Source: Blastomussa wellsi
Taxonomy: Eukaryota > Cnidaria > Anthozoa > Scleractinia > Plerogyridae
Direction of reading: 5' to 3'
Assembly (NCBI GenBank): GCA_947652115.1
Contig: OX393568.1
Location: 15,340,673 to 15,404,672, forward strand
DNA: 64,000 bases
Position 1 is the stretch's first letter; each line of letters begins with the position of its first letter. The position numbers and the translations under genes were made by a program. This document shows, piece by piece, positions 1 to 64,000 of the stretch. The notes beneath the pieces were generated by a model. It saw nothing but the letters and a program-made list of their open reading frames with translations, searched no databases and was not told the origin of the DNA.

Positions 1-504
1 AATGGGTTAAACAAGTAAAAATTGAAGCTCACACCAACTCATTCAAGAAGCACAATGAAATGAAACAGAACTCTTTAATCAATGCAATGTATACTTAACA
101 TACATTTTAGGGCCTTATAACTAGAAGTCTTAAGGAGTAAAGGGCTTCACTGTATCCTTTCATAACTTAAGGTGTTTGTTGTGTTGTGTTAAATGATTGC
201 AACAGTGAAAAAAGGCTTATGTTAAATAATACCTTGACAGATGCAGTATACTTAACAGTAAGCAATCTTTATATATTTCATCAAAAAAACTTATGAAATA
301 TATCAAGATTGCTTACTGTCAAGTATACTGTATCTGTCAAGTTATGATTTAACAGAAGCCTTTTGAGCATGCATGCATCTCATATTTCAGCAACATCAAC
401 AACTATGCTAATTTACATACAAAACCTTTGAAAGGCAGCTTAATCTCTCATCTTCTGACATAATGTAATGTCAAAATGAGTTTGTGGCTGCTCCGTCTTT
501 TAAC
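1..504. other. 3' flank of host gene, non-coding
   Basis: This stretch lies downstream of the terminal exon of the minus-strand host gene and would hold its 3' untranslated region. Apart from the foldback element at 207-366 I see no coding potential, RNA gene or convincing polyadenylation signal. Confidence 0.4.
207..366. repeat. Foldback / MITE-like hairpin with about 75-bp arms
   Basis: The left arm (about 207-280) and right arm (about 293-366) are near-perfect reverse complements, separated by a loop of roughly 12 bases. Matching blocks include AGTAAGCAATCTT against AAGATTGCTTACT, CAGTATACTT against AAGTATACTG, and AAAAGGCTT against AAGCCTTTT at the outer ends. This is the form of a foldback DNA transposon or a MITE whose two ends make up almost the whole element. 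I could not define a clear target-site duplication, so the outer limits are uncertain by a few bases. It encodes nothing. Confidence 0.75.
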
Positions 505-731
505 TTAAGGTGATTTTAAAATCTCAATGTCTTTTATGGTGAGATTTGCTAAGTCAGAATCCTCTTTGAGTGACACAATCTTGTTGCTGAGGAGAGCACT
601 TGCCAAAGCCCTTATGTATGTATTCTTATCCTGCCCTCTAAGAAGGGACAAACCAAACAGCTGTACATCATGGATGCTGCATTTTTTCAGCACTGCCAAG
701 AGAATTGCGTCACAACTGGACTGAGTCAAAT
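505..731 (-). CDS. Terminal exon of an unrecognised host gene
   Basis: The reading frame runs to a stop at 505-507 and encodes about 75 residues, mostly helical in character with a Leu/Ala/Ser-rich middle. On the minus strand it is preceded by a pyrimidine-rich acceptor (TTTTTTCTCCAG) ending at 732. The exon at 975-1178 ends in a strong donor (CAG|GTTAGT), and the phases match: a G from the upstream exon plus AT here makes one Asp codon. I do not recognise the family. The splice pair and shared frame are seen in the sequence; that the gene is still expressed is inference, because its next exon is split by a piggyBac element and shows a frame conflict. Confidence 0.5.
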
Positions 732-974
732 CTGGAGAAAAAAGCACATGGATGTCAATTAATAATTAGTTAATCAATTAACAAATAACATAATAGAAAT
801 AATGAGAACTGTTGTAATAGTACTATATAATACTATAAATACTAAACTGTATTTATCAGAAATGCCACATCAACTGGGCATTGTGGTGCAATTCTCCCGG
901 GAAGTTAGATGGACAGATGGAGAATGGATGTTCTTGTTAAAGAGCGCCGGTTGTACATCAAACTTAACACTAAC

Positions 975-1178
975 CTGGATGAAAGTAATCTCCATATATT
1001 TTGACCTTTTTCATAGATAGTGTCTGACTTGGTGTAGTTGAAGAACTTGAGCTGCTACCTGAATCTTCAACACTTTCAGTGTCACCATTACTTGAATTTG
1101 AAGTAGCCCCCTTTTGGACCTCAGAATCTTTAAAACTTCTTCGTCGCTCTCTCATGTGACCCATTACCATTTCTTTAA
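975..1178 (-). CDS. Host-gene exon, 3' part (downstream of the piggyBac insertion)
   Basis: The open frame reads through a basic segment (MRERRRSF) and then an acidic Ser/Thr-rich linker with seven consecutive Ser/Thr-type residues. It ends at a consensus donor, CAG|GTTAGT, at 975/974. The upstream end at 1175-1178 is the TTAA duplication of the piggyBac element, beyond which the exon resumes at 3524. Joining the two halves at a single TTAA gives continuous sequence, but this frame (reading IKEMVMGHM) is one base out of register with the open frame of the other half. Either the host exon has a frameshift near 3553-3575 or a short undetected splice exists. Function unknown. Confidence 0.45.
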
Positions 1179-1192
1179 CCCTTTCCCTACTA
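1175..1192 (+). repeat. piggyBac left end: TTAA plus 14-bp TIR
   Basis: TTAA at 1175-1178 is followed by CCCTTTCCCTACTA at 1179-1192. This is the exact reverse complement of 3506-3519, and TTAA recurs at 3520-3523. TTAA target duplication with a CCC start is the signature of piggyBac elements. Confidence 0.92.
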
Positions 1193-1587
1193 GCCACGCC
1201 CAAAGATAACTATCTCTAATTTCCTAGGCTTCCAGTGGCCAACGCAAGGGAAATAAACCCAAAATCAAAACATGGATGCTCAGTAGATTTTCATAAATAG
1301 ACAAAGCTAAAAAATTACAGGAAAATGCAGTCTAATTGTGTTTAATCAAAATTCTGAACCAAAAGAGTTACAATTAAGTCTTGTTACTGTGTAGTTCACA
1401 GCTAAATGTTCAACTCGAATAATTTTTTTGAATTTGCCGCCATTACAACAAGTTTACATCATTGGCTGAACTAAGCTAAAGTACCTATTATCCTCATAAC
1501 AGAAACAAATGTCAATAAAAATATATACAAATGACTGAAGTGTTGTTCCTTGTCTCAAAAACCTTGAATTTACACAAAAATGGGATT

Positions 1588-3264
1588 CTATAAATTATGA
1601 TAGCGCTTGAAACAGGGATCCTTGCACAAAGCGATACCACATTGTGCGCACTCGTAGATGGTCTCCTTTGCTCGATCACTTGAGGTCTTTCTTCCATCTT
1701 TCTTGCATTGCACACAGTGCCTCTTTCTAGCATTTCCTTCCCGTCGAATGCAAAAATGACCTGCAGCATTTCCAGGAGTAGTTGTAGCTTGTAAAGAAGC
1801 TGCTTTCATAGTGTGCTTCCTGTTCTCTGATCGACTAGAAAACCCACCGATGAGCTGTTTGGCAAGTGCGAGGCGAAAGTTCACTAGCGTTCTTCTTCCT
1901 CTTCTGTGGACATTTTCTTTGAAAATGATAAACGAGTTCACGAGTGATAGATCAAAAATAAACCAGAGTAGATACTTGTACCACTTTTTTGAGGGTCAAC
2001 AAGCGCTGTAGTAAGAGCGAAGTTGATCAGAGCGATCAACGCCACCCATGTTGTTGTTGTATAAATCAACACATGCTGGTTTTTCAACACGCACAACATC
2101 TCCATTCTTTTTGCGTCTTTCACAGTTTTAGGATCAAGAGGGTTAAAATTGGTTGATAAAATATTAACATCGCGTTTATCGTGCCATTTTGTGTAGACAA
2201 GATTGCCTTTCTGCTCACAAATCATTTCGCTTTCTCTCTTTAGCTTGCGACGCGGAGATGGCGGTAACCCGATACGGCCAGCACGAACTGTAGAACAAGC
2301 ATACGTTCCTTCATTCTGAAGATCTTCCAACAGTTTAGGCGACGAAAAAAAGTTATCAAAATAAACGTGGTGATTCTTGTTTAAAAATGGGGCCATCAAT
2401 TCCATCACAACACTGTAGCCAAGGCCATTTGCAAGGACGCGTCCGGGTTGTTTACCAAGGTAGACTTCATGATTGACAACAAATCCGTTAAATGCATCGG
2501 CTGCCATCCAGACCTTTATGCCATACTTTGTTGGCTTTGCTGGCATGTACTGGCGAAAGGACAGCCTTCCTTTGAAACTAATCATTCCTTCATCGACTGA
2601 AATATGTTTCGTAGGTTTATATAGTTCCTGAATTTTGGCGTTGAAGTGGGACAAAATTGGCCTCACTTTATAAAGACGGTCGTAGCCATCTTGGTTCAAC
2701 TGAAGAATCATTGAAATGAAAAAATCGGCTTAGATGTTCAAAGCGATTTTTGGTCATCACTTTTTGTATCCCCTCGTTGCCTAAAAATGGATCGCTTGAC
2801 CAGTAATCAGCAGTAAAAGGAAGAGGATTCAAACCCATGGCCACAGAAACACCGAGAAATGCTTTTACTTCATCAAGTGTCACATCTTGCCATTTGTCAA
2901 GCGCTTCACCTACGAGCTTTTGGCGAGCATAGCAATTTGTTTCTCGCACAATGACATTGAGTATTTCATCTTTAAAAAACAGTTTAAATATATCTATCTC
3001 CCGGGCTTCATTTCCTATCTCAAAGGTGATTCCAGCAGGCGAAGTAAAGTCCTCCATGTGGATGTTGCGTAAACGATTTGTCCACTCGACCGGTTCGTTG
3101 CCTTCACTTTCGCTTCCGCTCGTGTCATTTTCATCACTTTCATCTTCAACTTCACTAACATCGATATCTAAATCTTCGTTGTTCATTTCTTCATCTGAGC
3201 TTCCGAAAATATCGTCAAAATCTTCCCTTGAAATCTCCATAGGTTCCACAACATGAGCAGCCAT
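1588..3264 (-). pseudogene. piggyBac-type transposase pseudogene (DDE_Tnp_1_7 family)
   Basis: An intact copy would be a DDD transposase that cuts and pastes the element at TTAA. The gene reads in three pieces. The N-terminal piece (3264 down to about 2700) has an acidic start and the block RFEHLSRFFHFND. The middle piece (about 2711 to 2125) holds the first two catalytic Asp residues in SVDEGM and VYFDNFF. The C-terminal piece holds the MGGVDRSDQ block with the third Asp region (around 2030-2050) and a cysteine-rich zinc-binding tail (C-x2-C pairs then CKDPCFKRYH) ending at 1588. Breaks are a one-base frameshift near 2700, a second in the A-run near 2120-2130, and an in-frame TGA at 1996-1998 that looks like a CGA-to-TGA transition. 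All domains remain recognisable, so decay is fairly recent. Confidence 0.9.
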
Positions 3265-3443
3265 GATGATTCAAACACAAGCGAGCAGATCGACAGAAAA
3301 CTTTGCCATGTGTTCGCTCAATGGAGCAGATTATTTTTGTGCAGTTACTGCGTTATGATTGGTCAGTGTTTGAGAAATAATTATAAAACAATAGAGAGCA
3401 AAGATAGCAACTACAGGGGTAGGGGAAAGAGTTTGTTTCGCTA

Positions 3444-3508
3444 AGGCGGTATAGGGCGGCGTAGGAAAATGGCGGCAATTTTTTTCAGGGCGGTACAGGG
3501 CGGTGTAG
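3444..3508 (+). repeat. Subterminal GGCGG motif repeats in piggyBac right end
   Basis: Four or more copies of a short motif of the form GGGCGGYRTAG/GGCGGTATAG occur between 3444 and 3508, just inside the right TIR. Repeated subterminal motifs are common transposase-binding sites in DNA transposons; the role here is inferred. The left end lacks an obvious counterpart. Confidence 0.45.
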
Positions 3509-3523
3509 TAGGGAAAGGGTTAA
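3506..3523 (-). repeat. piggyBac right end: 14-bp TIR plus TTAA
   Basis: TAGTAGGGAAAGGG at 3506-3519 is the exact reverse complement of the left TIR and is followed by TTAA at 3520-3523. Confidence 0.92.
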
Positions 3524-3701
3524 TGGCATTTGGACCAAATGCACCCTGTGGGAAACATATTTGGATGAATCCTTGCCTTCAGTTAAACGTTTCACAAAAT
3601 TGCTCAGCTTTAAAACTTGATCAACTTGGTGAGGTCGGAAAGAGGGAACTTCTTCATCAATTGGCCATGCCTTTTTAATTTCTGTGACTACCATCTTTTT
3701 T
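3524..3701 (-). CDS. Host-gene exon, 5' part (upstream of the piggyBac insertion)
   Basis: On the minus strand the exon starts at 3701 after a strong acceptor (TTTTATCTTTTAACAG). It is open through a segment containing KKAWPIDEEVPSFRPHQ and a KLSNFVKRLTEG helix, up to the TTAA at 3520-3523. I do not recognise the domain. Rejoined across the transposon, this frame would stop after six codons (MPLKKW then stop), whereas the frame that continues to the downstream splice donor is one base out. The host exon may therefore have been damaged independently of the transposon. Whether MVVTEI at 3694 is an initiator or internal is unclear, because the acceptor lies just upstream of it. Confidence 0.45.
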
Positions 3702-4118
3702 CTGTTAAAAGATAAAAACAGAAAGCAGATATATAATATTTACCGCTCTCTTTTAATTCCATGCTCACACCTTCACCCCCTTGGCTAATGCACTAGATCA
3801 TTAATTTGATCCTTTAAACTTTAAGGTCAGCTTCATTTCATCCCAATTTTCCACAGCTTCTTAAAAAGAACAGTAGAAGTTTTTAACATTCAGATATGCC
3901 TCTCAAGTGCTCTAGTAATTTAAGGGTGCATTGCTATGGGATGATTACTCGGATCACTGAGCATCGGAAAGGTGCGGGTGAATCCTTGTTCAGAGTGGAT
4001 TTGCTGGTGCCTTTGATGCACAGTGATCCGAGTGATCTTGGATCACTGATCCTATTTCGGATCATCCCAAAGGAATGCACGCTAAATGACTATGCAGGAA
4101 AATAATTGAAGTTTTATA
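3702..4118. other. Intronic / intergenic DNA up to the satellite boundary
   Basis: There is no coding potential that I can support. It contains a short MITE-like inverted repeat at 3926-4080 and ends in AT-rich sequence (TTTTATA) directly abutting the first satellite monomer. Confidence 0.5.
3926..4080. repeat. Short MITE-like element with GTGCATT termini
   Basis: The left end reads GTGCATTGCTATGGGATGAT and the reverse complement of the right end reads GTGCATTCCTTTGGGATGAT, i.e. two mismatches in 20. Internal CGGATCACTGA-type motifs recur in both orientations. At 155 bp and non-coding it fits a MITE. I could not find a clean target-site duplication, so the superfamily is not assigned. Confidence 0.6.
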
Positions 4119-4149
4119 TATGACTGGATTTATGAAAACGAGGTCAAAG
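4119..4149 (+). repeat. Left terminal inverted repeat of the monomer core
   Basis: It starts TATGACTGGATTTATG, then runs AAAACGAGGTCAAAG. Compared with the reverse complement of 5764-5794, 28 of 31 positions agree, including the first 16 without a mismatch. If the first TA is a target duplication, the TIR proper would start TGACTGG, as in Tc1/mariner-like elements; this is inference. Confidence 0.85.
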
Positions 4150-4246
4150 AATTAATGACCCCCTTCTCACGTTGTAAGGATGAAGACTTGTTAGGCATGT
4201 TAATTAGGCGTAAAAATCGGGCCAAGAAGGGAGCGAAAATAAAATC

Positions 4247-4309
4247 AATAATAATAATAGCAATGTTAGTAATAATAGTAATAATAATGATAATAATAAT
4301 ATTAATAAT
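4247..4309 (+). repeat. AAT/ATA trinucleotide microsatellite
   Basis: An imperfect (AAT)n tract with interruptions by AGC, GTT and GAT triplets, present in every monomer. Two neighbouring copies (near 31880 and 33730) carry one extra ATA unit, a sign of local homogenisation. Translated in one frame it gives a run of Ile that mimics a membrane segment. Confidence 0.9.
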
Positions 4310-4491
4310 CTGTCTTGATTTAGCAAAAAAGGGGCTTGAGGCAATAGAGGAAATGTATGAGATTTCGATCTAGTTTGTTTGTTTTGCGAAGTAACCGTCG
4401 GTGACTATTGGCCACTCTTTGCATGAAATCTTACCCTTCATAATGTTCCCATGCCAAATTCGTGATGTCTGGTACATTTTACTGTAGCCCA

Positions 4492-4519
4492 CTCCCCCCC
4501 CCTCCCTCCCGCACCCCAC
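4492..4519 (+). repeat. C-rich tract, length-variable between monomers
   Basis: A run of C followed by TCCCTCCCGCACCCC. The C-run varies from about 3 (monomer 8, near 17377) to about 18 (monomer 5, near 11860) and accounts for most of the length differences between monomers. It could form G-quadruplex or triplex structure on the complementary strand; that is inference. Confidence 0.9.
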
Positions 4520-4863
4520 CCGTTATTTTTGGCCATTTTTACCCAGGCCCCAGCTCGATGAGTACATCGGTTTGAATTTTTGACACCGCGCGGTAGCTGA
4601 TCTGTAGGTTTACCAATCCTGCCGTCTAAAGGAAGTTTGCCGGAGGACATCATTAAGTCCAATGAAGGTGGAAGTCCAACGATTTGCAATCTAAGCGTCG
4701 GCTATTATCTTTCCTTAAACAAAGCTCTAACGGGTGAACTTGAACAACTCGTTACGACTTGTGCGAGGCGGGATAGTGAGGTGCTTGCTTTAGACGGCAA
4801 AAAGTCCTTCGCCACACCAAATAGGACTCCCTACCGGACTTGACGGGTGATTCGAAGGCGGCC

Positions 4864-5001
4864 ATGCCGATATGTGGCTGGAACTATTCTGTGGCGAAAG
4901 ACTTAGAAAAATTCTGCTCTAATTTTGGTAGTATTGTGTCCCGCGCAAAAAAATTTCGTTACATCCGGGCGATTGCATTCAATTTCCTAGAAAATGGCTA
5001 G
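4864..5001 (+). other. 45-codon ORF in the satellite monomer, unassigned
   Basis: It starts with ATG and the peptide opens MPICGWNYSV, is basic in the middle (RAKKFRYIRA) and ends LENG before TAG. It recurs in every monomer. I do not recognise it, and conservation is uninformative in a homogenised satellite. It may be a relic of a transposon gene. Confidence 0.25.
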
Positions 5002-5193
5002 CTGTGTGGGAAAACCGAGGAATAGCGTGGAATTACAGAGCCCTATTTAATGTGAGTACGATTGATTCATGTTCATGCTTTTTTTATGGAGATTTTGCCG
5101 CTAGGTAGAAGTGCCAGATCGGTTTTCCGCTGATCTAAACGGCGATTTGTTCAGTTCGGAAGCGTAGTTTCCGGTCGCTGACCGACATGAACC

Positions 5194-5466
5194 ATGTGCG
5201 GGTCACTAATCAAAGTACATTTCTCAGCTTTAATCCGGAGCTGCCTAAAAATCAAGCGAATCCTTGATGTTACACACTATTCCTCAGATCATTTGAGACC
5301 ATGCATGGCTTGCCGGGTCAACTCTTGCGCTGGAAATTTTGAAGTCTGTGATGCCATTAATTTTTATGTTGTAAATAATAATTTAATTGAATTAGTAGAC
5401 TTCGTGATTTTGTTGTTATGCCCAAACTGCAATCTTCTTGCTCCGAAAAGACATAGGTTAGATTAA
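5194..5466 (+). other. 90-codon ORF in the satellite monomer, unassigned
   Basis: The predicted peptide is cysteine-rich (PCMACRVNSCAG, then LLLCPNCNLL) and has a hydrophobic stretch. It is the longest ATG-started ORF in the monomer that is not microsatellite-derived. It appears unbroken in every complete copy (for example at 7034, 8874, 10718, 51203 and 61636). No family is recognised. Because the copies are homogenised, an open frame across copies is not evidence of selection. Confidence 0.25.
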
Positions 5467-5763
5467 TTTGCGTTGATTTGAGTTCAGAATAGTGCCCATT
5501 GACACCGTCAGTCCTTGCGAAAAGATGCCTTCAGAACTATAGTGTCATGTCAACTTTACCTAACCGAGTTCTGTTGAATCAAGACAGAGAAACAATAACA
5601 GTAATACTAGCACTGAACTTTCGGATAAGTGAGTCACCAAGGAGAATAGAAGCTGCCAATCCTTTTAAATTTTATAGCGTCGACATTCGAGAGAGTTTCT
5701 GGCGATAAAACAACCGCTTTTGGCGAGAAAATACAGCTTCGCAGGTGTTTCGCTCACAATTTC

Positions 5764-5794
5764 CTTTGACCCTGTTTACATAAATCCAGTCATA
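5764..5794 (-). repeat. Right terminal inverted repeat of the monomer core
   Basis: It ends CATAAATCCAGTCATA and is the inverted partner of 4119-4149. The core it closes is 1,676 bp. Confidence 0.85.
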
Positions 5795-5955
5795 AAATGC
5801 CATATTACAAGACCAACTGACTGTAAAGGGGCTAAAGATTGCATATTTCCAGACCAGCTGACTAGAAAAAGTCTAAAATAGGCTTCTCCGGTTGCAATAG
5901 TTTTTTTTCAATGCATTCTGACAAAACTAGGCCTTGTGTCCGAAACACTGCATCA
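5795..5955 (+). repeat. Spacer between monomer cores, with a direct repeat
   Basis: This 161-bp segment separates one core from the next. It contains an imperfect direct repeat (AGACCAACTGACTGTAAA and AGACCAGCTGACTAGAAA) and the AGGCCT site that the large transposon targeted in the right-hand monomers (equivalent to 51938-51943). Confidence 0.8.
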
Positions 5956-8900
5956 TATGACTGGATTTATGAAAACGAGGTCAAAGAATTAATGACCCCC
6001 TTCTCACGTTGTAAGGATGAAGACTTGTTAGGCATGTTAATTAGGCGTAAAAATCGGGCCAAGAAGGGAGCGAAAATAAAATCAATAATAATAATAGCAA
6101 TGTTAGTAATAATAGTAATAATAATGATAATAATAATATTAATAATCTGTCTTGATTTAGCAAAAAAGGGGCTTGAGGCAATAGAGGAAATGTATGAGAT
6201 TTCGATCTAGTTTGTTTGTTTTGCGAAGTAACCGTCGGTGACTATTGGCCACTCTTTGCATGAAATCTTACCCTTCATAATGTTCCCATGCCAAATTCGT
6301 GATGTCTGGTACATTTTACTGTAGCCCACTCCCCCCCCCCCCTCCCTCCCGCACCCCACCCGTTATTTTTGGCCATTTTTACCCAGGCCCCAGCTCGATG
6401 AGTACATCGGTTTGAATTTTTGACACCGCGCGGTAGCTGATCTGTAGGTTTACCAATCCTGCCGTCTAAAGGAAGTTTGCCGGAGGACATCATTAAGTCC
6501 AATGAAGGTGGAAGTCCAACGATTTGCAATCTAAGCGTCGGCTATTATCTTTCCTTAAACAAAGCTCTAACGGGTGAACTTGAACAACTCGTTACGACTT
6601 GTGCGAGGCGGGATAGTGAGGTGCTTGCTTTAGACGGCAAAAAGTCCTTCGCCACACCAAATAGGACTCCCTACCAGACTTGACGGGTGATTCGAAGGCG
6701 GCCATGCCGATATGTGGCTGGAACTATTCTGTGGCGAAAGACTTAGAAAAATTCTGCTCTAATTTTGGTAGTATTGTGTCCCGCGCAAAAAAATTTCGTT
6801 ACATCCGGGCGATTGCATTCAATTTCCTAGAAAATGGCTAGCTGTGTGGGAAAACCGAGGAATAGCGTGGAATTACAGAGCCCTATTTAATGTGAGTATG
6901 ATTGATTCATGTTCATGCTTTTTTTATGGAGATTTTGCCGCTAGGTAGAAGTGCCAGATCGGTTTTCCGCTGATCTAAACGGCGATTTGTTCAGTTCGGA
7001 AGCGTAGTTTCCGGTCGCTGACCGACATGAACCATGTGCGGGTCACTAATCAAAGTACATTTCTCAGCTTTAATCCGGAGCTGCCTAAAAATCAAGCGAA
7101 TCCTTGATGTTACACACTATTCCTCAGATCATTTGAGACCATGCATGGCTTGCCGGGTCAACTCTTGCGCTGGAAATTTTGAAGTCTGTGATGCCATTAA
7201 TTTTTATGTTGTAAATAATAATTTAATTGAATTAGTAGACTTCGTGATTTTGTTGTTATGCCCAAACTGCAATCTTCTTGCTCCGAAAAGACATAGGTTA
7301 GATTAATTTGCGTTGATTTGAGTTCAGAATAGTGCCCATTGACACCGTCAGTCCTTGCGAAAAGATGCCTTCAGAACTATAGTGTCATGTCAACTTTACC
7401 TAACCGAGTTCTGTTGAATCAAGACAGAGAAACAATAACAGTAATACTAGCACTGAACTTTCGGATAAGTGAGTCACCAAGGAGAATAGAAGCTGCCAAT
7501 CCTTTTAAATTTTATAGCGTCGACATTCGAGAGAGTTTCTGGCGATAAAACAACCGCTTTTGGCGAGAAAATACAGCTTCGCAGGTGTTTCGCTCACAAT
7601 TTCCTTTGACCCTGTTTACATAAATCCAGTCATAAAATGCCATATTACAAGACCAACTGACTGTAAAGGGGCTAAAGATTGCATATTTCCAGACCAGCTG
7701 ACTAGAAAAAGTCTAAAATAGGCTTCTCCGGTTGCAATAGTTTTTTTTCAATGCATTCTGACAAAACTAGGCCTTGTGTCCGAAACACTGCATCATATGA
7801 CTGGATTTATGAAAACGAGGTCAAAGAATTAATGACCCCCTTCTCACGTTGTAAGGATGAAGACTTGTTAGGCATGTTAATTAGGCGTAAAAATCGGGCC
7901 AAGAAGGGAGCGAAAATAAAATCAATAATAATAATAGCAATGTTAGTAATAATAGTAATAATAATGATAATAATAATATTAATAATCTGTCTTGATTTAG
8001 CAAAAAAGGGGCTTGAGGCAATAGAGGAAATGTATGAGATTTCGATCTAGTTTGTTTGTTTTGCGAAGTAACCGTCGGTGACTATTGGCCACTCTTTGCA
8101 TGAAATCTTACCCTTCATAATGTTCCCATGCCAAATTCGTGATGTCTGGTACATTTTACTGTAGCCCACTCCCCCCCCCCCCTCCCTCCCGCACCCCACC
8201 CGTTATTTTTGGCCATTTTTACCCAGGCCCCAGCTCGATGAGTACATCGGTTTGAATTTTTGACACCGCGCGGTAGCTGATCTGTAGGTTTACCAATCCT
8301 GCCGTCTAAAGGAAGTTTGCCGGAGGACATCATTAAGTCCAATGAAGGTGGAAGTCCAACGATTTGCAATCTAAGCGTCGGCTATTATCTTTCCTTAAAC
8401 AAAGCTCTAACGGGTGAACTTGAACAACTCGTTACGACTTGTGCGAGGCGGGATAGTGAGGTGCTTGCTTTAGACGGCAAAAAGTCCTTCGCCACACCAA
8501 ATAGGACTCCCTACCGGACTTGACGGGTGATTCGAAGGCGGCCATGCCGATATGTGGCTGGAACTATTCTGTGGCGAAAGACTTAGAAAAATTCTGCTCT
8601 AATTTTGGTAGTATTGTGTCCCGCGCAAAAAAATTTCGTTACATCCGGGCGATTGCATTCAATTTCCTAGAAAATGGCTAGCTGTGTGGGAAAACCGAGG
8701 AATAGCGTGGAATTACAGAGCCCTATTTAATGTGAGTACGATTGATTCATGTTCATGCTTTTTTTATGGAGATTTTGCCGCTAGGTAGAAGTGCCAGATC
8801 GGTTTTCCGCTGATCTAAACGGCGATTTGTTCAGTTCGGAAGCGTAGTTTCCGGTCGCTGACCGACATGAACCATGTGTGGGTCACTAATCAAAGTACAT

Positions 8901-11900
8901 TTCTCAGCTTTAATCCGGAGCTGCCTAAAAATCAAGCGAATCCTTGATGTTACACACTATTCCTCAGATCATTTGAGACCATGCATGGCTTGCCGGGTCA
9001 ACTCTTGCGCTGGAAATTTTGAAGTCTGTGATGCCATTAATTTTTATGTTGTAAATAATAATTTAATTGAATTAGTAGACTTCGTGATTTTGTTGTTATG
9101 CCCAAACTGCAATCTTCTTGCTCCGAAAAGACATAGGTTAGATTAATTTGCGTTGATTTGAGTTCAGAATAGTGCCCATTGACACCGTCAGTCCTTGCGA
9201 AAAGATGCCTTCAGAACTATAGTGTCATGTCAACTTTACCTAACCGAGTTCTGTTGAATCAAGACAGAGAAACAATAACAGTAATACTAGCACTGAACTT
9301 TCGGATAAGTGAGTCACCAAGGAGAATAGAAGCTGCCAATCCTTTTAAATTTTATAGCGTCGACATTCGAGAGAGTTTCTGGCGATAAAACAACCGCTTT
9401 TGGCGAGAAAATACAGCTTCGCAGGTGTTTCGCTCACAATTTCCTTTGACCCTGTTTACATAAATCCAGTCATAAAATGCCATATAACAAGACCAACTGA
9501 CTGTAAAGGGGCTAAAGATTGCATATTTCCAGACCAGCTGACTAGAAAAAGTCTAAAATAGGCTTCTCCGGTTGCAATAGTTTTTTTTCAATGCATTCTG
9601 ACAAAACTAGGCCTTGTGTCCGAAACACTGCATCATATGACTGGATTTATGAAAACGAGGTCAAAGAATTAATGACCCCCTTCTCACGTTGTAAGGATGA
9701 AGACTTGTTAGGCATGTTAATTAGGCGTAAAAATCGGGCCAAGAAGGGAGCGAAAATAAAATCAATAATAATAATAGCAATGTTAGTAATAATAGTAATA
9801 ATAATGATAATAATAATATTAATAATCTGTCTTGATTTAGCAAAAAAGGGGCTTGAGGCAATAGAGGAAATGTATGAGATTTCGATCTAGTTTGTTTGTT
9901 TTGCGAAGTAACCGTCGGTGACTATTGGCCACTCTTTGCATGAAATCTTACCCTTCATAATGTTCCCATGCCAAATTCGTGATGTCTGGTACATTTTACT
10001 GTAGCCCACTCCCCCCCCCCCCTCCCTCCCTCCCGCACCCCACCCGTTATTTTTGGCCATTTTTACCCAGGCCCCAGCTCGATGAGTACATCGGTTTGAA
10101 TTTTTGACACCGCGCGGTAGCTGATCTGTAGGTTTACCAATCCTGCCGTCTAAAGGAAGTTTGCCGGAGGACATCATTAAGTCCAATGAAGGTGGAAGTC
10201 CAACGATTTGCAATCTAAGCGTCGGCTATTATCTTTCCTTAAACAAAGCTCTAACGGGTGAACTTGAACAACTCGTTACGACTTGTGCGAGGCGGGATAG
10301 TGAGGTGCTTGCTTTAGACGGCAAAAAGTCCTTCGCCACACCAAATAGGACTCCCTACCGGACTTGACGGGTGATTCGAAGGCGGCCATGCCGATATGTG
10401 GCTGGAACTATTCTGTGGCGAAAGACTTAGAAAAATTCTGCTCTAATTTTGGTAGTATTGTGTCCCGCGCAAAAAAATTTCGTTACATCCGGGCGATTGC
10501 ATTCAATTTCCTAGAAAATGGCTAGCTGTGTGGGAAAACCGAGGAATAGCGTGGAATTACAGAGCCCTATTTAATGTGAGTATGATTGATTCATGTTCAT
10601 GCTTTTTTTATGGAGATTTTGCCGCTAGGTAGAAGTGCCAGATCGGTTTTCCGCTGATCTAAACGGCGATTTGTTCAGTTCGGAAGCGTAGTTTCCGGTC
10701 GCTGACCGACATGAACCATGTGCGGGTCACTAATCAAAGTACATTTCTCAGCTTTAATCCGGAGCTGCCTAAAAATCAAGCGAATCCTTGATGTTACACA
10801 CTATTCCTCAGATCATTTGAGACCATGCATGGCTTGCCGGGTCAACTCTTGCGCTGGAAATTTTGAAGTCTGTGATGCCATTAATTTTTATGTTGTAAAT
10901 AATAATTTAATTGAATTAGTAGACTTCGTGATTTTGTTGTTATGCCCAAACTGCAATCTTCTTGCTCCGAAAAGACATAGGTTAGATTAATTTGCGTTGA
11001 TTTGAGTTCAGAATAGTGCCCATTGACACCGTCAGTCCTTGCGAAAAGATGCCTTCAGAACTATAGTGTCATGTCAACTTTACCTAACCGAGTTCTGTTG
11101 AATCAAGACAGAGAAACAATAACAGTAATACTAGCACTGAACTTTCGGATAAGTGAGTCACCAAGGAGAATAGAAGCTGCCAATCCTTTTAAATTTTATA
11201 GCGTCGACATTCGAGAGAGTTTCTGGCGATAAAACAACCGCTTTTGGCGAGAAAATACAGCTTCGCAGGTGTTTCGCTCACAATTTCCTTTGACCCTGTT
11301 TACATAAATCCAGTCATAAAATGCCATATTACAAGACCAACTGACTGTAAAGGGGCTAAAGATTGCATATTTCCAGACCAGCTGACTAGAAAAAGTCTAA
11401 AATAGGCTTCTCCGGTTGCAATAGTTTTTTTTCAATGCATTCTGACAAAACTAGGCCTTGTGTCCGAAACACTGCATCATATGACTGGATTTATGAAAAC
11501 GAGGTCAAAGAATTAATGACCCCCTTCTCACGTTGTAAGGATGAAGACTTGTTAGGCATGTTAATTAGGCGTAAAAATCGGGCCAAGAAGGGAGCGAAAA
11601 TAAAATCAATAATAATAATAGCAATGTTAGTAATAATAGTAATAATAATGATAATAATAATATTAATAATCTGTCTTGATTTAGCAAAAAAGGGGCTTGA
11701 GGCAATAGAGGAAATGTATGAGATTTCGATCTAGTTTGTTTGTTTTGCGAAGTAACCGTCGGTGACTATTGGCCACTCTTTGCATGAAATCTTACCCTTC
11801 ATAATGTTCCCATGCCAAATTCGTGATGTCTGGTACATTTTACTGTAGCCCACTCCCCCCCCCCCCCCCCTCCCTCCCGCACCCCACTTGTTATTTTTGG

Positions 11901-14900
11901 CCATTTTTACCCAGGCCCCAGCTCGATGAGTACATCGGTTTGAATTTTTGACACCGCGCGGTAGCTGATCTGTAGGTTTACCAATCCTGCCGTCTAAAGG
12001 AAGTTTGCCGGAGGACATCATTAAGTCCAATGAAGGTGGAAGTCCAACGATTTGCAATCTAAGCGTCGGCTATTATCTTTCCTTAAACAAAGCTCTAACG
12101 GGTGAACTTGAACAACTCGTTACGACTTGTGCGAGGCGGGATAGTGAGGTGCTTGCTTTAGACGGCAAAAAGTCCTTCGCCACACCAAATAGGACTCCCT
12201 ACCGGACTTGACGGGTGATTCGAAGGCGGCCATGCCGATATGTGGCTGGAACTATTCTGTGGCGAAAGACTTAGAAAAATTCTGCTCTAATTTTGGTAGT
12301 ATTGTGTCCCGCGCAAAAAAATTTCGTTACATCCGGGCGATTGCATTCAATTTCCTAGAAAATGGCTAGCTGTGTGGGAAAACCGAGGAATAGCGTGGAA
12401 TTACAGAGCCCTATTTAATGTGAGTACGATTGATTCATGTTCATGCTTTTTTTATGGAGATTTTGCCGCTAGGTAGAAGTGCCAGATCGGTTTTCCGCTG
12501 ATCTAAACGGCGATTTGTTCAGTTCGGAAGCGTAGTTTCCGGTCGCTGACCGACATGAACCATGTGCGGGTCACTAATCAAAGTACATTTCTCAGCTTTA
12601 ATCCGGAGCTGCCTAAAAATCAAGCGAATCCTTGATGTTACACACTATTCCTCAGATCATTTGAGACCATGCATGGCTTGCCGGGTCAACTCTTGCGCTG
12701 GAAATTTTGAAGTCTGTGATGCCATTAATTTTTATGTTGTAAATAATAATTTAATTGAATTAGTAGACTTTGTGATTTTGTTGTTATGCCCAAACTGCAA
12801 TCTTCTTGCTCCGAAAAGACATAGGTTAGATTAATTTGCGTTGATTTGAGTTCAGAATAGTGCCCATTGACACCGTCAGTCCTTGCGAAAAGATGCCTTC
12901 AGAACTATAGTGTCATGTCAACTTTACCTAACCGAGTTCTGTTGAATCAAGACAGAGAAACAATAACAGTAATACTAGCACTGAACTTTCGGATAAGTGA
13001 GTCACCAAGGAGAATAGAAGCTGCCAATCCTTTTAAATTTTATAGCGTCGACATTCGAGAGAGTTTCTGGCGATAAAACAACCGCTTTTGGCGAGAAAAT
13101 ACAGCTTCGCAGGTGTTTTGCTCACAATTTCCTTTGACCCTGTTTACATAAATCCAGTCATAAAATGCCATATTACAAGACCAACTGACTGTAAAGGGGC
13201 TAAAGATTGCATATTTCCAGACCAGCTGACTAGAAAAAGTCTAAAATAGGCTTCTCCGGTTGCAATAGTTTTTTTTCAATGCATTCTGACAAAACTAGGC
13301 CTTGTGTCCGAAACACTGCATCATATGACTGGATTTATGAAAACGAGGTCAAAGAATTAATGACCCCCTTCTCACGTTGTAAGGATGAAGACTTGTTAGG
13401 CATGTTAATTAGGCGTAAAAATCGGGCCAAGAAGGGAGCGAAAATAAAATCAATAATAATAATAGCAATGTTAGTAATAATAGTAATAATAATGATAATA
13501 ATAATATTAATAATCTGTCTTGATTTAGCAAAAAAGGGGCTTGAGGCAATAGAGGAAATGTATGAGATTTCGATCTAGTTTGTTTGTTTTGCGAAGTAAC
13601 CGTCGGTGACTATTGGCCACTCTTTGCATGAAATCTTACCCTTCATAATGTTCCCATGCCAAATTCGTGATGTCTGGTACATTTTACTGTAGCCCACTCC
13701 CCCCCCCCTCCCTCCCGCACCCCACCCGTTATTTTTGGCCATTTTTACCCAGGCCCCAGCTCGATGAGTACATCGGTTTGAATTTTTGACACCGCGCAGT
13801 AGCTGATCTGTAGGTTTACCAATCCTGCCGTCTAAAGGAAGTTTGCCGGAGGACATCATTAAGTCCAATGAAGGTGGAAGTCCAACGATTTGCAATCTAA
13901 GCGTCGGCTATTATCTTTCCTTAAACAAAGCTCTAACGGGTGAACTTGAACAACTCGTTACGACTTGTGCGAGGCGGGATAGTGAGGTGCTTGCTTTAGA
14001 CGGCAAAAAGTCCTTCGCCACACCAAATAGGACTCCCTACCGGACTTGACGGGTGATTCGAAGGCGGCCATGCCGATATGTGGCTGGAACTATTCTGTGG
14101 CGAAAGACTTAGAAAAATTCTGCTCTAATTTTGGTAGTATTGTGTCCCGCGCAAAAAAATTTCGTTACATCCGGGCGATTGCATTCAATTTCCTAGAAAA
14201 TGGCTAGCTGTGTGGGAAAACCGAGGAATAGCGTGGAATTACAGAGCCCTATTTAATGTGAGTATGATTGATTCATGTTCATGCTTTTTTTATGGAGATT
14301 TTGCCGCTAGGTAGAAGTGCCAGATCGGTTTTCCGCTGATCTAAACGGCGATTTGTTCAGTTCGGAAGCGTAGTTTCCGGTCGCTGACCGACATGAACCA
14401 TGTGCGGGTCACTAATCAAAGTACATTTCTCAGCTTTAATCCGGAGCTGCCTAAAAATCAAGCGAATCCTTGATGTTACACACTATTCCTCAGATCATTT
14501 GAGACCATGCATGGCTTGCCGGGTCAACTCTTGCGCTGGAAATTTTGAAGTCTGTGATGCCATTAATTTTTATGTTGTAAATAATAATTTAATTGAATTA
14601 GTAGACTTCGTGATTTTGTTGTTATGCCCAAACTGCAATCTTCTTGCTCCGAAAAGACATAGGTTAGATTAATTTGCGTTGATTTGAGTTCAGAATAGTG
14701 CCCATTGACACCGTCAGTCCTTGCGAAAAGATGCCTTCAGAACTATAGTGTCATGTCAACTTTACCTAACCGAGTTCTGTTGAATCAAGACAGAGAAACA
14801 ATAACAGTAATACTAGCACTGAACTTTCGGATAAGTGAGTCACCAAGGAGAATAGAAGCTGCCAATCCTTTTAAATTTTATAGCGTCGACATTCGAGAGA

Positions 14901-17002
14901 GTTTCTGGCGATAAAACAACCGCTTTTGGCGAGAAAATACAGCTTCGCAGGTGTTTCGCTCACAATTTCCTTTGACCCTGTTTACATAAATCCAGTCATA
15001 AAATGCCATATTACAAGACCAACTGACTGTAAAGGGGCTAAAGATTGCATATTTCCAGACCAGCTGACTAGAAAAAGTCTAAAATAGGCTTCTCCGGTTG
15101 CAATAGTTTTTTTTCAATGCATTCTGACAAAACTAGGCCTTGTGTCCGAAACACTGCATCATATGACTGGATTTATGAAAACGAGGTCAAAGAATTAATG
15201 ACCCCCTTCTCACGTTGTAAGGATGAAGACTTGTTAGGCATGTTAATTAGGCGTAAAAATCGGGCCAAGAAGGGAGCGAAAATAAAATCAATAATAATAA
15301 TAGCAATGTTAGTAATAATAGTAATAATAATGATAATAATAATATTAATAATCTGTCTTGATTTAGCAAAAAAGGGGCTTGAGGCAATAGAGGAAATGTA
15401 TGAGATTTCGATCTAGTTTGTTTGTTTTGCGAAGTAACCGTCGGTGACTATTGGCCACTCTTTGCATGAAATCTTACCCTTCATAATGTTCCCATGCCAA
15501 ATTCGTGATGTCTGGTACATTTTACTGTAGCCCACTCCCCCCCCCCCCCTCCCTCCCGCACCCCACCCGTTATTTTTGGCCATTTTTACCCAGGCCCCAG
15601 CTCGATGAGTACATCGGTTTGAATTTTTGACACCGCGCGGTAGCTGATCTGTAGGTTTACCAATCCTGCCGTCTAAAGGAAGTTTGCCGGAGGACATCAT
15701 TAAGTCCAATGAAGGTGGAAGTCCAACGATTTGCAATCTAAGCGTCGGCTATTATCTTTCCTTAAACAAAGCTCTAACGGGTGAACTTGAACAACTCGTT
15801 ACGACTTGTGCGAGGCGGGATAGTGAGGTGCTTGCTTTAGACGGCAAAAAGTCCTTCGCCACACCAAATAGGACTCCCTACCGGACTTGACGGGTGATTC
15901 GAAGGCGGCCATGCCGATATGTGGCTGGAACTATTCTGTGGCGAAAGACTTAGAAAAATTCTGCTCTAATTTTGGTAGTATTGTGTCCCGCGCAAAAAAA
16001 TTTCGTTACATCCGGGCGATTGCATTCAATTTCCTAGAAAATGGCTAGCTGTGTGGGAAAACCGAGGAATAGCGTGGAATTACAGAGCCCTATTTAATGT
16101 GAGTACGATTGATTCATGTTCATGCTTTTTTTATGGAGATTTTGCCGCTAGGTAGAAGTGCCAGATCGGTTTTCCGCTGATCTAAACGGCGATTTGTTCA
16201 GTTCGGAAGCGTAGTTTCCGGTCGCTGACCGACATGAACCATGTGCGGGTCACTAATCAAAGTACATTTCTCAGCTTTAATCCGGAGCTGCCTAAAAATC
16301 AAGCGAATCCTTGATGTTACACACTATTCCTCAGATCATTTGAGACCATGCATGGCTTGCCGGGTCAACTCTTGCGCTGGAAATTTTGAAGTCTGTGATG
16401 CCATTAATTTTTATGTTGTAAATAATAATTTAATTGAATTAGTAGACTTCGTGATTTTGTTGTTATGCCCAAACTGCAATCTTCTTGCTCCGAAAAGACA
16501 TAGGTTAGATTAATTTGCGTTGATTTGAGTTCAGAATAGTGCCCATTGACACCGTCAGTCCTTGCGAAAAGATGCCTTCAGAACTATAGTGTCATGTCAA
16601 CTTTACCTAACCGAGTTCTGTTGAATCAAGACAGAGAAACAATAACAGTAATACTAGCACTGAACTTTCGGATAAGTGAGTCACCAAGGAGAATAGAAGC
16701 TGCCAATCCTTTTAAATTTTATAGCGTCGACATTCGAGAGAGTTTCTGGCGATAAAACAACCGCTTTTGGCGAGAAAATACAGCTTCGCAGGTGTTTCGC
16801 TCACAATTTCCTTTGACCCTGTTTACATAAATCCAGTCATAAAATGCCATATTACAAGACCAACTGACTGTAAAGGGGCTAAAGATTGCATATTTCCAGA
16901 CCAGCTGACTAGAAAAAGTCTAAAATAGGCTTCTCCGGTTGCAATAGTTTTTTTTCAATGCATTCTGACAAAACTAGGCCTTGTGTCCGAAACACTGCAT
17001 CA

Positions 17003-18829
17003 TATGACTGGATTTATGAAAACGAGGTCAAAGAATTAATGACCCCCTTCTCACGTTGTAAGGATGAAGACTTGTTAGGCATGTTAATTAGGCGTAAAAA
17101 TCGGGCCAAGAAGGGAGCGAAAATAAAATCAATAATAATAATAGCAATGTTAGTAATAATAGTAATAATAATGATAATAATAATATTAATAATCTGTCTT
17201 GATTTAGCAAAAAAGGGGCTTGAGGCAATAGAGGAAATGTATGAGATTTCGATCTAGTTTGTTTGTTTTGCGAAGTAACCGTCGGTGACTATTGGCCACT
17301 CTTTGCATGAAATCTTACCCTTCATAATGTTCCCATGCCAAATTCGTGATGTCTGGTACATTTTACTGTAGCCCACTCCCTCCCGCACCCCACCCGTTAT
17401 TTTTGGCCATTTTTACCCAGGCCCCAGCTCGATGAGTACATCGGTTTGAATTTTTGACACCGCGCGGTAGCTGATCTGTAGGTTTACCAATCCTGCCGTC
17501 TAAAGGAAGTTTGCCGGAGGACATCATTAAGTCCAATGAAGGTGGAAGTCCAACGATTTGCAATCTAAGCGTCGGCTATTATCTTTCCTTAAACAAAGCT
17601 CTAACGGGTGAACTTGAACAACTCGTTACGACTTGTGCGAGGCGGGATAGTGAGGTGCTTGCTTTAGACGGCAAAAAGTCCTTCGCCACACCAAATAGGA
17701 CTCCCTACCGGACTTGACGGGTGATTCGAAGGCGGCCATGCCGATATGTGGCTGGAACTATTCTGTGGCGAAAGACTTAGAAAAATTCTGCTCTAATTTT
17801 GGTAGTATTGTGTCCCGCGCAAAAAAATTTCGTTACATCCGGGCGATTGCATTCAATTTCCTAGAAAATGGCTAGCTGTGTGGGAAAACCGAGGAATAGC
17901 GTGGAATTACAGAGCCCTATTTAATGTGAGTATGATTGATTCATGTTCATGCTTTTTTTATGGAGATTTTGCCGCTAGGTAGAAGTGCCAGATCGGTTTT
18001 CCGCTGATCTAAACGGCGATTTGTTCAGTTCGGAAGCGTAGTTTCCGGTCGCTGACCGACATGAACCATGTGCGGGTCACTAATCAAAGTACATTTCTCA
18101 GCTTTAATCCGGAGCTGCCTAAAAATCAAGCGAATCCTTGATGTTACACACTATTCCTCAGATCATTTGAGACCATGCATGGCTTGCCGGGTCAACTCTT
18201 GCGCTGGAAATTTTGAAGTCTGTGATGCCATTAATTTTTATGTTGTAAATAATAATTTAATTGAATTAGTAGACTTCGTGATTTTGTTGTTATGCCCAAA
18301 CTGCAATCTTCTTGCTCCGAAAAGACATAGGTTAGATTAATTTGCGTTGATTTGAGTTCAGAATAGTGCCCATTGACACCGTCAGTCCTTGCGAAAAGAT
18401 GCCTTCAGAACTATAGTGTCATGTCAACTTTACCTAACCGAGTTCTGTTGAATCAAGACAGAGAAACAATAACAGTAATACTAGCACTGAACTTTCGGAT
18501 AAGTGAGTCACCAAGGAGAATAGAAGCTGCCAATCCTTTTAAATTTTATAGCGTCGACATTCGAGAGAGTTTCTGGCGATAAAACAACCGCTTTTGGCGA
18601 GAAAATACAGCTTCGCAGGTGTTTCGCTCACAATTTCCTTTGACCCTGTTTACATAAATCCAGTCATAAAATGCCATATTACAAGACCAACTGACTGTAA
18701 AGGGGCTAAAGATTGCATATTTCCAGACCAGCTGACTAGAAAAAGTCTAAAATAGGCTTCTCCGGTTGCAATAGTTTTTTTTCAATGCATTCTGACAAAA
18801 CTAGGCCTTGTGTCCGAAACACTGCATCA
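17003..18829 (+). repeat. Satellite monomer 8, shortest copy
   Basis: At 1,827 bp it lacks the extended C-run found in the other monomers (near 17377). The rest matches the consensus, which shows the C-tract is a mutable, non-essential part of the unit. Confidence 0.9.
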
Positions 18830-20669
18830 TATGACTGGATTTATGAAAACGAGGTCAAAGAATTAATGACCCCCTTCTCACGTTGTAAGGATGAAGACTT
18901 GTTAGGCATGTTAATTAGGCGTAAAAATCGGGCCAAGAAGGGAGCGAAAATAAAATCAATAATAATAATAGCAATGTTAGTAATAATAGTAATAATAATG
19001 ATAATAATAATATTAATAATCTGTCTTGATTTAGCAAAAAAGGGGCTTGAGGCAATAGAGGAAATGTATGAGATTTCGATCTAGTTTGTTTGTTTTGCGA
19101 AGTAACCGTCGGTGACTATTGGCCACTCTTTGCATGAAATCTTACCCTTCATAATGTTCCCATGCCAAATTCGTGATGTCTGGTACATTTTACTGTAGCC
19201 CACTCCCCCCCCCCCCTCCCTCCCGCACCCCACCCGTTATTTTTGGCCATTTTTACCCAGGCCCCAGCTCGATGAGTACATCGGTTTGAATTTTTGACAC
19301 CGCGCGGTAGCTGATCTGTAGGTTTACCAATCCTGCCGTCTAAAGGAAGTTTGCCGGAGGACATCATTAAGTCCAATGAAGGTGGAAGTCCAACGATTTG
19401 CAATCTAAGCGTCGGCTATTATCTTTCCTTGAACAAAGCTCTAACGGGTGAACTTGAACAACTCGTTACGACTTGTGCGAGGCGGGATAGTGAGGTGCTT
19501 GCTTTAGACGGCAAAAAGTCCTTCGCCACACCAAATAGGACTCCCTACCGGACTTGACGGGTGATTCGAAGGCGGCCATGCCGATATGTGGCTGGAACTA
19601 TTCTGTGGCGAAAGACTTAGAAAAATTCTGCTCTAATTTTGGTAGTATTGTGTCCCGCGCAAAAAAATTTCGTTACATCCGGGCGATTGCATTCAATTTC
19701 CTAGAAAATGGCTAGCTGTGTGGGAAAACCGAGGAATAGCGTGGAATTACAGAGCCCTATTTAATGTGAGTACGATTGATTCATGTTCATGCTTTTTTTA
19801 TGGAGATTTTGCCGCTAGGTAGAAGTGCCAGATCGGTTTTCCGCTGATCTAAACGGCGATTTGTTCAGTTCGGAAGCGTAGTTTCCGGTCGCTGACCGAC
19901 ATGAACCATGTGCGGGTCACTAATCAAAGTACATTTCTCAGCTTTAATCCGGAGCTGCCTAAAAATCAAGCGAATCCTTGATGTTACACACTATTCCTCA
20001 GATCATTTGAGACCATGCATGGCTTGCCGGGTCAACTCTTGCGCTGGAAATTTTGAAGTCTGTGATGCCATTAATTTTTATGTTGTAAATAATAATTTAA
20101 TTGAATTAGTAGACTTCGTGATTTTGTTGTTATGCCCAAACTGCAATCTTCTTGCTCCGAAAAGACATAGGTTAGATTAATTTGCGTTGATTTGAGTTCA
20201 GAATAGTGCCCATTGACACCGTCAGTCCTTGCGAAAAGATGCCTTCAGAACTATAGTGTCATGTCAACTTTACCTAACCGAGTTCTGTTGAATCAAGACA
20301 GAGAAACAATAACAGTAATACTAGCACTGAACTTTCGGATAAGTGAGTCACCAAGGAGAATAGAAGCTGCCAATCCTTTTAAATTTTATAGCGTCGACAT
20401 TCGAGAGAGTTTCTGGCGATAAAACAACCGCTTTTGGCGAGAAAATACAGCTTCGCAGGTGTTTCGCTCACAATTTCCTTTGACCCTGTTTACATAAATC
20501 CAGTCATAAAATGCCATATTACAAGACCAACTGACTGTAAAGGGGCTAAAGATTGCATATTTCCAGACCAGCTGACTAGAAAAAGTCTAAAATAGGCTTC
20601 TCCGGTTGCAATAGTTTTTTTTCAATGCATTCTGACAAAACTAGGCCTTGTGTCCGAAACACTGCATCA

Positions 20670-23600
20670 TATGACTGGATTTATGAAAACGAGGTCAAAG
20701 AATTAATGACCCCCTTCTCACGTTGTAAGGATGAAGACTTGTTAGGCATGTTAATTAGGCGTAAAAATCGGGCCAAGAAGGGAGCGAAAATAAAATCAAT
20801 AATAATAATAGCAATGTTAGTAATAATAGTAATAATAATGATAATAATAATATTAATAATCTGTCTTGATTTAGCAAAAAAGGGGCTTGAGGCAATAGAG
20901 GAAATGTATGAGATTTCGATCTAGTTTGTTTGTTTTGCGAAGTAACCGTCGGTGACTATTGGCCACTCTTTGCATGAAATCTTACCCTTCATAATGTTCC
21001 CATGCCAAATTCGTGATGTCTGGTACATTTTACTGTAGCCCACTCCCCCCCCCCCCCTCCCTCCCGCACCCCACCCGTTATTTTTGGCCATTTTTACCCA
21101 GGCCCCAGCTCGATGAGTACATCGGTTTGAATTTTTGACACCGCGCGGTAGCTGATCTGTAGGTTTACCAATCCTGCCGTCTAAAGGAAGTTTGCCGGAG
21201 GACATCATTAAGTCCAATGAAGGTGGAAGTCCAACGATTTGCAATCTAAGCGTCGGCTATTATCTTTCCTTAAACAAAGCTCTAACGGGTGAACTTGAAC
21301 AACTCGTTACGACTTGTGCGAGGCGGGATAGTGAGGTGCTTGCTTTAGACGGCAAAAAGTCCTTCGCCACACCAAATAGGACTCCCTACCGGACTTGACG
21401 GGTGATTCGAAGGCGGCCATGCCGATATGTGGCTGGAACTATTCTGTGGCGAAAGACTTAGAAAAATTCTGCTCTAATTTTGGTAGTATTGTGTCCCGCG
21501 CAAAAAAATTTCGTTACATCCGGGCGATTGCATTCAATTTCCTAGAAAATGGCTAGCTGTGTGGGAAAACCGAGGAATAGCGTGGAATTACAGAGCCCTA
21601 TTTAATGTGAGTACGATTGATTCATGTTCATGCTTTTTTTATGGAGATTTTGCCGCTAGGTAGAAGTGCCAGATCGGTTTTCCGCTGATCTAAACGGCGA
21701 TTTGTTCAGTTCGGAAGCGTAGTTTCCGGTCGCTGACCGACATGAACCATGTGTGGGTCACTAATCAAAGTACATTTTTCAGCTTTAATCCGGAGCTGCC
21801 TAAAAATCAAGCGAATCCTTGATGTTACACACTATTCCTCAGATCATTTGAGACCATGCATGGCTTGCCGGGTCAACTCTTGCGCTGGAAATTTTGAAGT
21901 CTGTGATGCCATTAATTTTTATGTTGTAAATAATAATTTAATTGAATTAGTAGACTTCGTGATTTTGTTGTTATGCCCAAACTGCAATCTTCTTGCTCCG
22001 AAAAGACATAGGTTAGATTAATTTGCGTTGATTTGAGTTCAGAATAGTGCCCATTGACACCGTCAGTCCTTGCGAAAAGATGCCTTCAGAACTATAGTGT
22101 CATGTCAACTTTACCTAACCGAGTTCTGTTGAATCAAGACAGAGAAACAATAACAGTAATACTAGCACTGAACTTTCGGATAAGTGAGTCACCAAGGAGA
22201 ATAGAAGCTGCCAATCCTTTTAAATTTTATAGCGTCGACATTCGAGAGAGTTTCTGGCGATAAAACAACCGCTTTTGGCGAGAAAATACAGCTTCGCAGG
22301 TGTTTCGCTCACAATTTCCTTTGACCCTGTTTACATAAATCCAGTCATAAAATGCCATATTACAAGACCAACTGACTGTAAAGGGGCTAAAGATTGCATA
22401 TTTCCAGACCAGCTGACTAGAAAAAGTCTAAAATAGGCTTCTCCGGTTGCAATAGTTTTTTTTCAATGCATTCTGACAAAACTAGGCCTTGTGTCCGAAA
22501 CACTGCATCATATGACTGGATTTATGAAAACGAGGTCAAAGAATTAATGACCCCCTTCTCACGTTGTAAGGATGAAGACTTGTTAGGCATGTTAATTAGG
22601 CGTAAAAATCGGGCCAAGAAGGGAGCGAAAATAAAATCAATAATAATAATAGCAATGTTAGTAATAATAGTAATAATAATGATAATAATAATATTAATAA
22701 TCTGTCTTGATTTAGCAAAAAAGGGGCTTGAGGCAATAGAGGAAATGTATGAGATTTCGATCTAGTTTGTTTGTTTTGCGAAGTAACCGTCGGTGACTAT
22801 TGGCCACTCTTTGCATGAAATCTTACCCTTCATAATGTTCCCATGCCAAATTCGTGATGTCTGGTACATTTTACTGTAGCCCACTCCCCCCCCCCCTCCC
22901 TCCCTCCCGCACCCCACCCGTTATTTTTGGCCATTTTTACCCAGGCCCCAGCTCGATGAGTACATCGGTTTGAATTTTTGACACCGCGCGGTAGCTGATC
23001 TGTAGGTTTACCAATCCTGCCGTCTAAAGGAAGTTTGCCGGAGGACATCATTAAGTCCAATGAAGGTGGAAGTCCAACGATTTGCAATCTAAGCGTCGGC
23101 TATTATCTTTCCTTAAACAAAGCTCTAACGGGTGAACTTGAACAACTCGTTACGACTTGTGCGAGGCGGGATAGTGAGGTGCTTGCTTTAGACGGCAAAA
23201 AGTCCTTCGCCACACCAAATAGGACTCCCTACCGGACTTGACGGGTGATTCGAAGGCGGCCATGCCGATATGTGGCTGGAACTATTCTGTGGCGAAAGAC
23301 TTAGAAAAATTCTGCTCTAATTTTGGTAGTATTGTGTCCCGCGCAAAAAAATTTCGTTACATCCGGGCGATTGCATTCAATTTCCTAGAAAATGGCTAGC
23401 TGTGTGGGAAAACCGAGGAATAGCGTGGAATTACAGAGCCCTATTTAATGTGAGTATGATTGATTCATGTTCATGCTTTTTTTATGGAGATTTTGCCGCT
23501 AGGTAGAAGTGCCAGATCGGTTTTCCGCTGATCTAAACGGCGATTTGTTCAGTTCGGAAGCGTAGTTTCCGGTCGCTGACCGACATGAACCATGTGCGGG

Positions 23601-26600
23601 TCACTAATCAAAGTACATTTCTCAGCTTTAATCCGGAGCTGCCTAAAAATCAAGCGAATCCTTGATGTTACACACTATTCCTCAGATCATTTGAGACCAT
23701 GCATGGCTTGCCGGGTCAACTCTTGCGCTGGAAATTTTGAAGTCTGTGATGCCATTAATTTTTATGTTGTAAATAATAATTTAATTGAATTAGTAGACTT
23801 CGTGATTTTGTTGTTATGCCCAAACTGCAATCTTCTTGCTCCGAAAAGACATAGGTTAGATTAATTTGCGTTGATTTGAGTTCAGAATAGTGCCCATTGA
23901 CACCGTCAGTCCTTGCGAAAAGATGCCTTCAGAACTATAGTGTCATGTCAACTTTACCTAACCGAGTTCTGTTGAATCAAGACAGAGAAACAATAACAGT
24001 AATACTAGCACTGAACTTTCGGATAAGTGAGTCACCAAGGAGAATAGAAGCTGCCAATCCTTTTAAATTTTATAGCGTCGACATTCGAGAGAGTTTCTGG
24101 CGATAAAACAACCGCTTTTGGCGAGAAAATACAGCTTCGCAGGTGTTTTGCTCACAATTTCCTTTGACCCTGTTTACATAAATCCAGTCATAAAATGCCA
24201 TATTACAAGACCAACTGACTGTAAAGGGGCTAAAGATTGCATATTTCCAGACCAGCTGACTAGAAAAAGTCTAAAATAGGCTTCTCCGGTTGCAATAGTT
24301 TTTTTTCAATGCATTCTGACAAAACTAGGCCTTGTGTCCGAAACACTGCATCATATGACTGGATTTATGAAAACGAGGTCAAAGAATTAATGACCCCCTT
24401 CTCACGTTGTAAGGATGAAGACTTGTTAGGCATGTTAATTAGGCGTAAAAATCGGGCCAAGAAGGGAGCGAAAATAAAATCAATAATAATAATAGCAATG
24501 TTAGTAATAATAGTAATAATAATGATAATAATAATATTAATAATCTGTCTTGATTTAGCAAAAAAGGGGCTTGAGGCAATAGAGGAAATGTATGAGATTT
24601 CGATCTAGTTTGTTTGTTTTGCGAAGTAACCGTCGGTGACTATTGGCCACTCTTTGCATGAAATCTTACCCTTCATAATGTTCCCATGCCAAATTCGTGA
24701 TGTCTGGTACATTTTACTGTAGCCCACTCCCCCCCCCCCCTCCCTCCCGCACCCCACTTGTTATTTTTGGCCATTTTTACCCAGGCCCCAGCTCGATGAG
24801 TACATCGGTTTGAATTTTTGACACCGCGCGGTAGCTGATCTGTAGGTTTACCAATCCTGCCGTCTAAAGGAAGTTTGCCGGAGGACATCATTAAGTCCAA
24901 TGAAGGTGGAAGTCCAACGATTTGCAATCTAAGCGTCGGCTATTATCTTTCCTTAAACAAAGCTCTAACGGGTGAACTTGAACAACTCGTTACGACTTGT
25001 GCGAGGCGGGATAGTGAGGTGCTTGCTTTAGACGGCAAAAAGTCCTTCGCCACACCAAATAGGACTCCCTACCGGACTTGACGGGTGATTCGAAGGCGGC
25101 CATGCCGATATGTGGCTGGAACTATTCTGTGGCGAAAGACTTAGAAAAATTCTGCTCTAATTTTGGTAGTATTGTGTCCCGCGCAAAAAAATTTCGTTAC
25201 ATCCGGGCGATTGCATTCAATTTCCTAGAAAATGGCTAGCTGTGTGGGAAAACCGAGGAATAGCGTGGAATTACAGAGCCCTATTTAATGTGAGTACGAT
25301 TGATTCATGTTCATGCTTTTTTTATGGAGATTTTGCCGCTAGGTAGAAGTGCCAGATCGGTTTTCCGCTGATCTAAACGGCGATTTGTTCAGTTCGGAAG
25401 CGTAGTTTCCGGTCGCTGACCGACATGAACCATGTGCGGGTCACTAATCAAAGTACATTTCTCAGCTTTAATCCGGAGCTGCCTAAAAATCAAGCGAATC
25501 CTTGATGTTACACACTATTCCTCAGATCATTTGAGACCATGCATGGCTTGCCGGGTCAACTCTTGCGCTGGAAATTTTGAAGTCTGTGATGCCATTAATT
25601 TTTATGTTGTAAATAATAATTTAATTGAATTAGTAGACTTCGTGATTTTGTTGTTATGCCCAAACTGCAATCTTCTTGCTCCGAAAAGACATAGGTTAGA
25701 TTAATTTGCGTTGATTTGAGTTCAGAATAGTGCCCATTGACACCGTCAGTCCTTGCGAAAAGATGCCTTCAGAACTATAGTGTCATGTCAACTTTACCTA
25801 ACCGAGTTCTGTTGAATCAAGACAGAGAAACAATAACAGTAATACTAGCACTGAACTTTCGGATAAGTGAGTCACCAAGGAGAATAGAAGCTGCCAATCC
25901 TTTTAAATTTTATAGCGTCGACATTCGAGAGAGTTTCTGGCGATAAAACAACCGCTTTTGGCGAGAAAATACAGCTTCGCAGGTGTTTTGCTCACAATTT
26001 CCTTTGACCCTGTTTACATAAATCCAGTCATAAAATGCCATATTACAAGACCAACTGACTGTAAAGGGGCTAAAGATTGCATATTTCCAGACCAGCTGAC
26101 TAGAAAAAGTCTAAAATAGGCTTCTCCGGTTGCAATAGTTTTTTTTCAATGCATTCTGACAAAACTAGGCCTTGTGTCCGAAACACTGCATCATATGACT
26201 GGATTTATGAAAACGAGGTCAAAGAATTAATGACCCCCTTCTCACGTTGTAAGGATGAAGACTTGTTAGGCATGTTAATTAGGCGTAAAAATCGGGCCAA
26301 GAAGGGAGCGAAAATAAAATCAATAATAATAATAGCAATGTTAGTAATAATAGTAATAATAATGATAATAATAATATTAATAATCTGTCTTGATTTAGCA
26401 AAAAAGGGGCTTGAGGCAATAGAGGAAATGTATGAGATTTCGATCTAGTTTGTTTGTTTTGCGAAGTAACCGTCGGTGACTATTGGCCACTCTTTGCATG
26501 AAATCTTACCCTTCATAATGTTCCCATGCCAAATTCGTGATGTCTGGTACATTTTACTGTAGCCCACTCCCCCCCCCCCTCCCTCCCGCACCCCACCCGT

Positions 26601-28032
26601 TATTTTTGGCCATTTTTACCCAGGCCCCAGCTCGATGAGTACATCGGTTTGAATTTTTGACACCGCGCGGTAGCTGATCTGTAGGTTTACCAATCCTGCC
26701 GTCTAAAGGAAGTTTGCCGGAGGACATCATTAAGTCCAATGAAGGTGGAAGTCCAACGATTTGCAATCTAAGCGTCGGCTATTATCTTTCCTTAAACAAA
26801 GCTCTAACGGGTGAACTTGAACAACTCGTTACGACTTGTGCGAGGCGGGATAGTGAGGTGCTTGCTTTAGACGGCAAAAAGTCCTTCGCCACACCAAATA
26901 GGACTCCCTACCGGACTTGACGGGTGATTCGAAGGCGGCCATGCCGATATGTGGCTGGAACTATTCTGTGGCGAAAGACTTAGAAAAATTCTGCTCTAAT
27001 TTTGGTAGTATTGTGTCCCGCGCAAAAAAATTTCGTTACATCCGGGCGATTGCATTCAATTTCCTAGAAAATGGCTAGCTGTGTGGGAAAACCGAGGAAT
27101 AGCGTGGAATTACAGAGCCCTATTTAATGTGAGTATGATTGATTCATGTTCATGCTTTTTTTATGGAGATTTTGCCGCTAGGTAGAAGTGCCAGATCGGT
27201 TTTCCGCTGATCTAAACGGCGATTTGTTCAGTTCGGAAGCGTAGTTTCCGGTCGCTGACCGACATGAACCATGTGCGGGTCACTAATCAAAGTACATTTC
27301 TCAGCTTTAATCCGGAGCTGCCTAAAAATCAAGCGAATCCTTGATGTTACACACTATTCCTCAGATCATTTGAGACCATGCATGGCTTGCCGGGTCAACT
27401 CTTGCGCTGGAAATTTTGAAGTCTGTGATGCCATTAATTTTTATGTTGTAAATAATAATTTAATTGAATTAGTAGACTTCGTGATTTTGTTGTTATGCCC
27501 AAACTGCAATCTTCTTGCTCCGAAAAGACATAGGTTAGATTAATTTGCGTTGATTTGAGTTCAGAATAGTGCCCATTGACACCGTCAGTCCTTGCGAAAA
27601 GATGCCTTCAGAACTATAGTGTCATGTCAACTTTACCTAACCGAGTTCTGTTGAATCAAGACAGAGAAACAATAACAGTAATACTAGCACTGAACTTTCG
27701 GATAAGTGAGTCACCAAGGAGAATAGAAGCTGCCAATCCTTTTAAATTTTATAGCGTCGACATTCGAGAGAGTTTCTGGCGATAAAACAACCGCTTTTGG
27801 CGAGAAAATACAGCTTCGCAGGTGTTTCGCTCACAATTTCCTTTGACCCTGTTTACATAAATCCAGTCATAAAATGCCATATTACAAGACCAACTGACTG
27901 TAAAGGGGCTAAAGATTGCATATTTCCAGACCAGCTGACTAGAAAAAGTCTAAAATAGGCTTCTCCGGTTGCAATAGTTTTTTTTCAATGCATTCTGACA
28001 AAACTAGGCCTTGTGTCCGAAACACTGCATCA
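20670..28032 (+). repeat. Monomers 10-13, duplicated at +22,080 bp
   Basis: These four monomers carry a set of diagnostic variants: GTGTGGGTC near 21753, an extra TCCC unit near 22900, CACTTG near 24757, and GTTTTG near 24147 and 25985. The same set recurs in the same order exactly 22,080 bp downstream in monomers 22-25. The match does not extend back into monomer 9 (GAACAAAG near 19431 is not shared). Confidence 0.85.
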
Positions 28033-31000
28033 TATGACTGGATTTATGAAAACGAGGTCAAAGAATTAATGACCCCCTTCTCACGTTGTAAGGATGAAGA
28101 CTTGTTAGGCATGTTAATTAGGCGTAAAAATCGGGCCAAGAAGGGAGCGAAAATAAAATCAATAATAATAATAGCAATGTTAGTAATAATAGTAATAATA
28201 ATGATAATAATAATATTAATAATCTGTCTTGATTTAGCAAAAAAGGGGCTTGAGGCAATAGAGGAAATGTATGAGATTTCGATCTAGTTTGTTTGTTTTG
28301 CGAAGTAACCGTCGGTGACTATTGGCCACTCTTTGCATGAAATCTTACCCTTCATAATGTTCCCATGCCAAATTCGTGATGTCTGGTACATTTTACTGTA
28401 GCCCACTCCCCCCCCCCCTCCCTCCCGCACCCCACCCGTTATTTTTGGCCATTTTTACCCAGGCCCCAGCTCGATGAGTACATCGGTTTGAATTTTTGAC
28501 ACCGCGCGGTAGCTGATCTGTAGGTTTACCAATCCTGCCGTCTAAAGGAAGTTTGCCGGAGGACATCATTAAGTCCAATGAAGGTGGAAGTCCAACGATT
28601 TGCAATCTAAGCGTCGGCTATTATCTTTCCTTAAACAAAGCTCTAACGGGTGAACTTGAACAACTCGTTACGACTTGTGCGAGGCGGGATAGTGAGGTGC
28701 TTGCTTTAGACGGCAAAAAGTCCTTCGCCACACCAAATAGGACTCCCTACCGGACTTGACGGGTGATTCGAAGGCGGCCATGCCGATATGTGGCTGGAAC
28801 TATTCTGTGGCGAAAGACTTAGAAAAATTCTGCTCTAATTTTGGTAGTATTGTGTCCCGCGCAAAAAAATTTCGTTACATCCGGGCGATTGCATTCAATT
28901 TCCTAGAAAATGGCTAGCTGTGTGGGAAAACCGAGGAATAGCGTGGAATTACAGAGCCCTATTTAATGTGAGTACGATTGATTCATGTTCATGCTTTTTT
29001 TATGGAGATTTTGCCGCTAGGTAGAAGTGCCAGATCGGTTTTCCGCTGATCTAAACGGCGATTTGTTCAGTTCGGAAGCGTAGTTTCCGGTCGCTGACCG
29101 ACATGAACCATGTGCGGGTCACTAATCAAAGTACATTTCTCAGCTTTAATCCGGAGCTGCCTAAAAATCAAGCGAATCCTTGATGTTACACACTATTCCT
29201 CAGATCATTTGAGACCATGCATGGCTTGCCGGGTCAACTCTTGCGCTGGAAATTTTGAAGTCTGTGATGCCATTAATTTTTATGTTGTAAATAATAATTT
29301 AATTGAATTAGTAGACTTCGTGATTTTGTTGTTATGCCCAAACTGCAATCTTCTTGCTCCGAAAAGACATAGGTTAGATTAATTTGCGTTGATTTGAGTT
29401 CAGAATAGTGCCCATTGACACCGTCAGTCCTTGCGAAAAGATGCCTTCAGAACTATAGTGTCATGTCAACTTTACCTAACCGAGTTCTGTTGAATCAAGA
29501 CAGAGAAACAATAACAGTAATACTAGCACTGAACTTTCGGATAAGTGAGTCACCAAGGAGAATAGAAGCTGCCAATCCTTTTAAATTTTATAGCGTCGAC
29601 ATTCGAGAGAGTTTCTGGCGATAAAACAACCGCTTTTGGCGAGAAAATACAGCTTCGCAGGTGTTTCGCTCACAATTTCCTTTGACCCTGTTTACATAAA
29701 TCCAGTCATAAAATGCCATATTACAAGACCAACTGACTGTAAAGGGGCTAAAGATTGCATATTTCCAGACCAGCTGACTAGAAAAAGTCTAAAATAGGCT
29801 TCTCCGGTTGCAATAGTTTTTTTTCAATGCATTCTGACAAAACTAGGCCTTGTGTCCGAAACACTGCATCATATGACTGGATTTATGAAAACGAGGTCAA
29901 AGAATTAATGACCCCCTTCTCACGTTGTAAGGATGAAGACTTGTTAGGCATGTTAATTAGGCGTAAAAATCGGGCCAAGAAGGGAGCGAAAATAAAATCA
30001 ATAATAATAATAGCAATGTTAGTAATAATAGTAATAATAATGATAATAATAATATTAATAATCTGTCTTGATTTAGCAAAAAAGGGGCTTGAGGCAATAG
30101 AGGAAATGTATGAGATTTCGATCTAGTTTGTTTGTTTTGCGAAGTAACCGTCGGTGACTATTGGCCACTCTTTGCATGAAATCTTACCCTTCATAATGTT
30201 CCCATGCCAAATTCGTGATGTCTGGTACATTTTACTGTAGCCCACTCCCCCCCCCCCTCCCTCCCGCACCCCACCCGTTATTTTTGGCCATTTTTACCCA
30301 GGCCCCAGCTCGATGAGTACATCGGTTTGAATTTTTGACACCGCGCGGTAGCTGATCTGTAGGTTTACCAATCCTGCCGTCTAAAGGAAGTTTGCCGGAG
30401 GACATCATTAAGTCCAATGAAGGTGGAAGTCCAACGATTTGCAATCTAAGCGTCGGCTATTATCTTTCCTTAAACAAAGCTCTAACGGGTGAACTTGAAC
30501 AACTCGTTACGACTTGTGCGAGGCGGGATAGTGAGGTGCTTGCTTTAGACGGCAAAAAGTCCTTCGCCACACCAAATAGGACTCCCTACCGGACTTGACG
30601 GGTGATTCGAAGGCGGCCATGCCGATATGTGGCTGGAACTATTCTGTGGCGAAAGACTTAGAAAAATTCTGCTCTAATTTTGGTAGTATTGTGTCCCGCG
30701 CAAAAAAATTTCGTTACATCCGGGCGATTGCATTCAATTTCCTAGAAAATGGCTAGCTGTGTGGGAAAACCGAGGAATAGCGTGGAATTACAGAGCCCTA
30801 TTTAATGTGAGTATGATTGATTCATGTTCATGCTTTTTTTATGGAGATTTTGCCGCTAGGTAGAAGTGCCAGATCGGTTTTCCGCTGATCTAAACGGCGA
30901 TTTGTTCAGTTCGGAAGCGTAGTTTCCGGTCGCTGACCGACATGAACCATGTGCGGGTCACTAATCAAAGTACATTTCTCAGCTTTAATCCGGAGCTGCC

Positions 31001-34000
31001 TAAAAATCAAGCGAATCCTTGATGTTACACACTATTCCTCAGATCATTTGAGACCATGCATGGCTTGCCGGGTCAACTCTTGCGCTGGAAATTTTGAAGT
31101 CTGTGATGCCATTAATTTTTATGTTGTAAATAATAATTTAATTGAATTAGTAGACTTCGTGATTTTGTTGTTATGCCCAAACTGCAATCTTCTTGCTCCG
31201 AAAAGACATAGGTTAGATTAATTTGCGTTGATTTGAGTTCAGAATAGTGCCCATTGACACCGTCAGTCCTTGCGAAAAGATGCCTTCAGAACTATAGTGT
31301 CATGTCAACTTTACCTAACCGAGTTCTGTTGAATCAAGACAGAGAAACAATAACAGTAATACTAGCACTGAACTTTCGGATAAGTGAGTCACCAAGGAGA
31401 ATAGAAGCTGCCAATCCTTTTAAATTTTATAGCGTCGACATTCGAGAGAGTTTCTGGCGATAAAACAACCGCTTTTGGCGAGAAAATACAGCTTCGCAGG
31501 TGTTTCGCTCACAATTTCCTTTGACCCTGTTTACATAAATCCAGTCATAAAATGCCATATTACAAGACCAACTGACTGTAAAGGGGCTAAAGATTGCATA
31601 TTTCCAGACCAGCTGACTAGAAAAAGTCTAAAATAGGCTTCTCCGGTTGCAATAGTTTTTTTTCAATGCATTCTGACAAAACTAGGCCTTGTGTCCGAAA
31701 CACTGCATCATATGACTGGATTTATGAAAACGAGGTCAAAGAATTAATGACCCCCTTCTCACGTTGTAAGGATGAAGACTTGTTAGGCATGTTAATTAGG
31801 CGTAAAAATCGGGCCAAGAAGGGAGCGAAAATAAAATCAATAATAATAATAGCAATGTTAGTAATAATAGTAATAATAATGATAATAATAATAATATTAA
31901 TAATCTGTCTTGATTTAGCAAAAAAGGGGCTTGAGGCAATAGAGGAAATGTATGAGATTTCGATCTAGTTTGTTTGTTTTGCGAAGTAACCGTCGGTGAC
32001 TATTGGCCACTCTTTGCATGAAATCTTACCCTTCATAATGTTCCCATGCCAAATTCGTGATGTCTGGTACATTTTACTGTAGCCCACTCCCCCCCCCCCT
32101 CCCTCCCGCACCCCACCCGTTATTTTTGGCCATTTTTACCCAGGCCCCAGCTCGATGAGTACATCGGTTTGAATTTTTGACACCGCGCGGTAGCTGATCT
32201 GTAGGTTTACCAATCCTGCCGTCTAAAGGAAGTTTGCCGGAGGACATCATTAAGTCCAATGAAGGTGGAAGTCCAACGATTTGCAATCTAAGCGTCGGCT
32301 ATTATCTTTCCTTAAACAAAGCTCTAACGGGTGAACTTGAACAACTCGTTACGACTTGTGCGAGGCGGGATAGTGAGGTGCTTGCTTTAGACGGCAAAAA
32401 GTCCTTCGCCACACCAAATAGGACTCCCTACCGGACTTGACGGGTGATTCGAAGGCGGCCATGCCGATATGTGGCTGGAACTATTCTGTGGCGAAAGACT
32501 TAGAAAAATTCTGCTCTAATTTTGGTAGTATTGTGTCCCGCGCAAAAAAATTTCGTTACATCCGGGCGATTGCATTCAATTTCCTAGAAAATGGCTAGCT
32601 GTGTGGGAAAACCGAGGAATAGCGTGGAATTACAGAGCCCTATTTAATGTGAGTACGATTGATTCATGTTCATGCTTTTTTTATGGAGATTTTGCCGCTA
32701 GGTAGAAGTGCCAGATCGGTTTTCCGCTGATCTAAACGGCGATTTGTTCAGTTCGGAAGCGTAGTTTCCGGTCGCTGACCGACATGAACCATGTGCGGGT
32801 CACTAATCAAAGTACATTTCTCAGCTTTAATCCGGAGCTGCCTAAAAATCAAGCGAATCCTTGATGTTACACACTATTCCTCAGATCATTTGAGACCATG
32901 CATGGCTTGCCGGGTCAACTCTTGCGCTGGAAATTTTGAAGTCTGTGATGCCATTAATTTTTATGTTGTAAATAATAATTTAATTGAATTAGTAGACTTC
33001 GTGATTTTGTTGTTATGCCCAAACTGCAATCTTCTTGCTCCGAAAAGACATAGGTTAGATTAATTTGCGTTGATTTGAGTTCAGAATAGTGCCCATTGAC
33101 ACCGTCAGTCCTTGCGAAAAGATGCCTTCAGAACTATAGTGTCATGTCAACTTTACCTAACCGAGTTCTGTTGAATCAAGACAGAGAAACAATAACAGTA
33201 ATACTAGCACTGAACTTTCGGATAAGTGAGTCACCAAGGAGAATAGAAGCTGCCAATCCTTTTAAATTTTATAGCGTCGACATTCGAGAGAGTTTCTGGC
33301 GATAAAACAACCGCTTTTGGCGAGAAAATACAGCTTCGCAGGTGTTTCGCTCACAATTTCCTTTGACCCTGTTTACATAAATCCAGTCATAAAATGCCAT
33401 ATTACAAGACCAACTGACTGTAAAGGGGCTAAAGATTGCATATTTCCAGACCAGCTGACTAGAAAAAGTCTAAAATAGGCTTCTCCGGTTGCAATAGTTT
33501 TTTTTCAATGCATTCTGACAAAACTAGGCCTTGTGTCCGAAACACTGCATCATATGACTGGATTTATGAAAACGAGGTCAAAGAATTAATGACCCCCTTC
33601 TCACGTTGTAAGGATGAAGACTTGTTAGGCATGTTAATTAGGCGTAAAAATCGGGCCAAGAAGGGAGCGAAAATAAAATCAATAATAATAATAGCAATGT
33701 TAGTAATAATAGTAATAATAATGATAATAATAATAATATTAATAATCTGTCTTGATTTAGCAAAAAAGGGGCTTGAGGCAATAGAGGAAATGTATGAGAT
33801 TTCGATCTAGTTTGTTTGTTTTGCGAAGTAACCGTCGGTGACTATTGGCCACTCTTTGCATGAAATCTTACCCTTCATAATGTTCCCATGCCAAATTCGT
33901 GATGTCTGGTACATTTTACTGTAGCCCACTCCCCCCCCCCCTCCCTCCCGCACCCCACCCGTTATTTTTGGCCATTTTTACCCAGGCCCCAGCTCGATGA

Positions 34001-37000
34001 GTACATCGGTTTGAATTTTTGACACCGCGCGGTAGCTGATCTGTAGGTTTACCAATCCTGCCGTCTAAAGGAAGTTTGCCGGAGGACATCATTAAGTCCA
34101 ATGAAGGTGGAAGTCCAACGATTTGCAATCTAAGCGTCGGCTATTATCTTTCCTTAAACAAAGCTCTAACGGGTGAACTTGAACAACTCGTTACGACTTG
34201 TGCGAGGCGGGATAGTGAGGTGCTTGCTTTAGACGGCAAAAAGTCCTTCGCCACACCAAATAGGACTCCCTACCGGACTTGACGGGTGATTCGAAGGCGG
34301 CCATGCCGATATGTGGCTGGAACTATTCTGTGGCGAAAGACTTAGAAAAATTCTGCTCTAATTTTGGTAGTATTGTGTCCCGCGCAAAAAAATTTCGTTA
34401 CATCCGGGCGATTGCATTCAATTTCCTAGAAAATGGCTAGCTGTGTGGGAAAACCGAGGAATAGCGTGGAATTACAGAGCCCTATTTAATGTGAGTACGA
34501 TTGATTCATGTTCATGCTTTTTTTATGGAGATTTTGCCGCTAGGTAGAAGTGCCAGATCGGTTTTCCGCTGATCTAAACGGCGATTTGTTCAGTTCGGAA
34601 GCGTAGTTTCCGGTCGCTGACCGACATGAACCATGTGCGGGTCACTAATCAAAGTACATTTCTCAGCTTTAATCCGGAGCTGCCTAAAAATCAAGCGAAT
34701 CCTTGATGTTACACACTATTCCTCAGATCATTTGAGACCATGCATGGCTTGCCGGGTCAACTCTTGCGCTGGAAATTTTGAAGTCTGTGATGCCATTAAT
34801 TTTTATGTTGTAAATAATAATTTAATTGAATTAGTAGACTTCGTGATTTTGTTGTTATGCCCAAACTGCAATCTTCTTGCTCCGAAAAGACATAGGTTAG
34901 ATTAATTTGCGTTGATTTGAGTTCAGAATAGTGCCCATTGACACCGTCAGTCCTTGCGAAAAGATGCCTTCAGAACTATAGTGTCATGTCAACTTTACCT
35001 AACCGAGTTCTGTTGAATCAAGACAGAGAAACAATAACAGTAATACTAGGACTGAACTTTCGGATAAGTGAGTCACCAAGGAGAATAGAAGCTGCCAATC
35101 CTTTTAAATTTTATAGCGTCGACATTCGAGAGAGTTTCTGGCGATAAAACAACCGCTTTTGGCGAGAAAATACAGCTTCGCAGGTGTTTCGCTCACAATT
35201 TCCTTTGACCCTGTTTACATAAATCCAGTCATAAAATGCCATATTACAAGACCAACTGACTGTAAAGGGGCTAAAGATTGCATATTTCCAGACCAGCTGA
35301 CTAGAAAAAGTCTAAAATAGGCTTCTCCGGTTGCAATAGTTTTTTTTCAATGCATTCTGACAAAACTAGGCCTTGTGTCCGAAACACTGCATCATATGAC
35401 TGGATTTATGAAAACGAGGTCAAAGAATTAATGACCCCCTTCTCACGTTGTAAGGATGAAGACTTGTTAGGCATGTTAATTAGGCGTAAAAATCGGGCCA
35501 AGAAGGGAGCGAAAATAAAATCAATAATAATAATAGCAATGTTAGTAATAATAGTAATAATAATGATAATAATAATATTAATAATCTGTCTTGATTTAGC
35601 AAAAAAGGGGCTTGAGGCAATAGAGGAAATGTATGAGATTTCGATCTAGTTTGTTTGTTTTGCGAAGTAACCGTCGGTGACTATTGGCCACTCTTTGCAT
35701 GAAATCTTACCCTTCATAATGTTCCCATGCCAAATTCGTGATGTCTGGTACATTTTACTGTAGCCCACTCCCCCCCCCCTCCCTCCCGCACCCCACCCGT
35801 TATTTTTGGCCATTTTTACCCAGGCCCCAGCTCGATGAGTACATCGGTTTGAATTTTTGACACCGCGCGGTAGCTGATCTGTAGGTTTACCAATCCTGCC
35901 GTCTAAAGGAAGTTTGCCGGAGGACATCATTAAGTCCAATGAAGGTGGAAGTCCAACGATTTGCAATCTAAGCGTCGGCTATTATCTTTCCTTAAACAAA
36001 GCTCTAACGGGTGAACTTGAACAACTCGTTACGACTTGTGCGAGGCGGGATAGTGAGGTGCTTGCTTTAGACGGCAAAAAGTCCTTTGCCACACCAAATA
36101 GGACTCCCTACCGGACTTGACGGGTGATTCGAAGGCGGCCATGCCGATATGTGGCTGGAACTATTCTGTGGCGAAAGACTTAGAAAAATTCTGCTCTAAT
36201 TTTGGTAGTATTGTGTCCCGCGCAAAAAAATTTCGTTACATCCGGGCGATTGCATTCAATTTCCTAGAAAATGGCTAGCTGTGTGGGAAAACCGAGGAAT
36301 AGCGTGGAATTACAGAGCCCTATTTAATGTGAGTACGATTGATTCATGTTCATGCTTTTTTTATGGAGATTTTGCCGCTAGGTAGAAGTGCCAGATCGGT
36401 TTTCCGCTGATCTAAACGGCGATTTGTTCAGTTCGGAAGCGTAGTTTCCGGTCGCTGACCAACATGAACCATGTGCGGGTCACTAATCAAAGTACATTTC
36501 TCAGCTTTAATCCGGAGCTGCCTAAAAATCAAGCGAATCCTTGATGTTACACACTATTCCTCAGATCATTTGAGACCATGCATGGCTTGCCGGGTCAACT
36601 CTTGCGCTGGAAATTTTGAAGTCTGTGATGCCATTAATTTTTATGTTGTAAATAATAATTTAATTGAATTAGTAGACTTCGTGATTTTGTTGTTATGCCC
36701 AAACTGCAATCTTCTTGCTCCGAAAAGACATAGGTTAGATTAATTTGCGTTGATTTGAGTTCAGAATAGTGCCCATTGATACCGTCAGTCCTTGCGAAAA
36801 GATGCCTTCAGAACTATAGTGTCATGTCAACTTTACCTAACCGAGTTCTGTTGAATCAAGACAGAGAAACAATAACAGTAATACTAGCACTGAACTTTCG
36901 GATAAGTGAGTCACCAAGGAGAATAGAAGCTGCCAATCCTTTTAAATTTTATAGCGTCGACATTCGAGAGAGTTTCTGGCGATAAAACAACCGCTTTTGG

Positions 37001-40000
37001 CGAGAAAATACAGCTTCGCAGGTGTTTCGCTCACAATTTCCTTTGACCCTGTTTACATAAATCCAGTCATAAAATGCCATATTACAAGACCAACTGACTG
37101 TAAAGGGGCTAAAGATTGCATATTTCCAGACCAGCTGACTAGAAAAAGTCTAAAATAGGCTTCTCCGGTTGCAATAGTTTTTTTTCAATGCATTCTGACA
37201 AAACTAGGCCTTGTGTCCGAAACACTGCATCATATGACTGGATTTATGAAAACGAGGTCAAAGAATTAATGACCCCCTTCTCACGTTGTAAGGATGAAGA
37301 CTTGTTAGGCATGTTAATTAGGCGTAAAAATCGGGCCAAGAAGGGAGCGAAAATAAAATCAATAATAATAATAGCAATGTTAGTAATAATAGTAATAATA
37401 ATGATAATAATAATATTAATAATCTGTCTTGATTTAGCAAAAAAGGGGCTTGAGGCAATAGAGGAAATGTATGAGATTTCGATCTAGTTTGTTTGTTTTG
37501 CGAAGTAACCGTCGGTGACTATTGGCCACTCTTTGCATGAAATCTTACCCTTCATAATGTTCCCATGCCAAATTCGTGATGTCTGGTACATTTTACTGTA
37601 GCCCACTCCCCCCCCCCCTCCCTCCCGCACCCCACCCGTTATTTTTGGCCATTTTTACCCAGGCCCCAGCTCGATGAGTACATCGGTTTGAATTTTTGAC
37701 ACCGCGCGGTAGCTGATCTGTAGGTTTACCAATCCTGCCGTCTAAAGGAAGTTTGCCGGAGGACATCATTAAGTCCAATGAAGGTGGAAGTCCAACGATT
37801 TGCAATCTAAGCGTCGGCTATTATCTTTCCTTAAACAAAGCTCTAACGGGTGAACTTGAACAACTCGTTACGACTTGTGCGAGGCGGGATAGTGAGGTGC
37901 TTGCTTTAGACGGCAAAAAGTCCTTCGCCACACCAAATAGGACTCCCTACCGGACTTGACGGGTGATTCGAAGGCGGCCATGCCGATATGTGGCTGGAAC
38001 TATTCTGTGGCGAAAGACTTAGAAAAATTCTGCTCTAATTTTGGTAGTATTGTGTCCCGCGCAAAAAAATTTCGTTACATCCGGGCGATTGCATTCAATT
38101 TCCTAGAAAATGGCTAGCTGTGTGGGAAAACCGAGGAATAGCGTGGAATTACAGAGCCCTATTTAATGTGAGTATGATTGATTCATGTTCATGCTTTTTT
38201 TATGGAGATTTTGCCGCTAGGTAGAAGTGCCAGATCGGTTTTCCGCTGATCTAAACGGCGATTTGTTCAGTTCGGAAGCGTAGTTTCCGGTCGCTGACCG
38301 ACATGAACCATGTGCGGGTCACTAATCAAAGTACATTTCTCAGCTTTAATCCGGAGCTGCCTAAAAATCAAGCGAATCCTTGATGTTACACACTATTCCT
38401 CAGATCATTTGAGACCATGCATGGCTTGCCGGGTCAACTCTTGCGCTGGAAATTTTGAAGTCTGTGATGCCATTAATTTTTATGTTGTAAATAATAATTT
38501 AATTGAATTAGTAGACTTCGTGATTTTGTTGTTATGCCCAAACTGCAATCTTCTTGCTCCGAAAAGACATAGGTTAGATTAATTTGCGTTGATTTGAGTT
38601 CAGAATAGTGCCCATTGACACCGTCAGTCCTTGCGAAAAGATGCCTTCAGAACTATAGTGTCATGTCAACTTTACCTAACCGAGTTCTGTTGAATCAAGA
38701 CAGAGAAACAATAACAGTAATACTAGCACTGAACTTTCGGATAAGTGAGTCACCAAGGAGAATAGAAGCTGCCAATCCTTTTAAATTTTATAGCGTCGAC
38801 ATTCGAGAGAGTTTCTGGCGATAAAACAACCGCTTTTGGCGAGAAAATACAGCTTCGCAGGTGTTTCGCTCACAATTTCCTTTGACCCTGTTTACATAAA
38901 TCCAGTCATAAAATGCCATATTACAAGACCAACTGACTGTAAAGGGGCTAAAGATTGCATATTTCCAGACCAGCTGACTAGAAAAAGTCTAAAATAGGCT
39001 TCTCCGGTTGCAATAGTTTTTTTTCAATGCATTCTGACAAAACTAGGCCTTGTGTCCGAAACACTGCATCATATGACTGGATTTATGAAAACGAGGTCAA
39101 AGAATTAATGACCCCCTTCTCACGTTGTAAGGATGAAGACTTGTTAGGCATGTTAATTAGGCGTAAAAATCGGGCCAAGAAGGGAGCGAAAATAAAATCA
39201 ATAATAATAATAGCAATGTTAGTAATAATAGTAATAATAATGATAATAATAATATTAATAATCTGTCTTGATTTAGCAAAAAAGGGGCTTGAGGCAATAG
39301 AGGAAATGTATGAGATTTCGATCTAGTTTGTTTGTTTTGCGAAGTAACCGTCGGTGACTATTGGCCACTCTTTGCATGAAATCTTACCCTTCATAATGTT
39401 CCCATGCCAAATTCGTGATGTCTGGTACATTTTACTGTAGCCCACTCCCCCCCCCCCTCCCTCCCGCACCCCACCCGTTATTTTTGGCCATTTTTACCCA
39501 GGCCCCAGCTCGATGAGTACATCGGTTTGAATTTTTGACACCGCGCGGTAGCTGATCTGTAGGTTTACCAATCCTGCCGTCTAAAGGAAGTTTGCCGGAG
39601 GACATCATTAAGTCCAATGAAGGTGGAAGTCCAACGATTTGCAATCTAAGCGTCGGCTATTATCTTTCCTTAAACAAAGCTCTAACGGGTGAACTTGAAC
39701 AACTCGTTACGACTTGTGCGAGGCGGGATAGTGAGGTGCTTGCTTTAGACGGCAAAAAGTCCTTCGCCACACCAAATAGGACTCCCTACCGGACTTGACG
39801 GGTGATTCGAAGGCGGCCATGCCGATATGTGGCTGGAACTATTCTGTGGCGAAAGACTTAGAAAAATTCTGCTCTAATTTTGGTAGTATTGTGTCCCGCG
39901 CAAAAAAATTTCGTTACATCCGGGCGATTGCATTCAATTTCCTAGAAAATGGCTAGCTGTGTGGGAAAACCGAGGAATAGCGTGGAATTACAGAGCCCTA

Positions 40001-42749
40001 TTTAATGTGAGTACGATTGATTCATGTTCATGCTTTTTTTATGGAGATTTTGCCGCTAGGTAGAAGTGCCAGATCGGTTTTCCGCTGATCTAAACGGCGA
40101 TTTGTTCAGTTCGGAAGCGTAGTTTCCGGTCGCTGACCGACATGAACCATGTGCGGGTCACTAATCAAAGTACATTTCTCAGCTTTAATCCGGAGCTGCC
40201 TAAAAATCAAGCGAATCCTTGATGTTACACACTATTCCTCAGATCATTTGAGACCATGCATGGCTTGCCGGGTCAACTCTTGCGCTGGAAATTTTGAAGT
40301 CTGTGATGCCATTAATTTTTATGTTGTAAATAATAATTTAATTGAATTAGTAGACTTCGTGATTTTGTTGTTATGCCCAAACTGCAATCTTCTTGCTCCG
40401 AAAAGACATAGGTTAGATTAATTTGCGTTGATTTGAGTTCAGAATAGTGCCCATTGACACCGTCAGTCCTTGCGAAAAGATGCCTTCAGAACTATAGTGT
40501 CATGTCAACTTTACCTAACCGAGTTCTGTTGAATCAAGACAGAGAAACAATAACAGTAATACTAGCACTGAACTTTCGGATAAGTGAGTCACCAAGGAGA
40601 ATAGAAGCTGCCAATCCTTTTAAATTTTATAGCGTCGACATTCGAGAGAGTTTCTGGCGATAAAACAACCGCTTTTGGCGAGAAAATACAGCTTCGCAGG
40701 TGTTTCGCTCACAATTTCCTTTGACCCTGTTTACATAAATCCAGTCATAAAATGCCATATTACAAGACCAACTGACTGTAAAGGGGCTAAAGATTGCATA
40801 TTTCCAGACCAGCTGACTAGAAAAAGTCTAAAATAGGCTTCTCCGGTTGCAATAGTTTTTTTTCAATGCATTCTGACAAAACTAGGCCTTGTGTCCGAAA
40901 CACTGCATCATATGACTGGATTTATGAAAACGAGGTCAAAGAATTAATGACCCCCTTCTCACGTTGTAAGGATGAAGACTTGTTAGGCATGTTAATTAGG
41001 CGTAAAAATCGGGCCAAGAAGGGAGCGAAAATAAAATCAATAATAATAATAGCAATGTTAGTAATAATAGTAATAATAATGATAATAATAATATTAATAA
41101 TCTGTCTTGATTTAGCAAAAAAGGGGCTTGAGGCAATAGAGGAAATGTATGAGATTTCGATCTAGTTTGTTTGTTTTGCGAAGTAACCGTCGGTGACTAT
41201 TGGCCACTCTTTGCATGAAATCTTACCCTTCATAATGTTCCCATGCCAAATTCGTGATGTCTGGTACATTTTACTGTAGCCCACTCCCCCCCCCCCTCCC
41301 TCCCGCACCCCACCCGTTATTTTTGGCCATTTTTACCCAGGCCCCAGCTCGATGAGTACATCGGTTTGAATTTTTGACACCGCGCGGTAGCTGATCTGTA
41401 GGTTTACCAATCCTGCCGTCTAAAGGAAGTTTGCCGGAGGACATCATTAAGTCCAATGAAGGTGGAAGTCCAACGATTTGCAATCTAAGCGTCGGCTATT
41501 ATCTTTCCTTAAACAAAGCTCTAACGGGTGAACTTGAACAACTCGTTACGACTTGTGCGAGGCGGGATAGTGAGGTGCTTGCTTTAGACGGCAAAAAGTC
41601 CTTCGCCACACCAAATAGGACTCCCTACCGGACTTGACGGGTGATTCGAAGGCGGCCATGCCGATATGTGGCTGGAACTATTCTGTGGCGAAAGACTTAG
41701 AAAAATTCTGCTCTAATTTTGGTAGTATTGTGTCCCGCGCAAAAAAATTTCGTTACATCCGGGCGATTGCATTCAATTTCCTAGAAAATGGCTAGCTGTG
41801 TGGGAAAACCGAGGAATAGCGTGGAATTACAGAGCCCTATTTAATGTGAGTATGATTGATTCATGTTCATGCTTTTTTTATGGAGATTTTGCCGCTAGGT
41901 AGAAGTGCCAGATCGGTTTTCCGCTGATCTAAACGGCGATTTGTTCAGTTCGGAAGCGTAGTTTCCGGTCGCTGACCGACATGAACCATGTGCGGGTCAC
42001 TAATCAAAGTACATTTCTCAGCTTTAATCCGGAGCTGCCTAAAAATCAAGCGAATCCTTGATGTTACACACTATTCCTCAGATCATTTGAGACCATGCAT
42101 GGCTTGCCGGGTCAACTCTTGCGCTGGAAATTTTGAAGTCTGTGATGCCATTAATTTTTATGTTGTAAATAATAATTTAATTGAATTAGTAGACTTCGTG
42201 ATTTTGTTGTTATGCCCAAACTGCAATCTTCTTGCTCCGAAAAGACATAGGTTAGATTAATTTGCGTTGATTTGAGTTCAGAATAGTGCCCATTGACACC
42301 GTCAGTCCTTGCGAAAAGATGCCTTCAGAACTATAGTGTCATGTCAACTTTACCTAACCGAGTTCTGTTGAATCAAGACAGAGAAACAATAACAGTAATA
42401 CTAGCACTGAACTTTCGGATAAGTGAGTCACCAAGGAGAATAGAAGCTGCCAATCCTTTTAAATTTTATAGCGTCGACATTCGAGAGAGTTTCTGGCGAT
42501 AAAACAACCGCTTTTGGCGAGAAAATACAGCTTCGCAGGTGTTTCGCTCACAATTTCCTTTGACCCTGTTTACATAAATCCAGTCATAAAATGCCATATT
42601 ACAAGACCAACTGACTGTAAAGGGGCTAAAGATTGCATATTTCCAGACCAGCTGACTAGAAAAAGTCTAAAATAGGCTTCTCCGGTTGCAATAGTTTTTT
42701 TTCAATGCATTCTGACAAAACTAGGCCTTGTGTCCGAAACACTGCATCA

Positions 42750-45700
42750 TATGACTGGATTTATGAAAACGAGGTCAAAGAATTAATGACCCCCTTCTCA
42801 CGTTGTAAGGATGAAGACTTGTTAGGCATGTTAATTAGGCGTAAAAATCGGGCCAAGAAGGGAGCGAAAATAAAATCAATAATAATAATAGCAATGTTAG
42901 TAATAATAGTAATAATAATGATAATAATAATATTAATAATCTGTCTTGATTTAGCAAAAAAGGGGCTTGAGGCAATAGAGGAAATGTATGAGATTTCGAT
43001 CTAGTTTGTTTGTTTTGCGAAGTAACCGTCGGTGACTATTGGCCACTCTTTGCATGAAATCTTACCCTTCATAATGTTCCCATGCCAAATTCGTGATGTC
43101 TGGTACATTTTACTGTAGCCCACTCCCCCCCCCCCCCTCCCTCCCGCACCCCACCCGTTATTTTTGGCCATTTTTACCCAGGCCCCAGCTCGATGAGTAC
43201 ATCGGTTTGAATTTTTGACACCGCGCGGTAGCTGATCTGTAGGTTTACCAATCCTGCCGTCTAAAGGAAGTTTGCCGGAGGACATCATTAAGTCCAATGA
43301 AGGTGGAAGTCCAACGATTTGCAATCTAAGCGTCGGCTATTATCTTTCCTTAAACAAAGCTCTAACGGGTGAACTTGAACAACTCGTTACGACTTGTGCG
43401 AGGCGGGATAGTGAGGTGCTTGCTTTAGACGGCAAAAAGTCCTTCGCCACACCAAATAGGACTCCCTACCGGACTTGACGGGTGATTCGAAGGCGGCCAT
43501 GCCGATATGTGGCTGGAACTATTCTGTGGCGAAAGACTTAGAAAAATTCTGCTCTAATTTTGGTAGTATTGTGTCCCGCGCAAAAAAATTTCGTTACATC
43601 CGGGCGATTGCATTCAATTTCCTAGAAAATGGCTAGCTGTGTGGGAAAACCGAGGAATAGCGTGGAATTACAGAGCCCTATTTAATGTGAGTACGATTGA
43701 TTCATGTTCATGCTTTTTTTATGGAGATTTTGCCGCTAGGTAGAAGTGCCAGATCGGTTTTCCGCTGATCTAAACGGCGATTTGTTCAGTTCGGAAGCGT
43801 AGTTTCCGGTCGCTGACCGACATGAACCATGTGTGGGTCACTAATCAAAGTACATTTTTCAGCTTTAATCCGGAGCTGCCTAAAAATCAAGCGAATCCTT
43901 GATGTTACACACTATTCCTCAGATCATTTGAGACCATGCATGGCTTGCCGGGTCAACTCTTGCGCTGGAAATTTTGAAGTCTGTGATGCCATTAATTTTT
44001 ATGTTGTAAATAATAATTTAATTGAATTAGTAGACTTCGTGATTTTGTTGTTATGCCCAAACTGCAATCTTCTTGCTCCGAAAAGACATAGGTTAGATTA
44101 ATTTGCGTTGATTTGAGTTCAGAATAGTGCCCATTGACACCGTCAGTCCTTGCGAAAAGATGCCTTCAGAACTATAGTGTCATGTCAACTTTACCTAACC
44201 GAGTTCTGTTGAATCAAGACAGAGAAACAATAACAGTAATACTAGCACTGAACTTTCGGATAAGTGAGTCACCAAGGAGAATAGAAGCTGCCAATCCTTT
44301 TAAATTTTATAGCGTCGACATTCGAGAGAGTTTCTGGCGATAAAACAACCGCTTTTGGCGAGAAAATACAGCTTCGCAGGTGTTTCGCTCACAATTTCCT
44401 TTGACCCTGTTTACATAAATCCAGTCATAAAATGCCATATTACAAGACCAACTGACTGTAAAGGGGCTAAAGATTGCATATTTCCAGACCAGCTGACTAG
44501 AAAAAGTCTAAAATAGGCTTCTCCGGTTGCAATAGTTTTTTTTCAATGCATTCTGACAAAACTAGGCCTTGTGTCCGAAACACTGCATCATATGACTGGA
44601 TTTATGAAAACGAGGTCAAAGAATTAATGACCCCCTTCTCACGTTGTAAGGATGAAGACTTGTTAGGCATGTTAATTAGGCGTAAAAATCGGGCCAAGAA
44701 GGGAGCGAAAATAAAATCAATAATAATAATAGCAATGTTAGTAATAATAGTAATAATAATGATAATAATAATATTAATAATCTGTCTTGATTTAGCAAAA
44801 AAGGGGCTTGAGGCAATAGAGGAAATGTATGAGATTTCGATCTAGTTTGTTTGTTTTGCGAAGTAACCGTCGGTGACTATTGGCCACTCTTTGCATGAAA
44901 TCTTACCCTTCATAATGTTCCCATGCCAAATTCGTGATGTCTGGTACATTTTACTGTAGCCCACTCCCCCCCCCCCTCCCTCCCTCCCGCACCCCACCCG
45001 TTATTTTTGGCCATTTTTACCCAGGCCCCAGCTCGATGAGTACATCGGTTTGAATTTTTGACACCGCGCGGTAGCTGATCTGTAGGTTTACCAATCCTGC
45101 CGTCTAAAGGAAGTTTGCCGGAGGACATCATTAAGTCCAATGAAGGTGGAAGTCCAACGATTTGCAATCTAAGCGTCGGCTATTATCTTTCCTTAAACAA
45201 AGCTCTAACGGGTGAACTTGAACAACTCGTTACGACTTGTGCGAGGCGGGATAGTGAGGTGCTTGCTTTAGACGGCAAAAAGTCCTTCGCCACACCAAAT
45301 AGGACTCCCTACCGGACTTGACGGGTGATTCGAAGGCGGCCATGCCGATATGTGGCTGGAACTATTCTGTGGCGAAAGACTTAGAAAAATTCTGCTCTAA
45401 TTTTGGTAGTATTGTGTCCCGCGCAAAAAAATTTCGTTACATCCGGGCGATTGCATTCAATTTCCTAGAAAATGGCTAGCTGTGTGGGAAAACCGAGGAA
45501 TAGCGTGGAATTACAGAGCCCTATTTAATGTGAGTATGATTGATTCATGTTCATGCTTTTTTTATGGAGATTTTGCCGCTAGGTAGAAGTGCCAGATCGG
45601 TTTTCCGCTGATCTAAACGGCGATTTGTTCAGTTCGGAAGCGTAGTTTCCGGTCGCTGACCGACATGAACCATGTGCGGGTCACTAATCAAAGTACATTT

Positions 45701-48700
45701 CTCAGCTTTAATCCGGAGCTGCCTAAAAATCAAGCGAATCCTTGATGTTACACACTATTCCTCAGATCATTTGAGACCATGCATGGCTTGCCGGGTCAAC
45801 TCTTGCGCTGGAAATTTTGAAGTCTGTGATGCCATTAATTTTTATGTTGTAAATAATAATTTAATTGAATTAGTAGACTTCGTGATTTTGTTGTTATGCC
45901 CAAACTGCAATCTTCTTGCTCCGAAAAGACATAGGTTAGATTAATTTGCGTTGATTTGAGTTCAGAATAGTGCCCATTGACACCGTCAGTCCTTGCGAAA
46001 AGATGCCTTCAGAACTATAGTGTCATGTCAACTTTACCTAACCGAGTTCTGTTGAATCAAGACAGAGAAACAATAACAGTAATACTAGCACTGAACTTTC
46101 GGATAAGTGAGTCACCAAGGAGAATAGAAGCTGCCAATCCTTTTAAATTTTATAGCGTCGACATTCGAGAGAGTTTCTGGCGATAAAACAACCGCTTTTG
46201 GCGAGAAAATACAGCTTCGCAGGTGTTTTGCTCACAATTTCCTTTGACCCTGTTTACATAAATCCAGTCATAAAATGCCATATTACAAGACCAACTGACT
46301 GTAAAGGGGCTAAAGATTGCATATTTCCAGACCAGCTGACTAGAAAAAGTCTAAAATAGGCTTCTCCGGTTGCAATAGTTTTTTTTCAATGCATTCTGAC
46401 AAAACTAGGCCTTGTGTCCGAAACACTGCATCATATGACTGGATTTATGAAAACGAGGTCAAAGAATTAATGACCCCCTTCTCACGTTGTAAGGATGAAG
46501 ACTTGTTAGGCATGTTAATTAGGCGTAAAAATCGGGCCAAGAAGGGAGCGAAAATAAAATCAATAATAATAATAGCAATGTTAGTAATAATAGTAATAAT
46601 AATGATAATAATAATATTAATAATCTGTCTTGATTTAGCAAAAAAGGGGCTTGAGGCAATAGAGGAAATGTATGAGATTTCGATCTAGTTTGTTTGTTTT
46701 GCGAAGTAACCGTCGGTGACTATTGGCCACTCTTTGCATGAAATCTTACCCTTCATAATGTTCCCATGCCAAATTCGTGATGTCTGGTACATTTTACTGT
46801 AGCCCACTCCCCCCCCCCCCTCCCTCCCGCACCCCACTTGTTATTTTTGGCCATTTTTACCCAGGCCCCAGCTCGATGAGTACATCGGTTTGAATTTTTG
46901 ACACCGCGCGGTAGCTGATCTGTAGGTTTACCAATCCTGCCGTCTAAAGGAAGTTTGCCGGAGGACATCATTAAGTCCAATGAAGGTGGAAGTCCAACGA
47001 TTTGCAATCTAAGCGTCGGCTATTATCTTTCCTTAAACAAAGCTCTAACGGGTGAACTTGAACAACTCGTTACGACTTGTGCGAGGCGGGATAGTGAGGT
47101 GCTTGCTTTAGACGGCAAAAAGTCCTTCGCCACACCAAATAGGACTCCCTACCGGACTTGACGGGTGATTCGAAGGCGGCCATGCCGATATGTGGCTGGA
47201 ACTATTCTGTGGCGAAAGACTTAGAAAAATTCTGCTCTAATTTTGGTAGTATTGTGTCCCGCGCAAAAAAATTTCGTTACATCCGGGCGATTGCATTCAA
47301 TTTCCTAGAAAATGGCTAGCTGTGTGGGAAAACCGAGGAATAGCGTGGAATTACAGAGCCCTATTTAATGTGAGTACGATTGATTCATGTTCATGCTTTT
47401 TTTATGGAGATTTTGCCGCTAGGTAGAAGTGCCAGATCGGTTTTCCGCTGATCTAAACGGCGATTTGTTCAGTTCGGAAGCGTAGTTTCCGGTCGCTGAC
47501 CGACATGAACCATGTGCGGGTCACTAATCAAAGTACATTTCTCAGCTTTAATCCGGAGCTGCCTAAAAATCAAGCGAATCCTTGATGTTACACACTATTC
47601 CTCAGATCATTTGAGACCATGCATGGCTTGCCGGGTCAACTCTTGCGCTGGAAATTTTGAAGTCTGTGATGCCATTAATTTTTATGTTGTAAATAATAAT
47701 TTAATTGAATTAGTAGACTTCGTGATTTTGTTGTTATGCCCAAACTGCAATCTTCTTGCTCCGAAAAGACATAGGTTAGATTAATTTGCGTTGATTTGAG
47801 TTCAGAATAGTGCCCATTGACACCGTCAGTCCTTGCGAAAAGATGCCTTCAGAACTATAGTGTCATGTCAACTTTACCTAACCGAGTTCTGTTGAATCAA
47901 GACAGAGAAACAATAACAGTAATACTAGCACTGAACTTTCGGATAAGTGAGTCACCAAGGAGAATAGAAGCTGCCAATCCTTTTAAATTTTATAGCGTCG
48001 ACATTCGAGAGAGTTTCTGGCGATAAAACAACCGCTTTTGGCGAGAAAATACAGCTTCGCAGGTGTTTTGCTCACAATTTCCTTTGACCCTGTTTACATA
48101 AATCCAGTCATAAAATGCCATATTACAAGACCAACTGACTGTAAAGGGGCTAAAGATTGCATATTTCCAGACCAGCTGACTAGAAAAAGTCTAAAATAGG
48201 CTTCTCCGGTTGCAATAGTTTTTTTTCAATGCATTCTGACAAAACTAGGCCTTGTGTCCGAAACACTGCATCATATGACTGGATTTATGAAAACGAGGTC
48301 AAAGAATTAATGACCCCCTTCTCACGTTGTAAGGATGAAGACTTGTTAGGCATGTTAATTAGGCGTAAAAATCGGGCCAAGAAGGGAGCGAAAATAAAAT
48401 CAATAATAATAATAGCAATGTTAGTAATAATAGTAATAATAATGATAATAATAATATTAATAATCTGTCTTGATTTAGCAAAAAAGGGGCTTGAGGCAAT
48501 AGAGGAAATGTATGAGATTTCGATCTAGTTTGTTTGTTTTGCGAAGTAACCGTCGGTGACTATTGGCCACTCTTTGCATGAAATCTTACCCTTCATAATG
48601 TTCCCATGCCAAATTCGTGATGTCTGGTACATTTTACTGTAGCCCACTCCCCCCCCCCCTCCCTCCCGCACCCCACCCGTTATTTTTGGCCATTTTTACC

Positions 48701-49341
48701 CAGGCCCCAGCTCGATGAGTACATCGGTTTGAATTTTTGACACCGCGCGGTAGCTGATCTGTAGGTTTACCAATCCTGCCGTCTAAAGGAAGTTTGCCGG
48801 AGGACATCATTAAGTCCAATGAAGGTGGAAGTCCAACGATTTGCAATCTAAGCGTCGGCTATTATCTTTCCTTAAACAAAGCTCTAACGGGTGAACTTGA
48901 ACAACTCGTTACGACTTGTGCGAGGCGGGATAGTGAGGTGCTTGCTTTAGACGGCAAAAAGTCCTTCGCCACACCAAATAGGACTCCCTACCGGACTTGA
49001 CGGGTGATTCGAAGGCGGCCATGCCGATATGTGGCTGGAACTATTCTGTGGCGAAAGACTTAGAAAAATTCTGCTCTAATTTTGGTAGTATTGTGTCCCG
49101 CGCAAAAAAATTTCGTTACATCCGGGCGATTGCATTCAATTTCCTAGAAAATGGCTAGCTGTGTGGGAAAACCGAGGAATAGCGTGGAATTACAGAGCCC
49201 TATTTAATGTGAGTATGATTGATTCATGTTCATGCTTTTTTTATGGAGATTTTGCCGCTAGGTAGAAGTGCCAGATCGGTTTTCCGCTGATCTAAACGGC
49301 GATTTGTTCAGTTCGGAAGCGTAGTTTCCGGTCGCTGACCG
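42750..49341 (+). repeat. Monomers 22-25, partner of monomers 10-13
   Basis: It shares the private variants of 20670-27261 at a constant offset of 22,080 bp (12 monomers), including the same C-tract lengths. It is truncated by the assembly gap. It could be a recent segmental duplication inside the array or a duplicated path in the assembly. Confidence 0.85.
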
Positions 49342-49541
49342 NNNNNNNNNNNNNNNNNNNNNNNNNNNNNNNNNNNNNNNNNNNNNNNNNNNNNNNNNNN
49401 NNNNNNNNNNNNNNNNNNNNNNNNNNNNNNNNNNNNNNNNNNNNNNNNNNNNNNNNNNNNNNNNNNNNNNNNNNNNNNNNNNNNNNNNNNNNNNNNNNNN
49501 NNNNNNNNNNNNNNNNNNNNNNNNNNNNNNNNNNNNNNNNN
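49342..49541. other. Assembly gap, 200 N
   Basis: Exactly 200 unknown bases. The left edge is in mid-monomer 25 and the right edge is inside the transposase gene of a transposon copy. At least the remainder of a monomer and about 8 kb of transposon must be missing if the 10,433-bp unit is complete, so the true gap is much larger than 200 bp. Confidence 0.97.
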
Positions 49542-49753
49542 TGACGTACGCTTATTCTGATTCCATGGACGAGGATAAGGAACGCTACTATTTCACTGTG
49601 TTGAAATCCAAGATTAAAGTACCTTTCTATAAGTTCTTCACGATCCGTACTTGCAGGTCCTAAAACAGGGATGTATCCTTCTAGAACTCCATTTGTACCA
49701 ATAAAAAGACAAATTATAAAGACAAAAATTCCAAGGAGATGTAGCGTCGACAT
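49542..49753 (-). CDS. IS3-like integrase/transposase, copy 1, N-terminal part
   Basis: ATG at 49753. The frame encodes the hydrophobic leader and the start of the helix-turn-helix (ELIERYFNLGF), then runs into the gap after about 70 residues. It is the same as the start of the full gene at 60186. Truncation is by the assembly gap, not by mutation. Confidence 0.85.
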
Positions 49754-50098
49754 TCTTCTCCAATAAACTCGCCTGTTCTGTACACGCTTTCTTTAGTCGT
49801 TCGCCATCGTCGCCATCTTGTTCCACGTGAACGTGACTTGAGCCCGCGGGTTCCAGCGTTCTCTGCCAAACAACTCGACAACTCGACATCTCGACAACTC
49901 GACAACTCGACAACTCAACATCTCGACATCTCGATATCTCGACATCTCGACATCTCGACATCTCGATATCTCGATATCTCGACATCTCGACATCTCGACA
50001 ACTCGACATCTCTACATTTTATACTCAACAACTCAACAACTCGACATCTCAACAACTCGACAAGTCGACATCTTGCATGGCCCTTTGGGGGCTCCGTA
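49542..50098 (-). mobile_element. Transposon copy 1, 3' end only (probable IS3EU with HECT)
   Basis: It matches 59975-60531 at an offset of 10,433 bp with no difference that I noticed. It includes the first 70 codons of the transposase and the whole right TIR (49798-50098), ending CTCCGTA. It is followed by AGGCCT (50099-50104), the right-hand target duplication. Confidence 0.93.
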
Positions 50099-51943
50099 AG
50101 GCCTTGTGTCCGAAACACTGCATCATATGACTGGATTTATGAAAACGAGGTCAAAGAATTAATGACCCCCTTCTCACGTTGTAAGGATGAAGACTTGTTA
50201 GGCATGTTAATTAGGCGTAAAAATCGGGCCAAGAAGGGAGCGAAAATAAAATCAATAATAATAATAGCAATGTTAGTAATAATAGTAATAATAATGATAA
50301 TAATAATATTAATAATCTGTCTTGATTTAGCAAAAAAGGGGCTTGAGGCAATAGAGGAAATGTATGAGATTTCGATCTAGTTTGTTTGTTTTGCGAAGTA
50401 ACCGTCGGTGACTATTGGCCACTCTTTGCATGAAATCTTACCCTTCATAATGTTCCCATGCCAAATTCGTGATGTCTGGTACATTTTACTGTAGCCCACT
50501 CCCCCCCCCCCTCCCTCCCGCACCCCACCCGTTATTTTTGGCCATTTTTACCCAGGCCCCAGCTCGATGAGTACATCGGTTTGAATTTTTGACACCGCGC
50601 GGTAGCTGATCTGTAGGTTTACCAATCCTGCCGTCTAAAGGAAGTTTGCCGGAGGACATCATTAAGTCCAATGAAGGTGGAAGTCCAACGATTTGCAATC
50701 TAAGCGTCGGCTATTATCTTTCCTTAAACAAAGCTCTAACGGGTGAACTTGAACAACTCGTTACGACTTGTGCGAGGCGGGATAGTGAGGTGCTTGCTTT
50801 AGACGGCAAAAAGTCCTTCGCCACACCAAATAGGACTCCCTACCGGACTTGACGGGTGATTCGAAGGCGGCCATGCCGATATGTGGCTGGAACTATTCTG
50901 TGGCGAAAGACTTAGAAAAATTCTGCTCTAATTTTGGTAGTATTGTGTCCCGCGCAAAAAAATTTCGTTACATCCGGGCGATTGCATTCAATTTCCTAGA
51001 AAATGGCTAGCTGTGTGGGAAAACCGAGGAATAGCGTGGAATTACAGAGCCCTATTTAATGTGAGTACGATTGATTCATGTTCATGCTTTTTTTATGGAG
51101 ATTTTGCCGCTAGGTAGAAGTGCCAGATCGGTTTTCTGCTGATCTAAACGGCGATTTGTTCAGTTCGGAAGCGTAGTTTCCGGTCGCTGACCGACATGAA
51201 CCATGTGCGGGTCACTAATCAAAGTACATTTCTCAGCTTTAATCCGGAGCTGCCTAAAAATCAAGCGAATCCTTGATGTTACACACTATTCCTCAGATCA
51301 TTTGAGACCATGCATGGCTTGCCGGGTCAACTCTTGCGCTGGAAATTTTGAAGTCTGTGATGCCATTAATTTTTATGTTGTAAATAATAATTTAATTGAA
51401 TTAGTAGACTTCGTGATTTTGTTGTTATGCCCAAACTGCAATCTTCTTGCTCCGAAAAGACATAGGTTAGATTAATTTGCGTTGATTTGAGTTCAGAATA
51501 GTGCCCATTGACACCGTCAGTCCTTGCGAAAAGATGCCTTCAGAACTATAGTGTCATGTCAACTTTACCTAACCGAGTTCTGTTGAATCAAGACAGAGAA
51601 ACAATAACAGTAATACTAGCACTGAACTTTCGGATAAGTGAGTCACCAAGGAGAATAGAAGCTGCCAATCCTTTTAAATTTTATAGCGTCGACATTCGAG
51701 AGAGTTTCTGGCGATAAAACAACCGCTTTTGGCGAGAAAATACAGCTTCGCAGGTGTTTCGCTCACAATTTCCTTTGACCCTGTTTACATAAATCCAGTC
51801 ATAAAATGCCATATTACAAGACCAACTGACTGTAAAGGGGCTAAAGATTGCATATTTCCAGACCAGCTGACTAGAAAAAGTCTAAAATAGGCTTCTCCGG
51901 TTGCAATAGTTTTTTTTCAATGCATTCTGACAAAACTAGGCCT
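50099..51943 (+). repeat. Single satellite monomer between transposon copies 1 and 2
   Basis: One full monomer including an AGGCCT duplication at each end (50099-50104 and 51938-51943). It starts and ends at the transposon insertion point in the spacer. It has TTTTCTGCTG near 51133-51142, where the array monomers have TTTTCCGCTG; the same change is in the monomer at 60532-62376. Confidence 0.95.
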
Positions 51944-51970
51944 TACGGAGCCCCCTAAGGGCCATGCAAG

Positions 51971-52124
51971 ATGTCGACTTGTCGAGTTGTTGAGTTGTTG
52001 AGTATAAAATGTCGAGATGTCGAGTTGTCGAGATGTTGAGATGTCGAGATGTCGAGTTGTCGAGATGTCGAGATGTCGAGATGTCAAGATGTTGAGATGT
52101 CGAGATGTCGAGATGTTGAGTTGT
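51971..52124 (+). repeat. Octamer minisatellite in the left TIR
   Basis: Tandem 8-mers of the type ATGTCGAG, with variants TTGTCGAG, ATGTTGAG, TTGTTGAG and ATGTCAAG, interrupted once by GTATAAAATG. The right arm has more copies and includes ATATCGAG variants. The period of 8 is not a multiple of 3, so translations through it give repetitive peptides in all frames that should not be read as genes. Confidence 0.93.
52003..52009 (+). promoter_or_regulatory. TATA box of the HECT gene in the left TIR
   Basis: TATAAAA interrupts the octamer repeat 169 bp before the ATG at 52178. Initiation about 30 bp downstream would make most of the minisatellite a 5' UTR. The mirror-image box lies at 60450-60456 for the transposase. 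Inferred from position and motif only. Confidence 0.5.
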
Positions 52125-52164
52125 TTGGCAGAGAACGCTGGAACCCGCGGGCTCAAGTCACGTT

Positions 52165-52190
52165 CACGTGGAACAAGATGGCGACGATGG
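52165..52190 (+). promoter_or_regulatory. E-box and YY1-like motif overlapping the start codon
   Basis: CACGTG at 52165-52170 is followed by AAGATGGCG at 52176-52184, which matches the core of a YY1 site and contains the ATG. The same arrangement is present in the right TIR (CACGTG at 60257-60262). YY1-type motifs at start sites guide initiation in some animal promoters; the role here is inference. Confidence 0.35.
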
Positions 52191-55100
52191 CGAACGGCGA
52201 TTGCGACGAGATTGAGGTATTTCAAATGAACTTTTCCCGTTCCTATCTTTATGAGAAGTTTAGGGAGCAACTACAGAATGCAGGGCCACCATGGTCCACC
52301 TTTGTTTTCAAGTATCGGTTCTCTTTGAAGAACGAAGCGTAACACAATGGATGCTTTTCTTATTCAAATGAATGAATAAATTTGGCCCAAATGAATGAAT
52401 AAATTGGGCCCTGTATTCTGTAGTTAAGCCAAGTTAGTTACGGTACTTACAACAGTTACGCGAACAGAGTAGGAGTATTATATTAGGTAGATCCCTTGGA
52501 AAATTATTAGTAATTGTACTTGTATTATTACCATGTTTACAAACGTGACATAAGAGTCGTTTTACTTCTTGTTGTTCCAGGAGGTGTGTTCCTTTCTGCG
52601 CTTAAGAAACGTAAAAGAGGAAACAATTGAAAAGAACTTTAAAGAGCAGAAGGTAAGAAGTGGAACATGTACGTAAAGTTTTAATATTACTAGCATGGCA
52701 ATGGAAGCCCATGCATATACTTCTTATGATCTCGTATGTATGGTCCAATTCCAATTCCAGCTGTTACCACCCCCCCCCCCCCCCCAGGACAATTCCGGCC
52801 CTTTAGGCCCGGGGGTTGGTAATTGTTGGAATAAGTCTTGTCTCGGGGGAAAAATCGAAAGTAACTTTTCGTTGTTTTTGTAAAGTACTTCGCTTGACTG
52901 TTTACCCAGCACGGAGAAGATTGCCTAATTTCCAGAAAACATCTATAGAATTTGTAACTGACAATTAAGACAAGGATAATCTCTCAAGTTTAAAAGCTGT
53001 TGTTTAACAAAACTTGTGGCTGGATGTGACCTATTTTTTTTTTGTAATAAAGCATGGTCTTTCATATTATAAATTTTATCTGAATGCTTACTTTAAAAAG
53101 TAGCATTTAAGTTCTTAACAAACCATCTGGATTTGCTTTTGTACAGAAATTAATACTTTTAACTCTATTTGGCACAAAAAGGATGTATTTATGCTTTATT
53201 ATATGGGTAGCTCTGTGAGCGGGCAAGATGAACCCGAAGGGGGCTACCCGAGTGGGCAAGATGGAGCGATCTTGCCCGCTCGGGATTATGCGCTTTGTCT
53301 CGCAAGTACAAAGCTCACTTTTTGGTGTCTTATCCCATGTAATAAATCCTTTATTGACCAAGCTTGTTCGGTCAAGATGGCTGGATATTGGCCTCTTTCT
53401 TTTTTTGCGAATTTATGGACCTAGACTTCGTCTCAGTCCATAAACACGCAAAAAAAGAAGAACTTGGCCTATATCCAGCCATCTTGACCTCTCACTTGGT
53501 CAATAACCCAAACTTATTACGAGTCCCGGGGGTGGGAATAGACTGCCAAGAAATGAAAAAATGGCACTGAAATCCCCAGAAGTTTGACTGTTGGCAGGAG
53601 ATGGTCACTGTTGGAATTGAACCATACATTATTGTGCTCTTAAATTTTATTTCCACGTAAGTATGTGTTCACGTTCCTCAAACTTTATTATTTATTTATT
53701 TATCTTGTTGTTATAATTATTACCTGCATATGTAAATAAAAGATGTAATTTTTTTTTCATGAATTGTAGTATATCTTATGGTCCATTCCACATAAGTGGT
53801 GTAAAATGACAGTCCAGTAACTGTGGAATATAGTTTGTGGCAATCAATTGTGCAAACGTCAATCCATTTAAAATCTGGTATGTTCGTTTGAACTGTTGCC
53901 ATGGTGACAACAATGAAGAAGATTGATGAGACTGTTGAAAAGATTGGAAAAGTTGAAACTTCATGTTTTCTTTGTAAAGAGAGCTCACACAAGAGCTCTC
54001 TGATAGTTTAGCAGCCGTTAGTTCCATTTTTAAATAAGAATAAAAATTCCAGCTTTTGACTAATGTCTCCTGATTTCTTATGTATTTATAATTGCTTTAT
54101 TTATTATCAGATGGATTTTCAAGCGATAGTCATGTCATCAGCGGAGGAACTTCAACAACTGGGATGTGTGAGAGGGGATGCGATGAATTTGAAGCATTTT
54201 GCTGAGAAAAAACTTAAGGAAAGACAGCAGGACCCTGGAAAGAATGAAAGAAAGCGCCTCCTTGAAGAAGTATTGAGTCAAGGCACCAAAACCAGGGGAA
54301 AACAACCCTCAAAGATGAATGTGTCAAGAAGGAAACCTATTCGTAAAGTCCATCTTGGATGGTTTCATTTCAATGAAGCAACCAAAACGTATGTGCAAGT
54401 CAAAACGCAGAAAGGTGGAGGTACGCGGGTTGTAGAGTTACCTCTGCTTGCAACAAGAGAAGTTATTGTTAGTACTGGGATAAGCTGTTTCTTCCCAAAT
54501 GGAACAAGTACCTTTGGTTCCTCTGATGAAATGGAATTTTCAATTTCAAATTTCCAACAACAGGAAATTGATAGTGATGATGGCTTCACCCTAGAGAGCT
54601 ACATTGATCAATTCAAACTGAACAGGGTTACCTTGTACCTGATGAGCCGAAAAGGACCATTACCACGCCCACCTTCAACCACACCTGGCTCATTGACAAG
54701 TGATTCTGATACTGACTTAGAGAGATCAGTTTTTGAAACAAAATCAACACCTCATCAAAATAATCAACCCATGGTGTCAGCAGAGGCTTTAACTGAGAGA
54801 CGAAGGCTTGTTGCAGAACAAGATGAACAGTACATGGCATCTTTGGAGGCTGACAGGGAAAAAGAAAAAGCGAAGAAGCAAAAGCTGGAAGAAGAGGTTG
54901 AGGCTGACAGGGAAAAAGAAAAAGCGAAGAAGCAAAAGCTGGAAGAAGAGGTTGAGAAGGCTAATCGGCAAACAGAAATAATGCTGGCCAGGAAAGCTAG
55001 AGTTCCAGATGAACCTCTTCCTGAAGAAGAGAAAGTGGTGGTACGTGTGCGCCATGTTACTTGTGGCATTGTAGATAGAGCTTTCAAACCTGACACTTTG

Positions 55101-57714
55101 ATGGCATCAGTGTATGACTGGGTGGGGTCATTAAATATCACCCCAGAAAACTTTGTACTGTCTAATATGAAGAATGATCTAATGCCAAGTGAATCCATCC
55201 AGTCCATAGCCCAAAACAGTGGTTGCATAGTGTTAAACATGAGAGAAAGCCAATGCATGCCACCTCTTGCTGGTCATGTCAATTTCAGAGGCTTTGGGGA
55301 AGAAGCCATCGACCTGAACAGCACAGTGTCAGATGACAACCATGTTTTACCCACTACAGGTGTCCCTATTCAGTTAATGGAAGATGATAGCAGGTAAGTG
55401 GAGAGAATTGCATGTTTAATGAGTATTTCAAAAGATTTTAGATTTGTTATGTATGTTTATCGCCGCCATGTTTTTATTTCTCCCCCAGGAGCTCCCTTTT
55501 TTACCTTTTTGATAATAATTATTTGAAAGGCGACTTGGGGAAATAGTGAATTGAGCGCTATGTCCTTTATCAATCTGTGCTCTTCCTCTGCTCTTTCGTC
55601 TTTCTCTTAGTAGTCATTGTAATTCTGACTGTTACAATTGCTTTAACAGTGTCGACGAATCCTTGCCAGAGAACAACGATGATCATCATGGTACCTTCTC
55701 ATTGGATGATCCACCTGTGGCTGCCTTCCAACCACCTGTTAGGAGTAGCTTTGTTGGCCAGGATGTCAGAGATGTAAGAATGTGTTAATGGTATTGCATT
55801 CGTTTGGCAGCAAAGGATACAAGAAGTTCAAGAAGTTTGATGTTCCATAGTTATTCGATCAAGTGTCCAACCTTAAATAAGTGCCTATCCCGAATAAGAG
55901 CCCACCCTGTAGGAAGGCAAAGTTAATAAGCGCACAGGCTATAAAAAACTAAAAAACAAATTGCACAAAGAGGAGTACCAGGGAGGTCGCTATTTGATCT
56001 GAGAGACTTTCCCAAAGACCAATTTTTAATGGTCAGTTAAAAATCTTCTTTGGTGCATCTTCACGTTTTGTTGTTATGTATTGTTTTGTTGCAAAATAAA
56101 CTTACCTTTAGCTGAACATGGCAAAAATTTAAGAAGTGCCTAGCTTTGAATAAGCACCCATTCTCAGGGTCGCAAAGTTTACTAGAAGAAATTGTTTGTT
56201 AAAATGGTCTTTTGTTTAAACAGACTTCCTGCACTCGACAATAACTGACAAGTCCAAAAAGAGTATCGAAGACTAATGTTACGCTTGTCAATGAAAATTG
56301 TTCTTGGAATCCTTGTAATACTCTAATGGATGTATATTTCTCTTTTATACAGCGTGGCTGGCATTTCAGGAGATGGGTCAATGAGCTTGTACAAAACAGA
56401 AGTGAAAATCAGGGGTATGATGGTAAGCATGTAGTTTCAATGTATAAATTAAGTAATAAATTAAGTAAGTAGTTCTCACATTTGTACAGAGGACATGTTT
56501 TTGCATTGTTAACATCTGCTGTGCTCACAATCGTTACTGTGATGACATAGACATTTCCCTTTATTCAACATCAATGAACTTACTCAATAGTATAAGATGT
56601 TTGGTGTTCAATTTCCACATTTTTTAGAGTTAAATGAGTTTTTAAACTTGTTTAAGGAATGCAAGGTCAAGATATGGAGGCAGAAGTCAGACGTGTGACA
56701 GTGAGAAGGGATGACATCCTCAATGCTGTGCTGAAGTTGTACATGGAGGATGATGACATAGTCAAGTGTAGACTTGTTATCCACTTTGAAGGAGAAGTCG
56801 GCATTGACTTTGGAGGCTTGACAAAAGACTTCTTTACCTCCTTCTGGGAGGAGGTATTTGAAAAGTACTTTGATGGCGATGTTGTCAAAGTCCCTTTAGT
56901 CTCCCCTCAGAAGATGGGCGATAGCGATAGGCTAGTCATTCAAGCACTCGGGCGCATACTTGAACATGGCTGGAAGCTCACCGGCGAACTCCCCGTGCGA
57001 TTCTGTGAAGCTTCGTTCGTAGGAATGCTTCATGGAGAAGATGCCGTCCCAGGTGATGTATTGGAAAGATCATTTCTGTGGTACATCACTGATTTTGAGA
57101 GGGGCATTCTTTGTAGTGCTTTAGAAGGAGGGGAGGTACACGAGTACAAGAAGGATGCCCTGTTTAGCTTGTATCGTAAGTTCTCCATGCAGTGTCTTCC
57201 AGCAGCATCAGAAGACAAGCTGCATGAGCATATCGTCGCTATGGCACGATGTGAGTTCTTACATAAGCCAATGGTAATCCTGTCTTGGATGCGAAGTGGG
57301 ATTACTGAACTGGACTCTTTACAAAAGAGTCTTTCTGTCCAGAAGATCTGTGAATTGTACAAAGTCCTATCGCCAACTGTTACTAACGTGTTGAAGACCA
57401 TGAGAGCGTATTGCGAAGATTTGAGACCCGACGAGGAACGTTCTTACAACTTCTTGACCGTATACATCGGAAGCATGGACGGTGATCAGCTTCTAAAGTT
57501 TCTTCACTTTGTGACAGGTTCCACAGTTACTCCAGTTGGTACTGGTATAACGGTTTGTTTCAATTCTACACAAGGGCTAAGTCGTGTTCCCACTGCTGCA
57601 ACGTGCAGTAATACATTAACCATTTCAACAACTTATGAAAGTTATGCCACTTTTAAGAAAGAATTCACTAATTTCCTAAGCAGCAAGGAAATTTTGCAGA
57701 TGAATGTCTTATAA
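52178..57714 (+). CDS. SAM / coiled-coil / UBX-like / HECT E3 ubiquitin ligase (G2E3-like), six exons
   Basis: My exon model is 52178-52216, 52581-52652, 54111-55393, 55650-55773, 56353-56422 and 56657-57714. All introns are GT-AG, all phases agree, and the sum is 2,646 nt (881 residues plus stop). Residues about 13-70 form a SAM-like domain spread over exons 2-3 (FLRLRNVKEETI, then MSSAEELQQLGCVRGDA). About 85-190 is a conserved-looking block (LGWFHFNEATKTYV, FFPNGTSTFG). About 264-333 is a charged coiled coil with an exact tandem duplication of 18 residues. About 344-415 is a UBX/ubiquitin-like fold (VRVRHVTCGIVDRAF). About 545-881 is a HECT domain with GEVGIDFGGLTKDFF and a probable catalytic Cys846 in AATCSNTL. 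HECT enzymes take ubiquitin onto that Cys and pass it to a substrate. Exon 1 lies in the TIR; its donor (GAG|GTATTT) is the weakest junction. Confidence 0.85.
53249..53282. repeat. Short perfect-stem hairpin in intron 2
   Basis: CGAGTGGGCAAGAT and ATCTTGCCCGCTCG form a 14-bp stem with one G-T type mismatch around the 6-base loop GGAGCG. A third copy of GCGGGCAAGAT lies just upstream at 53219-53229, in direct orientation. Confidence 0.7.
53351..53506. repeat. Nested MITE-like hairpin, TTATTGACCAAG ends
   Basis: A 156-bp inverted repeat. The left arm (TTATTGACCAAG ... GGTCAAGATGGCTGGATAT) and the right arm (ATATCCAGCCATCTTGACC ... CTTGGTCAATAA) match with a few indels, around a small loop near 53422-53435 that also contains a TTTATGGAC/GTCCATAAA pair. 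It sits inside intron 2 of the larger transposon. The next copy has it at 63784-63939. Confidence 0.75.
54846..54953 (+). repeat. Exact 54-bp tandem duplication in the coiled coil
   Basis: The segment encoding EADREKEKAKKQKLEEEV occurs twice in direct succession with identical DNA, so the duplication is recent or is kept homogenised. It lengthens the coiled coil by 18 residues. Confidence 0.9.
55860..56190. repeat. Degenerate interspersed repeat in intron 4
   Basis: Intron 4 (55774-56352) contains motifs such as AATAAGTGCCTATCCCGAATAAG near 55876 and AAGTGCCTAGCTTTGAATAAG near 56134, a repeated AATAAGyGCC pattern. I have the impression that this pattern occurs in interspersed repeats of marine invertebrates, but I cannot name the family. 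Confidence 0.35.
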
Positions 57715-58673
57715 ATCTCTTCTACATCGATGAGGGACCTTATAAGTTTTACATGGGGAAAAAACTTGTTGTTTATCGCAGCATGCGAGACTGTTTACCT
57801 TTCGTCTTTTTTTGGAGAACAATGTCATAACATTCCTTAATGTTGATAAGGGACTTTGAATGAGTTGTTTATTGAGACTGAAAAACTTGTGTTTTTTATG
57901 TGGAGAACAACGTTATAACATTCCTTAATGTTGATAAGGGACTTTTGTTGTTTATGAGTTGTTTGTTTACCGTTCGTCTTTTTTGAAGAAGAATTTCGCA
58001 ACATTCCTCATCGCGTTTGATGAGTAACTTTTGTTCATTAAGAAAACACTAGTGTTTTTATCGCAGAGTGCGAGACTGTTCGCATTCCATCTTTTAAACG
58101 TTGTTGTTACCAGTTTTGTTTGCGTAGTTGGGTTGTCACTGTCACAAGTTTATTTTGGTACACTTTCCAGGCGTTATACCAAGATTTTCGCGCAGATATA
58201 TCCAGGCCAACTGGTAATTCCTGAAGTCAATAGAGATATGAGATTAGGATAAAAAACATCAGTCAGCTGCGGGTGCGAAAAATAGATTCACATTCGAGCC
58301 AAAGGACGATAGAATTTTAACTCAGCATTAGGGAGGTGTTCGAGGTAACAGATTTCGAGTAATAATAGTGTAAACAACAGTTGAATTTAGATATAAGAGG
58401 GGGGGGGGTCGAACCTAACTTTCTACCTTCAAAAGGGGGGGTTGACGCCTAATTTCAAATGTTATGGAGGGAGGGCTCAAGCTAACTTTTGCCCGTTTTG
58501 TTCTCATTTTTCAGCCCCCCCTCCCGATAATTATTGCGCAGTCCCTTACAACGTGGTGAATAGAATACTAACGAAAGGCGAAATAGAAATCCCCTCTCTC
58601 ACCCTGTAGATACCAACGCAACTCAAAATACGGCATGAAAAAAAAATTCAGAAAAAAAGGTAAACTAATCAAC

Positions 58674-58679
58674 TTTATT
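58674..58679 (-). terminator. Candidate polyadenylation signal of the transposase
   Basis: AATAAA on the minus strand (TTTATT on the plus), about 236 nt downstream of the stop codon at 58915-58917. Motif only. Confidence 0.4.
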
Positions 58680-58825
58680 TCGTCCCTAAAAACTGAACAG
58701 TAACAATGAAAGGCAAGGGTCAATCAGTGGAAGTGAAGGTGCTGTTAGTTGAGAACGGACTATTAAGAATTAACAAACAATTAACAAGTCCCCATATAAC
58801 GATTTGCAAACTGAACCATCACTGA

Positions 58826-58831
58826 AATAAA
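58826..58831 (+). terminator. Candidate polyadenylation signal of the HECT gene
   Basis: AATAAA on the plus strand, about 1.1 kb after the HECT stop and only 84 bp before the transposase stop. Motif only; an upstream non-canonical signal is possible. Confidence 0.3.
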
Positions 58832-58914
58832 AGGGCCAATCATTGGACCCGGAGTTAGTTTAGCAGTGATTATTAACGACCGAAAACGAGAAAGTGCCTT
58901 CTTTCAGCATGACG

Positions 58915-60186
58915 TTATATGCTTTCTATTTCTTCCATAAGTTTGATATACAAGGCTTTTGCTGCCTCGGGTGACTGAGGTGTGTCAAGTCCAAGGTCGT
59001 TCATTATTGTTGTAGCAAGTTGCGCAAATGACTCAAGACAGTCAGGCGGAGGGTCACAGCAGCAAACCTCCTGGGCTACGTCAATGTCGTCATCGTCGAC
59101 AGCGTACTTATGATCTCTAATATCTTGTGCTAGTAATGATGGCATGAAGTACAAGGTGTCGGGTCTACCTGGGGGAGAGTTAGGATTGGTAGAAGGTCGA
59201 ATGCGGTGTACATTCCAATGGATAGCAGCTCTCCGGAGCTCGTCTCGTATTACAGGCATATAGCAGAACTTGAGACATTCTATATGAAGTATGTTAGCAT
59301 CACAGTACAAGCCACGATCTCTCAGATCTTTAAAATGGCTAATCCACCACTCTGTACAGTTTTTTCGCAATTGCCCCCACCAGGCTTCAATCCTCTGATT
59401 AGAGACAGACTTCCCATACATGAAACTTTTGCTGCCTGAAAGCGAATCAGGGCAGTCACGCCTAAAAAAACGTTGCATACCTGCAACTTTCACGTTTTCT
59501 GTACCGTAGTCAGCACGCATAACTGTTGCCGTTCCCCCAACTTGTTTGACACAGTCAAGAAAATATTTTCCCACAACACGGGGATCGTTATTTGTTGAAC
59601 CCACCTCCAGCCACATAATGCGCCGGCTAAACCCATCTATGCATCCATGGACACAAAACCCAAAGGGTTTTAGTTTGTCATATCCGTCAATGTGCCATAG
59701 AAAATTGGGGCCCTTAGCTCTATATTGCCTTCTTCGCAATCTGTTTCGTAGTCGCAAGGAGACCCCTTCTGGATCTATTATCCTTAGAGCCTGTCGTACT
59801 GTTTCTCGGCTAACAACCATTCCGTGATCATTTCGCAATCGTTGCCACATGGCACGATAACCAATACAACTCCCACTTCCTTCCATTTCTTGTTCGATAG
59901 TCCTAACAACTAAACCTAAATCTGCCTGATGTCCCCTTCTTCTAAGGCCTCTTCTCTGCAAAATTCGTTTAAGTTGACGTACGCTTATTCTGATTCCATG
60001 GACGAGGATAAGGAACGCTACTATTTCACTGTGTTGAAATCCAAGATTAAAGTACCTTTCTATAAGTTCTTCACGATCCGTACTTGCAGGTCCTAAAACA
60101 GGGATGTATCCTTCTAGAACTCCATTTGTACCAATAAAAAGACAAATTATAAAGACAAAAATTCCAAGGAGATGTAGCGTCGACAT
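58915..60186 (-). CDS. IS3-like DDE integrase / transposase (integrase core domain)
   Basis: A 423-residue single-exon frame. Residues 37-84 form a helix-turn-helix region (ELIERYFNLGFQ ... RQLKRILQRRGLRRRG). The catalytic core follows, with Asp167 in WHIDGYDKLKPFG, Asp226 in MRADYGTEN and Glu267 in NQRIEAWWGQLRK, the DDE triad of IS3 and retroviral-type integrases. Related proteins, annotated as integrase core domain proteins, are known to me from fishes and cnidarians. It would cut the TIR ends and insert the element with a 6-bp stagger. Odd: residues 4-24 are strongly hydrophobic, like a signal peptide, yet no in-frame Met occurs before residue 101, so the ATG at 60186 is the only start that keeps the helix-turn-helix. 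A spliced start from the TIR ATG is an alternative. No stop or frameshift is seen. Confidence 0.9.
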   Translation of the reverse strand: MSTLHLLGIFVFIICLFIGTNGVLEGYIPVLGPASTDREELIERYFNLGFQHSEIVAFLILVHGIRISVRQLKRILQRRGLRRRGHQADLGLVVRTIEQEMEGSGSCIGYRAMWQRLRNDHGMVVSRETVRQALRIIDPEGVSLRLRNRLRRRQYRAKGPNFLWHIDGYDKLKPFGFCVHGCIDGFSRRIMWLEVGSTNNDPRVVGKYFLDCVKQVGGTATVMRADYGTENVKVAGMQRFFRRDCPDSLSGSKSFMYGKSVSNQRIEAWWGQLRKNCTEWWISHFKDLRDRGLYCDANILHIECLKFCYMPVIRDELRRAAIHWNVHRIRPSTNPNSPPGRPDTLYFMPSLLAQDIRDHKYAVDDDDIDVAQEVCCCDPPPDCLESFAQLATTIMNDLGLDTPQSPEAAKALYIKLMEEIESI

Positions 60187-60225
60187 TCTTCTCCAATAAA
60201 CTCGCCTGTTCTGTACACGCTTTCT

Positions 60226-60249
60226 TTAGTCGTTCGCCATCGTCGCCAT
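60226..60249 (-). other. Short upstream ORF from the TIR start codon
   Basis: In the right TIR the same ATG that starts the HECT gene in the left TIR opens a 7-codon frame (MATMAND) ending in TAA, 39 bp before the transposase ATG. It could act as an upstream ORF that lowers transposase translation, or be removed by splicing. Inference from sequence only. Confidence 0.35.
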
Positions 60250-60531
60250 CTTGTTCCACGTGAACGTGACTTGAGCCCGCGGGTTCCAGCGTTCTCTGCC
60301 AAACAACTCGACAACTCGACATCTCGACAACTCGACAACTCGACAACTCAACATCTCGACATCTCGATATCTCGACATCTCGACATCTCGACATCTCGAT
60401 ATCTCGATATCTCGACATCTCGACATCTCGACAACTCGACATCTCTACATTTTATACTCAACAACTCAACAACTCGACATCTCAACAACTCGACAAGTCG
60501 ACATCTTGCATGGCCCTTTGGGGGCTCCGTA
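60231..60531 (-). repeat. Right TIR of the transposon (301 bp)
   Basis: It is the inverted partner of 51944-52196 and carries its own octamer minisatellite (CGACATCT/CGACAACT/CGATATCT on the plus strand, about 60305-60506). It has a TATA box reading leftward (TTTTATA at 60450-60456) and an E-box (60257-60262). Confidence 0.93.
60450..60456 (-). promoter_or_regulatory. TATA box of the transposase gene in the right TIR
   Basis: TATAAAA on the minus strand, about 265 bp upstream of the transposase ATG at 60186, equivalent to 52003-52009 in the left arm. Inferred from motif and symmetry. Confidence 0.5.
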
Positions 60532-62376
60532 AGGCCTTGTGTCCGAAACACTGCATCATATGACTGGATTTATGAAAACGAGGTCAAAGAATTAATGACC
60601 CCCTTCTCACGTTGTAAGGATGAAGACTTGTTAGGCATGTTAATTAGGCGTAAAAATCGGGCCAAGAAGGGAGCGAAAATAAAATCAATAATAATAATAG
60701 CAATGTTAGTAATAATAGTAATAATAATGATAATAATAATATTAATAATCTGTCTTGATTTAGCAAAAAAGGGGCTTGAGGCAATAGAGGAAATGTATGA
60801 GATTTCGATCTAGTTTGTTTGTTTTGCGAAGTAACCGTCGGTGACTATTGGCCACTCTTTGCATGAAATCTTACCCTTCATAATGTTCCCATGCCAAATT
60901 CGTGATGTCTGGTACATTTTACTGTAGCCCACTCCCCCCCCCCCTCCCTCCCGCACCCCACCCGTTATTTTTGGCCATTTTTACCCAGGCCCCAGCTCGA
61001 TGAGTACATCGGTTTGAATTTTTGACACCGCGCGGTAGCTGATCTGTAGGTTTACCAATCCTGCCGTCTAAAGGAAGTTTGCCGGAGGACATCATTAAGT
61101 CCAATGAAGGTGGAAGTCCAACGATTTGCAATCTAAGCGTCGGCTATTATCTTTCCTTAAACAAAGCTCTAACGGGTGAACTTGAACAACTCGTTACGAC
61201 TTGTGCGAGGCGGGATAGTGAGGTGCTTGCTTTAGACGGCAAAAAGTCCTTCGCCACACCAAATAGGACTCCCTACCGGACTTGACGGGTGATTCGAAGG
61301 CGGCCATGCCGATATGTGGCTGGAACTATTCTGTGGCGAAAGACTTAGAAAAATTCTGCTCTAATTTTGGTAGTATTGTGTCCCGCGCAAAAAAATTTCG
61401 TTACATCCGGGCGATTGCATTCAATTTCCTAGAAAATGGCTAGCTGTGTGGGAAAACCGAGGAATAGCGTGGAATTACAGAGCCCTATTTAATGTGAGTA
61501 CGATTGATTCATGTTCATGCTTTTTTTATGGAGATTTTGCCGCTAGGTAGAAGTGCCAGATCGGTTTTCTGCTGATCTAAACGGCGATTTGTTCAGTTCG
61601 GAAGCGTAGTTTCCGGTCGCTGACCGACATGAACCATGTGCGGGTCACTAATCAAAGTACATTTCTCAGCTTTAATCCGGAGCTGCCTAAAAATCAAGCG
61701 AATCCTTGATGTTACACACTATTCCTCAGATCATTTGAGACCATGCATGGCTTGCCGGGTCAACTCTTGCGCTGGAAATTTTGAAGTCTGTGATGCCATT
61801 AATTTTTATGTTGTAAATAATAATTTAATTGAATTAGTAGACTTCGTGATTTTGTTGTTATGCCCAAACTGCAATCTTCTTGCTCCGAAAAGACATAGGT
61901 TAGATTAATTTGCGTTGATTTGAGTTCAGAATAGTGCCCATTGACACCGTCAGTCCTTGCGAAAAGATGCCTTCAGAACTATAGTGTCATGTCAACTTTA
62001 CCTAACCGAGTTCTGTTGAATCAAGACAGAGAAACAATAACAGTAATACTAGCACTGAACTTTCGGATAAGTGAGTCACCAAGGAGAATAGAAGCTGCCA
62101 ATCCTTTTAAATTTTATAGCGTCGACATTCGAGAGAGTTTCTGGCGATAAAACAACCGCTTTTGGCGAGAAAATACAGCTTCGCAGGTGTTTCGCTCACA
62201 ATTTCCTTTGACCCTGTTTACATAAATCCAGTCATAAAATGCCATATTACAAGACCAACTGACTGTAAAGGGGCTAAAGATTGCATATTTCCAGACCAGC
62301 TGACTAGAAAAAGTCTAAAATAGGCTTCTCCGGTTGCAATAGTTTTTTTTCAATGCATTCTGACAAAACTAGGCCT
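60532..62376 (+). repeat. Single satellite monomer between transposon copies 2 and 3
   Basis: It is an equivalent of 50099-51943 at an offset of 10,433 bp with AGGCCT at both ends. It carries the same TTTTCTGCTG variant (near 61566-61575), showing common descent of the composite unit. Confidence 0.95.
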
Positions 62377-62610
62377 TACGGAGCCCCCTAAGGGCCATGC
62401 AAGATGTCGACTTGTCGAGTTGTTGAGTTGTTGAGTATAAAATGTCGAGATGTCGAGTTGTCGAGATGTTGAGATGTCGAGATGTCGAGTTGTCGAGATG
62501 TCGAGATGTCGAGATGTCAAGATGTTGAGATGTCGAGATGTCGAGATGTTGAGTTGTTTGGCAGAGAACGCTGGAACCCGCGGGCTCAAGTCACGTTCAC
62601 GTGGAACAAG

Positions 62611-63085
62611 ATGGCGACGATGGCGAACGGCGATTGCGACGAGATTGAGGTATTTCAAATGAACTTTTCCCGTTCCTATCTTTATGAGAAGTTTAGGGAG
62701 CAACTACAGAATGCAGGGCCACCATGGTCCACCTTTGTTTTCAAGTATCGGTTCTCTTTGAAGAACGAAGCGTAACACAATGGATGCTTTTCTTATTCAA
62801 ATGAATGAATAAATTTGGCCCAAATGAATGAATAAATTGGGCCCTGTATTCTGTAGTTAAGCCAAGTTAGTTACGGTACTTACAACAGTTACGCGAACAG
62901 AGTAGGAGTATTATATTAGGTAGATCCCTTGGAAAATTATTAGTAATTGTACTTGTATTATTACCATGTTTACAAACGTGACATAAGAGTCGTTTTACTT
63001 CTTGTTGTTCCAGGAGGTGTGTTCCTTTCTGCGCTTAAGAAACGTAAAAGAGGAAACAATTGAAAAGAACTTTAAAGAGCAGAAG
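62611..63085 (+). CDS. HECT E3 ligase, copy 3, exons 1-2 only
   Basis: Exon 1 is at 62611-62649 and exon 2 at 63014-63085, with the same junctions as the complete gene. Exon 3 would start near 64544, outside the window. The visible part encodes the N-terminus and the first half of the SAM-like domain and has no visible break. Confidence 0.75.
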
Positions 63086-63783
63086 GTAAGAAGTGGAACA
63101 TGTACGTAAAGTTTTAATATTACTAGCATGGCAATGGAAGCCCATGCATATACTTCTTATGATCTCGTATGTATGGTCCAATTCCAATTCCAGCTGTTAC
63201 CACCCCCCCCCCCCCCCCAGGACAATTCCGGCCCTTTAGGCCCGGGGGTTGGTAATTGTTGGAATAAGTCTTGTCTCGGGGGAAAAATCGAAAGTAACTT
63301 TTCGTTGTTTTTGTAAAGTACTTCGCTTGACTGTTTACCCAGCACGGAGAAGATTGCCTAATTTCCAGAAAACATCTATAGAATTTGTAACTGACAATTA
63401 AGACAAGGATAATCTCTCAAGTTTAAAAGCTGTTGTTTAACAAAACTCGTGGCTGGATGTGACCTATTTTTTTTTTGTAATAAAGCATGGTCTTTCATAT
63501 TATAAATTTTATCTGAATGCTTACTTTAAAAAGTAGCATTTAAGTTCTTAACAAACCATCTGGATTTGCTTTTGTACAGAAATTAATACTTTTAACTCTA
63601 TTTGGCACAAAAAGGATGTATTTATGCTTTATTATATGGGTAGCTCTGTGAGCGGGCAAGATGAACCCGAAGGGGGCTACCCGAGTGGGCAAGATGGAGC
63701 GATCTTGCCCGCTCGGGATTATGCGCTTTGTCTCGCAAGTACAAAGCTCACTTTTTGGTGTCTTATCCCATGTAATAAATCCT

Positions 63784-63939
63784 TTATTGACCAAGCTTGT
63801 TCGGTCAAGATGGCTGGATATTGGCCTCTTTCTTTTTTTGCGAATTTATGGACCTAGACTTCGTCTCAGTCCATAAACACGCAAAAAAAGAAGAACTTGG
63901 CCTATATCCAGCCATCTTGACCTCTCACTTGGTCAATAA
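63784..63939. repeat. Nested MITE-like hairpin in transposon copy 3
   Basis: Same hairpin as 53351-53506 at an offset of 10,433 bp, which shows the nested insertion predates amplification of the composite unit. Confidence 0.75.
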
Positions 63940-64000
63940 CCCAAACTTATTACGAGTCCCGGGGGTGGGAATAGACTGCCAAGAAATGAAAAAATGGCAC

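What the first reader, a model, noticed from the sequence alone, without database searches (positions are those of the whole stretch)
51938..60537. Intact integrase-type DNA transposon carrying its own HECT ubiquitin ligase
Ends are fixed to the base by comparison with the empty site in neighbouring monomers: a single AGGCCT there, two copies here around TACGGAG...CTCCGTA. Between long TIRs lie only two genes, convergent and unbroken: a DDE transposase and a HECT E3 with SAM and UBX-like parts. A transposon that keeps an intact ubiquitin ligase suggests the ligase serves the element, for instance by degrading a host restriction factor, controlling transposase level or acting in the cell cycle. 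HECT-plus-integrase pairs may explain the many G2E3-like gene copies in anthozoan and fish genomes. The assignment to IS3EU rests on my memory of that group's 6-bp duplications and TAY/RTA ends.
Basis: partly seen in the sequence, partly recalled or inferred. Interest (0 to 1): 0.88.

Follow-up and report, generated by a model that had tools for sequence, protein, structure and literature searches.

The report
Jumping gene with a ubiquitin ligase
A mobile DNA element in an animal genome, probably a coral or sea anemone, carries a gene for a predicted protein-tagging enzyme (a HECT ubiquitin ligase) beside its transposase gene, and the four related element families examined in the same genome carry one too, so the enzyme likely works for the element rather than being a chance passenger.

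Summary
Window 51944-60531 (8,588 bp) is a complete DNA transposon flanked by AGGCCT. It has TACGGAG...CTCCGTA ends and two convergent genes: a DDE transposase (Pfam rva_4) and a HECT ligase (PF00632). Eight insertion sites of this family each have their own exact 6-bp duplication. Seven hold full-length copies with both genes, 99.3% identical or more over the main block; the eighth is a deletion derivative. Four more distant families in the same genome (transposase 40-57% identical) also carry a convergent HECT gene, so it is likely an old, retained part of this lineage. It diverges faster than the transposase (HECT domain 21-29% identical to the window's).

TSD length and termini fit IS3EU, but Repbase could not be consulted. 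No held paper combined IS3EU with HECT. The ligase's target is not shown; I favour a host factor.

Unexpected extra: the transposase and most listed relatives begin with a signal-peptide-like segment (43 of 57 dereplicated rows by a simple rule, including one false positive).

Not done: the genome-wide HECT count (server unreachable). dN/dS was uninformative.

The parts
51938..51943 (.). left copy of the 6-bp target site duplication AGGCCT
   Evidence: single AGGCCT in 24 empty monomers, two copies around the element
51944..60531 (.). complete transposon, 8,588 bp, TACGGAG...CTCCGTA
51944..52196 (+). left terminal inverted repeat, mostly an array of 8-bp units (GAGATGTC-like)
   Evidence: inverted arms 51935-52003 and 52009-52196 pair with the right end at 94% and 93%; 8-bp spacing of direct repeats
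60231..60531 (-). right terminal inverted repeat with the same kind of 8-bp array
60532..60537 (.). right copy of the target site duplication AGGCCT
52178..57714 (+). HECT ligase gene, predicted exons 52178-52216, 52581-52652, 54111-55393, 55650-55773, 56353-56422, 56657-57714 (881 aa); starts inside the inner left TIR
   Evidence: GT-AG model without stops; PF00632 E=2.2e-10; coding length and frame kept in 7 of 8 full-length copies
54111..55393 (+). large exon: ubiquitin-like region, coiled coil, second ubiquitin-like (UBX-like) region
   Evidence: AlphaFold model mean pLDDT 73.5, Foldseek matches to di-ubiquitin; aligned with anemone and metagenome proteins and with L021 and L022
56657..57714 (+). 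HECT domain exon with the C-lobe cysteine (PTAATCSNTL)
   Evidence: PF00632 E=5e-11; aligns with E6AP PTSHTCFNVL; that this is the catalytic Cys of E6AP is recalled
58915..60186 (-). DDE transposase, 423 aa; D167, D226, E267
   Evidence: rva_4 E=6.4e-36; D226 and E267 in 125 of 125 aligned rows, D167 in 124 of 125
60121..60186 (-). predicted signal-peptide-like N-terminus of the transposase (residues 1-22, before VLEGYIP)
   Evidence: pattern only, no predictor or experiment
49542..50098 (.). right-hand tail of an upstream tandem copy of the element, cut by the assembly gap 49342-49541
   Evidence: 49542-53567 and 59975-64000 are 99.975% identical; gap read
62377..64000 (.). left part of the next tandem copy (continues outside the window; L013 in full)
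   Evidence: L013 99.94% identical to the window copy

Best explanation
This is a two-gene DNA transposon, present in nearly identical copies each flanked by its own 6-bp target duplication, that carries opposite its DDE transposase a HECT-type ubiquitin-ligase gene which four related families in the same genome also carry, so the ligase is likely an accessory gene that serves the element. Proposed mechanism (inferred): the transposase cuts and inserts the element by binding the long repeat-rich TIRs. Both genes start at or just inside the inner TIRs and are probably driven from there. The HECT protein would use its ubiquitin-like, coiled-coil and other N-terminal modules to recruit a protein that limits transposition, most likely a host factor, and its C-lobe cysteine to ubiquitinate it. 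Shown: anatomy, duplications, multi-site copies, open genes, and HECT genes in the related families. Inferred: ligase activity, benefit to the element, and the target.
For: Eight sites with different exact 6-bp duplications. Full-length copies 99.3-100% identical over the main aligned block at seven of the eight sites. HECT coding frame complete in 7 of 8 full-length copies, and the transposase frame in 8 of 8. Convergent HECT in L021, L022 and L023 (tblastn E 4e-35, 1e-29, 1e-21) and in L024 (open 717-codon frame; profile-profile probability 97%, E=1e-10; Foldseek to the HUWE1 HECT domain E=9e-11). L023 and L024 themselves have TAC...GTA ends with 16 of 16 paired terminal bases and exact 6-bp duplications. 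The C-lobe cysteine is kept in all five families. HECT-to-window identity (29, 27, 25, 21%) is well below transposase identity (57, 57, 49, 40%), and the modules N-terminal to HECT differ between families. That fits a changing partner better than a fixed housekeeping role.
Against: No expression, ligase assay or transposition assay. Only 14 of the 100 transposase matches were read with flanks, and the four other families were picked by me, one per identity tier. The genome-wide HECT count never ran. Within-family changes (3 nonsynonymous, 2 synonymous in HECT; 3 and 1 in the transposase) do not show constraint. Fast HECT divergence could also mean weak constraint. L010 lacks the last 8 bases of the HECT frame. 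Pfam does not call HECT in L023 or L024 and is just below its cut-off for L021. The ends of L021 and L022 were not determined.
Confidence: 0.58

Rival explanations
1. The ligase acts on the element's own transposase: it limits copy number, clears spent transpososomes, or controls where the transposase goes in the cell.
For: The two genes are always convergent in the five families read. Coiled coil and UBX-like parts occur in the three families whose transposase has a signal-peptide-like start and not in the two without (n=5).
Against: HECT diverges much faster than the transposase, which is not expected if its substrate is the transposase. The five-family correlation is one tree and may be plain ancestry.
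Confidence: 0.25
2. The HECT protein is a structural partner of the transpososome (in the way RAG2-like proteins partner RAG1-like transposases) and its ligase activity is secondary or lost.
For: Same layout of two convergent genes as reported for RAG-like transposons (PMC7204232, abstract seen in the listing).
Against: The C-lobe cysteine is kept in all five families, which speaks for catalysis.
Confidence: 0.1
3. Chance capture: a host HECT gene was picked up and rides along without function for the element.
For: Other IS3EU elements carry other genes (TET/JBP and alpha-kinase in fungi; passages of PMC12730594), so cargo varies between lineages.
Against: HECT is present in all five families examined although transposases differ by up to 60%, with long open frames.
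Confidence: 0.07

Closest known systems
[quoted passage not shown]
   Same: 6-bp target duplications, TA...TA termini, DDE integrase-like transposase.
   Different: The passages of that paper that I read describe no HECT gene, and its text has no occurrence of HECT, ubiquitin or signal peptide. Repbase entries themselves could not be searched.
Fungal TET/JBP-bearing IS3EU elements (PMC12730594, passages read)
   Same: IS3EU with 6-bp duplications and TAYGG..CCRTA ends; second gene (alpha-kinase) opposite to the transposase, so an accessory gene in the same layout.
   Different: The accessory genes are an alpha-kinase and a TET/JBP dioxygenase, not a HECT ligase; hosts are fungi. HECT and ubiquitin do not occur in that text.
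RAG-like (RAGL/ProtoRAG) transposons (PMC7204232 and PMC4411706, starts of abstracts in listings)
   Same: Two genes, convergent, one the DDE-type recombinase and one a partner protein retained by the element.
   Different: Different transposase family and partner (RAG2-like, not HECT).
HECT E3 ligases such as E6AP, HUWE1, SMURF, NEDD4
   Same: Fold and C-lobe cysteine.
   Different: Very divergent; the known ones are cellular enzymes, this one lies between transposon TIRs.

Membership tests
IS3EU superfamily | target duplications of 6 bp | tested here: met
   9 of 9 copies at 8 sites; L023 and L024 too; not tested in L021 and L022 (left ends not fetched)
IS3EU superfamily | TA...TA termini (TAYGG..CCRTA in fungal members) | tested here: met
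   TACGG..CCGTA in this family and in L024; L023 has TACGA..TCGTA, so TA..TA but not the GG (definition)
IS3EU superfamily | DDE integrase-like transposase | tested here: met
   Pfam rva_4 E=6e-36; acidic triad D167, D226, E267 conserved in 124, 125 and 125 of 125 aligned rows
IS3EU superfamily | no HHCC zinc motif before the catalytic core | not tested
   Pfam gives only weak helix-turn-helix matches there; no specific test made
IS3EU superfamily | groups with IS3EU consensus transposases in a tree | not testable with these tools
   Repbase/Dfam sequences not held
HECT E3 ligases | HECT domain by curated profile | tested here: met
   window 41-43 bits against a cut-off of 23.9; L022 27.7 met; L021 22.9 just below; L023 and L024 no match, their case resting on tblastn/alignment and on profile comparison plus fold
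HECT E3 ligases | catalytic cysteine in the C-lobe | tested here: met
   aligned with E6AP C-lobe and kept in five families
HECT E3 ligases | ubiquitin ligase activity | not testable with these tools
   needs an assay
SAM domain protein | Pfam SAM match | tested here: not met
   none in a listing to E=5; helices only
UBX domain protein | UBX fold and p97-binding FPR loop (loop motif recalled) | tested here: inconclusive
   ubiquitin-like fold; one UBX structure among the 50 weak Foldseek matches shown, E=5e-3; no Pfam UBX; by eye no FPR in the alignment

The most novel reading that the evidence does not exclude
A transposon lineage whose integrase-type transposase is made as a secretory-pathway protein (cleavable signal peptide followed by a conserved VLxxYIP mature start), and whose own ubiquitin-like/coiled-coil HECT ligase brings it back out of the ER, or licenses its release, so that transposition needs both genes: a mobile element that runs its transposase through the ER and its own dislocation machinery.
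Probability: 0.1. Interest if true: 0.93.

Novelty: new variant of a known kind. Interest (0 to 1): 0.72.

Why it matters
If the ligase serves the element, this lineage carries its own tool for reshaping the host's protein turnover. It can then be used to find host factors that restrict or license DNA transposition: identify what the ligase ubiquitinates. Nearly identical copies with open genes make a cell-based assay realistic. It may also give a source for the many HECT-like genes of corals and fishes, which could be checked by looking for TIRs around them. The signal-peptide-like start of the transposase would, if real, be hard to square with a simple nuclear enzyme and can be tested directly.

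Tried and rejected
Chance capture only in this copy: rejected on 7 of 8 sites and four further families. 'L024 has no HECT': my first reading from tblastn, overturned by its 717-codon frame, profile comparison and fold. dN/dS within the family: too few changes; between families too divergent, not computed. Relatives in other collections: transposase in viral contigs, HECT in viral contigs, and both in genome contigs gave nothing. Protein searches gave no genomic context. A metagenome transposase (P0201) and a HECT protein (P0022) both list a longest contig of 10,467 bases, which suggests but does not show one contig. An intron misread as the signal-peptide-like segment: considered; by reading the DNA printed, L022 has no AG before the conserved VPLTNYIP, but the window and L021 do have AGs nearby, so there it is not excluded. 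The signal-peptide label is not clustered on the transposase tree beyond shuffles (10 changes; 123 of 500 shuffles as low). Simple-rule controls: 10 of 117 HECT homologs and 0 of 57 internal slices pass. The rule was written after seeing the sequences, and one of the 43 positives (P0155) is by eye a false one. Array monomer: no Rfam family at gathering score, no tRNA, only short ORFs.
Full report
What is there. The window lies at G000:C12:15340673-15404672 of an unnamed 367.8-Mb genome. Its nearest named protein relatives are corals and an anemone, so an anthozoan host is inferred, not shown. A transposon occupies 51944-60531 (8,588 bp). The duplicated AGGCCT is single in 24 neighbouring monomers. 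The ends are TACGGAG...CTCCGTA with long inverted repeats largely made of 8-bp units.

Array. The element is part of a tandem of at least three element+monomer units of 10,433 bp. A tail of one copy follows a 200-N gap (49342-49541), then the window copy, then L013 (99.94% identical), then one monomer and most of a second, where the array match ends. All share AGGCCT, so one insertion was followed by amplification of the monomer (inferred). The gap leaves the copy number open.

Copies. The transposase search listed 100 matches in this genome (only the best candidates are scored, so a lower bound): near-identical copies, then tiers at about 54-61, 49 and 38-47% identity. I read 14 of the 100 with flanks: nine copies of this family, one more that lies beside a stretch of N (L020), and one representative of each of four other families, chosen by me. 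Nine copies at eight sites have exact 6-bp duplications, different at each site. Seven sites hold the full element at 99.3-100% identity over the main block. The eighth (L017) lacks element positions 5055-7085, which removes the end of both genes. The HECT coding length and frame are kept in 7 of 8 full-length copies (L010 lacks its last 8 bases), and the transposase frame in 8 of 8. Substitutions against the majority over seven independent copies: HECT exons 6 in 2,646, transposase 4 in 1,272, HECT introns 11 in 2,891, TIRs 18 in 540, other 6 in 1,239. Of those that could be classed, HECT has 3 nonsynonymous and 2 synonymous, the transposase 3 and 1. These numbers say that the copies are young; they do not test selection.

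Other families. L021 and L022 (transposase 57% identical to the window's), L023 (49%) and L024 (40%) all have a convergent second gene. In L021-L023 it matches the window HECT protein. In L024 Pfam finds no HECT, but the 717-codon frame matches the HECT profile by hhalign (probability 97%, E=1.2e-10, 17% identity over 308 columns) and its AlphaFold model (pLDDT 74.7) matches HECT domains in the PDB (best HUWE1, E=8.6e-11). L023's gene is one open frame of 657 codons, also unseen by Pfam. L023 (4691-9527) and L024 (3829-9514) have their own TAC...GTA TIRs and exact 6-bp duplications, ACACTC and GTAATC. The C-lobe cysteine is kept throughout. HECT identity to the window is 29, 27, 25 and 21%, against 57, 57, 49 and 40% for the transposase.

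Protein anatomy. The predicted 881-aa ligase has N-terminal helices, a ubiquitin-like region, a coiled coil, a second ubiquitin-like region and HECT. Pfam confirms HECT only. The model of the big exon (pLDDT 73.5, pTM 0.33, six sequences) matches di-ubiquitin, with ten matches at E<=0.001; the high rmsd is expected for two separate domains. Coil plus second ubiquitin-like part are found in L021 and L022 (E 3e-19, 1e-26). They are not found inside L023 or L024; the one weak L023 match, E=0.01-0.02, lies outside that element. L024 instead begins with a cysteine-rich stretch (Pfam DZR only E=0.41). The transposase has D167, D226 and E267, conserved in 124, 125 and 125 of 125 aligned rows.

Signal-peptide-like start. 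The transposase starts MSTLHLLGIFVFIICLFIGTNG-VLEGYIP. I examined the 120 listed of 1,534 homologs plus five own-genome rows. A VLxxYIP-like motif was found in 70 of 125 rows. Of these 70, 66 have a strongly hydrophobic 10-mer before it and 60 have a prefix of 17-30 residues. The residue before the motif is A, G, S or C in 63 of 69, and the -3 residue S, V, T or A in 57 of 69. Many of these rows are near-copies. After dereplication at 75% identity a stricter rule flags 43 of 57 rows (one by eye false), against 10 of 117 HECT homologs and 0 of 57 internal slices. The label is scattered over the tree (10 changes, no better than shuffles). Some negatives start right at the motif and may be truncated predictions; others start past it and look like real losses. 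L023 and L024 lack it. This is a pattern seen with a home-made rule, without a trained predictor.

Mechanism. The best-supported statement is that the HECT gene is a retained accessory gene of this lineage. I commit to a host factor as the likely target: HECT diverges faster than the transposase, and the modules N-terminal to it differ between families. I put about 0.85 on 'accessory gene that serves the element' and somewhat over half on 'host target' given that. Control of the transposase itself is the main rival, and it gains some weight from the signal-peptide-like start.

Known or new. TSD length and termini agree with IS3EU as described in PMC10045372 and PMC12730594 (passages read). The latter reports fungal IS3EU elements with a TET/JBP gene between oppositely oriented transposase and alpha-kinase genes, so accessory genes in IS3EU are known; neither text mentions HECT. 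Ten literature searches covered open-licence PMC only. IS3EU with HECT gave 0 papers; DNA transposon, HECT domain, ubiquitin ligase and terminal inverted repeat together gave 0; Repbase, HECT domain and transposase together gave 0. Searches listed papers holding other combinations of terms; I did not open them. Repbase was not available, so a HECT annotation there cannot be excluded. I therefore call it a new variant of a known kind.

Noticed in passing
60121-60186 (-), and homologs P0125-P0244, L021, L022: Transposase N-terminus looks like a secretory signal peptide followed by a conserved VLxxYIP start; 43 of 57 dereplicated rows pass a simple rule (one by eye false).
   Followed up: partly
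4118-64000: Array of ~1.84-kb monomers (about 99.7% alike), no Rfam or tRNA match; after a 200-N gap the monomer carrying the element is itself repeated (period 10,433) at least three times.
   Followed up: partly
52178-52216 and about 60210-60240: Both inner TIR arms carry ATGGCGACGATGGCGAACG: on the left it is the predicted HECT start, on the right it opens a 7-codon frame (MATMAND, stop) upstream of the transposase ATG, a possible upstream ORF.
   Followed up: no
54846-54953: Exact 54-bp tandem duplication (18 codons) in the coiled-coil part of the HECT gene; seven of eight full-length copies have the same coding length.
   Followed up: no
L023 4691-9527, L024 3829-9514: TIRs of other families are also built of short tandem units, of other length (about 21 and 20 bp from the spacing of inverted-repeat hits).
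   Followed up: no
about 53370-53490: A long inverted repeat (foldback-like) inside the second intron of the HECT gene, seen by eye in the sequence.
   Followed up: no
P0201 and P0022: A metagenome transposase and a metagenome HECT protein both list a longest contig of 10,467 bases, hinting that the pair sits together in another organism.
   Followed up: partly
P0121-P0124: Fish proteins (two of the four named zgc:112970) resemble the L024 HECT protein over half its length or a little less (44-54% covered, 31-37% identity); possible transposon-derived genes.
   Followed up: no
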